Below, piece after piece: positions 1 through 51,807 of a stretch of 51,807 nucleotides of DNA. Under the pieces are notes generated by a model. The model had not been told where the DNA came from and did not search any database. It saw only the letters and a list, made by a program, of their open reading frames with translations. This DNA comes from a virus: positions 1-51,807 of the IMG/VR virus record IMGVR_UViG_3300023179_000153; one strand, 5' to 3'. The position numbers were made by a program, and so were the translations under genes. The number at the start of each line of letters is the position of its first letter. Within the stretch, counting starts at the first letter, position 1.

Positions 1-1146
1 CAAAACTATAAGGGATGGAAAAACTTAATAAAGATAGTATCAGAATCTAATAAACCAGAACACTATTATCACAAACCAAGACTAGATCTGGAAACTATTA
101 AACAGCTTAATACTGGGCATTTAATAGCCATCACTGGGCATCTAGGATCTACGCTGGCAGATATTATTTTGGAAGATTATGAACTAAAGCCAAACTGGAT
201 AGAACTAGGAAAACAGCATATAGAATATCTAAAGCAAATATTTGATAGTAAGGTTTTTTTAGAGGCGCAGTTAATTGATAAAGATAACTTACCAGTACAA
301 GTTAAATTAACAGAAGCTATAAGACACCTAGCTAAACTTACTAATATTAAAGTAATATGTACGCCGGATGCCCACTATTGCAAAAAAGAAGATGCTGTTG
401 ATCAAAGAATATTATTGTGTAATAATTTAAAATTAACTATGCAAGATATTAGTAGAAAAATAGGAAATAATGAAGATGTTCCTTTAGGTTGTTTCTTTTC
501 GTCTGATAACTACCACATTCCTTCTCAAGAAGAGATGAAACAATATCATACCGACACAGAGATTGAAAATACTCAATATGTTGCGAGCTTGATAGAAGAC
601 TATGATATTCTTAGTAAACCAATCTTACCACCATTTAAATGTCCTGTAGGATTTGATGAAGCAGAGTATTTGAGGGAATTGTGTCGTAAGGGGTGGAAAG
701 AAAAAATAGCTAATAATATTCCTAAAGAAGATCATCAAAAATACGTAGATAGAATTAAATACGAACTAGAAGTTTTACAGGGTGCTGGATTAAGCAGCTA
801 CTTTTTAATAGTACAAGATATTGTAAATTTTGTGAGAGACAACGGATGGCTTCCTGGACCGGGCAGAGGGTGTTTCTTACCAGACTCTAGAATTTTAACT
901 CCTAGCGGTGAATTAATACCTATTATTAATATGAATATTGGTGATGAAGTTATAGATGCTTATGGGAATAAGCAAAAAATAACTAATACCTTTCAATATA
1001 AGGTTGAAGAAGAAATACTAGAATTAGAGTTAGAGAACGGTAAGATTATAAGATGTACCAAAGACCATAAATTCTTAACCAAGAATAGAGGATGGATAGA
1101 AGCACAATATCTCACAGAATTAGATGATTTAGTTGAGGTTAAATAA
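1..1146 (+). CDS. dnaE: DNA polymerase III alpha subunit (DnaE), N-terminal piece fused to an N-intein; 5' end outside window
   Basis: This is the first of three pieces of a DnaE-type replicative polymerase. The frame is open from base 1, so the gene starts before the window. The visible part holds the second half of the PHP domain (TGHLGSTLAD, CTPDAHYCKKED) followed by the entry to the polymerase core (YLRELCRKGW, YELEVLQGAGLSSYFLIVQD), ending at LPGPGRG. That last motif is the conserved GPGRGS loop of family C polymerases. At the expected Ser the frame changes into a Cys-initiated intein half of 91 residues and stops with TAA. The missing SAAG continuation is encoded after the next gene. 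Seen directly: the homology and the exact break. Inferred: trans-splicing with the product of 1977-2813 restores the polymerase. The PHP domain may be catalytic or vestigial; this cannot be judged from the part visible. Confidence 0.93.
   Translation, partial: QNYKGWKNLIKIVSESNKPEHYYHKPRLDLETIKQLNTGHLIAITGHLGSTLADIILEDYELKPNWIELGKQHIEYLKQIFDSKVFLEAQLIDKDNLPVQVKLTEAIRHLAKLTNIKVICTPDAHYCKKEDAVDQRILLCNNLKLTMQDISRKIGNNEDVPLGCFFSSDNYHIPSQEEMKQYHTDTEIENTQYVASLIEDYDILSKPILPPFKCPVGFDEAEYLRELCRKGWKEKIANNIPKEDHQKYVDRIKYELEVLQGAGLSSYFLIVQDIVNFVRDNGWLPGPGRGCFLPDSRILTPSGELIPIINMNIGDEVIDAYGNKQKITNTFQYKVEEEILELELENGKIIRCTKDHKFLTKNRGWIEAQYLTELDDLVEVK
871..1143 (+). other. Split intein, N-terminal half (91 aa) in DnaE
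   Basis: It begins with Cys directly after GPGRG. Block A reads CFLPDSRILTPSGE and block B reads CTKDHKFLTKNRGW, including the conserved xxH, and then comes the typical LDDLVEV ending before a stop codon. The 91-residue length fits known naturally split intein N-halves. There is no endonuclease domain inside it. Its partner is the C-half at 1977-2081. Confidence 0.93.
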
Positions 1147-1198
1147 AAAGAACCTCGACCAAGACTTTTTTGGTGTAATCTAGATTAGGGGAATAAAG

Positions 1199-1993
1199 AT
1201 GAAATACATTACACAACAATACTTGATCGATAATGACTACTCAACCAAGGGCGTATCAAATATTTGTTTTAAAGCAAAATGTCAAAAATGTAAAAATAAT
1301 TTTAAATATTCTAGTTTAAAAAAGTTTGTACAAAATAGAAAAGATTTATCTAAAGATCAATGGATGTTATGTCAAAAATGTTTTTTACGATTAAAAACCG
1401 TGGATAATCCTGTGTGGTTAGAAAAAAATAGACAAGCACAAATTATTGCTCAAAATAAACCAGAACAAATACAAAAAAATAAAATAGGAGTTTCAAATTC
1501 TTGGTCAAAAGAACGCAAAGCCAAAGCGTCTGAATATCTTAAAAAAAGATGGAATAACGATGAACAGTTTAAAAATACCGCCCTACAAAATCTACAATAT
1601 GATCCAGATAATTTTATTAAAGGAATAGGTTCTGGTGGTTTAAGAGGAACATACAATAATATACCATATCATAGCGCATTAGAATTATCTTTTATATTGT
1701 GGTGCGAATCAAATAATATACCTATCAAAAGATACGATCTTGATCCAATAGAATATTTAGATGAAAATAAAAATATTAGACAATATTATCCAGACTTCAT
1801 AATTAACACAAAAACTATAGTAGAAATAAAAGGTAAAGGAATATGGTATCAAAAAAATTACGAAAGGAATATATGTAAAATACAAGAAGCAAAAAAACAG
1901 GCAAAAAATTATTGTGTATATTACGATATTGATGAACAAACTAAATTATTTTATAAAAAGGCAAGAAGGATACATCGTGAGAATCAAAAATAA
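1199..1993 (+). CDS. Homing-endonuclease-like PD-(D/E)XK nuclease between the split-intein halves
   Basis: A 264-residue protein with a clear start: an AGGGG ribosome site lies seven bases before ATG. The N-terminus has two CxxC pairs (C28/C31 and C58/C61), probably a zinc knuckle for DNA binding. The middle (about 95-130) is basic and resembles NUMOD-type DNA-binding segments of homing enzymes. The C-terminal part has a nuclease core: YHSALELSF (E162), YYPDF (D199) and VEIKGKG (E209, K211), which matches the E...PD...ExK pattern. It lies between two halves of one intein in the same operon, the fractured-gene arrangement reported for phage-like marine metagenome sequences, where free endonuclease genes sit between split-intein genes. 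Its last 17 bases overlap the start of the C-intein gene. The likely role is homing into intein-less dnaE alleles at the GPGRGS site; a passive, degraded nuclease cannot be excluded. Confidence 0.8.
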   Translation: MKYITQQYLIDNDYSTKGVSNICFKAKCQKCKNNFKYSSLKKFVQNRKDLSKDQWMLCQKCFLRLKTVDNPVWLEKNRQAQIIAQNKPEQIQKNKIGVSNSWSKERKAKASEYLKKRWNNDEQFKNTALQNLQYDPDNFIKGIGSGGLRGTYNNIPYHSALELSFILWCESNNIPIKRYDLDPIEYLDENKNIRQYYPDFIINTKTIVEIKGKGIWYQKNYERNICKIQEAKKQAKNYCVYYDIDEQTKLFYKKARRIHRENQK

Positions 1994-2081
1994 GAAAATT
2001 ATTCAATATAAAGGATATGTTCATGATTTATCTGTCGAAAATTCAAAAACATACAATATCGAAGGAATAGGGGTTCATAAT
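1977..2081 (+). other. Split intein, C-terminal half (35 aa)
   Basis: The segment contains block F (YVHDLSVENSKTYNIEGIG) and block G (VHN) and ends in His-Asn followed by extein Ser+1. These are the residues needed for Asn cyclisation and acyl transfer. The length matches C-halves of natural split inteins. The Ser at 2082-2084 is the Ser of the polymerase GPGRGS motif. Confidence 0.92.
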
Positions 2082-2813
2082 AGTGCGGCTGGTTGTCTAG
2101 TATCATATTTGATAGGCATTACTAGTATTGATCCTATTAAGTATGATCTATTATTTGAAAGATTCTATAATGCTGGTAGAAATTCTAAAGACCATATATC
2201 CATGCCAGATATTGATGTTGACGTTCCTATTAATAAAAGGGAAATAGTTATTGAATATATTAAAAACAAATATGGACATAATAAAGTTTCTCAGATGGTA
2301 ACTTTTAACACTATCAAAGGTAGAGGTGCGCTAAAAGATGTACTAAGAGTTTATGGTAACGTATCTTTTGACGAGATGAATAAAATTACTAAAAATATTC
2401 CCGATGAATCTAAAATTGCTGATGAGCTTCAGGACATGAAAGAAGAAACGGGCGAAGCATCAATTATTAGGTGGTCATTAGAAAATAATATAGATAAGCT
2501 CAAGGAATGGTGTTATATTGACGATCATGATGAATTACAGGGGCCTTTGTCAAAACGCTTTGAACAGGCTATAAGACTAGAAGGCACAAAATCTAATCAG
2601 TCCAAACACGCTGCTGGAATAGCCATCAGTGCAGAACCACTAAGCGAAATTTGTCCTATGGTTTATGACAGTAAAAATGATCAATTAATAGCGGGGATGG
2701 AGATGCAAGATTTGGAGGCTCTAGGTATTATTAAACTAGATATTCTCGGCGTAGCTATGTTAGATAAGATTATGTCTATAAAAGATTTACTACTTGAAGG
2801 AGTAAAATTATGA
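1977..2813 (+). CDS. dnaE: C-intein fused to DnaE palm-domain piece
   Basis: This is the second piece of the polymerase. GTG at 1977 is chosen as start because an AGAAGGA site lies six bases upstream and it gives a C-intein of exactly 35 residues; the frame itself is open further upstream inside the nuclease gene. After the intein the extein begins SAAGCLVSYLIGITSIDP, which continues GPGRG of the first piece without loss. It then carries the family C palm: MPDIDVDV (two catalytic Asp), MVTFNTIKGRGALKDVLRV, SKHAAGIAIS and GIIKLDILG (third Asp). All three predicted metal-binding Asp are therefore in this 278-residue piece (243 without the intein). It stops soon after LDILGVAMLDKI, where ordinary DnaE runs on into the fingers. 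No second intein half is present at this end, so joining to the third piece would have to be non-covalent. Confidence 0.9.
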   Translation: MRIKNKKIIQYKGYVHDLSVENSKTYNIEGIGVHNSAAGCLVSYLIGITSIDPIKYDLLFERFYNAGRNSKDHISMPDIDVDVPINKREIVIEYIKNKYGHNKVSQMVTFNTIKGRGALKDVLRVYGNVSFDEMNKITKNIPDESKIADELQDMKEETGEASIIRWSLENNIDKLKEWCYIDDHDELQGPLSKRFEQAIRLEGTKSNQSKHAAGIAISAEPLSEICPMVYDSKNDQLIAGMEMQDLEALGIIKLDILGVAMLDKIMSIKDLLLEGVKL

Positions 2814-2989
2814 ATAAACAATTTAAAGATTTAAATGTTGATGCTTCATTTACTATGAATGGCATAGAATATACCAAAATTAATCCTGTTAAGATTAGTT
2901 GTTGCAAATCTATTAACGCTCAAGAAAAAAATAATCCTAACAACAAAACATTTGTTCAGCCACTAGTGGAAGTAGAAGTTAATGATTAA
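2810..2989 (+). CDS. Small conserved-type phage protein, function unknown (59 aa)
   Basis: A short gene that begins at ATG overlapping the stop of the polymerase piece (ATGA) and is preceded by GAAGGAG. It ends inside the start of the exonuclease gene, so it fits tightly in the operon. The protein reads FKDLNVDASFTMNGIEYTKI near the start, then a CC pair (KISCCKSINA) and ends in VEVEVND. The pattern of short beta segments followed by a Cys pair and an acidic end resembles small uncharacterised proteins common in phage replication regions. I do not assign a function. Its place between polymerase pieces 2 and 3 is notable, since this is where the polymerase reading frame is broken. Confidence 0.75.
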   Translation: MNKQFKDLNVDASFTMNGIEYTKINPVKISCCKSINAQEKNNPNNKTFVQPLVEVEVND

Positions 2990-3671
2990 TTATAATAAAA
3001 TTTGCGTATTTGATTTTGAGACAGACGGATCTGATCCATCATTCTGTAGTCCGGTTCAAATTGCTGCTGTAATGATAGATCCTATACAATTAGAAATTAT
3101 AAAAGATTCTGAGTTTAATATTAATTTTAAGCCAGAATGTTTGGATCAAAATGAAAACTTTGAATATCAAACAGATATCTTAGACTTTCATGCAAAAGTT
3201 AAAGGAACGTCCAAAGATAATGTCTTATCAGAATGGAAAAAGTATCCAAAACAAGAACATTCTTGGACATTATTTACGAATTATTTAGATAAATATCATA
3301 GTAGATCCTCAAAAAAGAGTCAATTTAGTGCTCCAATAGCTGCTGGTTATAATATTAATCGTTTTGATTTACATATTATAGACAGACTAAGTAAAAAATA
3401 TGGTAATCTAAACAAAGAACAAAGAACCAATCTATTTTATCCAAGAGATGTGATAGATGGTATGAATTTAATATTCTATTGGTTTGAGAGCAATGGAGAC
3501 TTAAAAAGCTACACCCTAGATTCTGTAAGAGACTATTTTGGTATCTCTAAAGATGGCGCACATGACGCTATTAAAGATGTTAAGGATACAGCAGAAATTA
3601 TTATCAGATTCATGAAACTGCATCGTAATTTAAGTAATAAGATTCAGTTTAAAGGATCATTTGTCAAATAG
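2982..3671 (+). CDS. DnaQ-like DEDDh 3'-5' exonuclease
   Basis: A 229-residue protein of the DEDD exonuclease superfamily. Motif I is FDFETDG (D11, E13), motif II is GYNINRFDLHII (D129), and motif III is AHDAIKDVKDTA (H194, D199), which places it in the DEDDh class with epsilon, RNase T and related enzymes. It would remove nucleotides from DNA 3' ends in a two-metal reaction. It lies between two pieces of the polymerase and overlaps both neighbours (8 bases with the small gene, 11 with the next piece), so the best inference is a proofreading subunit made in step with the polymerase. There is no visible clamp-binding peptide. A general exonuclease role in repair or nucleotide recycling is the alternative. 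Confidence 0.88.
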   Translation: MINYNKICVFDFETDGSDPSFCSPVQIAAVMIDPIQLEIIKDSEFNINFKPECLDQNENFEYQTDILDFHAKVKGTSKDNVLSEWKKYPKQEHSWTLFTNYLDKYHSRSSKKSQFSAPIAAGYNINRFDLHIIDRLSKKYGNLNKEQRTNLFYPRDVIDGMNLIFYWFESNGDLKSYTLDSVRDYFGISKDGAHDAIKDVKDTAEIIIRFMKLHRNLSNKIQFKGSFVK

Positions 3672-6021
3672 TATGAAACAGTATCAGTATTCTTGCGGTT
3701 GTGGATTTAAGGCAGATAATGCTGAAGATCTAACAAAAATAGAATTTAATCCTAAAATTGAAAATATTAATCTTGATTGTTATAGAACGTGGTCATTAAT
3801 TTCAGACGGTAATACTAAGGGTGTTTTTCAGCTAGAATCTAGGCTGGGAAAATCTATTGCTAAAAAACTTAAGCCAGAAAATATAGAACAATTATCTGCT
3901 TTAATTGCAGTATTAAGACCTGGATGTATAAGTGGAGATACAAAAATATCTATATCTAGATACACCCATAAAGATGGTAGAATAAGACAGAAACTTATAA
4001 AAATAAGAGATTTATATAAAAAACAAAACAGTTTTACAACTATTTTATCGTATAATGAAAAAACTGGCACTATTATAAACAATAAAGTTAATAGTGTTAT
4101 TTATAATGGGCAAAAGGAGTGTTTCAAGGTTATTTTTAATACGCACTCGAATATGTACGCTTCAAACGGAAGAAAACAATATCGTTTAGAATGTACCGAT
4201 GACCATCAACTGTTGACTTCTACTGGCTGGAAGGAATTAAGACATATACAGCCTGGTGAAAGGGTTTTGGTTAATAAAAGAAAACACACAAGAAAATCAA
4301 AACTTGGAAAAAGGTCTTTTAGAACAAAATGCTATCATACATACGAATATAAATGCATATTCTGTGATTGGAAAGCTGGTTCACTAGATGTTAACCATAT
4401 TATTGAGAATAGACATCACAATAATAAACCTAATAATTTATGTTTTTTGTGTCCAAACCATCATAGGCAATTTACGGAAGGTTCATTAAATATTAAACAG
4501 GTAAGGGCTCTACAAAAAAAACACAAACTACCAAAAACAATAGACGGTAAATGGGCAACTATAGTAGATAAAGTTTCGGTAGGGATTAAAGATGTTTATG
4601 ATATTTCTATGAAAACTCCCCACCATAATTTTATAGCTGGTGACGTTATTGTTCATAACTGTTTGGAAGCTATGAGAGACGGTAAAAGTGTTACCAATCA
4701 TTATATTGATAAAAAAAACGGATTAGAATCCGTGGACTACTTCCATCCTTCACTAGAGCCTATACTTAAAAATACTTATGGAGAAATGATATATCAAGAG
4801 CAGGCAATGGAAATAGCCAAACGTATTGCTGGTTTTAATCTACAAGAAGCAGATATGTTAAGAAAAGCTATAGGTAAGAAAAAGCCAGAAGAAATGGCTA
4901 AGGTTAAACAAAGATTTTTAGAGGGAGCAAAACAATTAGATATTATATCTGAACAAGATGCCGAACAAATATTCGGATGGATTGAGAAAAGCCAAAGATA
5001 TAGTTTTAATAAGTCTCATTCTGTAAGTTATGCTATTAATGCTTATTTATCGGCTTATACAAAAGCTCATTTCCCTAAGATATTTTTTGCATCATATTTA
5101 AGGTTCGCAAAAGATAAAATAGATCCTCAAGAAGAAATTAAAGCATTAGTACAAAATGCTAATGAGATGGATATTACTATTCATACTCCTGATTTGAGAA
5201 ATCTTAATAAACTTTTCATACTAAAAAATAATAAAATATACTTTGGTTTAACAGATATAAAGGGTGTTGGTGATTCTGTATTTGATAAATTAAAAGATAT
5301 TTGTGCAAATATAAATTTAAGTGATTTAAATTGGTTACAAGTACTATTTTTAGTTTTAGACAAAATTAATTCTACAGCAGCTAAAGGACTGATACAAAGC
5401 GGGTCTATCAGCTTTATTAATAAGTCTAGGAATAGTATGATGTTCGAATATGGGCTAATCAGTGGACTAACTAAAAAAGAAAAAGAGCATCTTATAAATG
5501 GTTTAAATGATTTTAAAGACTTGGGTTCTGGACTAATGCACATATTGAATATGCCACGAGTTAATAAAAATAGAAAGCAAATTATACTAGATAGTATTAA
5601 TACTTTAAATAATCCTCCATATAGTTTGGAAGATAGTCCAGAATGGATAGCGGATTGTGAGGATACTTTATTGGGATGTTCTATAACTTGTTCTAAGCTA
5701 GATATGTATGATATTAGTATGACTAATATAACGTGTAAAGAGCTTAAGAATACTGTTCTTAAAGATAATCTTATTCTGGGTGGTGAGATTGATTTTATCA
5801 ATATTACTAAAACAAAAACAGGCAAAAATCCCGGCCAAGAGATGGCTTTTGTTACTATGACAGACACAACAGGTTCTATAGACTCAATAATCTTTTTTCC
5901 TGAAAAATATAAAGAATACAAAAATTTATTATTTGCGAATAATATTATTATTGTAAAGGGCACAAAAACCAAAACTGGTGATGGTCTTATAGTAGACAAG
6001 GCTTATGTAGCCAAAACTTGA
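3661..6021 (+). CDS. dnaE: DNA polymerase III alpha subunit (DnaE), C-terminal piece with an internal HNH intein
   Basis: This is the third piece of the polymerase. A short N-terminal segment with a Cys cluster (YSCGCGFKAD) leads into NTKGVFQLESRLGK and LSALIAVLRPG, the part of DnaE that normally follows the palm. A 245-residue intein interrupts RPG/CLEAMRDG. The rest is fingers and helix-hairpin region (YGEMIYQEQAMEIAKRIAGF, ADMLRKAIGKK, FNKSHSVSYAINAYLSAYTK, FGLTDIKGVGD) and a C-terminal OB fold (GEIDFINITKTKTGK, VTMTDTTGSIDSIIFFPEKY). The spliced protein would be about 541 residues. The start is probably TTG at 3661, five bases after AAGGA; ATG at 3673 is in frame but badly spaced. It overlaps the exonuclease stop by 11 bases. 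The catalytic Asp residues are not here, so it can work only together with the palm piece. Confidence 0.92.
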   Translation: MSNSMKQYQYSCGCGFKADNAEDLTKIEFNPKIENINLDCYRTWSLISDGNTKGVFQLESRLGKSIAKKLKPENIEQLSALIAVLRPGCISGDTKISISRYTHKDGRIRQKLIKIRDLYKKQNSFTTILSYNEKTGTIINNKVNSVIYNGQKECFKVIFNTHSNMYASNGRKQYRLECTDDHQLLTSTGWKELRHIQPGERVLVNKRKHTRKSKLGKRSFRTKCYHTYEYKCIFCDWKAGSLDVNHIIENRHHNNKPNNLCFLCPNHHRQFTEGSLNIKQVRALQKKHKLPKTIDGKWATIVDKVSVGIKDVYDISMKTPHHNFIAGDVIVHNCLEAMRDGKSVTNHYIDKKNGLESVDYFHPSLEPILKNTYGEMIYQEQAMEIAKRIAGFNLQEADMLRKAIGKKKPEEMAKVKQRFLEGAKQLDIISEQDAEQIFGWIEKSQRYSFNKSHSVSYAINAYLSAYTKAHFPKIFFASYLRFAKDKIDPQEEIKALVQNANEMDITIHTPDLRNLNKLFILKNNKIYFGLTDIKGVGDSVFDKLKDICANINLSDLNWLQVLFLVLDKINSTAAKGLIQSGSISFINKSRNSMMFEYGLISGLTKKEKEHLINGLNDFKDLGSGLMHILNMPRVNKNRKQIILDSINTLNNPPYSLEDSPEWIADCEDTLLGCSITCSKLDMYDISMTNITCKELKNTVLKDNLILGGEIDFINITKTKTGKNPGQEMAFVTMTDTTGSIDSIIFFPEKYKEYKNLLFANNIIIVKGTKTKTGDGLIVDKAYVAKT
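3925..4659 (+). other. Cis-splicing intein with HNH endonuclease domain (245 aa)
   Basis: The intein starts CISGDTKISI after extein RPG and ends FIAGDVIVHN before extein Cys+1 (CLEAMRDG). Block B reads CTDDHQLLTSTGW and is followed by a PGERVLV strand. Between the splicing halves is an HNH nuclease: CIFC, then DVNHIIENRHHNNKPNNL and CPNHHRQF, with two Cys pairs for a zinc. All splicing residues are intact (Cys1, block B His, terminal His-Asn, Cys+1), so it should splice. Its endonuclease type differs from the PD-(D/E)XK nuclease beside the split intein in the same polymerase. Confidence 0.93.
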
Positions 6022-6045
6022 CTTATGTTGCCGCCCGCCTATTTT
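6018..6045 (+). promoter_or_regulatory. Candidate sigma70-like promoter for ssb
   Basis: TTGACT, a 16-base GC-rich spacer and TATTTT lie just after the polymerase stop and about 40 bases before the ssb start. The spacer is unusually GC-rich for this genome. The match is reasonable but such motifs arise often by chance in AT-rich DNA. Confidence 0.4.
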
Positions 6046-6087
6046 AAAGCAGTTGGTTCAGAATTTTACTTTTAAAGGAGATGATTA

Positions 6088-6456
6088 ATGAATATTGTGA
6101 TGTTAAGAGGTAATCTTGCTCGTGATCCAGAACTTAGAGTTGTTAATACTGGAGACAAGCAAACGTCGGTAGTTAATTTTACAGTAGCCGTATCCAGAGA
6201 ATTTAAGAAAGCTAATGGTACTCAGGATAAGGTAACCTCTTTTATTCAGTGTGAGGCGTGGGACAGTGGTGCTGAAACTATCGCATCGTCCTTAAAGAAG
6301 GGTGATCTTGTGATGGTAGAAGGTTCACTACGTAATGACAGCTGGGAAAAGGATGGTGTTAAGCATAGTACTCTTAAAGTTCGAGTAAATAATTTTGGTA
6401 AGATTATCAAAACTCGTTCTGGTGAAAAGTCTACTGAAACCACAGTAGCATTCTGA
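6088..6456 (+). CDS. ssb: Single-stranded DNA-binding protein
   Basis: A 122-residue OB-fold protein of the bacterial SSB family. It starts MNIVMLRGNLARDPELR and continues with VVNFTVAVSREF, FIQCEAWDSGAETIASSLKKG and VEGSLRNDSWEKDG, the usual order of strands and helix. It would coat single-stranded DNA at the phage fork and protect it during polymerase and exonuclease work. AAAGGAG lies seven bases before the ATG, one of the best ribosome sites in the region. The C-terminus is short and ends TTVAF instead of the acidic DDIPF-type tail that normally recruits partners; the final Phe is kept but the acid residues are not, so partner binding may differ. A hairpin follows the gene. Confidence 0.95.
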   Translation: MNIVMLRGNLARDPELRVVNTGDKQTSVVNFTVAVSREFKKANGTQDKVTSFIQCEAWDSGAETIASSLKKGDLVMVEGSLRNDSWEKDGVKHSTLKVRVNNFGKIIKTRSGEKSTETTVAF

Positions 6457-6483
6457 TTTTTATTCAAAAGAAACCGTAGCAGA

Positions 6484-6513
6484 AGCCCCTGGTGTTAATA
6501 GCGCCAGGGCTCT
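6484..6513 (+). terminator. Hairpin after ssb, probable weak terminator
   Basis: CCCTGGTG at 6487-6494 pairs with CGCCAGGG at 6502-6509 (one T-G pair) across a loop of seven bases, and the stem extends by two pairs past a single-base bulge. It is GC-rich in an AT-rich setting, but only CTCTGTTAT follows, not a run of T. It may be a factor-dependent terminator, an RNA-stabilising end or a regulatory hairpin for the next operon. Confidence 0.5.
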
Positions 6514-6555
6514 GTTATGGACACCATATTATTTCATTAAAAGTATTTTTATTTT

Positions 6556-8199
6556 ATGACCAAAAAAAGAATTTTTATAGCTAATGACGCCAGTGTTTTA
6601 AATACCGGCTATGGTATTTATGGCAAAGAACTACTAACAAGATTACACAACAGTAACAAGTACGAAATAGCTGAATTAGGGTGCTATGCTACTAAAGATA
6701 CTATAACCAAAGCTAACATACCTTGGAAATTTTATCCTAATGCTGTTAGTCAAGATAATCCAAAATATTCTCAATATGCCGCAAACAACGTTAATCAGTT
6801 CGGACTATGGAAATTCAATAAAGTATTAGCAGACTTTAAGCCTCATATAGTTTTTGACATAAGAGACTATTGGATGTTTTCTTATCAAGAAACTAGTCCA
6901 TTTAGGCCATTTTTTCATTGGGTAATTATGCCAACGGTTGACTCTGCTCCTCAGAAATTAGAATGGAGATACACTTTTACAAATGCAGATATTGTTGTGC
7001 CGTATACTCAATGGGCCAAAAACACTCTAACAAATGAGTGTGGCTCTCAAATTAATCTTTTTGATCAGTGTGCTTATGCTGGTATAAATACTGAAGAATT
7101 TTTCCCTATAGACAATAAAATAAACCATAAGATACAGTACTTTGGTAAAGATATTACTGTGATTGGTGCCGTAATGAGAAATCAAAAACGAAAATTATTA
7201 GCAGATTTGATGCTATCTTTTAAGAAGTATTTAGAAATGCTCAAGGCTAATAAACTAGAAACAGAATACGAAAACACATACCTATATCTGCATACATCAT
7301 ATCCTGAAGAACACGGGTGGGATATTCCTTCTTTATTGCTGGAGTACGGCATTGCCGATAAGGTATATTTTACTTATGTGTGCAGAAACTGCCATAGCTT
7401 CCTACCTTCTAAATTTCAGGGTGGTCTGAAACGATGCATAAAATGCAACCACTACTCCTCCGTTGTAGCTAGTCCAATGCATGGTGTTAATACTTCTCAA
7501 TTGAATGAAATATATAATCTTTTTGACATATTTGTACAATATGCCATATGCGAAGGATTTGGTATGCCACAAATAGAAGCAGCATCTTGTGGAATAAAAA
7601 TAGCCTCAGTAGACTATAGTGCTATGACAGAAATTGTTGAAAACTTAAATGGTATACCAATACCAGTACAAAGAATGTTTAGAGAAACAGAAACCAATGC
7701 TGATAGAGCATACCCCGATATAGAAGCTACCGCCAACATATTGTATCAATACTTAATAAAAACATCACAAGAATACAAACAACAAGACAGTATAGAGATT
7801 AGAAATAAATGTATCTCTAAATATACTTGGGATAATGTATATAAGGTTTGGGAAGCTTGTTTTGATTCTATTGATATTAAAGATAAAACAGACTGGCATT
7901 CACCACCTATAGTAACTAATCATAATAATGTTAAAGTTCCTAATAATTTGACACATAAAGAATTTGTAGAATATGTTTGCACAGAAGTTTTAAATGCCCC
8001 ATATCTATTAAATAGTGCAGCAGTACAATGCTTGATCAGGGATTTAAGCATGGGTATAGTGGCTGGCGGAGGTTCTATTAGATCTATGAGTAGAGATCAA
8101 GTAGTTAAGGTTCTAGAAAATTACTTAAACAATATTTTATATGCCAATAATATAAGAGCCGATCATAAACTTATTAATCAGGCAGAACTGTATGACTAA
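6556..8199 (+). CDS. GT4-type glycosyltransferase with zinc-ribbon insertion
   Basis: A 547-residue GT-B fold enzyme that likely transfers a sugar from a nucleotide donor. The N-terminal half has the Rossmann start (RIFIANDASVLNTGYGIYGK) and an acceptor-side region (VIMPTVDSAPQKLEWRYTF). The C-terminal half has the donor site with the EX7E motif EGFGMPQIE (E333, E341). Between residues 276 and 297 a four-Cys zinc ribbon (CRNC and CIKC) is inserted into the donor domain, which is unusual for GT4 enzymes. After residue about 450 there is a helical tail without a recognised domain. No clear ribosome site precedes the ATG; the upstream 25 bases are T-rich. It overlaps the next gene by eight bases and opens a long glycan-related operon. 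Substrate unknown: modified phage DNA, virion protein or host glycan are all possible. Confidence 0.85.
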   Translation: MTKKRIFIANDASVLNTGYGIYGKELLTRLHNSNKYEIAELGCYATKDTITKANIPWKFYPNAVSQDNPKYSQYAANNVNQFGLWKFNKVLADFKPHIVFDIRDYWMFSYQETSPFRPFFHWVIMPTVDSAPQKLEWRYTFTNADIVVPYTQWAKNTLTNECGSQINLFDQCAYAGINTEEFFPIDNKINHKIQYFGKDITVIGAVMRNQKRKLLADLMLSFKKYLEMLKANKLETEYENTYLYLHTSYPEEHGWDIPSLLLEYGIADKVYFTYVCRNCHSFLPSKFQGGLKRCIKCNHYSSVVASPMHGVNTSQLNEIYNLFDIFVQYAICEGFGMPQIEAASCGIKIASVDYSAMTEIVENLNGIPIPVQRMFRETETNADRAYPDIEATANILYQYLIKTSQEYKQQDSIEIRNKCISKYTWDNVYKVWEACFDSIDIKDKTDWHSPPIVTNHNNVKVPNNLTHKEFVEYVCTEVLNAPYLLNSAAVQCLIRDLSMGIVAGGGSIRSMSRDQVVKVLENYLNNILYANNIRADHKLINQAELYD

Positions 8200-8929
8200 T
8201 ATACCTGCAATACACACACCTTGTAAAAAATGCGTTTTTGCTATCTATGACAATATAACACAAACAGGTTGTCATTTAGACTATATCTCTAAATATAGAG
8301 ATAAGAATGTTTCTGTTTTAGAGGCTTATGATAACGATAAAGAGTTTTATGTCATTGCTGATAAAAAATGCCCAGGATATAGAGAGGACTCGTGGTTTAA
8401 GGACGCTAATATAACACTGTCAGAAAAAATTGACAATATTAAAAAAACTAATACTATTAACTATTTAGCTGTTATAAATCTAAAAACCATATCTGTATCA
8501 AGTTTTGAAAAATTAGTTACTCTTATATCTTCTGCGAACTTTAAGCCAGCTAAAATCATTATTATAAGACATACCAATGATAATAAAAGTTTTCCATTTG
8601 CTTATCTAAAAAGCCATTTAGATAGTCTTAATATTCCGTGGAGAATACAAACTATGCTAGATCAAGACGCTTTGTGGGGAGATATTTTACATGAAGCTAC
8701 TATGAGGAATTCTTCTTATAGATTTATTTGCGGTATTACTGAGTATCAAAAGGATATGTTTAATATTATAGATAAAGCTAATAGTATTGTTTATGACGAT
8801 CTGTCCACTTTTAATATTTTATGCGATAAAGATCATAATATTATTATATATGCTGGATCAGTATATAGATATGCTAATTATCACGGGCACGATGTTTTAA
8901 ATGATAAGGATTATTATCAAATAATATGA
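8192..8929 (+). CDS. Unknown protein with Cys-cluster N-terminus, possibly GT-A-like
   Basis: A 245-residue protein with two visible parts. The first 70 residues hold four Cys (TPCKKCVFAIYD, TGCHLDY, KKCPGYRED) in a pattern that could bind zinc or an iron-sulfur cluster. The remainder (from about residue 85) alternates strands and helices (TINYLAVINLKTISVSSFEKL, split across several short segments) and includes KIIIIRHTNDNKS and YRFICGI, which is compatible with a degenerate glycosyltransferase A fold. It lacks an obvious DxD pair, so catalysis is uncertain. It is translationally overlapped with the GT4 gene before it and the nucleotidyltransferase-like gene after it, so it likely works in the same pathway. 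I cannot assign a function with certainty. Confidence 0.6.
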   Translation: MTNIPAIHTPCKKCVFAIYDNITQTGCHLDYISKYRDKNVSVLEAYDNDKEFYVIADKKCPGYREDSWFKDANITLSEKIDNIKKTNTINYLAVINLKTISVSSFEKLVTLISSANFKPAKIIIIRHTNDNKSFPFAYLKSHLDSLNIPWRIQTMLDQDALWGDILHEATMRNSSYRFICGITEYQKDMFNIIDKANSIVYDDLSTFNILCDKDHNIIIYAGSVYRYANYHGHDVLNDKDYYQII

Positions 8930-9561
8930 ATATTATTATACTTGGAGATAAATTTCAAAAAAGAATGAAATCTAAAGGTTGTACAGCTTTATTAGATTAT
9001 CATAGAAAGCCTTTGTTTGATTACCAGTATAATTTACTTCGCTCCATCTTTTCTAAAGATAAGATTATATATGTATATGGTTTTGATGCTAAGAAATTTG
9101 AGAATTATACCAAAGAAAATTACGATAAATATACTAACTTAAATATAGTTTATAATAAAAATTATGAATCTTATAATAATGTCTCCAGCCTATGTGCTGC
9201 CAAAGACTTTTTAAATACAGATTGCTTAATAATATTCGGACATATAGCTATAGGGAAAAATACTTTTAGTAAGTTCGATAAGTCGCATGGTTCTCAAGCG
9301 TTTTTAAGTTTTAATAATAGTTACAGACTCGGATGTAATATATCCAATAATATATTGAGTAATATAGACTATGAGCTGGATAACTATATATATAATATAT
9401 ACTATATTCAAAACGAACATATTAAATATTTCTATAATATGGTAATTGATGAAAATAATTTTAATTCTTTTATTTTTGAGATAATAAACAAATTAATAGA
9501 AACTCATAATTTAAATATAAAACCATTCTTTATAGACCATAAAAAAAGAGCAAAAATATGA
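8926..9561 (+). CDS. Nucleotidyltransferase-like (MobA/sugar-nucleotide type) protein
   Basis: A 211-residue protein whose start, MNIIILGDKFQKRMKSKG, resembles the nucleotide-binding loop of GT-A-fold nucleotidyltransferases, followed by KPLFDYQYNLLRSIF and IIYVYGFDAKKF, which match the usual helix and second strand of that fold. CLIIFGHIAIG occupies the place of the metal-binding acid strand, but a plain Asp-bearing motif is not obvious. The inference is an enzyme, or a degenerate relative, that handles nucleotide-activated sugars for the neighbouring glycosyltransferases. It overlaps both neighbours by four bases (ATGA type). The C-terminal third is rich in Asn, Ile and Tyr and is not recognised. 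Confidence 0.55.
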   Translation: MNIIILGDKFQKRMKSKGCTALLDYHRKPLFDYQYNLLRSIFSKDKIIYVYGFDAKKFENYTKENYDKYTNLNIVYNKNYESYNNVSSLCAAKDFLNTDCLIIFGHIAIGKNTFSKFDKSHGSQAFLSFNNSYRLGCNISNNILSNIDYELDNYIYNIYYIQNEHIKYFYNMVIDENNFNSFIFEIINKLIETHNLNIKPFFIDHKKRAKI

Positions 9562-9929
9562 ATAATAAACTAGCGTTTTACTACGATTCTATGCAAATGC
9601 CAGCAGACAGTATTATAGAAAATTTAAAGAAATATTTGTTTACTCAAAATAAATATGATGATTTTGTAATATTCACGGACATCATGTTTCCAACAAATAC
9701 AGAATATGGTTTATTTCCAACCTTTTATGCTAAATTTTTTAATGGTACTATAGTAGTTTTTGATACTGATAATTATCAGTATAATAAAAATAATTGGCTA
9801 TATATTCATGATATGCAAAGTTTTGATCAGTCGAGTCTGAACCATAAATATAATCTAATTATATATGATGAATCCACCGAACAAAAATATAGAATGGTTA
9901 ATTATAATGAACTACAACAATCTCTCTGA
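9558..9929 (+). CDS. Small protein of the glycan operon, function unknown
   Basis: A 123-residue protein with an alpha/beta look: NKLAFYYDSMQMPADSIIEN at the start, DDFVIFTDIMFP, then TFYAKFFNGTIVVFDTDNY and NLIIYDEST. Proteins with the same order of motifs are found beside glycosyltransferases in other phages, but I know of no assigned role. It overlaps the gene before it by four bases and its last 23 bases overlap the start of a homing endonuclease gene. Its own end (YRMVNYNELQQSL) looks like a natural C-terminus, so the endonuclease probably did not cut it short. Confidence 0.6.
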   Translation: MNNKLAFYYDSMQMPADSIIENLKKYLFTQNKYDDFVIFTDIMFPTNTEYGLFPTFYAKFFNGTIVVFDTDNYQYNKNNWLYIHDMQSFDQSSLNHKYNLIIYDESTEQKYRMVNYNELQQSL

Positions 9930-10701
9930 CCAACAAAAAAAAGAATTACTTCAAAAAGAATATGAGGTTCATAATAAAAGTTTTAAAGATATTGCTGACT
10001 CATACAATACTTATGCAAACAAGGTTAGAAGAGATGCTATCAAGTTTAATATAAATATAAAAAATAAGAGTGAAGCACAAACTAATGCACTTAAAGCTGG
10101 AAGATCAAAGCATCCAACAAAAGGTAAGGCTAGATCTGATAAAGTAAAACAGCAAATTGGTAATGGGGTTATGCGATCTTGGGAAAAATTAGATAAAAAA
10201 ACTATAGAAGCAAGGAAAGAAAAGGCTAGGCAAAACTGGAATAATTTATCAGAAGATTCTAAAGAATATATATTACAACAAGCAAACAGCGCTGTAAGAG
10301 AAGCTAGTAAAAAAGGATCAAAGCTGGAACTATTCTTGCTAGATAACCTATTAAAAGATGGGTATAAGGTTGATTTTCATAAAGAACAAATTTTATCAAA
10401 TACCAAGTTGCAGATAGACCTTTTTCTACCTACACTAAATGTGGCTATAGAAGTTGATGGATTGTCGCACTTTGAGCCGGTGTGGGGTCAACAAACATTA
10501 AATAGAAATAAAACATATGATAATAAAAAAACAGGATTAATTATTGGTAAAGGTTTAGTATTAATTAGGATAAAACAACTTAAAGACTTTTCACCATCAC
10601 GAGCTAATAAGATTTACAACGAACTAGTTGATGTTCTAGATAAAATTATTAAAAAATATCCAGAACCTGATAACAGGACTATTACTATAGGAGACAATTG
10701 A
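9907..10701 (+). CDS. Free-standing EDxHD-type homing endonuclease
   Basis: A 264-residue protein. The ATG at 9907 is preferred over in-frame starts further upstream because those would lie deep in the preceding gene. The N-terminus (KELLQKEYEVHNKSFKDIAD, then NTYANKVRRDAIKF) looks like a helix-turn-helix, and residues 70-125 are a basic NUMOD3-like linker. The C-terminal nuclease is Vsr-like: E141 in SKLELFL, D171 in QIDLFLP, and IEVDGLSHFEPVWG with E182, D184 and H188, the signature of the EDxHD family typified by I-Bth0305I. Such enzymes cut intein-less, intron-less or simply unoccupied alleles so that their gene is copied in. Here it is inserted between two unrelated genes without an intron or intein, sharing bases with both. 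Confidence 0.85.
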   Translation: MNYNNLSDQQKKELLQKEYEVHNKSFKDIADSYNTYANKVRRDAIKFNINIKNKSEAQTNALKAGRSKHPTKGKARSDKVKQQIGNGVMRSWEKLDKKTIEARKEKARQNWNNLSEDSKEYILQQANSAVREASKKGSKLELFLLDNLLKDGYKVDFHKEQILSNTKLQIDLFLPTLNVAIEVDGLSHFEPVWGQQTLNRNKTYDNKKTGLIIGKGLVLIRIKQLKDFSPSRANKIYNELVDVLDKIIKKYPEPDNRTITIGDN

Positions 10702-11408
10702 TGGCAAGGCCCAAAAAAACAGAAACAGAAAATCAAGAAGAGATTAAGACTGTATCACCCAATGATCTGGAATGGACTGATTATGTTTTAGATTTATTGA
10801 GTGAAGATGAAAAAATAAGTGGTAATCCAACTACGGATGGTTTAAGGCGTATTTTTGAAAAGGCTTTGAATTGTACTCTGCTAGAGAGTAGAAGTGATGT
10901 TGTTCAAAGTCCGTCTATCGATAATGAAAAAAGAGCCACGGTTGTTCATACTCTGGTCTATATTTTAAATGATAGTAGTCTTGATACAGAATTTAAAACT
11001 CGTGCCACCAGTGGCTCAGCAGACGTTTATTGGGGCAATTGTGACAAAATCTATCGTAATCATCCTGTTGCTGTAGCAGAAACTAGAGCAGAGGGTCGTG
11101 CTTTAAGAAGAGCATTAAAACTACGCAAGGTTGTTGCTGCTGAAGAATTGGCCAAAGAAATTGAAGATCATCCTGATCATGATTCTATTAATAAGATTAC
11201 TAATAATCAAATTAATTTTATAGATGTTCTTAGTAAAAGACTAGATATAAATCCTCTGAAACTATTAGAGTCTCTTGCTATAGTTAGTAAAAATGTTTAT
11301 GATATATCATATGATGATGCTGCTAAAACCATAACAGCATTATCAGAATATCAACAAAGTCATAACATACCACAATCTGTAAAAGGGTATGATACTAACT
11401 GGAAATAG
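10701..11408 (+). CDS. Conserved phage protein, possible single-strand annealing/repair protein
   Basis: A 235-residue protein. ATG at 10701 follows AGGAG by seven bases and overlaps the upstream stop. The N-terminus is basic then acidic (MARPKKTETENQEE); the core has LEWTDYVLDLLSEDEKISGN, TTDGLRRIFEKALN and, most telling, NHPVAVAETRAEGRALRRAL. A run of small residues followed by TRAxGRALR is seen in Rad52/Erf-type annealing proteins and in related phage recombination proteins. The C-terminal part (from about residue 170) is helical. The guess of a recombination mediator rests on this short motif and on the neighbourhood of replication genes and a zinc-ribbon gene that often accompany such proteins; it is not certain. 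Confidence 0.5.
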   Translation: MARPKKTETENQEEIKTVSPNDLEWTDYVLDLLSEDEKISGNPTTDGLRRIFEKALNCTLLESRSDVVQSPSIDNEKRATVVHTLVYILNDSSLDTEFKTRATSGSADVYWGNCDKIYRNHPVAVAETRAEGRALRRALKLRKVVAAEELAKEIEDHPDHDSINKITNNQINFIDVLSKRLDINPLKLLESLAIVSKNVYDISYDDAAKTITALSEYQQSHNIPQSVKGYDTNWK

Positions 11409-11415
11409 GTGAATT

Positions 11416-11736
11416 ATGAAAGTAAAATATAAAGTTGGAGATAAGCTAGAATTTGAATTAGAAGGATCAGGACAAAAGGAGATTTTTAAAGAATTGGCTC
11501 TTATTCAAGAAATTTTTGCCGAAGAAAAATGCGGATTATGTGGTAGCACTAATCTTAGGTTTGTGGTAAGAAGCGTAGAAGGAAATGATTATTACGAATT
11601 GAGATGTTCTGATTGTGGAGCACTGCTAGCCTTTGGGCAGCATAAAAAGGGCGGCACTCTATTTCCAAAAAGAAAAGATGATGAGGGTAATTATTTACCA
11701 AATAAAGGATGGCATAAATGGAGTAAAGATAAGTAA
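11416..11736 (+). CDS. Zinc-ribbon phage protein, function unknown
   Basis: A 106-residue protein. The first 45 residues form a small beta/alpha unit (MKVKYKVGDKLEFELEGSGQ, then FKELALIQEIFAEE). Residues 39-78 are a zinc ribbon with two Cys pairs, CGLC and CSDC. The end is conserved in style among phages (GGTLFPKRKDDEGNYLPNKG, then WHKW). It is a familiar small neighbour of recombination genes in phages and may bind nucleic acid, but no function is established. AGGTGA lies before the ATG and the gene shares one base with the next start (TAATG). Confidence 0.7.
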   Translation: MKVKYKVGDKLEFELEGSGQKEIFKELALIQEIFAEEKCGLCGSTNLRFVVRSVEGNDYYELRCSDCGALLAFGQHKKGGTLFPKRKDDEGNYLPNKGWHKWSKDK

Positions 11737-12470
11737 TGCCTATTTATTTTTATAATGGTAAAATTCTTTCTGTTGATAGTAAAATAGCGGGTGGAATTGA
11801 TTGTTGTTGTAGTCAGAGCGGCCTGTGCTGTTATTGCACATCAAGTTCTTCATATACCGTAATGGACGAAACTCTAGGAAGAAAAAAACCATGGGCGGGA
11901 ATGTCTCCTGAAGATGATAAGGAGTGGTTCTGTACCAGATTTTACGATGCTAATGGAGTAATTGTACCAGAAGATGATCCTAGAGCAGCAGGGGGTAGTT
12001 TTCAGTTTACCATATGTTATGGTGGTTTTGGATATTGCAAATTTACTGACTATGCTTGGGATCATGGTTTTTTGTTTGAAAACGGAGAAAGACACTTCGT
12101 TAATGGAAGTATAGACTCTGATCCATCTTATAACGGCGGTGTAGAAACTTCAGCGTGGAGAAGGGGAGTCAATGCGTCCTTCTGCGATGCCAATCTTAGT
12201 AAATCAGGATGTATAAGTTGCGGACCTAGTGATGAAGATTTAGACAGAATGAATAATGAGTTTGTAATAGAAATTTTCAATGAATTAGCACAAGCCAAAT
12301 GTGGGTGTTGGACTAGAAAAGCAGACTTAGCGGGTAGAGTTTGTTGTAGCGATGTTGTACAACCATGGCTAGGACCATGTTATACTGAGGATACTTATTT
12401 GGGCGATAGTTGTCTTTGTTGTCAGGATGGTACTCCAGCGGCGGGTGGGAGTTGTGAAGAATTACCATGA
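11736..12470 (+). CDS. Cysteine-rich protein, function unknown
   Basis: A 244-residue protein with more than twenty cysteines, many in doublets or triplets (DCCCSQSGLCCYC, GRVCCSD, SCLCC). Other blocks are aromatic and Gly-rich (FTICYGGFGYCKFTDYAWDH). There is no signal peptide or membrane segment. Such Cys density suggests either several metal sites or disulfides formed after release, which would fit an exposed virion or host-surface protein. The start overlaps the stop of the zinc-ribbon gene (TAATG) and its stop overlaps the next start (ATGA), so it is a firm member of the operon. I do not recognise its family. Confidence 0.65.
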   Translation: MPIYFYNGKILSVDSKIAGGIDCCCSQSGLCCYCTSSSSYTVMDETLGRKKPWAGMSPEDDKEWFCTRFYDANGVIVPEDDPRAAGGSFQFTICYGGFGYCKFTDYAWDHGFLFENGERHFVNGSIDSDPSYNGGVETSAWRRGVNASFCDANLSKSGCISCGPSDEDLDRMNNEFVIEIFNELAQAKCGCWTRKADLAGRVCCSDVVQPWLGPCYTEDTYLGDSCLCCQDGTPAAGGSCEELP

Positions 12471-12877
12471 TTATTACAGTCCACTATTCACAACTAGAAA
12501 AAAGATGCAATGAAAGAGGATGGTCTCTAGAAGAAGTAATAGATTGTGTAGTTTCAAAACAGAATGAGTTATGGACAATAGATACCGATCATTCAAAATA
12601 TCCTATGTATCATAAAAGCGGTAGGGTAGGAACAGAATTAAAAAAAATATTGTCTCATATAGGCATAACATCTAGTCCCACCTGTTCATGTAATAAAAGA
12701 GCACTATTAATGGATCAAATGGGTGTTGATTGGTGCGAAAAAAATATTGAAACCATATGTGAATGGCTACAGGAAGAAGCAAAAAATAGAAAAATTCCAT
12801 TTATCAAATCTATAACATTGATAATTATTAAAAGAGCTATAAATAATGCTAAAAAAGCAAACAGCACAACAGTCTAA
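12467..12877 (+). CDS. Small Cys-containing protein with a GTELKK/CxCNKRA domain
   Basis: A 136-residue protein. The first 45 residues are an Asn/Asp-rich unit (CNERGWSLEEVIDCVV). Residues 55-112 contain GTELKKILSHIGI, CSCNKRALLMDQMGVDWCEK and CEWLQEEAKNRKIPF. This combination, a GxELKxLLxxLGI helix, a CxCxxRAxxMDxxGxDWC core and a WLxEEAxxRxLPF helix, is a recurrent short module next to glycosyltransferases in phages and some bacteria. Four Cys in it could bind one metal. Role unknown. The gene overlaps the following glycosyltransferase by 32 bases, so the two are probably translated together. Confidence 0.6.
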   Translation: MIITVHYSQLEKRCNERGWSLEEVIDCVVSKQNELWTIDTDHSKYPMYHKSGRVGTELKKILSHIGITSSPTCSCNKRALLMDQMGVDWCEKNIETICEWLQEEAKNRKIPFIKSITLIIIKRAINNAKKANSTTV

Positions 12878-14522
12878 TGTTACTTTAGTAACAGGTATTT
12901 GGGATCTTAATAGAAATGATTTAAGCGAAGGATGGAAGAGAGATTTTAGCCATTACTTATCTAAATTTGAAGAATTATTACAAAGTTTAAATGATATACC
13001 AATAATAGTATTTATAGATTCAAAACATGAAGATGTAGTATGGAAACACAGATCAAAAAATAATACTGTAGTATACCACTATAGTAAAGAACAATTTAAT
13101 AGTAATTTTTTTCCATTTTTTGATAAAATTCAAAACATTAGAAATAATCCAGAGTGGTACTCTCAAGTAGGATGGTTATCAGATAGTGCCCAGGCAAAAA
13201 TGGAATGGTACAATCCTATGGTTATGAGCAAAATGTTTATGCTGCATAATGCTAAGTGTTTTAATCCATTTAATACTGAATATATGTTTTGGATCGATGG
13301 AGGAATAACAAATACTGTTCATCCTGGATATTTCAGCCATGATAAAGTATTAGGAAAAATTCAAGATTTAACTGATAAAATATTATTTTTATGTTTTCCT
13401 TATGAAAGTACCACAGAAGTTCATGGTTTTAAGATAGAAGAAATGAATAGAATATGCGGAGAAAAAGTAAATAGAGTAGCTCGCGGCGGTTTTTTTGGTG
13501 GCCATATTGATCATATATCTAAAGCAAATGATACTTATTATCATTTATTAAATGATACATTATCTAATAATTTAATGGGTACTGAGGAAAGTATTTTTAC
13601 CATTATGACTTATTTAGATCCAGATATATATAAATATGAAACAATTAATGCCGATGGATTAATATCTACTTTTTTTGAAAATTTAAAAAATAATAATACA
13701 ACACTAGATAAAGTGAATCCTAAAGCTATAAGAAAAAAATCTAAAAATAATGATATTCTTTTATATATCAATACTTTTAATTCTCCAGAGCAGTTACAAA
13801 TGGTATTAGATAGTTTTGATAGGTTTGATAAAGACTTTATAAAAAAAACTGGTCTAATATTAGTTAATAATTCTACAAACTCTAGTATAGATCAATACAA
13901 TGCTATTGTAAAGAAATATAATTTCATAGATCATATTCAAAAGGGTAATATGGGTGTTTGTGGGGCCAGACAATGGGCTGCTGAACACTTTAATGATGCT
14001 GGTGCTGAATATATGCTTTTTTTTGAAGATGATATGTTATTAGATTTTGAGGGATATTGTTCTTTTGGTTTTACTAAAAGGGTACCAAACCTGCTTTCTA
14101 CTGTAGTTAAAATTATGAAAAATGAAAGCTATGATTTTTTAAAATTTAGTTTTAGTGAATTTTATGGCCATAATGGAGAACAATGGAGTTGGCATAATGT
14201 ACCAGAAGAAAATAGAGTAAAATACTTTGGAAAAATTAATAAACGTCCTATAACTAGTTTTACTAAGATTAAAAGCATAAATAGCATACCATATGCCGAA
14301 GGAGAAATTTACTATAGTAACTGGCCACATATTATAGATCAGGAAGGTAATCAAAAATGTTTTTTAGATACTACATGGGCTAGTCCATTTGAACAAACAT
14401 GGATGAGTCATATGTATACATTAACCATAGAAAATAAAATTAAACCAGCAATATTGTTAGCTAGTCCTATAACGCATAATAGAATACATTTTTATAAAGC
14501 AGAGGAAAGGAAAGAAAACTAG
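12846..14522 (+). CDS. Two-domain glycosyltransferase (HtrL/YibB-like plus GT2-like)
   Basis: A 558-residue protein with two probable GT-A domains. Residues 10-290 resemble the HtrL/YibB family: VTLVTGIWDLNRND at the start, IPIIVFIDSK, and YMFWIDGGITN with the DGG acid motif at 151-153, then ARGGFFGGH. Residues 300-555 start with ILLYINTFNSPEQLQMVL and carry LFFEDDMLLD (E394-D396), a DxD-like motif in the place expected for a GT2-type enzyme; later, WASPFEQTWMSHM could form the acceptor pocket. Two enzymes in one chain suggests two successive sugar additions on one acceptor. It lies in the glycan operon, overlapping the genes on both sides. The donor sugar cannot be read from sequence. Confidence 0.72.
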   Translation: MLKKQTAQQSNVTLVTGIWDLNRNDLSEGWKRDFSHYLSKFEELLQSLNDIPIIVFIDSKHEDVVWKHRSKNNTVVYHYSKEQFNSNFFPFFDKIQNIRNNPEWYSQVGWLSDSAQAKMEWYNPMVMSKMFMLHNAKCFNPFNTEYMFWIDGGITNTVHPGYFSHDKVLGKIQDLTDKILFLCFPYESTTEVHGFKIEEMNRICGEKVNRVARGGFFGGHIDHISKANDTYYHLLNDTLSNNLMGTEESIFTIMTYLDPDIYKYETINADGLISTFFENLKNNNTTLDKVNPKAIRKKSKNNDILLYINTFNSPEQLQMVLDSFDRFDKDFIKKTGLILVNNSTNSSIDQYNAIVKKYNFIDHIQKGNMGVCGARQWAAEHFNDAGAEYMLFFEDDMLLDFEGYCSFGFTKRVPNLLSTVVKIMKNESYDFLKFSFSEFYGHNGEQWSWHNVPEENRVKYFGKINKRPITSFTKIKSINSIPYAEGEIYYSNWPHIIDQEGNQKCFLDTTWASPFEQTWMSHMYTLTIENKIKPAILLASPITHNRIHFYKAEERKEN

Positions 14523-15775
14523 TGGATACCATATTTATACAAATAGCTTCTTATAGAGATCCTCAGTTGTTGCCAACTATAAAAGATTGTTTAGATAAAG
14601 CTAAATATCCAGAGAATTTAAGATTTGGAATTGGTTGGCAGCATCATCCTGATGATAGTTGGGATAATTTAAGTGAATATATAAATGATAATAGGTTTAA
14701 AATATTAGATATAGATTATAGAGATAGTCAAGGGGTATGTTGGGCTCGTAATCTTGTGCAAAGCTTATATGCTAATGAGACATATACTCTACAACTAGAT
14801 AGTCATCATAGATTTGTAGAGGGATGGGATGAGATCTTAGTTGAAATGCTTACTGGGTTACAGTCTGATGGATATACTAAACCATTAATTACTGCATACA
14901 TCCCTAGCTTTAATCCTGATAAGGATCCTGCTGAAAGAGTACAAGAACCATGGAAAATGACTTTTGATAGATATATTCCAGAAGGAGCGGTATTTTTTTT
15001 ACCAACTAATTTTAATACAGAAATAGAGAGTTTGGATAAGCCATTATTAGCTAGATTTTATAGTGCTCATTTTGCATTTACAATCGGTCAATTCTGTAAA
15101 GAAGTAAAACACGATCCATACTACTATTTCCATGGTGAAGAGATTAATATAGCTGTGCGAGCTTTTACGCATGGTTATGATTTGTTCTATCCTAATAAGG
15201 TTATTTGTTGGCACGAATATACTAGAAGAGGTCGTAGCAAACAATGGGATGATATTAATGATTGGGGAGTCAGAAATAATAATTGTCATTTAAGAAATAG
15301 AAAACTATTTCAAATGGATAATCATATTAAAGATATTGATTTTGGTATTTATGATTTTGGTACCAAAAGAACCCTAAAAGATTATGAAAAATATGCTGGT
15401 ATGCAATTTAGTAAAAGGGGAGTTACGCAAGATGTGTTGGATCATAAACCTCCCAAACTAGAAAATATGAATATTTCTGATGAAGAATTTGAAAAACAAT
15501 TAATATATATATTTAAACACTGTATAGATATAGGATACCATCAAGTGCCAGAAAATGATTATGACTTTTGGGCTGTTGCTTTTAAAGATGAAAATGGACA
15601 AGATATGTATAGACAAGATGTTGATCCACAAGAAATAGAACATATGAGAAACGATCCAGATGGATATTGTAAAATATGGAGAAGTTTCGAAACCAAAGTC
15701 AGACCTAGTAGCTGGTTAGTTTGGCCACATAGTATTTCTAAAGGCTGGGCCGAACCTATCACTGGGGATATATAA
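14522..15775 (+). CDS. GlcNAc-transferase of the Skp1-hydroxyproline type (GT60-like)
   Basis: A 417-residue GT-A enzyme that matches the pattern of the GlcNAc family, whose founder adds GlcNAc to a hydroxyproline of the protein Skp1. Typical blocks are IFIQIASYRDPQLLPTIKDC at the start, WARNLVQSLY, YTLQLDSHHRFVEGWDE with DxH at 93-95, FYSAHFAFTIGQF and YYFHGEEINIAVRAFTHGYD. The start is GTG at 14522, preceded by GAGGAAAGG and overlapping the stop before it. The last 110 residues are a separate helical extension. Family members act on proteins, which makes a virion protein a plausible acceptor here; some bacterial and viral relatives have unknown acceptors. The stop overlaps the next ATG by one base. 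Confidence 0.82.
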   Translation: MDTIFIQIASYRDPQLLPTIKDCLDKAKYPENLRFGIGWQHHPDDSWDNLSEYINDNRFKILDIDYRDSQGVCWARNLVQSLYANETYTLQLDSHHRFVEGWDEILVEMLTGLQSDGYTKPLITAYIPSFNPDKDPAERVQEPWKMTFDRYIPEGAVFFLPTNFNTEIESLDKPLLARFYSAHFAFTIGQFCKEVKHDPYYYFHGEEINIAVRAFTHGYDLFYPNKVICWHEYTRRGRSKQWDDINDWGVRNNNCHLRNRKLFQMDNHIKDIDFGIYDFGTKRTLKDYEKYAGMQFSKRGVTQDVLDHKPPKLENMNISDEEFEKQLIYIFKHCIDIGYHQVPENDYDFWAVAFKDENGQDMYRQDVDPQEIEHMRNDPDGYCKIWRSFETKVRPSSWLVWPHSISKGWAEPITGDI

Positions 15776-17370
15776 TGTATCATCAAGAAAATAATATAGC
15801 TATATACGGTTCACATAATGGTGGTATTGCATTTAGAGATCATAATACATACAGAGTTATAGAAATAGAAAGATTTATTAGTAAAAAAAATTGCGGACTA
15901 ACCCAATACTTATTGTGTCGTAATTCTTTTTATATATTAGAAAAATTATTAGATTATATAAACAAAGAATTTAATAAAAATTTAATGTTTGATAATTTAA
16001 TATATTCTAATACTGATGTTATTTATGGAAATGACCATGTAAAATTTGAGGATTTAATATCGGCTAAAAATAAACATTTTTGTTTACACCATAGGGCTCA
16101 TGCTGCTGGAACTTTTTATCAGTCCCCATTCAATGAAGCTATTATTATTAGTTATGATGGTGGCGGTAGCGACGGGTTTTTCAATATCTTTTATGGCAAT
16201 AGAGAAAATAGTGTAACTAACATAAAAAATGTCAATATAGATTTGGGTTTTGCTTATATGTCTTTTGGTCATTTTATTAATGAGATTAAATTTGAATCTG
16301 AATTATCTATAGGTAATTTAGTATATTCTGGTAAACTAATGGGATTATGTGGATATGGAAAAGTAAGAAAAGGTTGGAAAAAATACTTCAAAAACTATTA
16401 TTTAAGCAAACCAGATGGATTAAACTATATAGAGAAACTTAATAATTTTATAGGATCAAAAATTGGAGTAGTATTTAATATAGACAATAGACTAGTTGGA
16501 GATATAGCTTTAGATATAGCAGCAACATCTCAACAAGTATTTGAAGAGATATTTTTAGAAATTATTACACCAATACTAGAGTCGGATGAATACAAACATC
16601 TACCCATATGCTTAACTGGTGGTTGTGCTTTAAATGTTGTTTGTAATACCAGGGTGAAAGATATCTTTCAAAGACCGCTATTTGTAGCTCCAAACTCAAA
16701 TGATTCGGGGCTGGCGTTGGGTATGTTATTAGACTATGAAAAACCAAGATATCAAGTTGATGTAACATATGGTGGCTTACCGATACTTGATCCTTATTCT
16801 CTATATGAATTAATAGAAAATAAATGGTCAGAAGTATATAGTCATGAAAAAATGGCTGAAATTTTAAATAATGGAAATATAGTAGGATTAATACAGGGTA
16901 ACTGTGAGCATGGGCCACGAGCACTTGGTAATAGAAGTATTCTGTGTAATCCTGCTATACCAAATATGAAAGATATTCTTAATCAAAAAGTTAAAAGAAG
17001 AGAATGGTTCAGGCCATTCGCTCCTGTAGTTAGGTTAGAAGATGCTAATAAATATTTTGAATTTGATGGTGAAAGTAGATTTATGAGTTATTATGCTAAT
17101 GTAAGAGAAGAATATAAGGAACAATTAGTGTCTATCACCCACGTTGATGGAACAGCAAGATTACAAACGGTTACAAAAGATCAAAATTCTTTTATATATG
17201 ATTTACTTACAGAATTTGAAAAACTATCTGGTATAGGAGTATTGCTAAATACGTCTTTTAATATAAATGGTAAGCCATTAATTAATTCTTATAAAGATGG
17301 CTTGTGGATGTTAGAAAATACAGGATTAGATATATTATCTACAGATAAGTTTATTATATATAAACAATAA
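15775..17370 (+). CDS. O-carbamoyltransferase, NodU/CmcH/TobZ family
   Basis: A 531-residue enzyme that would make carbamoyl-adenylate from carbamoyl phosphate and ATP and pass the carbamoyl group to a sugar hydroxyl. The N-terminal Kae1-like domain shows HHRAHA (105-110), a metal-binding motif, YDGGGSDG (127-134) and LTGGCALNVVCNTRV. The C-terminal domain (from about 350) shows GPRALGNRSILCNP and KRREWFRPFAPVV, followed by LNTSFNINGKPLI. All motifs expected of an active enzyme are present and the length is usual. Coming last in a run of glycosyltransferases, it probably carbamoylates a sugar in the final glycan. Its stop touches the stop of the convergent structural operon with no spacer. 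Confidence 0.9.
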   Translation: MYHQENNIAIYGSHNGGIAFRDHNTYRVIEIERFISKKNCGLTQYLLCRNSFYILEKLLDYINKEFNKNLMFDNLIYSNTDVIYGNDHVKFEDLISAKNKHFCLHHRAHAAGTFYQSPFNEAIIISYDGGGSDGFFNIFYGNRENSVTNIKNVNIDLGFAYMSFGHFINEIKFESELSIGNLVYSGKLMGLCGYGKVRKGWKKYFKNYYLSKPDGLNYIEKLNNFIGSKIGVVFNIDNRLVGDIALDIAATSQQVFEEIFLEIITPILESDEYKHLPICLTGGCALNVVCNTRVKDIFQRPLFVAPNSNDSGLALGMLLDYEKPRYQVDVTYGGLPILDPYSLYELIENKWSEVYSHEKMAEILNNGNIVGLIQGNCEHGPRALGNRSILCNPAIPNMKDILNQKVKRREWFRPFAPVVRLEDANKYFEFDGESRFMSYYANVREEYKEQLVSITHVDGTARLQTVTKDQNSFIYDLLTEFEKLSGIGVLLNTSFNINGKPLINSYKDGLWMLENTGLDILSTDKFIIYKQ

Positions 17371-20271
17371 CTATTCATTAATAGTTAAAGTAGATATGGA
17401 TTCGTCATATGACGGAATATATGTTCCTGTTACTCCAACAAGAACTATGTTTTCTGTTGCATAGGTTTGGGTTGTTGAGCCAAGAAGAATTTGGAAGGTA
17501 TCATCAACTGACGGCTCGCTATTAAAGTTAATAGTTAAGTTGCCAGAAGTAAAGACTACTGAATCGATTATAGATGGTCCGCTTATTATAGAGTTTACTG
17601 TTAAAGATCCATCTATAATATTCGTAGTGCCGCTGTATCCGACAGCTTCTTGTAGTATAAGAGTTCCTAAGCCGTTTTTTATTAACCCGGCGCTAGTAGG
17701 TTGTATAGTTCCACCAACAGTTATTTGACAACCATCGGATACGTCAAATGTTGGAGTTGTATCAAATATTAAGTCTGATGAAATTGTGTGAGTACCAGCT
17801 TGTACAGTTACGGTCGGGTCTGTTCCGTTGTTAAATAATCTAAATGTTCCTCCTGTGATAAGATTATCATTTCCTATAAGTGTGGTACTATTAAATCCTT
17901 GAACGGTACTAATATTAGGATTAGCGTACTGGAAAGAATCTTCTGGTATATTCAAGTCCATTGTTGCTGAAGAGTATTCGCTACCTATGGTTAATGGGGG
18001 TGGAGACGTAAGTGTTATAGGATTCCCCAACGTTGCACCAAAAGCATAATCGAAAAAGGTTATTAATTTACCGGTTCTCACATGTAAACTATTAACAACA
18101 GATGCGGGTAAGCGAGTCTGTAGCCAAACATCTCCCGTCATTGTTGATGTTCCAATATTAAGAGTAAATTCTGGGTCAGGACTTCCGTCTTGCTTATCAA
18201 AATTATCTGGTGGCGTTAGAAATCTAACATATCCATTAGGATCACAGGCAAATGTTAGCTTATCACTACCAATTCTGAATGCGCTGTTAGCATCAAAAGT
18301 ACCAAAAAGCCCGGTTTGATTGCCATAGGAACTACCTCCTAGAATAATATCAGAATTTGTTGCTCCTGATGGTATCAGTAAGGTTCTAGAAAAAGTTGAT
18401 GGTTCTCTGTATACTTCTGCTATTAAATTTCCATTATTGTCTCTTGCTCTTCGAGCAAGTAATAGTGCTACAGGCTCGCTAAAATCAGTACTACCAAAAA
18501 CAGGCAGCTGCGGATCATTTGCTTTACCTATTATACTACCAGTAGCGCTACCACCAGTAGCATCACCCGCTAAAATAATAGTTCCTTCATTAAATAATAG
18601 ATGTTTACTACCAGATGGATCTCTACTTTTCCAGTTAGAAACATTATCAGTAAATACCCATGTACCAGTACCTTCTTTTTGTATTCTCAACTTCACAGGA
18701 CTGAATCCTGGGAAAACCTGATACACAGTATTATATTCTGTACTAGATCCATCTAGAATTAATGTTCTTCCAGGTGCTGGGTATGCATTTAATGGACATA
18801 TAGAAGATGTATAATTTATTAAATCTATATTAATTGGTCCATTATCAGCAACTATTCTTGTATTTCTATCTATAGTAATTGTAGCTTCAACAGGATCTGT
18901 TATTGTCTCTATTTCACACACTATAGTAGCTGATGGAGTTACTGTATTTGTGTGTGTTGGTGTTGGCGTCATAGAAGATGTTCTAGTCATGGTGGGAGTA
19001 GGGGTTCCTGTTTCTGAACTGGTTCTAGTAAAAGTTGGTGTTCTGGTTGGAGTATCTGTAGGCGTAAAACTAATACTGGCTGTTCTACTATTTGTCGGGG
19101 TATATGTTGGAGTAGCACTTTCTGTAGTTGTTGGACTGTTAGTTTTGGTGGTTGTTGTGGTATGGGTTTGAGTATAAGTCATGGATGGTGTAACGGTATA
19201 TGTTGGAGTTATTGTGGTTGTACTACTTATAGTAGGCGTACTAGTGTTTGTTTGCGTGGCCGATCTACTATTTGTAGGTGTATAAGTAGCTGTATTAGAT
19301 AATGATACACTCACAGTTGATGTTATTGTAGATGATAATGTTTTTGATTGAGTCCTAGTAAAAGTTGGTGTTCTAGGCGGTGTAGAGCTTTGACTTATAG
19401 AGGGCGTTACTGTTGTGGTCAAACTTATGCTAGGAGTTTGTGTAGACGTACATGTAGGGGTTGAATAGTTAGATAGGGTGACGGAAGAAGTAACGGTACC
19501 GGTGCGCGTAGAAGTAATTGTTTGGGTTTGCGTCTGACTTAAACTCATACTTAATGTTGGCGTCTGAGTAGATGTTAGGGTCTTAGTTGGTGTTGTAGAA
19601 GCTGTATTAGTGTTAGTTACTGTCAAACTCTTACTATTAGTTTTTGTATTAGTAATAGTAGAAGACGAAGTTTTAGTAGCAGTAGAAGTAGGTCCAGCAG
19701 TACGTGTGCCACTTGACGTTTTAGTTGTTGTCATAGTACAACTACCAGTTTTTGTCGCAGTAGGAGTGGCGCTATTAGTTCTAGTAGCGGTATATGTTGG
19801 GGATGCTGTTTTTGTTGGTGTTTCTGTTTGAGTATTAGTTCTAGTTAGTGTAGGAGTAGAAGTTATTGTTTTAGTGGGCGTAAATGTTATAGATTGTGTG
19901 GGTGTTTTTGTATTACTGCGTGTTAGACTGACTGAGGGTGTTGGAGTAGAATAATTAGAAGGAGTACTACTTTTATTAGGAGTTTTTACAGGCGTTCCGG
20001 TATCAGTTCTGGTTTTAGTTATACTATTTGTAATTGTAGGCTCTGGTGTTTTAGATATTTCAGGACTAGAACTTTTTGTACGAGTTCTTGTAGTACTTTG
20101 ACTATTACTATGAGTTTTAGTAGCGGTTAATGTTGGTAACGGAGTTTTAGTTGGCGAACTATTAGGAGTTTTCGTAGGAGTTTTAGTAGATGTTCTAGTT
20201 GGTGTTTTAGCAGGAGTTGCGCTGCCGCTAACAGTTATTCCTGGTGTTGGTGTTGGTGTACATAGTGTCAT
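17371..20271 (-). CDS. Mucin-like Thr/Pro/Ser-rich virion protein with beta-rich C-terminus
   Basis: A 966-residue protein at the downstream end of the structural operon. Residues 4 to about 445 are almost only Thr, Ser, Pro and Lys/Arg in TPT-type repeats (MTLCTPTPTPGITVSG, then TPTRTSTKTPTKTP), a low-complexity, extended, mucin-like tract. From about 450 it becomes ordinary and beta-rich: ITIDRNTRIVADNG, GTGTWVFTDNVSNW and, near the end, GLIKNGLGTLILQEAVGYSG followed by TTNIIDGSLTV, which matches the autotransporter-associated beta-strand repeat. Thus a long stalk followed by a beta-helix-like head. No signal peptide. The likely role is a tail-tip adhesin or fibre. The dense Thr/Ser tract is a good potential acceptor for the convergent glycosyltransferase cluster; that is inference only. 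Confidence 0.75.
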   Translation of the reverse strand: MTLCTPTPTPGITVSGSATPAKTPTRTSTKTPTKTPNSSPTKTPLPTLTATKTHSNSQSTTRTRTKSSSPEISKTPEPTITNSITKTRTDTGTPVKTPNKSSTPSNYSTPTPSVSLTRSNTKTPTQSITFTPTKTITSTPTLTRTNTQTETPTKTASPTYTATRTNSATPTATKTGSCTMTTTKTSSGTRTAGPTSTATKTSSSTITNTKTNSKSLTVTNTNTASTTPTKTLTSTQTPTLSMSLSQTQTQTITSTRTGTVTSSVTLSNYSTPTCTSTQTPSISLTTTVTPSISQSSTPPRTPTFTRTQSKTLSSTITSTVSVSLSNTATYTPTNSRSATQTNTSTPTISSTTTITPTYTVTPSMTYTQTHTTTTTKTNSPTTTESATPTYTPTNSRTASISFTPTDTPTRTPTFTRTSSETGTPTPTMTRTSSMTPTPTHTNTVTPSATIVCEIETITDPVEATITIDRNTRIVADNGPINIDLINYTSSICPLNAYPAPGRTLILDGSSTEYNTVYQVFPGFSPVKLRIQKEGTGTWVFTDNVSNWKSRDPSGSKHLLFNEGTIILAGDATGGSATGSIIGKANDPQLPVFGSTDFSEPVALLLARRARDNNGNLIAEVYREPSTFSRTLLIPSGATNSDIILGGSSYGNQTGLFGTFDANSAFRIGSDKLTFACDPNGYVRFLTPPDNFDKQDGSPDPEFTLNIGTSTMTGDVWLQTRLPASVVNSLHVRTGKLITFFDYAFGATLGNPITLTSPPPLTIGSEYSSATMDLNIPEDSFQYANPNISTVQGFNSTTLIGNDNLITGGTFRLFNNGTDPTVTVQAGTHTISSDLIFDTTPTFDVSDGCQITVGGTIQPTSAGLIKNGLGTLILQEAVGYSGTTNIIDGSLTVNSIISGPSIIDSVVFTSGNLTINFNSEPSVDDTFQILLGSTTQTYATENIVLVGVTGTYIPSYDESISTLTINE
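18925..20259 (-). repeat. Thr/Pro/Ser low-complexity coding repeat
   Basis: About 445 codons built from short TxT, TPT and SxT units, mostly ACT, ACA, CCA and AGT/TCT codons. Units vary in order, so it is a degenerate tandem repeat and not a recent exact duplication. It ends where the sequence changes to VCEIETITDPVEA. Confidence 0.9.
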
Positions 20272-20282
20272 ATATTTTCTCT

Positions 20283-22214
20283 TTAATCTAAGGGTACACT
20301 ACTTTCCTCACAAGGATCAGGAGGAGGAGGAGGAGGAGGAGGATCGACCCACTCTGGTTCATGACCCTCTAATACTATATACGCATTAATATATGGATCA
20401 TAGTAAAGATAACATGTAGTACCATACGCCCAAGATCTACCTAATCTATCAACAACTTGTACTCTTCTATAATCGTCTGCTAAAAGAGCATAAGCTTGTT
20501 GACCTGCTCCTAACCCAGATACTAATCTGCCAACAACAATTCTAAATGGTTGAGGAGCCACCCACATGCCTCTTTGTTTGTCGAATCTAAGATCCACAGG
20601 AGCTACCGGCCACTTATGAGGTTTTTGTAACCAATTAGGTTCAAAATTAGTTCCATCTCCGGGTACAGGATTACCCTCCAAATCATAGCCCCAAGAATGT
20701 AACATTAATGGACCTTTTAATGCTATAGAACTAGATCCAAAATATTTATCCGGATCATCTGCCGCATAAAAACTTTTAATTAAACCATTATTACCACCAC
20801 CACCCCCAACAATATCAATAGAGTGTCCCATAGCTTCACCGTTATGATATTTTGCCGGGCCATCTCCGCCTCCTCCAAAGAAAGGGTTATAACTTTCACC
20901 ATTAATAATATTGGGACCATCTATACTTGGTGGCATACCTGGCCATGTCATAGCAATAGAAGGATCTTCTGGTGTAGAAACTGGTGCTCCTGCTTGTCCT
21001 ATGGGACTAAAAATACCATCTAAACTCATTATACCTTTTGAACCGTCGAAAGTCTCTAAGCTAGTCTTGGCTAATGTTGCTATTCCTACTACAGTCTTTT
21101 TTGATGTTTCACCTTCTAGATTATACCAATCATCCATATATCCTATTATAACCCTTTGCATACTATTGCTTAAAGCATCAGACTTAACGGTATCAATCTT
21201 CTCTCTGGATCGTCTGGCTGCAATTTTTCTAAAAAGTTTATTTTGTTTGCTTTGAAAATCTTTAAGTAGTCTTAACTGTTTATTTCTTGCTTTATGTAAT
21301 TCTTTATATCTATCATAAAATAATTTAGTTAGTCTACCAAATTTAGGAGTATATGTTTTAAACTCATAGGTTGTAGTTGCTCCTTTGGTACCCAAACTAA
21401 AATTTACAGATGTTAAATTAGGACCAGCACTAGACAATTTTTCCCCTAGTCGTGGTAAATTATGAGTAGAAGATGGTATCCCAACAAGAGTAACACTACC
21501 ACTTTCTGCTTTTACTAATCCTCTGTTACTAAATTCTACTATATTTTCTCCAGCTTCATTTAATACTTGCATAGATCCAAAAAACCACGGAGCAAAACTA
21601 GGATCATTTTTAACGTCTATGCCACCATAAGAATTCCAAAAATTATTAGAAGTCCATGGACCATAAGTATCAAAATTATGTCTTAATGGAATAACAGCGC
21701 CCAAAGGTCTAACGGCTACTGATTGAAAACCAAAATCGTTGAGATTATGAGCATCTATGCCTTTAGTAGATTGAGTAGTTAAGTCTTTGACTATTCTGTT
21801 ATCTAGAAACGGGATAGCTCTTTGAGTTTTCCACGATGGACTAAAATGAAATTGATCAGCTGATGATTTTCCAAAATTTGCTAAAGCGTCATTTACTGTA
21901 TCTGTATATTCCTCGGTACTATCTATAGCAAAATCCCTAAAGTCTTCTAAGTTGTCATATAATACTTCTTGTGTAGACAGTGCCCACTGTAAACCTTTTG
22001 TGCTAGAATCATCACAAATAGTAGCTAAGCAAGGAGATGAGAACTTAATAACTATATATGCGTATAATGGTTCATCTGGGTCATTATAATTTTTTGAAAA
22101 TGTATATATTTTTTCATCTACATCAGCAGCTATCCATGCTGATTGACCCATAGCTACTGCTTCTTCGCTAATTTGACTAATATCTAAATTACCGCAATTT
22201 AATACTTGAACCAT
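20283..22214 (-). CDS. Tail-tip/baseplate-type structural protein, poly-Pro C-terminus
   Basis: A 643-residue protein of the tail operon. GGAG ten bases before ATG. The first 280 residues are beta-rich (AYIVIKFSSPCLATICDD, SVAVRPLGAVIPLRHNFDTY). Residues about 300-380 form a basic helical stretch (LFYDRYKELHKARNKQLRLL). Gly-rich segments follow (FFGGGGDGPA, IVGGGGGNNG), and the C-terminus has a compact domain (PFRIVVGRLVSGLGAGQQ, RVQVVDRLGRSWAYG) and ends in PPPPPPPPDPCEE. Its place between a hub-like gene and the mucin-like adhesin, after the tape measure and tail-tip genes, suggests a baseplate or tail-tip component. No enzymatic motif seen and no family recognised. Confidence 0.62.
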   Translation of the reverse strand: MVQVLNCGNLDISQISEEAVAMGQSAWIAADVDEKIYTFSKNYNDPDEPLYAYIVIKFSSPCLATICDDSSTKGLQWALSTQEVLYDNLEDFRDFAIDSTEEYTDTVNDALANFGKSSADQFHFSPSWKTQRAIPFLDNRIVKDLTTQSTKGIDAHNLNDFGFQSVAVRPLGAVIPLRHNFDTYGPWTSNNFWNSYGGIDVKNDPSFAPWFFGSMQVLNEAGENIVEFSNRGLVKAESGSVTLVGIPSSTHNLPRLGEKLSSAGPNLTSVNFSLGTKGATTTYEFKTYTPKFGRLTKLFYDRYKELHKARNKQLRLLKDFQSKQNKLFRKIAARRSREKIDTVKSDALSNSMQRVIIGYMDDWYNLEGETSKKTVVGIATLAKTSLETFDGSKGIMSLDGIFSPIGQAGAPVSTPEDPSIAMTWPGMPPSIDGPNIINGESYNPFFGGGGDGPAKYHNGEAMGHSIDIVGGGGGNNGLIKSFYAADDPDKYFGSSSIALKGPLMLHSWGYDLEGNPVPGDGTNFEPNWLQKPHKWPVAPVDLRFDKQRGMWVAPQPFRIVVGRLVSGLGAGQQAYALLADDYRRVQVVDRLGRSWAYGTTCYLYYDPYINAYIVLEGHEPEWVDPPPPPPPPDPCEESSVPLD

Positions 22215-22216
22215 AA

Positions 22217-24034
22217 TTATATTTCTCCAGGCGCTCCAGCATTAGCTACCTCTCCATCTGTTTTAAAAACAGCAAAACATCTAATTCGACCATCTTCTGT
22301 TCTAAAAGTGTCTAATTCTGGATCATATAAGTCTAATATTGTGCTACCAGGATCAACCCAAGCTCCAGCATTAGTGGGTTCTTTAGTAAAGACGGTGGAG
22401 CCATCGGTAACTTTTCTATAGCATAGTCTAGACTGAACTGGAGTAATGTATTGCTTACCATAATAGGTATTTCCTAAATCTGCTAACCAAGAGTGTATTT
22501 TTTCTAAATCAATTAAATTATCTGGTCTATTACTAGCGGCAGAAAATGATTTGGGGTTTTGAAATAAATCTTGAGCACTTTTATATAACGAAGCTTGAAT
22601 AATACCCAAATTAGCATCAGAATCAACCAATCTATTTCTGATCCATTCGGGATTATTAATCACACAGCTAGAAAATCGATCTCTTATAGCAGCATTAAAT
22701 GTTCCTGGTGTACCATTATATGGATATTGTTGGGATGGTCCTGTAAAAGTTCTAAAAAACCAAGCCTTAAAGGAGGCCATTGCACATCTTATATCCAACT
22801 CATGAATAGAATAAAGACCACCATTTACAAAAAACGGATTATATAGTTTAAGGTTTAGGTCATCCACATTTTTAGCAATCCAAAACCCATTATAATCAAA
22901 TTTAAAAGCTATTACTGGCCGTTTTTTTAATGATGCTGGATCAGTATCTTCTCCGAAGAATGGTAAAAACTCATTAGCATAAGTTAATGTATGCATATTA
23001 TCTCCTATTAATATGCTGCGAGTAATATCGCTTCTAAATTCTTCTCCAAAAGACAAGTCTAGTGCTTGACCACTAAAGCTGCTAACTATAGTATCAAAAC
23101 TAGATGGATTACTATTCAAATCTACTAATCCAAATTTAATAATATTTTTCATAGCACCATTTTTTTTTACTTGTTCCATATATACATAAAAATCCTTAGC
23201 TGTAACATCACAAACATCCTGAGCCATTTGTAGTATGGTGGTGGTTGGACCAGGAATCCTGTAATAGTCTGGAACCTCTGGTAGTGTGCTCAGATCAACC
23301 TCAAAATCATAAGTATTAATACTATCACTAGCAGATTTTATAGGTGTTCCAATATAACTATCGGAATTAAACATACTGTATGGAAAAATACCAAGCGGAC
23401 CAATAGGAGGACGGCCGAGAGTAGTAATAGTTCCTGTGCTCACGGCCCTTGGTGTTAAAGCATGTTTTACTCTAGCATAAGGCATACCTTGACCATCAAT
23501 ATTTCCAGAATCACCAAAAGCAGAGCATCTACTCCCTACGCCATTTGTGATTGTAAACCTATCTTCATACCACGCAAATACATTATAATAATTGGGACCG
23601 TATACTGTTTCATTATCCCAAAAATTAACACTACCACCACGACTAGTTCTGTAGGGTTCTGTAGCTGCTCTAATACTATCAGTAATAATAGTTACATTTT
23701 CTAAAAGTTGTCTAGGATCAGTTAATTTAATAGTATATATTTCACCACTCATATTTCTAGTTTTATTCCATGAAGTAACTATACCACCAAAAGTAAAATT
23801 ACCAGCAGTAAAGTATTGTGGACTACCTATAATACCAGAAGTATTAATAGTTTGATTTTCAACACATCCACCAGAAGTTGGAGCTTCACAATCTTCGATT
23901 AATTGAATTGTTAAACTGCTCTCTTGTTGAGAACCAAATCCTATAGAAGCATTAAAAGATATTACTGTTCCTCCCATAAAATGTATGGGTAGTCCATCCA
24001 TCGCTGGTTGTAATACTGTGGTCATATCGGACAC
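22217..24034 (-). CDS. Baseplate hub-like tail protein
   Basis: A 605-residue protein that overlaps the upstream gene by 13 bases and ends two bases before the next start. The first 130 residues look like the strand-rich N-terminal part of phage hub proteins (VISFNASIGFGSQQESSLTI, YTIKLTDPRQLLENVTII). Further on are TTTILQMAQDVCDVTAKDFY and FDTIVSSFSGQALDLSFGEE, which resemble the segments in gp27/gpD-type hubs that connect the tube to the spike. Location after the tape measure and the two tail-tip paralogues supports this. Homology is not certain from sequence alone; a general tail-tip protein is the alternative. Confidence 0.6.
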   Translation of the reverse strand: MSDMTTVLQPAMDGLPIHFMGGTVISFNASIGFGSQQESSLTIQLIEDCEAPTSGGCVENQTINTSGIIGSPQYFTAGNFTFGGIVTSWNKTRNMSGEIYTIKLTDPRQLLENVTIITDSIRAATEPYRTSRGGSVNFWDNETVYGPNYYNVFAWYEDRFTITNGVGSRCSAFGDSGNIDGQGMPYARVKHALTPRAVSTGTITTLGRPPIGPLGIFPYSMFNSDSYIGTPIKSASDSINTYDFEVDLSTLPEVPDYYRIPGPTTTILQMAQDVCDVTAKDFYVYMEQVKKNGAMKNIIKFGLVDLNSNPSSFDTIVSSFSGQALDLSFGEEFRSDITRSILIGDNMHTLTYANEFLPFFGEDTDPASLKKRPVIAFKFDYNGFWIAKNVDDLNLKLYNPFFVNGGLYSIHELDIRCAMASFKAWFFRTFTGPSQQYPYNGTPGTFNAAIRDRFSSCVINNPEWIRNRLVDSDANLGIIQASLYKSAQDLFQNPKSFSAASNRPDNLIDLEKIHSWLADLGNTYYGKQYITPVQSRLCYRKVTDGSTVFTKEPTNAGAWVDPGSTILDLYDPELDTFRTEDGRIRCFAVFKTDGEVANAGAPGEI

Positions 24035-25653
24035 CCGCTTTTACATAAATATGAAACATTCATAGTAAAACTATGATTAGGAAAATTATATGATAAATTT
24101 TTATTTGTTAGTACAAAACTCGATGATTCTGGCGTAGGGAAGGTGAATTCGTCTATAATGCCCTTTATATCTGTTAAGGATGGTTGTGTGCATTTGTCAT
24201 ATTTCAATCTGCCATTAACGCTAATATTAATTTTCTGATTGGTAACAGTAGATAGGTCCTGGATGATATAATTACCTCCGGGTATAGGTAATTCTGCGTA
24301 TACGGGTCTGGGTTTTTCAACATCTATTGTTGTATTATATATAACTATATTTTCACTATCAGATGCTAATAATCTATCACTAGAATACTCAGCACTATAA
24401 TTTATAGTACCTAAAAAAAGATCTGTTGTCAAGCTAAAAGAGTTGGGGTAGATTTGATCGGAACAATTTAATGAGGATAAAATACTACTAATCTCTAAAA
24501 TATTTTTAAAATTATCGGTCAAGTCTTCTTCATTAGCTTTAATAATTTTATTTTTAACTTTTTTTGCGTTAGTTAATTTTGTAAAATTATTTGCTTCTAT
24601 TAAAAGATTACCATTTTTAGGTAAAGAAAATCCTCCAAAATTTAAATTTTGAGATAAATTTAGTCCTTGAATAGTACCTTCTATTGAAACAGAAATAATA
24701 TCCTTGTTTCCCTCATAGCTAGTACTAATTTTTTTAGTAAAAGTATGAATAGCCTCTTTATCGGAAAAATCTGAATCATCGTTGTCAAATTTTAATATAG
24801 CGTTATATGTAGCAGCAAAAGTTCCCTCAGCTTCTGATGTTTCACAGCTAATAGTTTCATCATAAACAGAATATAATATAGGACCCATAATATAAGGGGT
24901 ACTATTATTAGAGTATAAATTAGATAAACCTTGAGAAGCTGAACATGCAGAATCGGTGTCTATTTTTAGAATATGTTTACTATAAAAACTTTCTATCTGA
25001 CTAAATAATCTATCTTGAACAAAATTTTTAGCTTGCTGCCAAGGAAGAGTAAGCTTGCCATCTTGCGTAAAATAAGATAGGCCCTTTGCCGATATCTTAT
25101 AGGATACCGTTAATTGACTATTATTAATTTGTGTTATTGTATCTAAATTATAAATTCCATCATCTAAATTAAATGTCCAACTATCAGTAAATTCTTTGAT
25201 CTTATATTTATTAATATCTATAAGCTGACTATATTTAGACAGCTGAGAGGAATTACAACTAAAAGAATCATCTAGTATATTTAATTCATTAAAAATAATA
25301 GTTGCCGAATAATTAGCAAATTTACTAAACGAATTATCAGAATCAAATTTTAGATCTGTTAATACTCCCCCAAAAGCTTTTATTAAATCCGATCCATCGC
25401 CAGACACTATTAATACTGATCCATTTTTAGATAAAGTTTGTCTTATTTCTTCTACTTTAGATATCGTTGCACCAAATGTTAAAACATCTTTATCGATAGT
25501 TAAAACATCTTTATCGATAGCTTGTCCGTTAAGAGTAACTTCATGCTCATATCCAATAGCGCTATCATTTGCATATATTATATTGGATTTTATATTAATT
25601 TTGGGTGCTGGCGCTATCGTTACACCACCATATGTAAAAGTAATATTACTCAT
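24022..25653 (-). CDS. Tail protein, paralogue of the upstream gene
   Basis: A 543-residue structural protein that shares its plan with the 569-residue product of the preceding gene: PAPKINIKSNIIYANDSAIG at the start, a VTLNGQA strand, KYKIKEFTDSWTFNLDDGIY, QAKNFVQDRLFSQIESFY, TSEAEGTFAATYNAILKFDN, AIHTFTKKISTSYEG and a GTIQGL turn. It has fewer Cys and a shorter insert than its partner. It overlaps that gene by eight bases and the hub-like gene by 13. Position just after the tape measure suggests distal-tail or baseplate wedge parts. A 21-base tandem repeat in its 5' part adds a seven-residue IDKDVLT duplication. Confidence 0.65.
   Translation of the reverse strand: MSNITFTYGGVTIAPAPKINIKSNIIYANDSAIGYEHEVTLNGQAIDKDVLTIDKDVLTFGATISKVEEIRQTLSKNGSVLIVSGDGSDLIKAFGGVLTDLKFDSDNSFSKFANYSATIIFNELNILDDSFSCNSSQLSKYSQLIDINKYKIKEFTDSWTFNLDDGIYNLDTITQINNSQLTVSYKISAKGLSYFTQDGKLTLPWQQAKNFVQDRLFSQIESFYSKHILKIDTDSACSASQGLSNLYSNNSTPYIMGPILYSVYDETISCETSEAEGTFAATYNAILKFDNDDSDFSDKEAIHTFTKKISTSYEGNKDIISVSIEGTIQGLNLSQNLNFGGFSLPKNGNLLIEANNFTKLTNAKKVKNKIIKANEEDLTDNFKNILEISSILSSLNCSDQIYPNSFSLTTDLFLGTINYSAEYSSDRLLASDSENIVIYNTTIDVEKPRPVYAELPIPGGNYIIQDLSTVTNQKINISVNGRLKYDKCTQPSLTDIKGIIDEFTFPTPESSSFVLTNKNLSYNFPNHSFTMNVSYLCKSGCPI
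25479..25520 (-). repeat. Exact 21-bp tandem duplication inside a tail gene
   Basis: Two identical, adjacent 21-base copies (25479-25499 and 25500-25520) keep the frame and give IDKDVLT twice. The absence of differences suggests a recent slippage event. Confidence 0.95.
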
Positions 25654-27355
25654 ATTCTATATAAGTCCTATTAAGAGTATAAGTACCATTAAATCCTTTT
25701 TTGTATTTTTCTTCTATTAAGAAAACAGTGCCTAAGTCTATATTAGGAATACCAACACTATCAATAGTATAGTCTCCATTACAGGCGCCGGAAACCAAAG
25801 AACTTATATTCGTTGTGTTGCACAAGTTTGGTGCCTCTAATCCTTCTACTGATAATGTGTATTTGCGTGGGGTTTCAATATCTAGCAATTGTATCACCGG
25901 ACCACCGCTTCTTCCAGGAATTATAAATTCTGCCATCATAGGTAATGGTTCTTCTATGGATAAGCTATATGTTTTTATAGGAATTTTATCTATTAAACTT
26001 AATATTTTAGATCCATCATATTCGGCTTCATAAGATATAGTCCCTTTGATATTGTCATGCGTTAAAGAAAAAGATGTGCATCTGTCTGGAACTGTAGTAG
26101 GATCAGAACATCCTGATATTCCTAATCCTGCGTATGTGATATTAATATCATTATTATTAATTTTATCTCTAACAAAATCTACTAGTAAAGTTTTATTATC
26201 TCCTACATTACTTTTATAATAATTATAGGCATTATCATATTTAGAATTTCCTTGAAAATCAGCACTTTCTATTACTGTTCCAAAGGATGGTAGTTTTAGA
26301 TTACTTTCTTGCCTTATTAAACCACCAGGAATTAAACCTTGTACTGAACCAGTAACATTATACGAAATAATTTTTCCATTATCATTATCTGATAATTTTT
26401 TAGTTATTACAAAAGTATGGATAGCATTTTCAACAATTCCTCTTTTTTTTATTATGCTTTTATAATTTATTTTAAAAGATCCTTCAGCTTCTGAAGCTTC
26501 TACAGTAGCACTTTCATTAAAAATATCGTATTTATCATCTAAAGATATTTCAGATAATATTCCTTCCGATGTTGTGAAAGCATCAGATAAGGTTTTTCCA
26601 TCACATCCTTCTGATGGGGTTTTATCTAAACAACTATCCGTTAAATTGTTAATTTGTTTGATTAATCTATCTTGACAAAAGTTTTTAGCTTGTTCCCAGG
26701 CTGGCAATAAATTTTTATCATTAAAATAATGTTTACCCACAGCACTAACACTATATTCTAGATTAAAATACTGATTATCTATACCGCTATAACTACTATA
26801 AATATTTTCGTCTAAAGTTATACTCCAACTATCTTCAAAAGACTTAATTTTATATTTAGTCATATCAACTAATTCTCGTGATTCTACTATTCCGGAAGGA
26901 ATAGTTCCACAATTAAAAGTTGGAGTAGTGCCACCACAGCTTCCAATATTTAATTCGTTCAGTTCTAGTTCTATAGTATATGGAGCATAATTAACCCAAG
27001 CATTATCGGATTCTTCAAACTGTATACTTTTTACTATTCCTCCTGTGCCTTTTAAAATTTCACTATCATTATTAGTAATAAATAACGTGCCATTATTAAT
27101 AAAAAAAAGATTTTTAATATTTTGTATAGATTGTAAAGTGTCTGAAAAACCGCCACTAGATACTGGATTTCTAAGATCTAAAGAGGTAGCATAGCCATTC
27201 AAAGTTACATTAAAAGTATATCCTATTGCTATATTATTTGCATAATATATTTCTGGACTAATACTGATTTGTGGTGCTGGAACTAGTCTAGTCGATTCTT
27301 CTGGTGAGCTGTTGTCTGGGTAGTAGTATAATTTAACTAATGGATTATAACTCAT
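25646..27355 (-). CDS. Tail protein, paralogue of the downstream gene
   Basis: A 569-residue protein, the first of a tandem pair. Shared landmarks with the following gene: PAPQISISPEIYYANNIAIG, VTLNGYA, KYKIKSFEDSWSITLDENIY, QAKNFCQDRLIKQINNL, ASEAEGSFKINYKSI, AIHTFVITKKLSDN and GSVQGL. Unlike its partner it has a C-terminal extension (ISSLVSGACNGDYTIDSVGI and RTYIEYE at the end) and several extra Cys. It starts four bases after the stop region of the tape measure gene in the usual tail order (tape measure, distal tail, hub). No enzymatic motif is visible. Family not recognised; distal tail protein is the best guess. Confidence 0.65.
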   Translation of the reverse strand: MSYNPLVKLYYYPDNSSPEESTRLVPAPQISISPEIYYANNIAIGYTFNVTLNGYATSLDLRNPVSSGGFSDTLQSIQNIKNLFFINNGTLFITNNDSEILKGTGGIVKSIQFEESDNAWVNYAPYTIELELNELNIGSCGGTTPTFNCGTIPSGIVESRELVDMTKYKIKSFEDSWSITLDENIYSSYSGIDNQYFNLEYSVSAVGKHYFNDKNLLPAWEQAKNFCQDRLIKQINNLTDSCLDKTPSEGCDGKTLSDAFTTSEGILSEISLDDKYDIFNESATVEASEAEGSFKINYKSIIKKRGIVENAIHTFVITKKLSDNDNGKIISYNVTGSVQGLIPGGLIRQESNLKLPSFGTVIESADFQGNSKYDNAYNYYKSNVGDNKTLLVDFVRDKINNNDINITYAGLGISGCSDPTTVPDRCTSFSLTHDNIKGTISYEAEYDGSKILSLIDKIPIKTYSLSIEEPLPMMAEFIIPGRSGGPVIQLLDIETPRKYTLSVEGLEAPNLCNTTNISSLVSGACNGDYTIDSVGIPNIDLGTVFLIEEKYKKGFNGTYTLNRTYIEYE

Positions 27356-27359
27356 AATA

Positions 27360-30300
27360 TTATCCGTACATTGTTGGAGTAGGTCCTAGTTCACCACCGC
27401 TTTGATTCCAAATTTGTTCCATCTTACTAGATACTGATGATGCTACCATACTCTCTATACCAGGAATCATGTTTTCTAGAGCAGGAGCATCTATGGTAAC
27501 ATTAACTTGATGAATTCCAACCATTTCAATTTTTGCTGGAATATTAATATTAAGACTATTTAATCTTTGTACTATATTACTAAAGTCTGTTTTGAACGAA
27601 TTAAGAGATGTTATCGCCGCGGGATCTAGTTTAATCATAGTTAACGATGATAGCTGATCTTTAATATCTTGTGGAATGCTAAAATTAACGGTAGTAGCAC
27701 CCATACTTCCATAAGACGAATTACTACTAGCGCCAACTTCTACTCCATCTCTAGCATAGATTACGCCACCACGACTCTTATTAATAGCGGTTAATAAACC
27801 TAGATTTTTTTGTGTTGACTCTTTATTAACCACAAATTCTCCAGGAGTAAGCATAGCTGGAACAGTATCGCTACCTCTTGGTTGATAATTGACTAGTTGA
27901 CCTTGACTAGCATAAATTACTCCCCCATTACTTCTCCACTGATTCATTAATGTATTACCACCAGCAGCATTAGTAGAAGAAGAATAACTCATTCCTGAAG
28001 GTAATCTACCGAATATGGTTTCTAAATCTTTAGCGTGTGATGCTGGATCTCCATATTTACTCCAAGGATTGTTGAAAACTGGCCGACCTACATTATCCAA
28101 TCCTAATCCGTACGCTATAATTTTACGCATTTTGTCATATGCTGCTTGACCTTGAGGAGTACTTCTATATCTTCTCATTTGAGGTTTAGACCAATATTCC
28201 TCAAAAAGTTTTTGCATATAGTAATACTGATCTGTTGCTTCTTTTTCTCCGCCCCTAGCCCATGGTCTTGATCTCATAGCGGACGCATCCAGAAACATTT
28301 CGTCATCTGGAGATATTTCATAAAATCCTGCTAACGAACTCCCAGTTAGCATTTGTAACTCTTCCATAGAGATCCGTCCACCACGAGCTTTATTAATAGC
28401 TTTTAATAAGCCTAGATTTTTCTTTGTTGATTCTCTATTTACAACAAACTCTCCTGGTGTAAGCATAGCAGGCACCGTGTCTGTTCCTTTAGGCTCATAA
28501 GGAACCATCATTCCATTACTAGCATAAATTAATCCACCCTTTGATCTGTTTTGTGCGGCGACTGGGACACCGGTTTGTAAAAACTCTCTACGAGATCCTG
28601 ACAATCCTAGCAGAACGCTTGCTAGTGTTACTCTTCTTGTAACTTCTTGTTGAGCCGCTACTATATCTGGAACTATTTCTGGTATTCTGTATAAACCATA
28701 CGCAGCTTTAAGCATATCTTCACTAATAAGTAAGCTATTTAAGCCATTAATTTCTTTAATCATTTTTGGCATATCAAGATTGCCAATAAAACGTGGATCA
28801 TTAGCTATTTGAATAAGATATGCTAGTCTATTACCTATAGGTATATTGATCTGCTTATTAATAGTTTCAAAATGTTTTTTAAACATAGCTTCTTTAGCAT
28901 TACGATCAAGATTAACTGTTTCTGATCCTATTCCTGCTTTATCTAATCTTTCAGCTTCCATTTGTCTTGCTTCTTTAGCATTTCTTGGTTTCCTAGTATC
29001 GGAAGCAGAGTCGTTGCGTGAACTTGGCGCTGTTTGAGGCATAGGATTAGCCTCTTTTTCGTTTTGCATAGCGATTGCTGGCTTATATTCAGGATCAAAA
29101 GGACTAGCAGTTTCATTTATTTTTTGTAATAAGAAGGCTCGTTCTTTATTATACATGAAATAATTTGGATTTAAATACGCTAAACGCCATTGATAATGTG
29201 CATATGTACCAGGTGGATGGGGATTGGTTTTTGAGGTAGCATAATAATCATACCTACCAAATGTTTCTTTTGGAGTTAAAGGATCTAGTACTGTGGGAAC
29301 TCCTTCTCTTTTTATACTACGATTATTATCAGAAACCACTGGTTTTGGCGAAGATTGTACCGATGATGTTGGTTTAACATTAACATCTTGTCTGGATGTT
29401 TGTTGGCTTTTTGGTTCTGATGCATTTGGATATCTATAATTAGCACCTACCGCCGCACCTAAACCCAAACCGACCGTAGCAGCAACCATTGAGTCTCTGA
29501 GGGTTGGTGATGAAATCGGTTTAATATCGGTTATTTTAATATGTCTGTCTATGGAACTAATAATATTTCTAGCTTCAGCCTCGCTAGTAGCATAAACTTG
29601 ATTTTGAAATTTTTTACCTGTAAGATTATCGATAGCCTCAAAATTAAATAATCTAGTTTTTGGTTTGGGCACCGATGGCAATGCCGCTTGATCCGTTCCG
29701 ACTCCTTTCTCTTTATTTGATGATCTTGCAAATGCTTCTGGATCTCGTTGTATACCTTTTTTCAAATCTATGCGGCTAGATCTAGGTTTAGGGCTGTTTT
29801 CTAGTATATTGTCTAGATCTCTAGTTGTTCCCAAAATTCCTTCTGACGGTTTTTGAGATACTGGTTTCACAACACTAGAAGCATTACGATCAGAATATGA
29901 AAGTATTCTTCTGGTACGACCCTGAGCATCGAGCAAAACTCTTGTTCCATTCCTATCAGCTATTGCCGTTAGATCATTTGATGATCTTAATACAGGACTA
30001 GGGACGGTAGTAATACTTCTCGTCGAGCGACTAACAACGCTTCGTGGTCGGATACGACGAGCTAATGAAACTGCTCCTTTACCGGTACCAAAACCAGCAC
30101 CCGCAGGAACAAAATTTGTTGGATCAGCTAAAAGTGTCGCAGCTCTTGCAAATAAACTAGCACCAGGAATAGAGCTATTATCTGCTAAATTAACCAATTC
30201 GTCAGCCACTTTATCATAAAACGGTGTTTGTCTTTCTTGTGCTAGATTATTTCTAAACTCTGCTCTTCTTTGAGCATCCATCTTTGCTACTACAGAAGGT

Positions 30301-33300
30301 AGTTCTCCTTCGCTAACACCTTCTCTTTGTAAGAGTCTTTCCTCTCTTAGTTGTCTTTCAGCAAAAGCAACTCCTCCACCTCCTATATTTCCTGGAGTAA
30401 CTCCTCTTATTAAGGCTAGTCTAGCATATCTTCTAGAGTCTTGTGGCCTGAGTGTTCCATTATCATCCTGGGCTTTTAGTTGTTCGTATTCATTTTGTGT
30501 ATCTATTACTTCTTGTCTTATACTAGCATCATAATCTTTTTGTTTTTGTGCTGCTTGTTGTTGAGCTTGTGTTTCTTGTCTTATAGCTCTTTCTCTACGA
30601 CCAGCTTTAACAAATCTAGCGTTATCTTTTTCTGATGACGAATAAGGTTGTTTATTTAACCATGCTGAGAATTCTCCTGGTTTATTTGCCCATAGTTCTT
30701 TTCTTCTTGGTCCGGGAGGAATACTAGGATCATTCCATTGAGCTTCCCACTCGGCAACCGCCTGATTATATGCAGCTATTATTTGTCCACCATCGACAGC
30801 ATAAACTATACCGCCTTTGCTATAAGGAGTGGCTCCTCCATTAATAGCTTTTAATAAACCTAAATTTTTCTGTGTAGCATCCTTATTAACAACAAATTCT
30901 CCGGGAGTTAACATGGCTGGTACGGTATCGGACCCTTTTGCTTGATAATTAACTAACATACCTTTATTTGCATATATTAATCCACCATGAGCCCTAGTCG
31001 TTGGTGTAATTGGTTTTCCTCCAGCGGCTGCTAAGGCTGATACAGCCTCACTCAATCTTTTAATTTCTGCGCTTAAAAGGTCTGTGTTTTTTGTTACAGC
31101 TTCTAGCGTAGGAGCAACCACATCCTTCTGTATTGTAATTATTCTATCATTGGATTCCTTATTTAAAGCTTCATTAGCAGCAGCCTGATCAGCATATAGT
31201 TTTTTAAGTTCTCCAGTAAATTCTATAATTTTTTGGTCAGCCTTTGCTGCATTTGCTCTATCTTGAGCATTCATTTGAGCTTCTTCTGAGATTTGTTTAA
31301 TTAGTGCAGGATCTATACCTTGTGCTTGTCCTAAGTTTTGTAATAATTGACCTAATTGTGCCCTTTGTTTAGGATCTTCTGGATCTCTATTGGTTCTTTG
31401 AAAATTATTGATAATTTGTTCAATCTCTTGAGCAAAAGCTTGTTGGGCCACTCTTTGACCTTCAACCATTACTCTTTGAACTTCTTGCATAGCTTGTGGA
31501 CTAAATATTGCTCCTATAGAATTTAACATAGCCATTTCTTGTCTATATGGTTGCATAAATTCATTATACGCCTTATTAGCGCCTGGGGAGTTATTGATAC
31601 TGTATCTACCAGATATAGCATCTTGAGTTAGTCTTTGAATAGTAGCATTATTTATTCTTTGTTCTGGAGTAGATGTTAATTGAGATATATAGTCTTCTCT
31701 TCTAAATGCTATATCTTCTTCTAAAACTTTTGCTCTATCTGCTATTTTTCTAATATTTTCATCTATGGCAGATTGAATAATACTTCCAAATTTTTCTAGC
31801 TCATCAGTAGTAACACCAATAGAAATATCAAGTTTAGCTAGTTCTTTACTTAGTTCACTTATAGCTTCTTTATTTTTATCAAATTCTGGCATTAATCTAG
31901 CTAATTCTTGTTCTTTAGCAGTTCGTTGTTGTTCTAACTCGCTTCTACGACTAGCTATCATATTAGCATTTAGAGTTTGACCAGGAGCCAAATTGATACC
32001 TAGTCTTTGAGCACTTGGAGCAAGATTTAATCGTAGTCTTTCTGATGGGCTAATTTGTTGTCCTAGTGCTTCGCTATAAGCCATTCTGTTACTAATTGTT
32101 TGAGATGTAAAGTTGGCATTTCTATCAATAATATTTTGATTAATTTGAGCAATTTGTTGAGCACTAGCGTTGATCTTATCAAAGGTATTTATGAGTATTT
32201 CTTGAGATTTAATTAGTAAATTCTCTACTGTTGTTCCTAGTTGTCCTCCTGTGGATTCTACTATTTGTTTAATAACCTTATCTATATCAAGAAATCCTTT
32301 TTTAGCATCTTCTCTTGCATCTTTTAAAATACTATCAACTGCTCTTTTAAGCGTTTCGTCTCCTTTGAATACTTCATTTATTTGCTTATTAAAAGTGTCT
32401 TGAATAATATTTATCTGTTCTTCTTCAAGGGCGCCTTCTCCGCCTGAAATTCTGGAGACATCTATTTTCTTTAAATTTTCTCTAACCGCTTTTTCAGCAT
32501 TAATACTATAATCCGTTATCTGTTTAAATGTTTTTTCCATTCCTGGGAAAGATGATGATGCGCTAGTAAAAGCGGTATTTCTTTGTTCTTCTGAAAAAGC
32601 TTTGGGATTTCTTAATATGTTAAGATTTTCTTCTAATCCAGCAGTAGCGGAAAATCCTGTTAGTCCACTAGCTATTTTAGATAATCTTTGATTAATTTGA
32701 TCTATACTAGCTGAAGAACTACTAAGAATTTGATCAAAAGCATTAAAAGAATCAGCATAAGTTTGCATAACTCTTTCGACAGCCTGCTGTAACATAGCTT
32801 GTTGTTTAGCTGTTTTTTCAGCTTCTATGGCTGCTCTGCTTTCTGCTGTTACTCTATTAATGATTTCTTTAGTTAAGGCGGAAAGGGCTGCGTTCTTTTC
32901 TTTTTCTAAAGCAGCTATGCTGCTGGCTGGAAATCCTGCTTCTTTTTGTTCTTCGATACGCTGATTAAATTCTGCTCTAGTCTTAAAGTATGTTTGATCT
33001 GCTTCTATAATATTTTTAACAATAGAAGGGTCTAAGGAAGAAGCTAATTCACCGTATGTTTTGCCTGTTCTGACTATTTCGGCGTTTAAAAACTGAACTG
33101 CTGCATTTGCTCCTGATTGCTGAGAAGCTGTTACTCTTTGAGCAAAACTAGAATTAGTGTCTGTTTTTGATCTTACCACATTAATTTTATCTTCTTCAGC
33201 CGATATCTTTTCTAATGCTTTTAGTGCTGCGGCCCTATTTTTTAGTGTCGGATCAGATGCAAAAGAACCTATAGCTGCCGAATTCTCAGAAACAACTCTT

Positions 33301-36300
33301 TCAACATTACCAGCTTGTATTTTTTCAGAATATTCTAATGAAGCTTCTTTAGCTTTGTTCAACCCTTCATAAAGGCCATATGCTGCACCAGCCGCTGCTC
33401 CAGCGGCGGTACCCCACGGTCCAAGAATACTGCCCAACATAGCTCCTGTTGAACCATAGTTAAGAACAGAAGATCCAATATTGCTAATATTACGACCAGC
33501 TTCTGTGGTTTCTCCTCCGTATCTTTGAGATAAGCTATCAACTGCTAATCCGCCAACTACTGGCAACATATAAGGTAACATACCGCCCATACCACCCATA
33601 CCTCCACCCATTGCTGCGCCGGCTCCTTCGGCCATCCCGCCGCTAGCAGTTACGGCAGCAGCTCTACGACCAGCTGTTGAAAAACGACCTAAACCCATCA
33701 TGCTCAAGGCAGATCCACCTATTCCTTGGATGACTCCACCAAGACCACCTAGGGCCCTATCTCTAAATGTGGTTTGTTGTGGTAGTCCGCGTTGAGCGTA
33801 TCTTAGTCTAGCTTCTCTACTTTCAGCACTATCTTCTAAAGATGAAAGTCTATAACTGGCAGCTATTCTGGCGGCTTCTTTTGCTTTACTAGCAGTTTGT
33901 CCTGCCGTCCGTGATCCTTCATAGATATTCTTTTCAAATTGTTCTAACATCATCAATATTCTTTGAACTCTGGCTTCAAAATCTCCAGGGTTCACAGTTC
34001 TACCACTAGCAAACTTTTGTACATGACCAACCGCACCGCCCTTATTAAATCCTTGAATTTTATCTGCTCTATTTAAATTATGTAATCTGGATGCTCCTAT
34101 ACGACTAGCAGCTTTTTTATTAATAACAAATTCGCCTGGAGTAAGTAGGGCGGGTACTGTGTCTTGTATCGAACCTCCTTGAGCTAATCCTTCCATTTTA
34201 ATATATCTACTAATTTGACCTCTTAAACCCTTTTTGCCTAGACCAAGTTTTGCCATTGATCGTTTAATTTCAGTTGGTTTAGTTGGATCTAGTCCGAATA
34301 ATTCTCCTACAGGACCAAGACTTGCTAAGTCTATTGGTCTTCTTTCTCCTTTACCCGTTGGTCCTACTGTAGCGCCGCTTGCTATAAGTGTTCTTTCAAA
34401 AAGATCTCCCATGAGATTGCCAACATTTGTACTCATAGCTGATTTGAGCATTGCGTCTCTTTGAGCTTTATTGCCAATAGAAGATTTTATTCCAGCAGCT
34501 TTCATCTCAGCATCCAATAAACCTGATAGTTCTGATATCAAAGACTGTATTTTTGCATTAGCTATTTTTTCAAATTTATCTGCTATACTTTGTGAAACTA
34601 CTTTTCTTGTAATGGATACTTGTTTACCAGAAATAGTTTTAGAAACATTCTCTTCTTTGGGTGTTGGTCCTCTTAAAGATAATCCTTGTATTTCTAATTT
34701 ATCTGTAGTTTGTCCAAGTTTTCTAACTCTAGATCCTAAAATTTCACTAACCAAATTAGGTGTTATAGACTGATCTTTAATACGAGCAGCTATAGTGCTA
34801 GCTATCTCGCTATTGCCAATTGCTCCTCTCTTCTTTTTTGATACAAGACCGAGCAAAGCTTCTTGTATATTTTTTGAAGCCATCATTTCTGGACTATATG
34901 CATATCTAGTAATAAGTTGACTAATATCAGATCCTATTTTTGGACTGCGTACTTTACCAGCGTTAGTAAATTTCTGTACTAAACCACCACTAGCAAATTT
35001 TTTAGCAGCGAAATTGCTCACTAGTTTATCTATATTGGCTGAGCTATAATCAAAATCATCATAATTTTCCAGTGCTTTATTTACAGATTGTCTTAATCTT
35101 GTATTATAAAATGGTTTGGATAAAGACCCACCACCTCTGACAGTCCTATAGTCAGAAAGAATAGGTTCCTGTAATGAACTTAATAAATAATTATCTATAG
35201 ATGAACCGCTTCTAATACTTGTCCATTGTTGTGCTCGTGCAGCAACCTCATCTGATAGTCTCGATTGTTGTTTTTTTAACGCTTCTTCTCTAGAAAGTTT
35301 ACCTTGAGCTTTAGCTGCCATTTTGTTTGGTTTACCAAAAGGACTAACTATCTCTTTCCAAAAACCCTTTTGTCCTAAGTATGTTGTTAAGCTAGATTCT
35401 AATTCTGGTGTTATCCTATCTTTTGGTACTGGTATGAATTTGCTGCTTGTAGCAATACCAGCTCCACCGGCAGAAAATATGTCACGAGCTTGAGCCTTGG
35501 CATATTTAATAAGATCATCTGTGCTAAGTTGAGCTAATTCTTCTTCTGTTAGATCCTTGAATCTGCTTCTACTGCCACGAGCACCGGAAGTTCCTCTGCC
35601 TTTTGGCATAACCAATCTGCCACCAGCAAATTTTTGTACACTACCACCTCCAGCATATTTATTCATAGCATGGAGCTTATCTGCCCCAATAGTCTCTACT
35701 GCTTTTTTACGAATTACAAACTCACCAGGAGTTAACATTGCCGGAACAGTATCTCTATTGCCGCTTCCTGGCACATAACCACCCGTAGCAAATCCACGGG
35801 GTCTGGTTAGTCCTCTAGTAAAACCAGCACCAAATTGGGTTAGTGCTGAAATGCCTTTGATAGTACTAATAGCAGCAATAGCTGGCAATACATCTTTAGC
35901 GGCATCTGCTACTCTGATAAGAGCGCTAGCCAATTGTAATGACAATCCGACGAAACTTCTAAAACTATCGCTTTCACCTATGGAACGCACTAATGCTAAA
36001 AATTCTTCTCTAACTTTGGCTATTTGATTTGCTAATGATAGTTGTGCGGTAGCCGCATCTTTAGCTAAAATATCCTGACCCTGTTGTGCTACTTTTAGTG
36101 CTTGTTGAGCAACTGTGAATTGTTGAATTAATGGAATAACTTTACCAATTTGTCTAAAACCACCTAGTTCTTCTACTATAGCGGAGAATCTTAAGTCTCT
36201 AGGATCTAGTTCTTTAAGTCCTATGCTAAGTCTTTTAATTGCTTCGAACGGTCCAACGAACTTACCTTCTAGATCAGTTAGAGTAACACCAAATTCTTTT

Positions 36301-37343
36301 AATGCATCTATTGTACCGCCTCTTTGAATTCTAGTAAAAATAGTTCTTAAACCAGTAGCAATAGTTTCAGCACTTTCACGAGTTGTTTGTCTTACACTAG
36401 TAAATAGTGCTATAAATTCATTAAGAGCATCAGCGCCCTGAGACACTCCTTTACTGGCAGTTGCAAACACACCGCCGGTGCGCTGAATAGCGGTGATAAT
36501 ATCACTAGCTTCTACTGCGAACTGTGCGGAAACAGCACTAACTGAACCTAATGACTTACCTAGGTCAGTAGCGCTTATACCGAACTGTCTCATTAAAGCA
36601 ATACTACCTTCTACAGTCTCGTTCATATCGTCAAATGATGGACTTAATGCACTTTGAGCTAAAGCTTCTAATGCTCTTTTGGTATCTCCTGCTGTAAGAC
36701 CAGCCTGTGCTAGTGTAACAGATACTTGAGTTAATGCGTTTGATGCTACACCATATTGAGTAGATAATCTACTAATTTCACTAGCTAATGACTGTAATCC
36801 TTTGGCGCTTTCTCCAGTAACTTGTTGTAGTCTTACAAATTCTTTATCAAATTTAATAAATTCATCCACTCCTTTAGATAAAGCATTAATAAAAGAGTAT
36901 ACAGCAGAAGTTACTATGCTAAAAGCCGCAAAACGTCTAATAGCCAAAGCACTTTGTCGTCCAAATTCTTCCATTTGTGTAGATGCTAATTGAGCACCTC
37001 TATTAACAGATGTTAGATTTCTGGTTAGGTTTTGAGTAGTAGCAGTAACAGCTGCCATATTTTGTTGTACATTACGACCACCAATATTATTGATAGCAGT
37101 ACCCAAATTAGTTATGGCTCTAGAAGCATTGCGAGCAGATATTACGGTAGCATCTAAGGTCGCATTTAAATTTCTTAAATTAACAGATAGTTGAGTAATA
37201 TTTCTAGCAGCATTAGCGTTTATCTGAGGATTAATATCAACAGTAACAGTACCAAGTTGTCGTCTAATGTCCGCAACAACGGTTCTAATGTTTGCTGGGC
37301 CGCGTAAATTAATTTGTGCAGTAAGGTTGAATGCTGACGACAT
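27360..37343 (-). CDS. Tape-measure protein
   Basis: A giant 3327-residue protein. The first 170 residues are helical with many Asn and Ala; residues about 180-420 match the TP901-type phage minor tail core (LQQVTGESAKGLQSLASEIS, TQVSVTLAQAGLTAGDTKRA, TGGVFATASKGVSQGADALN). Long coiled-coil stretches follow. A glycine/methionine-rich hydrophobic stretch (GAAMGGGMGGMGGMLPYMLP) and a second one (AATVGLGLGAAVGANYRY) could be membrane-active. Five copies of a GG-x-DTVPAMLTPGEFV module are spread through it. The length would set a tail of roughly 500 nm if the usual 1.5 angstrom per residue holds. GGAG lies seven bases before ATG, and the start touches the stop of an alternative frame (TAATG), discussed in the findings. 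Confidence 0.95.
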   Translation of the reverse strand: MSSAFNLTAQINLRGPANIRTVVADIRRQLGTVTVDINPQINANAARNITQLSVNLRNLNATLDATVISARNASRAITNLGTAINNIGGRNVQQNMAAVTATTQNLTRNLTSVNRGAQLASTQMEEFGRQSALAIRRFAAFSIVTSAVYSFINALSKGVDEFIKFDKEFVRLQQVTGESAKGLQSLASEISRLSTQYGVASNALTQVSVTLAQAGLTAGDTKRALEALAQSALSPSFDDMNETVEGSIALMRQFGISATDLGKSLGSVSAVSAQFAVEASDIITAIQRTGGVFATASKGVSQGADALNEFIALFTSVRQTTRESAETIATGLRTIFTRIQRGGTIDALKEFGVTLTDLEGKFVGPFEAIKRLSIGLKELDPRDLRFSAIVEELGGFRQIGKVIPLIQQFTVAQQALKVAQQGQDILAKDAATAQLSLANQIAKVREEFLALVRSIGESDSFRSFVGLSLQLASALIRVADAAKDVLPAIAAISTIKGISALTQFGAGFTRGLTRPRGFATGGYVPGSGNRDTVPAMLTPGEFVIRKKAVETIGADKLHAMNKYAGGGSVQKFAGGRLVMPKGRGTSGARGSRSRFKDLTEEELAQLSTDDLIKYAKAQARDIFSAGGAGIATSSKFIPVPKDRITPELESSLTTYLGQKGFWKEIVSPFGKPNKMAAKAQGKLSREEALKKQQSRLSDEVAARAQQWTSIRSGSSIDNYLLSSLQEPILSDYRTVRGGGSLSKPFYNTRLRQSVNKALENYDDFDYSSANIDKLVSNFAAKKFASGGLVQKFTNAGKVRSPKIGSDISQLITRYAYSPEMMASKNIQEALLGLVSKKKRGAIGNSEIASTIAARIKDQSITPNLVSEILGSRVRKLGQTTDKLEIQGLSLRGPTPKEENVSKTISGKQVSITRKVVSQSIADKFEKIANAKIQSLISELSGLLDAEMKAAGIKSSIGNKAQRDAMLKSAMSTNVGNLMGDLFERTLIASGATVGPTGKGERRPIDLASLGPVGELFGLDPTKPTEIKRSMAKLGLGKKGLRGQISRYIKMEGLAQGGSIQDTVPALLTPGEFVINKKAASRIGASRLHNLNRADKIQGFNKGGAVGHVQKFASGRTVNPGDFEARVQRILMMLEQFEKNIYEGSRTAGQTASKAKEAARIAASYRLSSLEDSAESREARLRYAQRGLPQQTTFRDRALGGLGGVIQGIGGSALSMMGLGRFSTAGRRAAAVTASGGMAEGAGAAMGGGMGGMGGMLPYMLPVVGGLAVDSLSQRYGGETTEAGRNISNIGSSVLNYGSTGAMLGSILGPWGTAAGAAAGAAYGLYEGLNKAKEASLEYSEKIQAGNVERVVSENSAAIGSFASDPTLKNRAAALKALEKISAEEDKINVVRSKTDTNSSFAQRVTASQQSGANAAVQFLNAEIVRTGKTYGELASSLDPSIVKNIIEADQTYFKTRAEFNQRIEEQKEAGFPASSIAALEKEKNAALSALTKEIINRVTAESRAAIEAEKTAKQQAMLQQAVERVMQTYADSFNAFDQILSSSSASIDQINQRLSKIASGLTGFSATAGLEENLNILRNPKAFSEEQRNTAFTSASSSFPGMEKTFKQITDYSINAEKAVRENLKKIDVSRISGGEGALEEEQINIIQDTFNKQINEVFKGDETLKRAVDSILKDAREDAKKGFLDIDKVIKQIVESTGGQLGTTVENLLIKSQEILINTFDKINASAQQIAQINQNIIDRNANFTSQTISNRMAYSEALGQQISPSERLRLNLAPSAQRLGINLAPGQTLNANMIASRRSELEQQRTAKEQELARLMPEFDKNKEAISELSKELAKLDISIGVTTDELEKFGSIIQSAIDENIRKIADRAKVLEEDIAFRREDYISQLTSTPEQRINNATIQRLTQDAISGRYSINNSPGANKAYNEFMQPYRQEMAMLNSIGAIFSPQAMQEVQRVMVEGQRVAQQAFAQEIEQIINNFQRTNRDPEDPKQRAQLGQLLQNLGQAQGIDPALIKQISEEAQMNAQDRANAAKADQKIIEFTGELKKLYADQAAANEALNKESNDRIITIQKDVVAPTLEAVTKNTDLLSAEIKRLSEAVSALAAAGGKPITPTTRAHGGLIYANKGMLVNYQAKGSDTVPAMLTPGEFVVNKDATQKNLGLLKAINGGATPYSKGGIVYAVDGGQIIAAYNQAVAEWEAQWNDPSIPPGPRRKELWANKPGEFSAWLNKQPYSSSEKDNARFVKAGRRERAIRQETQAQQQAAQKQKDYDASIRQEVIDTQNEYEQLKAQDDNGTLRPQDSRRYARLALIRGVTPGNIGGGGVAFAERQLREERLLQREGVSEGELPSVVAKMDAQRRAEFRNNLAQERQTPFYDKVADELVNLADNSSIPGASLFARAATLLADPTNFVPAGAGFGTGKGAVSLARRIRPRSVVSRSTRSITTVPSPVLRSSNDLTAIADRNGTRVLLDAQGRTRRILSYSDRNASSVVKPVSQKPSEGILGTTRDLDNILENSPKPRSSRIDLKKGIQRDPEAFARSSNKEKGVGTDQAALPSVPKPKTRLFNFEAIDNLTGKKFQNQVYATSEAEARNIISSIDRHIKITDIKPISSPTLRDSMVAATVGLGLGAAVGANYRYPNASEPKSQQTSRQDVNVKPTSSVQSSPKPVVSDNNRSIKREGVPTVLDPLTPKETFGRYDYYATSKTNPHPPGTYAHYQWRLAYLNPNYFMYNKERAFLLQKINETASPFDPEYKPAIAMQNEKEANPMPQTAPSSRNDSASDTRKPRNAKEARQMEAERLDKAGIGSETVNLDRNAKEAMFKKHFETINKQINIPIGNRLAYLIQIANDPRFIGNLDMPKMIKEINGLNSLLISEDMLKAAYGLYRIPEIVPDIVAAQQEVTRRVTLASVLLGLSGSRREFLQTGVPVAAQNRSKGGLIYASNGMMVPYEPKGTDTVPAMLTPGEFVVNRESTKKNLGLLKAINKARGGRISMEELQMLTGSSLAGFYEISPDDEMFLDASAMRSRPWARGGEKEATDQYYYMQKLFEEYWSKPQMRRYRSTPQGQAAYDKMRKIIAYGLGLDNVGRPVFNNPWSKYGDPASHAKDLETIFGRLPSGMSYSSSTNAAGGNTLMNQWRSNGGVIYASQGQLVNYQPRGSDTVPAMLTPGEFVVNKESTQKNLGLLTAINKSRGGVIYARDGVEVGASSNSSYGSMGATTVNFSIPQDIKDQLSSLTMIKLDPAAITSLNSFKTDFSNIVQRLNSLNINIPAKIEMVGIHQVNVTIDAPALENMIPGIESMVASSVSSKMEQIWNQSGGELGPTPTMYG
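27744..27926 (-). repeat. Tape-measure module copy 5 (GG...DTVPAMLTPGEFVVN...GG)
   Basis: Fifth and last copy in reading order. It runs from GGVIYASQGQLVNYQPRGS through DTVPAMLTPGEFVVNKES to LLTAINKSRGGVIYARDG. Very close to copies 3 and 4. Confidence 0.9.
28377..28538 (-). repeat. Tape-measure module copy 4
   Basis: Runs from GGLIYASNGMMVPYEPKGT through DTVPAMLTPGEFVVNRES to LLKAINKARGG. Confidence 0.9.
30834..30986 (-). repeat. Tape-measure module copy 3
   Basis: Runs from GGLIYANKGMLVNYQAKGS through DTVPAMLTPGEFVVNKDA to LLKAINGG, followed by a further GG-IVYAVDGG unit. Confidence 0.9.
34035..34178 (-). repeat. Tape-measure module copy 2 (diverged)
   Basis: Runs from GGSIQDTVPALLTPGEFVIN through KKAASRIGASRLHNLN to NKGG. 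It belongs to the same subtype as copy 1 and differs from copies 3-5 after the core. Confidence 0.88.
35643..35783 (-). repeat. Tape-measure module copy 1 (diverged)
   Basis: Runs from GGYVPGSGNRDTVPAMLTPG through EFVIRKKAVETIGADKL to KYAGGG. The core DTVPAMLTPGEFV is identical to that in copies 3-5. Confidence 0.88.
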
Positions 37344-37424
37344 TAATTAACTCCATAAATAAAAATATCCCCAAAGGAGCAATCCAATGAGGATAAGTTT
37401 ATATTTAAAAAATTAAGAATAGCA

Positions 37425-38282
37425 CTATTCTGTTTTGGGTGGTTCTTCTTTTGTTTCTGTGGTTTTGGGTTTTTCATCCTTAGAAACACCTTGTATAATA
37501 GGTTGTCCATTATCGTCCAAGAAAGGTTGCTGATCAACAACATAATCTCCTTCATCATTAACCCTATAACCATACTTATCTACAAAATTACCGTCTTTAT
37601 CAACATATCTACCATTTTCATCAACCAGTCTTCCTTCGCTATCTACCAGCTTACCTTCTTTATTAATGAATCTAAGTTTATCATCAACAAAATTATACTG
37701 TTTCAAAAACTTGTTTTCTGGTAAGTTTGATTCATAGTCATTATCTAAACCATAAATCATGTTAGCCAAATTTTGAGCCGCTTTAATTGCTACATCACTA
37801 GAAGTTTTACTTAAATAGTCTTCTAGATTAATAAACACCTTATTGTTATTATCTTTATACACCGTACAGGCTGAAACTAAATAATTAAACCTAGCATTAT
37901 CAGCTTGACCTTCAGCAGTATGATTATCTAAAGCTGTTCTAACAGATATTAATTCTCTAATATCGTCTCTAATCTTTTTCATGTCTACTGCTACTTGACG
38001 AGCTTCTGACAGAGGAATACCACCTTTAGCCAGTTTTCTTTCTTTTTCTAAAACCTGACTCTGTAGCTCACCAAGCTTTATTTGTTTAGCATCGTCCCAT
38101 AGTCCTTGTTCTTTTAGAAGATCATCAATTTTAGCTCGTACAATAGCCTTGGCCTTAATTGCGTCACTAAATTCTTGATTATAAACTTTACTAGCTTCCT
38201 TTTGATCTTGTACTGACGGGGCTCTAACTAGGCACTCTTTTTCCTGACCATCTACATTTGCTGTAAAAACTTTTGTTTTCAT
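37425..38282 (-). CDS. Protein in the tail-assembly-chaperone position, with C-terminal heptad repeats
   Basis: A 285-residue protein directly upstream of the tape measure, where tail assembly chaperones usually lie. Residues 1-205 are mostly helical and charged (KEASKVYNQEFSDAIKAKAI, VLEKERKLAKGGIPLSEARQ). Residues 208-263 are seven-residue repeats of the type (K/x)xGxxVD, and the tail is acidic with Lys (KTTETKEEPPKTE). An alternative +1 (or -2) frame overlapping its end stays open up to the tape-measure start, so a frameshifted longer form is possible. It starts three bases before the stop of the 90-residue gene with no spacer. No firm homology seen; the role is inferred mainly from gene order. 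Confidence 0.6.
   Translation of the reverse strand: MKTKVFTANVDGQEKECLVRAPSVQDQKEASKVYNQEFSDAIKAKAIVRAKIDDLLKEQGLWDDAKQIKLGELQSQVLEKERKLAKGGIPLSEARQVAVDMKKIRDDIRELISVRTALDNHTAEGQADNARFNYLVSACTVYKDNNNKVFINLEDYLSKTSSDVAIKAAQNLANMIYGLDNDYESNLPENKFLKQYNFVDDKLRFINKEGKLVDSEGRLVDENGRYVDKDGNFVDKYGYRVNDEGDYVVDQQPFLDDNGQPIIQGVSKDEKPKTTETKEEPPKTE
37494..37661 (-). repeat. Seven-residue VDxxGxx coding repeats
   Basis: About eight tandem units: KEGKLVD, SEGRLVD, ENGRYVD, KDGNFVD, KYGYRVN, DEGDYVV, DQQPFLD and DNGQPII. The regular Gly and Val/Leu-Asp spacing suggests short beta-turns stacked in a rod. Confidence 0.9.
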
Positions 38283-38285
38283 AAA

Positions 38286-38558
38286 TTATTCCTCTGTGTT
38301 TCTTTTATAAAGTTTGTAATGATATTTTGTAGCATCAAAATCGGCTAAGCATTTTCTTAACTGATGATTTCCATTATTTAAAATTTGATTTCTTACCAAA
38401 ATCCAACGATCTTCAAAAGCTAACTCGTTTTCTGTTAACTGTTCTTCAGATTTATCTATTCCCCATAAATGTCCAAATGCTTTTTCAAATTCGTGTAAAG
38501 CTCCTATCATCGTTGTTTGAAATCTTTTAGTTAGGATAGATTTTTGTTCTGGTGTCAT
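38286..38558 (-). CDS. Small structural-region protein, function unknown
   Basis: A 90-residue helical protein (RFQTTMIGALHEFEKAFGHL, FEDRWILVRNQILNNGNHQL). It sits one base after the upstream gene and three before the downstream gene, so it belongs to the tail operon. Short helical proteins in this place in other phages include chaperone partners and minor tail proteins. No conserved motif allows a choice. Confidence 0.6.
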   Translation of the reverse strand: MTPEQKSILTKRFQTTMIGALHEFEKAFGHLWGIDKSEEQLTENELAFEDRWILVRNQILNNGNHQLRKCLADFDATKYHYKLYKRNTEE

Positions 38559-38559
38559 C

Positions 38560-39609
38560 TTATTTTTTCCTTGCGCCCATACTTTGTTGATTACGTTGCA
38601 TTACTAATTGACGCTGTACGTCCGGAAGATTTTGTTCCTGTATTTGATTATTATTATTTATTAATGAAGTTCTTTCTCTTATAATATGACGACTAGAAGC
38701 ATCATTCAAGTCGTATACGTTTTGTGCTTCTTCTTGTGATCCGGCTACTAAAAAGACCTCATTAGCATTTTTTAAATTTTTATTATCTAAAATTTTTGAT
38801 GCTCTATTTTTATTTTTTTGTTTTTCATTCTCTCTTCTTTGAGATATCATCCATCCATCAAATAAATCGTCATCATTAAATACAGCATCAGGTGGACACT
38901 CTGAGTGTTCTCTAGCGTTATCATACATTTTTGTAAACATTACTAACATTTTTTGTTCATCTGTCCAATTAATTACAGAATTATTAAATAAATATTTGTT
39001 ATTAGATGACCAATAATTATGCCAAAGATTACTTCGCGCTATTTTACGATACATACCAGTATCAATACTGTTATCATAAATAATATTTGAAATACTATTT
39101 AACACATTATAATCTATATTATCAATATCTTGAAAAATTAGTTGATCATTTAAGTCATATATGCTGTGAGCAAGTATATATTGATTCTTTAATAAGTCCA
39201 AATAACCCTTTAGTGTATATTGATCAAATGAGTGTCTAGTATTATACTTGTGATTATAAAGATTTTTAGTATTAGATAGTTGTCGTCTTAAACTTTTTAA
39301 TTTAGTAGTATTATAGTGGTTCTTATAAAGATCCACCTTAATATCTTCTATCTGATCCTCTATTTTTTTAAGATTCTCGTCTCCATTAAATGTCCACAAT
39401 CCTAAACTAATTAAACTATCTATAATTTCTTCTTCTTGTAACCAACTATTAAACTTATTTTTTTCATATTCAGCTTCAATATATAGTTCGGCTGAATATT
39501 TAGTATTTATACTAGGATAAATTAGTTTGTATTGATTTTCTTTATATGCAAATAGATAGTATCCAGATAGTATTCTGGATAAATACAAGTCAATATTAAA
39601 TTGATCCAT
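38560..39609 (-). CDS. Unknown tail-operon protein
   Basis: A 349-residue protein rich in Asn, Tyr, Ile and Leu, mostly helical (LYLSRILSGYYLFAYKENQY, IEDQIEDIKVDLYKNHYN, YTLKGYLDLLKNQYILAHSI). It ends in a Gln/Asn/Arg-rich tail (QRQLVMQRNQQSMGARKK), likely flexible. It lies between the tail tube and the chaperone-position genes, one base from the next gene. A weak AGGA site sits two bases before the ATG, so translation may depend on the tube gene before it. I do not recognise a family; an assembly factor or minor tail component is the positional guess. Confidence 0.55.
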   Translation of the reverse strand: MDQFNIDLYLSRILSGYYLFAYKENQYKLIYPSINTKYSAELYIEAEYEKNKFNSWLQEEEIIDSLISLGLWTFNGDENLKKIEDQIEDIKVDLYKNHYNTTKLKSLRRQLSNTKNLYNHKYNTRHSFDQYTLKGYLDLLKNQYILAHSIYDLNDQLIFQDIDNIDYNVLNSISNIIYDNSIDTGMYRKIARSNLWHNYWSSNNKYLFNNSVINWTDEQKMLVMFTKMYDNAREHSECPPDAVFNDDDLFDGWMISQRRENEKQKNKNRASKILDNKNLKNANEVFLVAGSQEEAQNVYDLNDASSRHIIRERTSLINNNNQIQEQNLPDVQRQLVMQRNQQSMGARKK

Positions 39610-39659
39610 AGTCCTAAATTTTTTATTCCATCGTCTTATGCTAAACTACTTCAGAATGC

Positions 39660-40751
39660 TCAAGGAGTTAGAGAAGCGTAGAAATCTCCGCCGCTATGAG
39701 CAACACTAAAGTCATTATATGTAATGTAACTGTATGTTACACTAACATTACCACCACCAGTATCGCCACCAGTATAGTTAACGCTACTAAGCTTATTCTT
39801 ATTACCAAGATCAATTCTTGTGCCTTCGCAGGTTTCTAAGAAAATTCTTTGGTCTAAAAGATTAAATCTTGATTGGCATGCTGAAGTTGAGCCAGCTACA
39901 CTGTAGGTACCATTATATGAGCTATCGCCAGTGTAGTAGCCACTTTCTGAAGCATTAATAGCATCACCACTAACTGCTACTACTTCAAATTCACTAGTAA
40001 CTTCTACTGGGAATGTTACATAGCGATGATAAGGAGCAAAGGTACCAAGTTCATTAATAGACTCACGACCAAAATCACAACTTACTGTTATATTTTGGAA
40101 ATGTGCAGCATAACCGCTACCTCCGCCAATTTGACTATTAATACCACTAGAGCTAATACCAGGAATTTGACTTGGAAAACGGCAGTTGGCCATATTAAGG
40201 AATTGTCTACGACCAACACCGGTATTTGATAGTGGTTCATCAGAATTATTAAAGGCTCCGGTAACAGTACCACCCCAAACCTTATTGTTGCCAACAAGAG
40301 TTACGTCTTCTGTAAAGTTACCATCTACTGGAAATGTATAGCTAACACTACTAACATACATACCTGAACATGTAACAGCATGAATTGAGTTACCACTAGA
40401 GGCTATCTTAGTATCGGCAAAGATAGCGAGTTTCATATCACAACGAGCATTTTGGCGACCAGCAATACTAGCATCAGCAGCAACAAGACCAGTACCAACA
40501 CTACTACCTTCTTCAGTAGCAAGAGTATAAATTAAAGGATATCCGTCTAATACCTTATTAAGAGTAACTTCAATATCTGGTACAGCTTCTACGTTTTGGT
40601 AGATAGCAAGTTGACCAAGTTCGAAGACCTGTTCGAGATTAAAATTTGTTGTAATGCCAACGCTTTGTAAGCCATGAACAGCAGTCATGGAACCAGCGGC
40701 TGGGCCTAGTTGAACCTGTTGAATTGCGTAATAAATACGATTATTGGCCAT
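39660..40751 (-). CDS. Major tail (tube) protein
   Basis: A 363-residue beta-rich protein. It starts MANNRIYYAIQQVQLGPAAG, then VGITTNFNLEQVFELGQLAI and VTLNKVLDGYPLIYTLATEE. TFPVDGNFTEDVTLVGNNKVW is the sort of strand pair shared by phage tube proteins. The C-terminal third (VSGDAINASESGYYTGDSSY, VTYSYITYNDFSVAHSGG) could be an exposed Ig-like domain. Codon choice is less AT-skewed than that of neighbours, the upstream gap has a possible promoter, and AATGGAG precedes the ATG; all three fit a highly made protein. It lies between neck genes and the tape measure, the usual tube position. A sheath protein is unlikely at this length. Confidence 0.72.
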   Translation of the reverse strand: MANNRIYYAIQQVQLGPAAGSMTAVHGLQSVGITTNFNLEQVFELGQLAIYQNVEAVPDIEVTLNKVLDGYPLIYTLATEEGSSVGTGLVAADASIAGRQNARCDMKLAIFADTKIASSGNSIHAVTCSGMYVSSVSYTFPVDGNFTEDVTLVGNNKVWGGTVTGAFNNSDEPLSNTGVGRRQFLNMANCRFPSQIPGISSSGINSQIGGGSGYAAHFQNITVSCDFGRESINELGTFAPYHRYVTFPVEVTSEFEVVAVSGDAINASESGYYTGDSSYNGTYSVAGSTSACQSRFNLLDQRIFLETCEGTRIDLGNKNKLSSVNYTGGDTGGGNVSVTYSYITYNDFSVAHSGGDFYASLTP

Positions 40752-40803
40752 AATTAATCTCCATTAGAAATTGAGTGTTGGCATGTGTATTGTAAGGTTA
40801 TAC

Positions 40804-40832
40804 TTAATATACACATAATTTTCATAAATCAA
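40804..40832 (-). promoter_or_regulatory. Candidate promoter before the tail tube gene
   Basis: On the minus strand TTGATT, a spacer of 17 bases and TATTAA fall in the only sizeable gap of this part of the operon, overlapping the stop of the preceding gene. A separate start would allow high tube expression. In AT-rich DNA such a match can be chance. Confidence 0.35.
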
Positions 40833-41785
40833 CCAGAAATTATCTCTACTGTGGCTCTACACAATCCTTGATGTAAATTAGTAGATAAAGAGTCTAGTTC
40901 AATAAGATTAACATTTTTAATAGAACACTTTCTCCAAGGATACTGGCTAACAATATCTGGATACATTAAAGGGTTATTTTTTAAATCACCATTATAATTT
41001 AATGGATAATTATCGTCTTGAGATAACTTATTAGTATCAAATAATTGAAGAGTTAAATCTTGTTGCAGTCTAATAATGTCCAATATTTTATTTCTATCAT
41101 TTTTAGTTTCCGCAAATACATAAAAACCAATATCTTGTTCTATCCATAGTAAAGTATTGCCTATTTCATATGGTCTTGATCGTGAACGAGGTATAGATTC
41201 TATAACAATAGCTGGTAGTTGAATTCTGTGGTTTCCTCCCATAGACCATTCTCCTTCAGCCACTTGAGATACATCAGGATTATTATTCCTAAATGACCAG
41301 TATTGTAAAGAGGACAACCAGGGCGCATCATTAGCTCTATAAGTTTGTACATATCTATAACTATGATTCAGTTTCACCGAACTATCTGTGTCAATAGCAT
41401 CATCAAATACTATTCTACCCAAAGGATAATTGACCGTAAAATTACCACTATAGGGAACAAAAGTATTGTCTATATAAACGCCGCTAATGCTTATAGGGTT
41501 TCCACTAGCGTAACAGGCAGTATTTTCCCACACCCAATCTTTTCTTATTCCTTGCCAAACTTGTCCACTGTCATAAGAAGGATCATCAGATAATAATAAT
41601 GTAGAATATGGATTTGAAGAGCCATATATATTACCACTATTACTGATTGTAGCATCAAACCAAGCTCCTATATTAAGAAATCCCCAGTCTAAAAACATCT
41701 TAAAGTTAGACTCTAAAATATTTAGTAATAGTTCATCAGATATATTTTCGATGCCTTTAAATTTATTATTAAGATCGCAGCTCAT
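40829..41785 (-). CDS. Neck or tail-completion protein
   Basis: A 318-residue protein. The N-terminal 60 residues are helical (ISDELLLNILESNFKMFLDW), the rest mainly beta (YIDNTFVPYSGNFTVNYPLG, KLNHSYRYVQTYRANDAPW, IGFYVFAETKNDRNKILDII). The last 150 residues, including NVNLIELDSLSTNLHQGL, could be the part that meets the tail. Positioned between the connector genes and the tube gene, with its start overlapping the stop of its neighbour by four bases, it would fit a tail terminator or a portal-adaptor-like protein. No motif proves this. Family not recognised. Confidence 0.55.
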   Translation of the reverse strand: MSCDLNNKFKGIENISDELLLNILESNFKMFLDWGFLNIGAWFDATISNSGNIYGSSNPYSTLLLSDDPSYDSGQVWQGIRKDWVWENTACYASGNPISISGVYIDNTFVPYSGNFTVNYPLGRIVFDDAIDTDSSVKLNHSYRYVQTYRANDAPWLSSLQYWSFRNNNPDVSQVAEGEWSMGGNHRIQLPAIVIESIPRSRSRPYEIGNTLLWIEQDIGFYVFAETKNDRNKILDIIRLQQDLTLQLFDTNKLSQDDNYPLNYNGDLKNNPLMYPDIVSQYPWRKCSIKNVNLIELDSLSTNLHQGLCRATVEIISG

Positions 41786-42420
41786 GCTTGTAGAATCCTA
41801 TTTAGTAAGTTTTGTATTTCTTCTTGAGAGTTAGATATAGCTCTTGTAATCCAGTTATTGTCAATAGTTCCAGAAAATTCATCTGGTACTTTCCATGAAT
41901 CTTTGCTTGGTACCATAATAGCATATCCTGTACGAGATCTTGAATTAGCACCAATCCTTACTTCATACTGCGGAACTATAGTAGCAGTTCCATCTAATAA
42001 TAACCACTCTAACCATGGTAGTTCATATCCTCTATTAGAATCTATGACCATGGCATCAGATGTATTAATAATATCTGAAAAATTAGCTCTTATTAGTTTT
42101 GCACTAAAAGATGATCTTATACCCGAACTTGATACCACTGGTGGTTTGTAGTCATAAACTATATTTGTAATCCAATGATTAATAATATTAGTTATTTTAG
42201 AACCAGCATCAGCAATACCAAATTCAAACTTTAATTTACCGCTAAGTAAAGACCCATATTCTGGCTCTGATGTGATAGCATTGCTAACAATATTCGGTAG
42301 TTCTTTTTTTAATTTATTTATAACATTATCCATATATTTTTGACATTCTGGTAATAATGCTCTTAATATTTCCTGTTGGATAGTTTGGCTATTTTCAACT
42401 AATTGTAGTGATAGTTTCAT
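41782..42420 (-). CDS. Neck/head-tail connector-type protein
   Basis: A 212-residue protein. The ATG at 42420 overlaps the upstream stop as ATGA and is preferred to an in-frame ATG 18 bases earlier. The N-terminal helices (NSQTIQQEILRALLPECQKY, NVINKLKKELPNIVSNAI) followed by a strand-rich middle (YELPWLEWLLLDGTATIVPQ) and RSRTGYAIMVPSKDSWKV resemble HK97 gp10-like tail-joining proteins. The final helix (SNSQEEIQNLLNRILQA) could insert into the neck. Gene order (two small connectors upstream, tail tube downstream) supports this role. Confidence 0.6.
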   Translation of the reverse strand: MKLSLQLVENSQTIQQEILRALLPECQKYMDNVINKLKKELPNIVSNAITSEPEYGSLLSGKLKFEFGIADAGSKITNIINHWITNIVYDYKPPVVSSSGIRSSFSAKLIRANFSDIINTSDAMVIDSNRGYELPWLEWLLLDGTATIVPQYEVRIGANSRSRTGYAIMVPSKDSWKVPDEFSGTIDNNWITRAISNSQEEIQNLLNRILQA

Positions 42421-42926
42421 ACCGCTTTCCAAAAACAAAATAAGAATTTGTTATCACCCAAACCAACAGGAGTAAGATCTGAAAATAACGTATATTTTGG
42501 ATTATCTAAATTGTCAGATAAAATAACTGTAAGATCTTTGCATTTTTTAATACTATATAGAAGATCAATGCTACAAATAGTTTGAATCATATTGTGTGGT
42601 ATAGCAACATTGGTTGGTGGATTAATCCATTTTTTATGATCAGATATTACTGCTAAATAAATCTCTTCTGTTTTTTCTTCGCCGTAATATCCTATTCCGT
42701 TACAATAAGGACATAATTTTCCTAAAGTAAAAGGTACTGGTCCACCATTTTTATATTTATTAGATGATTTTTTTAATGCTGGATCATATATACAGTTAGG
42801 ACATGTATTCTTTTTTGTAACTCCAAAATTCAAGCGACACTTTGTTGTTAATCCATCATTAGCTAAAATTTTGCTAATCATAGAATTATATACGCTTTGT
42901 AAATTACCAAAATTAGGATAGCTCAT
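42417..42926 (-). CDS. Neck-region protein with a zinc-binding Cys motif
   Basis: A 169-residue protein. Two Cys pairs, CPNC at about residue 42 and CPYCNGIG at about 72, lie 30 residues apart and are separated by a Lys/Gly-rich loop; the second resembles the DnaJ zinc-finger repeat CxxCxGxG. Other parts: SDHKKWINPPTNVAIPHNMI and CKDLTVILSDNLDN. Proteins with this pattern are common in phage neck gene clusters without a known role; a head-closure (stopper) protein is possible. Four-base overlap with the following gene. Confidence 0.6.
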   Translation of the reverse strand: MSYPNFGNLQSVYNSMISKILANDGLTTKCRLNFGVTKKNTCPNCIYDPALKKSSNKYKNGGPVPFTLGKLCPYCNGIGYYGEEKTEEIYLAVISDHKKWINPPTNVAIPHNMIQTICSIDLLYSIKKCKDLTVILSDNLDNPKYTLFSDLTPVGLGDNKFLFCFWKAV

Positions 42927-42934
42927 ATATTATC

Positions 42935-43459
42935 TCATGAATAAAAGTCATTATTTCCAACATTTCTAAATGGACCAATATTAAAATATCTTGGATCAAA
43001 CTTATTACTAACGAATGGAGACAGTACAGCAGCAAATGCCGTGGCATTTTTAACATCCCAATGACTAGTAAGCTCATCATATAATCCGCAAGCCCCGTGA
43101 TCAATAATAGACTGCCATCCGGTCAAAGAGCCTCCGAAACTTAATGATGCCGGTCCTAGGGCCGTTCTGATACCCTCTAAAGCAGCTTTGGTTCTAAAGG
43201 TGCCTTGATCTATAATGCAAGCGGCTTTGAGACAAACTAAACTTACAAAAATACTATCATTATCTAGTGTAGGATCAGGACTAATATTATTGTTAACAAC
43301 ATCAATTGTATACGGATGATCGAGATTAACGTCAAATTGCACGTATTTACCAGCCACAGTCAGAACCTGTTGAATTCTAGCGTCGCTATATTCATATGGT
43401 TCATTAAGATCATTAATTAATGTTCGAGTAATAATAGTTAGTTCATTTTGCCAGCTCAT
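42935..43459 (-). CDS. Head-tail adaptor-like neck protein
   Basis: A 174-residue, mostly helical protein: ELTIITRTLINDLNEPYEYS, RIQQVLTVAGKYVQFDVNL, NDSIFVSLVCLKAACIIDQG, then RTKAALEGIRTALGPASL. The helix-rich organisation and position before the connector genes fit the gp6/gp15-like adaptor of the head-tail interface. The C-terminus (VLSPFVSNKFDPRYFNIGPF) is probably an extended arm. GAAAGG precedes the ATG. Confidence 0.65.
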   Translation of the reverse strand: MSWQNELTIITRTLINDLNEPYEYSDARIQQVLTVAGKYVQFDVNLDHPYTIDVVNNNISPDPTLDNDSIFVSLVCLKAACIIDQGTFRTKAALEGIRTALGPASLSFGGSLTGWQSIIDHGACGLYDELTSHWDVKNATAFAAVLSPFVSNKFDPRYFNIGPFRNVGNNDFYS

Positions 43460-43498
43460 ATTTTGGCCTTTCTATAAGTTATATTAATATATACACTA

Positions 43499-44665
43499 TT
43501 ACCCACTCAAAGCATCAGACAGTTGTTGGCCAACAGTAGCAATAGTAGCACAGTTGCTTAGTCTTCCAGAAGCGAATGATCCTAAAGCAGTTTCGACATT
43601 AGCTTGTGTTAAAATTGCTGTGCCGGTAGTATTATCAACAGCAACTCCTAAAGCAACACTCCCAGCCGCTGGAACAGCACATGTTCCTGTTAGGTTGCCA
43701 TTAGCATATGATATTCCACTACGCACATTAGTAACTGCTGGATGACCAGCCGAAGCGGAACTATCTATTAAAGTTTTTTTACCACCCGAAGTACGATAGA
43801 ATAAAGCAACATTGCTGGTATCATTTACAAGTATAATTGGACCAGCGGTTGGAGATTGTCCTAAATCGCCATATTCAATTTCATATACTCTAGTAGCACT
43901 ACCCTGAGATGTATTACTAACGCCAACAGCCGCACTTAATCCAACGCTACCATTACCAAAGCCATTGCCTTTAGCCCTAGTAACCGTAACTGTAGCTGCT
44001 GCTGTAACCGACACTCCTACACCGGCGGTTCCTCCAATAGCCGTACCTGTTATTGTACATGCTCCAGCGGTTGTAATAGAAGCACCAGCTGCTGAACCAT
44101 TGGATCCTCCAGTAACAATACCCGTAATATTAATTGTTCCAGCGGCAGTTGCCATTTCAGCTCCGTTAGTTGTACCAGCACTGCCACCAGTAACATTACC
44201 GGTAATATTAACTACTCCTCCTGCCGTAACTCTAACGGCTACTGCCTGATTTCCAGTTCCTCCGGTAACATTTCCAGTAATATTGAGCGTGCCAGTACCG
44301 GTATGTGAAACTGCACCAGTAGCACTTGTGCCAGATCCACCAGTTACTGATCCAACAATACTGGCAGAACTTGGCGAATTGCCAGAATATGTAAGACAAA
44401 CACTTGTTGATCCAGCTATTACATTAGCTGTTAATGTGATACTATTATTTAAAACAAAACTTCCACCGACCGTAGCAGAATTAGCATTATCACTTCTAAC
44501 TTCTAGCACGGTGGTATTAACATTAAAAGTAACGGTAAACGAATTACTCATAAGAGTATCTGCTGATGTAAATGAAGAAAATAAATCACTAGCAGTACCA
44601 CTTGGAGTAGTGGACCAAATAGCGCCATTTACGTTTCCGTTAGCTCTTGCGTAATAAATCGCCAT
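43499..44665 (-). CDS. Beta-helix-like repetitive surface protein
   Basis: A 388-residue protein very rich in Gly, Thr, Ser, Val and Ala. From about residue 102 to 225 it repeats a unit built around NITGNVTGG with 24-26 residue spacing, a pattern typical of right-handed beta-helices or solenoids. The C-terminal 150 residues (YEIEYGDLGQSPTAGPIILV, NLTGTCAVPAAGSVALGVAV) form another beta-rich region. It is located between neck and fibre genes. Possible roles are a head decoration, a whisker or a side fibre. No catalytic residue pattern is seen. The GC-rich codons of the repeat stand out from neighbours. Confidence 0.6.
   Translation of the reverse strand: MAIYYARANGNVNGAIWSTTPSGTASDLFSSFTSADTLMSNSFTVTFNVNTTVLEVRSDNANSATVGGSFVLNNSITLTANVIAGSTSVCLTYSGNSPSSASIVGSVTGGSGTSATGAVSHTGTGTLNITGNVTGGTGNQAVAVRVTAGGVVNITGNVTGGSAGTTNGAEMATAAGTINITGIVTGGSNGSAAGASITTAGACTITGTAIGGTAGVGVSVTAAATVTVTRAKGNGFGNGSVGLSAAVGVSNTSQGSATRVYEIEYGDLGQSPTAGPIILVNDTSNVALFYRTSGGKKTLIDSSASAGHPAVTNVRSGISYANGNLTGTCAVPAAGSVALGVAVDNTTGTAILTQANVETALGSFASGRLSNCATIATVGQQLSDALSG
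43991..44362 (-). repeat. NITGNVTGG coding repeats
   Basis: Five diverged units of about 25 residues with cores SIVGSVTGG, NITGNVTGG, NITGNVTGG, NITGIVTGG and TITGTAIGG, separated by Ala/Thr-rich strands. Confidence 0.85.
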
Positions 44666-44666
44666 A

Positions 44667-44954
44667 TTACCACCCCTTACTGCTTATAAATTGTTGAAGA
44701 GCTTGTGTCATAGCTAAAACACAACTTTGTTCAGATTCATTTTGAAGTTCAGATAATCTACCTCTATATACAGTATATGCTGAACTATCAGCAGTTTGAA
44801 CACCAAGAACTGGATCAATCCTTGTTGGAATAACTCTCATAGCTATGCTCATATCTCTTTCGCCACTAGAAGTATAATTTGTAGTTACAGCAAGATTTAC
44901 TGTTAATTTATTATATACTTGATCATCAATAGTAATTGGATTTGAACTATTCAT
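44667..44954 (-). CDS. Small beta-rich structural-operon protein
   Basis: A 95-residue protein. The ATG at 44954 is chosen because AAAGGAG lies about six bases upstream; an earlier in-frame start would lie within the fibre gene. It reads MNSSNPITIDDQVYNKLTVN, then ERDMSIAMRVIPTRID and SEQSCVLAMTQALQQFISS. A short beta domain followed by an amphipathic helix suggests a small fibre-associated or chaperone-like protein. It is one base from the next gene. Function unknown. Confidence 0.6.
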   Translation of the reverse strand: MNSSNPITIDDQVYNKLTVNLAVTTNYTSSGERDMSIAMRVIPTRIDPVLGVQTADSSAYTVYRGRLSELQNESEQSCVLAMTQALQQFISSKGW

Positions 44955-44965
44955 TATATTCTCCT

Positions 44966-46636
44966 TTATGAATATGAAGCCGTTAATCTGTTTGTCCAAG
45001 CAACATTGTTTGCAGTACCAGTACTGCTAATGGTGCCACTAGTACTATAAATTGTTCTTTTGATTTTCCAGACAGATGAGCTAGTAGAAGTTCCGGTTGG
45101 TGCTATACCAATATAGTTAGTACTACTAACAACGTCTGACAGTATAGTATTTTTTGTAGTTGATATTGTCAAAGTATTAGCATTGTCATTATAATTTAAA
45201 CTTATACCTGTTCCAGCTACTAATAAACTGCTAACTCTATCATCAACCTCTTCTGTAGTTAGTCCTAAGCTACCGCTCACGCTTACCGTGAAAGATGATC
45301 CGCTAGGAACAACGCTAATATTTGTTCCACCAACTATATTTGTAACAGGTAGCAGGCCGCTTACGCCACTATTAAAATTACTAATATCGGTTGTAGTATG
45401 AGTATGACCACTAACACTAACACTGGTTCCATTAACGTTTAAATTAGTAAAATTACCGCTACTGCTTGGAATCCATAGTCCACTACTAGTGTTGTATTGT
45501 AAAAATTGACCATTGGTAGCTCCAGTAGTTGCAACATTATGCAATTCTTCTAGTTCAAATCCATTTTGAATTCTTACTTCTATAACTCCCTCGTTTTGAT
45601 GAGTTCTAACAACAGTGCCTACTGCTACCATATGATTTGGAGCATAAGGCTTTGTTGTAGTAAGACCTCCAGAAACTGTAGGACTTAACCACAATGTAGT
45701 ACCATTAATATTACCATGAGGACTTGTTGGATTAAATTGGTCAGTATCTAAACCTGTTAAAGCTCCCAACACAACAACTTTACCGAGACTCATATCGCTT
45801 ATAGCTTCTTGTGTTACTCCATAAGTTTTACTACTAGCACTTTCGCCGTTAGCAATAGCCAAAGATACAGTAGGCTGATCACCTTGACCACCATTAATAT
45901 AAACAACACTCATTTTAGGAATAGTAGAACCTGTTTTATTAAAAACGGTTGTAATAATAGAGGTCGCAGAAATAGCTTCTTGTACACTATTAATTGTAGA
46001 GTTAATAGTATAAATTCCACTAATTGACGATACGGATATTCCACTGCCAGCCACTATATCTTTAACTGGCAACAATCCGCTTACAGAAATAGCAAAATCC
46101 GTTATGTCATTACTAACATGAGAATGAATTCCACTGGCATATATTCCGCTAGGCTGTTTGTTGTCCAAAACAGTTTGCAAACCACTCACATCTGCTATAA
46201 TATGATCGTGACCATCTAAACTATAGTTTCCGCTTGGTTGTAATCCGCTAACACTAATAGAATAAGTATTATTATTGAATAAAGTATTTAGATATCCTGT
46301 TCCTGTAACCGATGGCAATAATCCACTTACGCTACTATTGAAATCTGTTATATTACTTGATAAATGATTGTGTCCGCTAACGCTTACTGGAATATTATTA
46401 ATATAAAGATTACTATTAAAATTACCACTAATAGCACTCAACACTCCGCTGATATTAGCATTTCCAGTAATATCTAAAATTGATTTTAAGTTATTCCAAT
46501 TACTAGTTCCATCTCCTATTTTATATATATTATTTGTAAGATCGTATCCTGGTTCACCACTAGCTAATACCGGATTAGCAGAGTTCCATTGACTTGATGT
46601 TCCGCGTCGTATTTGAAATATGTTATTAGCTGGCAT
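44966..46636 (-). CDS. Tail fibre protein with Mtd-like N-terminus and HxH repeats
   Basis: A 556-residue fibre. Residues 5-50 (IFQIRRGTSSQWNSANPVLA, then GEPGYDLTNNIYKIGDG) match the N-terminal fold of the major tropism determinant and many fibre heads: RRGT..QW...NPVL..GEPG...........IGDG. Then come repeats of the kind GHxH..xxITDFN..VSGLLP, four His pairs, which in other long tail fibres bind metal and lock trimers. The middle (GKVVVLGALTGLDTDQFNPT) and the C-terminus (IAPTGTSTSSSVWKIKRTIY) are separate beta-rich modules. One 51-residue block is nearly the same as in the 690-residue fibre. It likely trimerises and binds host surface. Confidence 0.82.
   Translation of the reverse strand: MPANNIFQIRRGTSSQWNSANPVLASGEPGYDLTNNIYKIGDGTSNWNNLKSILDITGNANISGVLSAISGNFNSNLYINNIPVSVSGHNHLSSNITDFNSSVSGLLPSVTGTGYLNTLFNNNTYSISVSGLQPSGNYSLDGHDHIIADVSGLQTVLDNKQPSGIYASGIHSHVSNDITDFAISVSGLLPVKDIVAGSGISVSSISGIYTINSTINSVQEAISATSIITTVFNKTGSTIPKMSVVYINGGQGDQPTVSLAIANGESASSKTYGVTQEAISDMSLGKVVVLGALTGLDTDQFNPTSPHGNINGTTLWLSPTVSGGLTTTKPYAPNHMVAVGTVVRTHQNEGVIEVRIQNGFELEELHNVATTGATNGQFLQYNTSSGLWIPSSSGNFTNLNVNGTSVSVSGHTHTTTDISNFNSGVSGLLPVTNIVGGTNISVVPSGSSFTVSVSGSLGLTTEEVDDRVSSLLVAGTGISLNYNDNANTLTISTTKNTILSDVVSSTNYIGIAPTGTSTSSSVWKIKRTIYSTSGTISSTGTANNVAWTNRLTASYS
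46094..46246 (-). repeat. Fibre module shared with the other fibre gene (copy in 44966-46636)
   Basis: This 51-codon segment (GLQPSGNYS, GHDH, DVSGLQTVLDNKQPSGIYAS, GIHSH, DITDF) corresponds to 48810-48962 in the neighbouring fibre, with the same length and most residues identical. Confidence 0.9.
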
Positions 46637-46644
46637 AATAATTC

Positions 46645-47550
46645 CTACTTATATTTATTATAAACATATTCAAGATCTATAGGGGTTAAATTATAGCCAC
46701 CACCCAATTTATTCATAAAAGTGTTGACATCATTATATCTAATGCTAATAAAAGGACCAGAAGTACTAAACCAAAATGCTGTTAGCACTACTAATTCATT
46801 ATCAATAATTAAAAATCCAGGATTACCACTATCTCCCGCCACCAGTGTTTCTGTAAAACTAAAAAATTGATCATTACTACTTAAATTATTAAATAAAATA
46901 TTAGGAATTGGTATCAATGGACTACCATCTCCTTTATCATAATTTCTACCCTCTAAGCCGTCAACCCTTTTAGGAATAGCCTTCTCTTCCGCATCAAGAG
47001 CTAATCCGTATACAGGAGTAGTTTCCGATAATGACATATATGTACTGTAATTTAATGGTAATACTTTAGCAAATTTAATATTAGACGGCATATCACTATC
47101 TAATAAACCTATAGCTATATCAGCAAAAGGATCAAATTCATATTTTATTATTTTTCGAGTAACAATATTACTATCATCATCAACAAAAAGTATAGGAGTT
47201 CCTCCACTAATTAAAGCTATAAAAAAATGCTTAGCTAATAGGATATGTCGTGGACTAATAAGTGTTCCGGCTCCAACCATCCAATTTGCTCCGCTCAATT
47301 GAGCGGGGCTAAAACAGCTTATATTGGACACTCCGTTAAGCCAACACGAAGAACTTCTGGGAAATCCGCTTGGTCCACCATAAGGATTTCGAGAAGCATA
47401 TATTTTTCTATCCGTTGTTGGATTTTTCCCTGTTAGTCTACTAATGAAGGAATTATTAATATGATTATTGATCACATTTTTATCTATGGCTGGACCGGGT
47501 CTGTAAATTTTATTATTCTTTATTTTTCTAGATAGAGTTTTAAATATCAT
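46645..47550 (-). CDS. Trypsin-like serine protease in the fibre cluster
   Basis: A 301-residue protein with an apparent chymotrypsin-fold catalytic triad in the usual order: His108 in GTLISPRHILLAKHFF, Asp144 in DPFADIAIGLL and Ser241 in VAGDSGNPGFLI. The spacing, and the GTLIS strand before the His, fit this class. The first 60 residues are basic and not recognised; two Cys (SSCW, ISCF) lie before the domain. No signal peptide. The start overlaps the stop of the 690-residue fibre by four bases and the stop is eight bases from the next fibre gene. Roles to consider are maturation of fibres, action on host surface protein, or capsid maturation (less likely, since it is placed after the capsid gene among fibres). 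Confidence 0.82.
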   Translation of the reverse strand: MIFKTLSRKIKNNKIYRPGPAIDKNVINNHINNSFISRLTGKNPTTDRKIYASRNPYGGPSGFPRSSSCWLNGVSNISCFSPAQLSGANWMVGAGTLISPRHILLAKHFFIALISGGTPILFVDDDSNIVTRKIIKYEFDPFADIAIGLLDSDMPSNIKFAKVLPLNYSTYMSLSETTPVYGLALDAEEKAIPKRVDGLEGRNYDKGDGSPLIPIPNILFNNLSSNDQFFSFTETLVAGDSGNPGFLIIDNELVVLTAFWFSTSGPFISIRYNDVNTFMNKLGGGYNLTPIDLEYVYNKYK

Positions 47551-49619
47551 GGGGTTCCTCCATCTAAAATCAGCCCATGAACATTAGTTATACTAGAACC
47601 TAAATTTATAGTGGAAGATCCTAGAGTTATATAGCTAAAAGCTAATTGATTGTTGTCTACTCCGCTATTTTTTATAGTTACCGCACCACTAGCAACACTA
47701 AAATCGTTACTACTAAAAGAGGCTATGCCTAGTCCTGATGAGGAAGAATATAGTGTGTCGATATAATTTTTATTTACAGCATCTGTTCCAGAAGTTGGGG
47801 TTGCTAAATTAGTTAAACGATAATTATTAAAAGAAACATTGCCACTAGGAATTGTTAAATCATTAATTCTATTAAGTCTAACTCCAGTATTAAAGTCTGT
47901 AATTTCAGAATAAGTATGTTGGTGTCCTAATAAAGAAACTCCGCTAGTACTAATAAGTAAAGTATCAGTATTGCTATAATACGAGACATCTATTCCTGCT
48001 CCACCAGATATTGATGTAGATAGAGACGAATCAATCAATCCACTTGTTGTACTATTAAAATCCGTAATATTAGCAGCGATATGAGTATGTCCAACTAAGC
48101 TATAATTCCCACTAGGCTGTAATCCGCTAGATGATATTGTGAGAAAATTATTATTGTCATCATAAGACAAAGAAATATAAGATCCAGCTTTTAGTAAATC
48201 GTTTACTCTATCATCAACCTCTTCAGAAGATAGTCCAAGTTGACCAGTTACAGCGACCGTATAAATTCCACTATTTGTTGTAACGCTTACATTAGTTCCT
48301 CCTAAAATATTTTTAACTGGTAATAATCCACTAACTGAACTATTAAAATCACTAATATTAGATACTGTATGATTATGAACTAAGTTTGCCTTTTGACCTA
48401 ATCCGCTAGCTATTGTAGTAGCAAAATTAGGATCGTTTCCTAAAGCGGAGGCCAGCTCATTCAACGTATCAAGAGTACTAGGAGCAGAATTAACTAAACT
48501 ACTAATTTCATTACGCACAAAAGCAGTACTAGCCGCTTGAGTGTTATTCGTACCACTAGATGCTGTTGGTACTGTTGGAATACCAGAAAAATTAGGACTA
48601 TTTAGTGGGGCGTAGATTCCGCTAACTAAACTATTTACTTCACTACTAAAGTTTGTAATTTCACTAGCAGAATGAGAGTGTCCAATTATACTATAGTTGC
48701 CTGATGGTTGTAGTCCACTAACGCTAATAATATAAGTGTTATTAGAGAAATTAGAAGATACATATCCAGATCCACTAATACTTGGTAATAAACCACTTAC
48801 GCTAGTGCTAAAATTAGTAATATCAGAAGTTGTATGACTATGAATCCCGCTAGCATAAATACCGCTCGGTTGTTTAGAATCTAGCGCTAATTGTAAACCA
48901 GATACATCTGAAATAATATGATTGTGTCCAACGACACTATAATTACCGCTAGGCTGTAGTCCGCTAGTACTGATAGTAAGCTGATTAGAAAAATCATTAT
49001 AATTTAATACTATATTTGATCCACCAACTAAGAGATTACTTACTCTATCGTCAACTTCTTCACTGGTTAATCCAAAAGTTCCGGTAACAGCAATAATAAA
49101 ATCACCATTATTATTAGTTACATTTATTCCACTACCAGAACTAATATTTTTAACTGGTAGTAGACCGCTGACGCTACTATTAAAGTCTGTTATCTGATTA
49201 GAAGTATGATTGTGATTAGCAAATGCATAATTACCACTAGGTTGCAAACCAGTAGCGGATATATATAATAAATTATTATTATCGTCATAATTTACAGATA
49301 TATACGACACCCCGCTGATAAAAGATCCTACAATATCTTGTACTTGTTCGGTTGATAAAGTAGCTCCACCGCTACTTGAAATAATTAAAGAAGGAATCTG
49401 AGAATTATAGTTTAAAGATATGCCACTACCTGCTACTAATAAACTAGCTATATTATCATTAATATTCGATGGTAAAACAGGAAGGTCGTGAATGATACTA
49501 ATATTGGTTCCACTATAAGAAACCACACTCACATTAATAGGCTCAGAACCTACTTGAGTTTCTATGATCAGATTATTTAGCGGCGGTTCAATTATTTGAA
49601 CATTTATATTATTTGTCAT
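47547..49619 (-). CDS. Large tail fibre protein with seven HxH repeats
   Basis: A 690-residue fibre made of repeated modules: EEVDDRVxxLL... blocks that open each unit (three copies of LTSEEVDDRV/LSSEEVDDRV plus TEQVQDIV), SGLQPSGNYS turns, and GHxH or HNH/HSH motifs followed by xxITDFNSSVSGLLP (seven His pairs). Residues about 350-400 hold AASTAFVRNEISSLVNSAPS and LDTLNELASALGNDPNFAT, the tail-fibre repeat found in many phages. The end (LTIPSGNVSFNNYRLTNLAT, VNKNYIDTLY) is of the type that precedes a receptor-binding tip. It overlaps the next gene (ATGA) and lies next to the protease. Confidence 0.85.
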   Translation of the reverse strand: MTNNINVQIIEPPLNNLIIETQVGSEPINVSVVSYSGTNISIIHDLPVLPSNINDNIASLLVAGSGISLNYNSQIPSLIISSSGGATLSTEQVQDIVGSFISGVSYISVNYDDNNNLLYISATGLQPSGNYAFANHNHTSNQITDFNSSVSGLLPVKNISSGSGINVTNNNGDFIIAVTGTFGLTSEEVDDRVSNLLVGGSNIVLNYNDFSNQLTISTSGLQPSGNYSVVGHNHIISDVSGLQLALDSKQPSGIYASGIHSHTTSDITNFSTSVSGLLPSISGSGYVSSNFSNNTYIISVSGLQPSGNYSIIGHSHSASEITNFSSEVNSLVSGIYAPLNSPNFSGIPTVPTASSGTNNTQAASTAFVRNEISSLVNSAPSTLDTLNELASALGNDPNFATTIASGLGQKANLVHNHTVSNISDFNSSVSGLLPVKNILGGTNVSVTTNSGIYTVAVTGQLGLSSEEVDDRVNDLLKAGSYISLSYDDNNNFLTISSSGLQPSGNYSLVGHTHIAANITDFNSTTSGLIDSSLSTSISGGAGIDVSYYSNTDTLLISTSGVSLLGHQHTYSEITDFNTGVRLNRINDLTIPSGNVSFNNYRLTNLATPTSGTDAVNKNYIDTLYSSSSGLGIASFSSNDFSVASGAVTIKNSGVDNNQLAFSYITLGSSTINLGSSITNVHGLILDGGTP
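48810..48962 (-). repeat. Fibre module shared with the other fibre gene (copy in 47547-49619)
   Basis: The 51-codon counterpart of 46094-46246 (GLQPSGNYS, GHNH, DVSGLQLALDSKQPSGIYAS, GIHSH, DITNF). Confidence 0.9.
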
Positions 49620-50023
49620 GGGCTACAATTCAAAATTTGTTCATTTTGTGAATATCGTGGAACTATACTAATTAATCCGTATAATATTCTATATGTATTT
49701 TTACCACCACCAATATAAAGATCATCATTACTTTGAATCTCTAAATCATATTTAGCCAATTTAAAATCAAAATTATTAGTTGTAGTTGCTGGTAATAATA
49801 GTGTTATTACGCCATTAGGGCCGTCGATAGTAAATTTATATTCACTATAATCATTATTTAAAGTAGTAAAGGTTTTAGTCTCATTTTTATTAGTAGTTAA
49901 TATTAATCTGGCACAATAACCAGTTAAATCAATAATAGCGTTATTACTATCTTTATAGGTTAATGACATCCTAAAAGAAGTTCCTTGCTCAATTGGAAAA
50001 TCGTACTTTTTACTAGATGCCAT
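49616..50023 (-). CDS. Small beta-sandwich phage protein, BppU-N-like
   Basis: A 135-residue protein: YDFPIEQGTSFRMSLTYKDS, IIDLTGYCARLILTTNK, ITLLLPATTTNNFDFKLAKY and DLEIQSNDDL. The pattern (an f..qG.sf strand, iDLTGy.ar, and a YDLei strand) recurs in the N-terminal domain of baseplate protein BppU and in small head/tail proteins. It would serve as an attachment domain for fibres. It overlaps the fibre gene by four bases. AGGAATTC precedes the ATG. Assignment is by pattern only. Confidence 0.65.
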   Translation of the reverse strand: MASSKKYDFPIEQGTSFRMSLTYKDSNNAIIDLTGYCARLILTTNKNETKTFTTLNNDYSEYKFTIDGPNGVITLLLPATTTNNFDFKLAKYDLEIQSNDDLYIGGGKNTYRILYGLISIVPRYSQNEQILNCSP

Positions 50024-50055
50024 TTTGAATTCCTATAGATAATTTGGCTAATATC

Positions 50056-50095
50056 AAAAATAGAGTATGATACTTATCAATACACCTAATACTCT
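50056..50095 (-). terminator. Hairpin with T-run after the homing endonuclease gene
   Basis: On the minus strand AGAGTAT pairs with ATACTCT (seven perfect pairs) across a 20-base loop and is followed by ATTTTTG. The large loop makes it weaker than the one after the capsid gene. It starts at the endonuclease stop. Confidence 0.5.
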
Positions 50096-51483
50096 TATAC
50101 TTTTAACATCCATTTGGCCTGGCCACAATCATATATTTTAAATAGATTGTTATCATAGCCACTATTACCAGGGAATTTTAGCCTATGAAAAGTAATAAAT
50201 CCATCAGTCCATCTAAAGCTAGGATAAGTATGAACATAATCAAATCCTAAATTTTTTAGATATGATCCCTTACCATATCTTCTATCTATAAACGTCATAA
50301 TACTGTCGGGTTTTTTATCTTGCTGAGCAGCTTTTAATAGTTTGCTAAAAGAACCAACAACACTATTAAATTTCTTGTTACAAAACCGGCTAATCTCATA
50401 ATCATTATTTTTTACTCTTTTGAGTCTTAATGCTGCTACAATTTCATCCTTAAATGTCAAAATATATGTGGCTCCTCGACCCTTACCCATCAAATGATTA
50501 GTCTCAAAAAAGCTATCAGAGCTTTTATCGTCGATTTTATCTAGTTTACAGTGTCGTGCAAATATTCTGTAACTCTTATTTAGTTTATTCAACACAACGC
50601 TTTTAACAATATCAAATTTGTCTCTTATTTCGTCCTCTCTAAAAAATAAACTATCATATCCAGCATTATCATAAGTTTCTTTTTTATTAACATGATAATT
50701 TGGATCCATCTTAGCCGCATCACTATGCCAGTATAATCCATCACATTCTATTAATAGATTATCAATTTTAAAATCAGCAATTTTTGTTTCTAGTCTAAAT
50801 TGGCAAAAATAATTAAATTTTTCTTCTTGCAAAAAAGATTCAAAGATTTGTTCTAGCTTAGTTTTAGAGGGTTCCATTTGTAAAGCTTCTTCTATTCCAT
50901 ATTGGGTGACTAGTTTACCAAAATGAGATCTAGAAAAACCTATTTCTGTTGCAATTTCTGGTCGTGTTTTACCGTCATAAGTTATTATAATACCTTTGTT
51001 AATTTTGGTTTTTTTCATTTTTTTTGCTGCTTCTTTTGCGACATTAGAATATTTCATAATATTATCTACTCCGTATCTATCCATCAGGGTTTGCTTCTGT
51101 TTGTCTACAATAGATTGTACCAGCATAGGATTTTCATTCCCATATCTTTCTAAATTAGTTTTTTTGATTTGTTGTTTGAAATCATTAGATTGTAATCTAT
51201 CCATATTAGTATCTCTAATTTTATCTCTTACTTGCTGTCTCTGTGCCGAATTCTTGACCCCGTGCTTTGCTAAACTAATATCTTCTCTTTTTTTATATTT
51301 ACATTCCAGTTTACCACAAGAATCTTTAGCTACAGGATCTCTTTGTTTTATATAGGACTTATATGCCTTAATAGTATAGTCATTACAGTAGTCACATTTC
51401 ACATAAACATTTCTAGAAGAACCAATAGACAAATCCTCTGGTTTATATCCGTTTTTTTCTTTTGTTAATTCCGAATCAATCAT
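50095..51483 (-). CDS. EDxHD homing endonuclease with GNAT-like C-terminal domain
   Basis: A 462-residue protein. ATG at 51483 is chosen since in-frame starts farther up lie in or before the terminator. Residues 30-61 have Cys pairs (CDYC and CGKLEC). Residues 70-145 contain NUMOD-like repeats (KHGVKNSAQ, RYGNENPML, RYGVDNIMK) and 165-200 a helix-turn-helix (TRPEIATEIGFSRSHFGKLV), all of DNA-binding type. The Vsr-like nuclease has E211, D237 and IECDGLYWHSD (E246, D248, H253). The C-terminal 150 residues (NHLMGKGRGATYILTFKDEI, RFCNKKFNSVVGSFSKLLKA) look like a GNAT fold; its role is unknown. It is a free-standing homing gene inserted between the capsid gene and the fibre genes. Confidence 0.85.
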   Translation of the reverse strand: MIDSELTKEKNGYKPEDLSIGSSRNVYVKCDYCNDYTIKAYKSYIKQRDPVAKDSCGKLECKYKKREDISLAKHGVKNSAQRQQVRDKIRDTNMDRLQSNDFKQQIKKTNLERYGNENPMLVQSIVDKQKQTLMDRYGVDNIMKYSNVAKEAAKKMKKTKINKGIIITYDGKTRPEIATEIGFSRSHFGKLVTQYGIEEALQMEPSKTKLEQIFESFLQEEKFNYFCQFRLETKIADFKIDNLLIECDGLYWHSDAAKMDPNYHVNKKETYDNAGYDSLFFREDEIRDKFDIVKSVVLNKLNKSYRIFARHCKLDKIDDKSSDSFFETNHLMGKGRGATYILTFKDEIVAALRLKRVKNNDYEISRFCNKKFNSVVGSFSKLLKAAQQDKKPDSIMTFIDRRYGKGSYLKNLGFDYVHTYPSFRWTDGFITFHRLKFPGNSGYDNNLFKIYDCGQAKWMLKV

Positions 51484-51521
51484 TGTATTTGCTTTCTTAT
51501 AAGAGAGATCGGCCCAACCAT
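51480..51521 (-). CDS. Possible 13-residue leader ORF before the homing endonuclease
   Basis: ATG at 51521 follows GAAGGAG with three bases between, and the 13-codon frame (MVGPISLIRKQIQ) ends in TGA that overlaps the endonuclease ATG (ATGA). The ribosome site is better than anything before the endonuclease itself, so it may serve for coupled translation. It could also be a remnant of an older gene start or chance. Confidence 0.35.
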   Translation of the reverse strand: MVGPISLIRKQIQ

Positions 51522-51535
51522 AAACTCCTTCTATA

Positions 51536-51571
51536 GTAAAATAAAAAGAGCCACCAGTCAAGGTAGCTCTT
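51536..51571 (-). terminator. Rho-independent terminator after the major capsid gene
   Basis: Minus strand AAGAGCTACC pairs with GGTGGCTCTT (ten pairs, one G-T) across a six-base loop and is followed by TTTATTTTAC. It lies 37 bases after the capsid stop and before the homing endonuclease. It probably limits read-through from the highly expressed capsid gene. Confidence 0.85.
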
Positions 51572-51607
51572 CTTATTATGTATCTAATTATTAGATATCC
51601 TATAATA

Positions 51608-51807
51608 TTATAGGGCACCTAACAATACACGTCTATTATCTAGAACTGCGAATCCTTGCTCTGCCCAGCCGTAGAAACCGGCTCTCTTCTGACGATGAAG
51701 AGTATCGTCTTCGAAGATTTGAACTTCTTGACGAACTGGCATAATAAAGCTGTCTCTCTTACGAAGATCAAGACCAACAACAAGCTCAACCTTATCATCA
51801 CTACCAG
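51608..51807 (-). CDS. Major capsid protein, C-terminal end (partial)
   Basis: The last 65 codons before a TAA stop at 51608-51610; the 5' part lies outside the window. The translation includes KVELVVGLDLRKRDSFIMPV, RQEVQIFEDDTLHRQKRAGF and YGWAEQGFAVLDNRRVLLGA. Capsid proteins of tailed phages commonly end with a strand like IFEDxxxHRQxRAxFYGWxEQGxAVLDNRR. Codons here use G/C at the third position more often than in neighbours, as expected of a very abundant protein. It is followed by the strongest terminator of the window. Confidence 0.8.
   Translation of the reverse strand, partial: GSDDKVELVVGLDLRKRDSFIMPVRQEVQIFEDDTLHRQKRAGFYGWAEQGFAVLDNRRVLLGAL

What the first reader, a model, noticed from the sequence alone, without database searches (positions are those of the whole stretch)
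871..2081. Split intein at the GPGRG/S palm motif of DnaE with a nuclease gene between its halves
The polymerase frame breaks after GPGRG into a 91-residue intein half; after a complete nuclease gene, a 35-residue intein half leads back to SAAGCLVSYL with no residue lost. All splicing residues are intact. Splicing at the active-site loop of the replicative polymerase means that DNA synthesis depends on it. It follows the fractured-gene pattern known from phage-like metagenome sequences. The cyanobacterial DnaE split intein lies at another site, so this looks like an independent case.
Basis: partly seen in the sequence, partly recalled or inferred. Interest (0 to 1): 0.85.

Follow-up and report, generated by a model that had tools for sequence, protein, structure and literature searches.

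The report
Mobile split intein in phage polymerase
A virus's DNA-copying enzyme is cut in two by a selfish mobile element: each half carries half of a protein splicer that should rejoin them, and the DNA-cutting gene between the halves, which probably spreads the element, sits behind a look-alike of its own target site.

Summary
A 91-aa intein N-half starts at Cys 871 after GPGRG. A nuclease gene follows (1199-1993). A 35-aa C-half (GTG 1977) ends at Asn 2081 before SAAGCLVSYL. All class-1 splicing residues are present, and 80 relatives carry the uninterrupted site.

It is not a lone case. It belongs to a family of DnaE GRG/S inteins found on 55 contigs (window included) as two separate ORFs, in every stage of a homing cycle: empty; split with intact, decayed or deleted nuclease; and contiguous (phage G, Clostridium). 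The whole N-half/nuclease/C-half block moved recently: 92% DNA identity to one relative, against 73-79% in the flanking polymerase. Nuclease-less copies keep both intein halves, with gaps as small as 50 bp, which argues against RNA splicing.

The nuclease is PD-(D/E)XK (T7 endonuclease I/TnsA-like). Between the N-half stop and the nuclease start lies a new feature: an 18-bp inverted mimic of the uninserted GPGRG|S target. It is the second-best match in the whole window and co-varies with each locus's own site, suggesting an I-TevI-style autoregulatory operator.

The arrangement is a known kind (fractured genes, 2009). The gene/site with this nuclease, the full cycle and the operator look new. 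Splicing, cleavage and repression are untested.

The parts
1..870 (+). DnaE N-extein: PHP domain and start of palm, 5' end off the contig, ending ...WLPGPGRG
   Evidence: PHP PF02811 and DNA_pol3_alpha PF07733; phrog_405
871..1146 (+). Intein N-half, 91 aa plus TAA stop; Cys1, TKDH block B
   Evidence: TIGR01445 38.2 bits; alignment A2, C/F/T..H invariant; dN/dS 0.06-0.09
1149..1166 (-). Proposed operator: inverted mimic of the uninserted homing site (reads AGT CTT GGT CGA GGT TCT = S-L-G-R-G-S on the minus strand)
   Evidence: PWM of coding sites: second-best hit in all 51.8 kb, 12.0 bits against 23.0 for the true site and 6.7 for the next; group test 90.8 against null -353 +/- 26; own-site covariation p=1e-4
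1199..1993 (+). Free-standing nuclease gene, 264 aa: N-terminal CxxC...CxxC, helical middle, C-terminal PD-(D/E)XK domain (E162, P198-D199, E209-x-K211); presumed homing endonuclease
   Evidence: invariant catalytic set in alignment A1; T7 endonuclease I alignment; Phage_endo_I in 9 of 11 and TnsA_N in 7 of 11 members; model; dN/dS 0.06-0.09
1977..2081 (+). Intein C-half, 35 aa, GTG start overlapping the nuclease 3' end; ends V-H-N
2082..2813 (+). DnaE C-extein: rest of palm, starting at Ser+1 (SAAGCLVSYL...)
   Evidence: PF07733 184 bits
2982..3671 (+). DnaQ-like 3'-5' exonuclease between the two polymerase genes (context)
   Evidence: PF00929; phrog_192
3661..6021 (+). Separate gene for DnaE fingers/HHH/OB part, with a contiguous HNH intein at 3925-4662 (context)
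   Evidence: the same site is empty in L004 (LRPGTLEAM)

Best explanation
This is a mobile fractured-gene element in a phage DnaE gene. Mechanism: (1) the PD-(D/E)XK nuclease cuts intein-free DnaE alleles at the codons for GPGRG|SAAG, and repair copies the whole block (N-half, nuclease, C-half) into the cut [inferred; movement as one unit is shown by the identity step]. (2) In the recipient, DnaE is then made as two polypeptides; the intein halves associate and trans-splice them (Cys1 thioester, transfer to Ser+1, Asn35 cyclisation), giving an intact PHP+palm protein, which works with the separately encoded fingers protein [residues shown, reaction inferred]. (3) An 18-bp mimic of the uninserted target lies just upstream of the nuclease gene and probably lets the nuclease repress its own gene, as I-TevI does [motif and covariation shown, binding inferred]. 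(4) When homing pressure ends, the nuclease decays or is deleted, but the polymerase stays fractured because precise loss of the split intein is rare [states shown].
For: Splicing: C1, T..H, HN, S+1 conserved in all 55 split contigs found (alignments). A close contiguous relative (L146) folds as a Hint domain, pLDDT 94, pTM 0.84, matching gp41-1, NrdJ-1 and Npu DnaE. dN/dS 0.04-0.15 for the halves. Mobility: window against L012 insert 91-95% identical with dS 0.16-0.44, exteins 73-79% with dS 2.0-2.7; the step lies within about 60 bp of the junctions; at least 80 empty relatives. Nuclease decay: L026, L124 broken; L128, L129, L133-137, L138, L149 remnants; L021, L139-141, L143, L159 none; at least 10 presence/absence changes on the intein tree. 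Against RNA splicing: gaps of 50-52 bp with stops in L128 and L138, no Rfam intron. Nuclease: E-PD-ExK invariant, T7 endonuclease I/TnsA similarity. Operator; precedent in PMC2988022.
Against: No biochemical evidence for splicing, cleavage or repression. The nuclease target has not been shown; recognition of -15..+3 is inferred from the mimic. Loci are related, so group statistics for the operator overstate independence; the promoter test beside it was weak (93 against null 87.3 +/- 2.6). The nuclease model has low pTM (0.45), and its best PDB match has E = 0.11. Tree forks are often unsupported.
Confidence: 0.85

Rival explanations
1. The two halves are joined at RNA level: the insert is an intron with a homing endonuclease and the intein-like sequence is incidental.
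For: Introns with nuclease genes occur in phage DnaE; phage G has a GIY-YIG gene interrupting DnaE just downstream of this site.
Against: Both flanks encode matching Hint halves under purifying selection; relatives keep the break with only 50-90 bp between the halves; no group I/II intron in Rfam.
Confidence: 0.02
2. The polymerase is a dead or decaying gene, or works as non-covalently associated pieces without splicing (as described for phage genes-in-pieces ribonucleotide reductase).
For: This virus clade already runs DnaE as two separate genes without an intein (gap 806-888 bp in 69 of 70 empty relatives), so pieces can work together.
Against: The break splits the GRG|S motif itself; splicing residues are conserved in all 55 split contigs, including those that lost the nuclease; extein dN/dS 0.04-0.12.
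Confidence: 0.05
3. The 18-bp mimic is not an operator but a relic of a target duplication from when the nuclease gene entered the intein, or an antisense segment pairing with the GPGRG codons in the mRNA.
For: It sits at the edge of the nuclease gene; most copies are in reverse orientation; no clear promoter was found beside it.
Against: It co-varies with each locus's own site at codon positions 1+2 (p=4e-4) but not at the wobble position (p=0.13), the wrong pattern for RNA pairing; some copies are forward (L017, L203, L161, and L134 with a decayed nuclease); a neutral relic should not track the site.
Confidence: 0.35
4. The nuclease is a chance neighbour or repair enzyme, and the split intein is an ancient, immobile feature of the polymerase.
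For: Nuclease-free split copies exist.
Against: Insert dS is several-fold below extein dS; close relatives are empty; nuclease and C-half overlap and travel together.
Confidence: 0.05

Closest known systems
Fractured genes with split inteins from ocean metagenomes (Dassa et al. 2009, doi 10.1093/nar/gkp095; not held, known through citing papers PMC3653736, PMC11766414, PMC12350094)
   Same: Conserved phage-like enzyme gene interrupted by a split intein with a free-standing endonuclease gene between the halves
   Different: That nuclease family is EDxHD/Vsr-like; here it is E-PD-ExK, T7 endonuclease I/TnsA-like. Whether that study included this DnaE site could not be checked. Target mimic, repeated nuclease loss and recent block transfer are added here
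Split intein with nuclease-like ORF in uvsW of T4-like phages (Proteus PM2 L010; Salmonella S16 has a matching N-half)
   Same: Related N- and C-halves (A2 E=6e-20, A3 E=7e-7) and an intervening TnsA-like protein; the nuclease model matches a 291-aa PM2 protein of the same length in BFVD
   Different: Host gene is a helicase; the nuclease is not detectable with profile A1
Contiguous DnaE inteins at the same site: Bacillus phage G gp329, Lactococcus phage 949, Clostridium sp.
   Same: Same GRG/S insertion point
   Different: One polypeptide, cis-splicing; other or no nuclease
Cyanobacterial split DnaE intein (Ssp/Npu DnaE)
   Same: Split intein in DnaE, same Hint fold
   Different: Different site (empty here), widely separated genes, no nuclease between
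Aes123 PolB1 split intein (PDB 9hth)
   Same: Split intein named for a DNA polymerase; same fold
   Different: PolB, cysteine-less
I-TevI operator (PMC2988022)
   Same: Mimic of the homing site upstream of the nuclease gene
   Different: Group I intron, GIY-YIG enzyme; repression shown there, not here

Membership tests
Class 1 split intein | Cys/Ser at 1, block B T..H, C-terminal HN, Cys/Ser/Thr at +1 | tested here: met
Class 1 split intein | Hint fold | tested here: met
   Contiguous close relative L146: pTM 0.84, best PDB hits all Hint; the window halves themselves were not folded together
Class 1 split intein | Halves on separate polypeptides that trans-splice | not testable with these tools
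   Separate ORFs shown; reaction needs the bench
Fractured gene (split intein plus free-standing nuclease gene) | Nuclease ORF with its own start and stop between the intein halves | tested here: met
EDxHD/Vsr-like homing endonucleases of fractured genes | EDxHD catalytic motif | tested here: inconclusive
   Invariant residues are E162, P198-D199, E209-K211; no EDxHD model was at hand, the best profile matches are T7 endonuclease I and TnsA
PD-(D/E)XK nuclease, T7 endonuclease I/TnsA group | E...PD...ExK in the matching fold | tested here: met
   Foldseek best PDB hit TnsA prob 0.97 but E=0.11; below Pfam cut-offs for the window protein
Homing endonuclease | Element present/absent polymorphism at one site and transfer independent of the host gene | tested here: met
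Homing endonuclease | Cleaves the empty site | not testable with these tools
   needs a cleavage assay
I-TevI-type autorepressor | Homing-site mimic upstream of the nuclease gene | tested here: met
I-TevI-type autorepressor | Mimic overlaps the promoter and is bound by the nuclease | tested here: inconclusive
   -10-like enrichment weak; binding not testable

The most novel reading that the evidence does not exclude
The PD-(D/E)XK nuclease of this split intein is a homing endonuclease that represses its own gene by binding an inverted copy of its uninserted target (1149-1166), and nuclease, operator and host-gene target co-evolve across the family; the element is thus a self-limiting gene drive that fractures replicative polymerase genes and leaves them permanently dependent on protein trans-splicing after the nuclease is lost.
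Probability: 0.5. Interest if true: 0.75.

Novelty: new variant of a known kind. Interest (0 to 1): 0.6.

Why it matters
Where split inteins come from and why genes stay split are open questions. This one site shows the stages side by side: empty, contiguous, nuclease fused in frame to the N-half (L031/L160), split with nuclease, split with dying nuclease, and split with none. The family also supplies dozens of new natural split-intein pairs for protein ligation, and a predicted operator/target pair that lets nuclease specificity be tested from sequence alone.

Tried and rejected
RNA intron: no Rfam hit and nuclease-less gaps of 50-90 bp. Per-locus nucleotide match of the gap to its own junction: mostly not significant, because wobble positions differ; the PWM and codon-level tests were needed. 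Promoter beside the operator: only a weak excess of -10-like hexamers. A4 alignment of N- and C-halves together was misaligned and dropped. RNA antisense pairing of the mimic: disfavoured by the wobble pattern. Dassa et al. 2009 could not be read, so whether this site was in its list is unknown. The nuclease profile did not detect the PM2 intervening gene, although Pfam and the viral fold search link both to the TnsA-like group. L117 (bacterial MAG, possibly frameshifted) was left out of the counts. No tRNA in the window, so the host remains unknown.

Full report
The observation. In the window, an ORF open at the contig's left end (1-1146) encodes the PHP domain and first part of the palm of a DnaE-type DNA polymerase up to WLPGPGRG. 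It then switches, at Cys codon 871-873, into a 91-residue intein N-half that ends at a TAA stop. A complete 264-aa gene follows (1199-1993). A GTG start at 1977, with AAGGA six bases upstream, opens a 35-residue C-half ending VHN at 2081, followed without loss by SAAGCLVSYL. Profiles agree: DNA_pol3_alpha is divided between the two ORFs and TIGR01445 intein_Nterm begins exactly at the Cys. The joined extein matched 80 viral loci without interruption at 81-90% identity, most of which read GPGRGSAAGC in one ORF. The finding is therefore confirmed in every detail.

The family. Scans with the N-half, an N-half alignment and the nuclease brought in dozens of relatives. By profile search, 55 contigs, the window included and some near-identical, carry the halves on separate ORFs at this GRG/S site. 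All keep Cys1, T..H, HN and Ser+1. Of these, 33 have an apparently full-length nuclease, 1 has the nuclease fused in frame to the N-half (L031/L160), 11 have a broken or remnant nuclease, 6 have none, and 4 have another insert (GIY-YIG-like with NUMOD3 in L163-165; a D12 methyltransferase plus a possible restriction enzyme in L161). The same site holds contiguous inteins in Bacillus phage G, Lactococcus phage 949, two Clostridium genomes and three viral contigs.

Trans-splicing, not RNA splicing. Nuclease-less relatives keep the two halves as separate ORFs with gaps as small as 50-52 bp (L128, L138), too short for a self-splicing intron; L022/L129 and L023/L138 still show the 3' scrap of the deleted nuclease gene. 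Rfam finds no intron. A contiguous close relative (L146, 129 aa) is predicted with pLDDT 94.2 and pTM 0.84 and matches gp41-1, NrdJ-1 and Npu DnaE inteins. The joined window intein itself matches NrdJ-1 and DnaE inteins in the PDB by sequence. That the halves actually splice is inference.

Mobility. Between the window and L012 the insert is 91-95% identical at DNA level (N-half, nuclease, C-half dS 0.44, 0.35, 0.16). The flanking polymerase is 73% and 79% identical with dS 2.7 and 2.0. The step lies within about 60 bp of both junctions. The three pieces therefore moved as one block more recently than the host genes diverged. Purifying selection acts on the nuclease (dN/dS 0.06-0.09) and on the halves (0.04-0.15). 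On the intein tree at least ten changes between nuclease present and absent are needed; L131 (intact) and L128 (deleted) are neighbours with a starred branch. Many forks are weak, so the number ten is approximate.

The nuclease. Eleven homologues share the set E162, P198-D199, E209-x-K211 and, in most, CxxC...CxxC. This is the E-PD-ExK pattern with, from memory, the spacing of T7 endonuclease I, to which the profile aligns best in the PDB (E=0.05). Phage_endo_I is matched by 9 and TnsA_N by 7 of 11 members. The model (pLDDT 86, pTM 0.45) finds TnsA first in the PDB (probability 0.97, E=0.11) and endonuclease I/TnsA-like phage proteins in BFVD, among them a 291-aa Proteus phage PM2 protein whose length equals that of the ORF between uvsW split-intein halves in that phage. 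So a comparable arrangement exists in cultured T4-like phages.

The target mimic. In the gap between N-half stop and nuclease start, most nuclease-bearing loci carry, usually inverted, a sequence that translates to something like GPGRGS. I scored gaps with a position weight matrix built only from the coding sites (-15..+3). The summed best score of 27 loci is 90.8, against -353.2 +/- 26.0 for dinucleotide shuffles; other segments of the site show little or nothing. The first 80 nt of the nuclease genes give z = -0.1, and nuclease-less gaps give z = 2.8, mainly from L134, which still has a forward copy. In the window the mimic (1149-1166) is the second-best hit in 51.8 kb, at 12.0 after the true site at 23.0; the next is 6.7. 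Its last codon is usually Ser (12 of 19), as in the empty site, not Cys as in the occupied one. Residues 2-3 of the mimic follow each locus's own site (GPARG in L156 and L162, GVGRG in L016, GC.RG in L192, GT.RG in L161): 24 of 36 against 16.2 +/- 1.7, p=1e-4; codon positions 1+2 p=4e-4, position 3 not significant. This pattern fits a protein-binding site rather than RNA pairing. Related loci are not independent, so these p-values are optimistic. The precedent is I-TevI, whose operator has 15/20 identity to its homing site, overlaps the promoter and mediates autorepression (PMC2988022).

The enzyme. In this clade DnaE is two genes even without the intein: a PHP+palm gene of about 627 aa and a fingers/OB gene, 806-888 bp apart in 69 of 70 empty relatives; in the window the DnaQ-like exonuclease gene lies between them. 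Trans-splicing therefore rebuilds the first of two polymerase genes, and the second has its own contiguous HNH intein in the window, absent from L004.

Novelty. The arrangement is the fractured gene of Dassa et al. 2009, which I could not read; held papers cite it for ribonucleotide reductases and for an EDxHD/Vsr nuclease family. A split intein in a phage DNA polymerase is not new in itself (Aes123 PolB1). What looks new is the DnaE GRG/S split family with a PD-(D/E)XK nuclease, the complete set of homing states at one site, the recent block transfer, and the co-varying target mimic. I rate it a new variant of a known kind.

Noticed in passing
window 3925-4662: Second, contiguous intein with an HNH domain in the fingers gene of DnaE at LRPG/C; the site is empty in L004 (LRPGT) and in many relatives, where +1 is Cys, Thr or Ser.
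   Followed up: partly
window 2813-3661: DnaE is broken between palm and fingers without any intein; in the window a DnaQ-like exonuclease gene lies between. The same break (806-888 bp) is in 69 of 70 empty relatives, but L016 and L027 have the C-part continuous: a natural two-subunit DnaE.
   Followed up: partly
L161 6543-8836: The gap between the intein halves holds a nuclease remnant, a D12 adenine methyltransferase and an ORF with an EIDHKYPYY motif: possibly a whole restriction-modification system carried inside a split intein.
   Followed up: partly
L170 5130-5702: An MT-A70-type methyltransferase gene sits with the nuclease between the intein halves.
   Followed up: partly
L024 7276-8169, L025 7258-7737, L021 5588-7318, L139 6373-6885, L140 6398-8104, L170 6715-8376: The C-part ORF ends in another intein N-half, so these DnaE genes look fractured at two or more sites, some at FNK/R next to the cyanobacterial site.
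   Followed up: no
L146 6016-6402: A contiguous mini-intein with only a five-residue linker between N- and C-part, placed among split inteins in the tree (weak support): possibly a healed split intein.
   Followed up: partly
window 9865-10701 and 50095-51618 (-): Two more nuclease-like genes; the second matches DUF7487 and weakly DUF559, and the first has an EVDG.SH motif suggestive of EDxHD/Vsr-like enzymes.
   Followed up: partly
L010 2314-5046: Proteus phage PM2 uvsW is split by related intein halves with a TnsA-like ORF between, annotated only as hypothetical.
   Followed up: partly
window 17371-20271 (-): 966-aa protein whose first half is a Thr/Ser/Pro-rich repeat (TPTRTxTxT).
   Followed up: no
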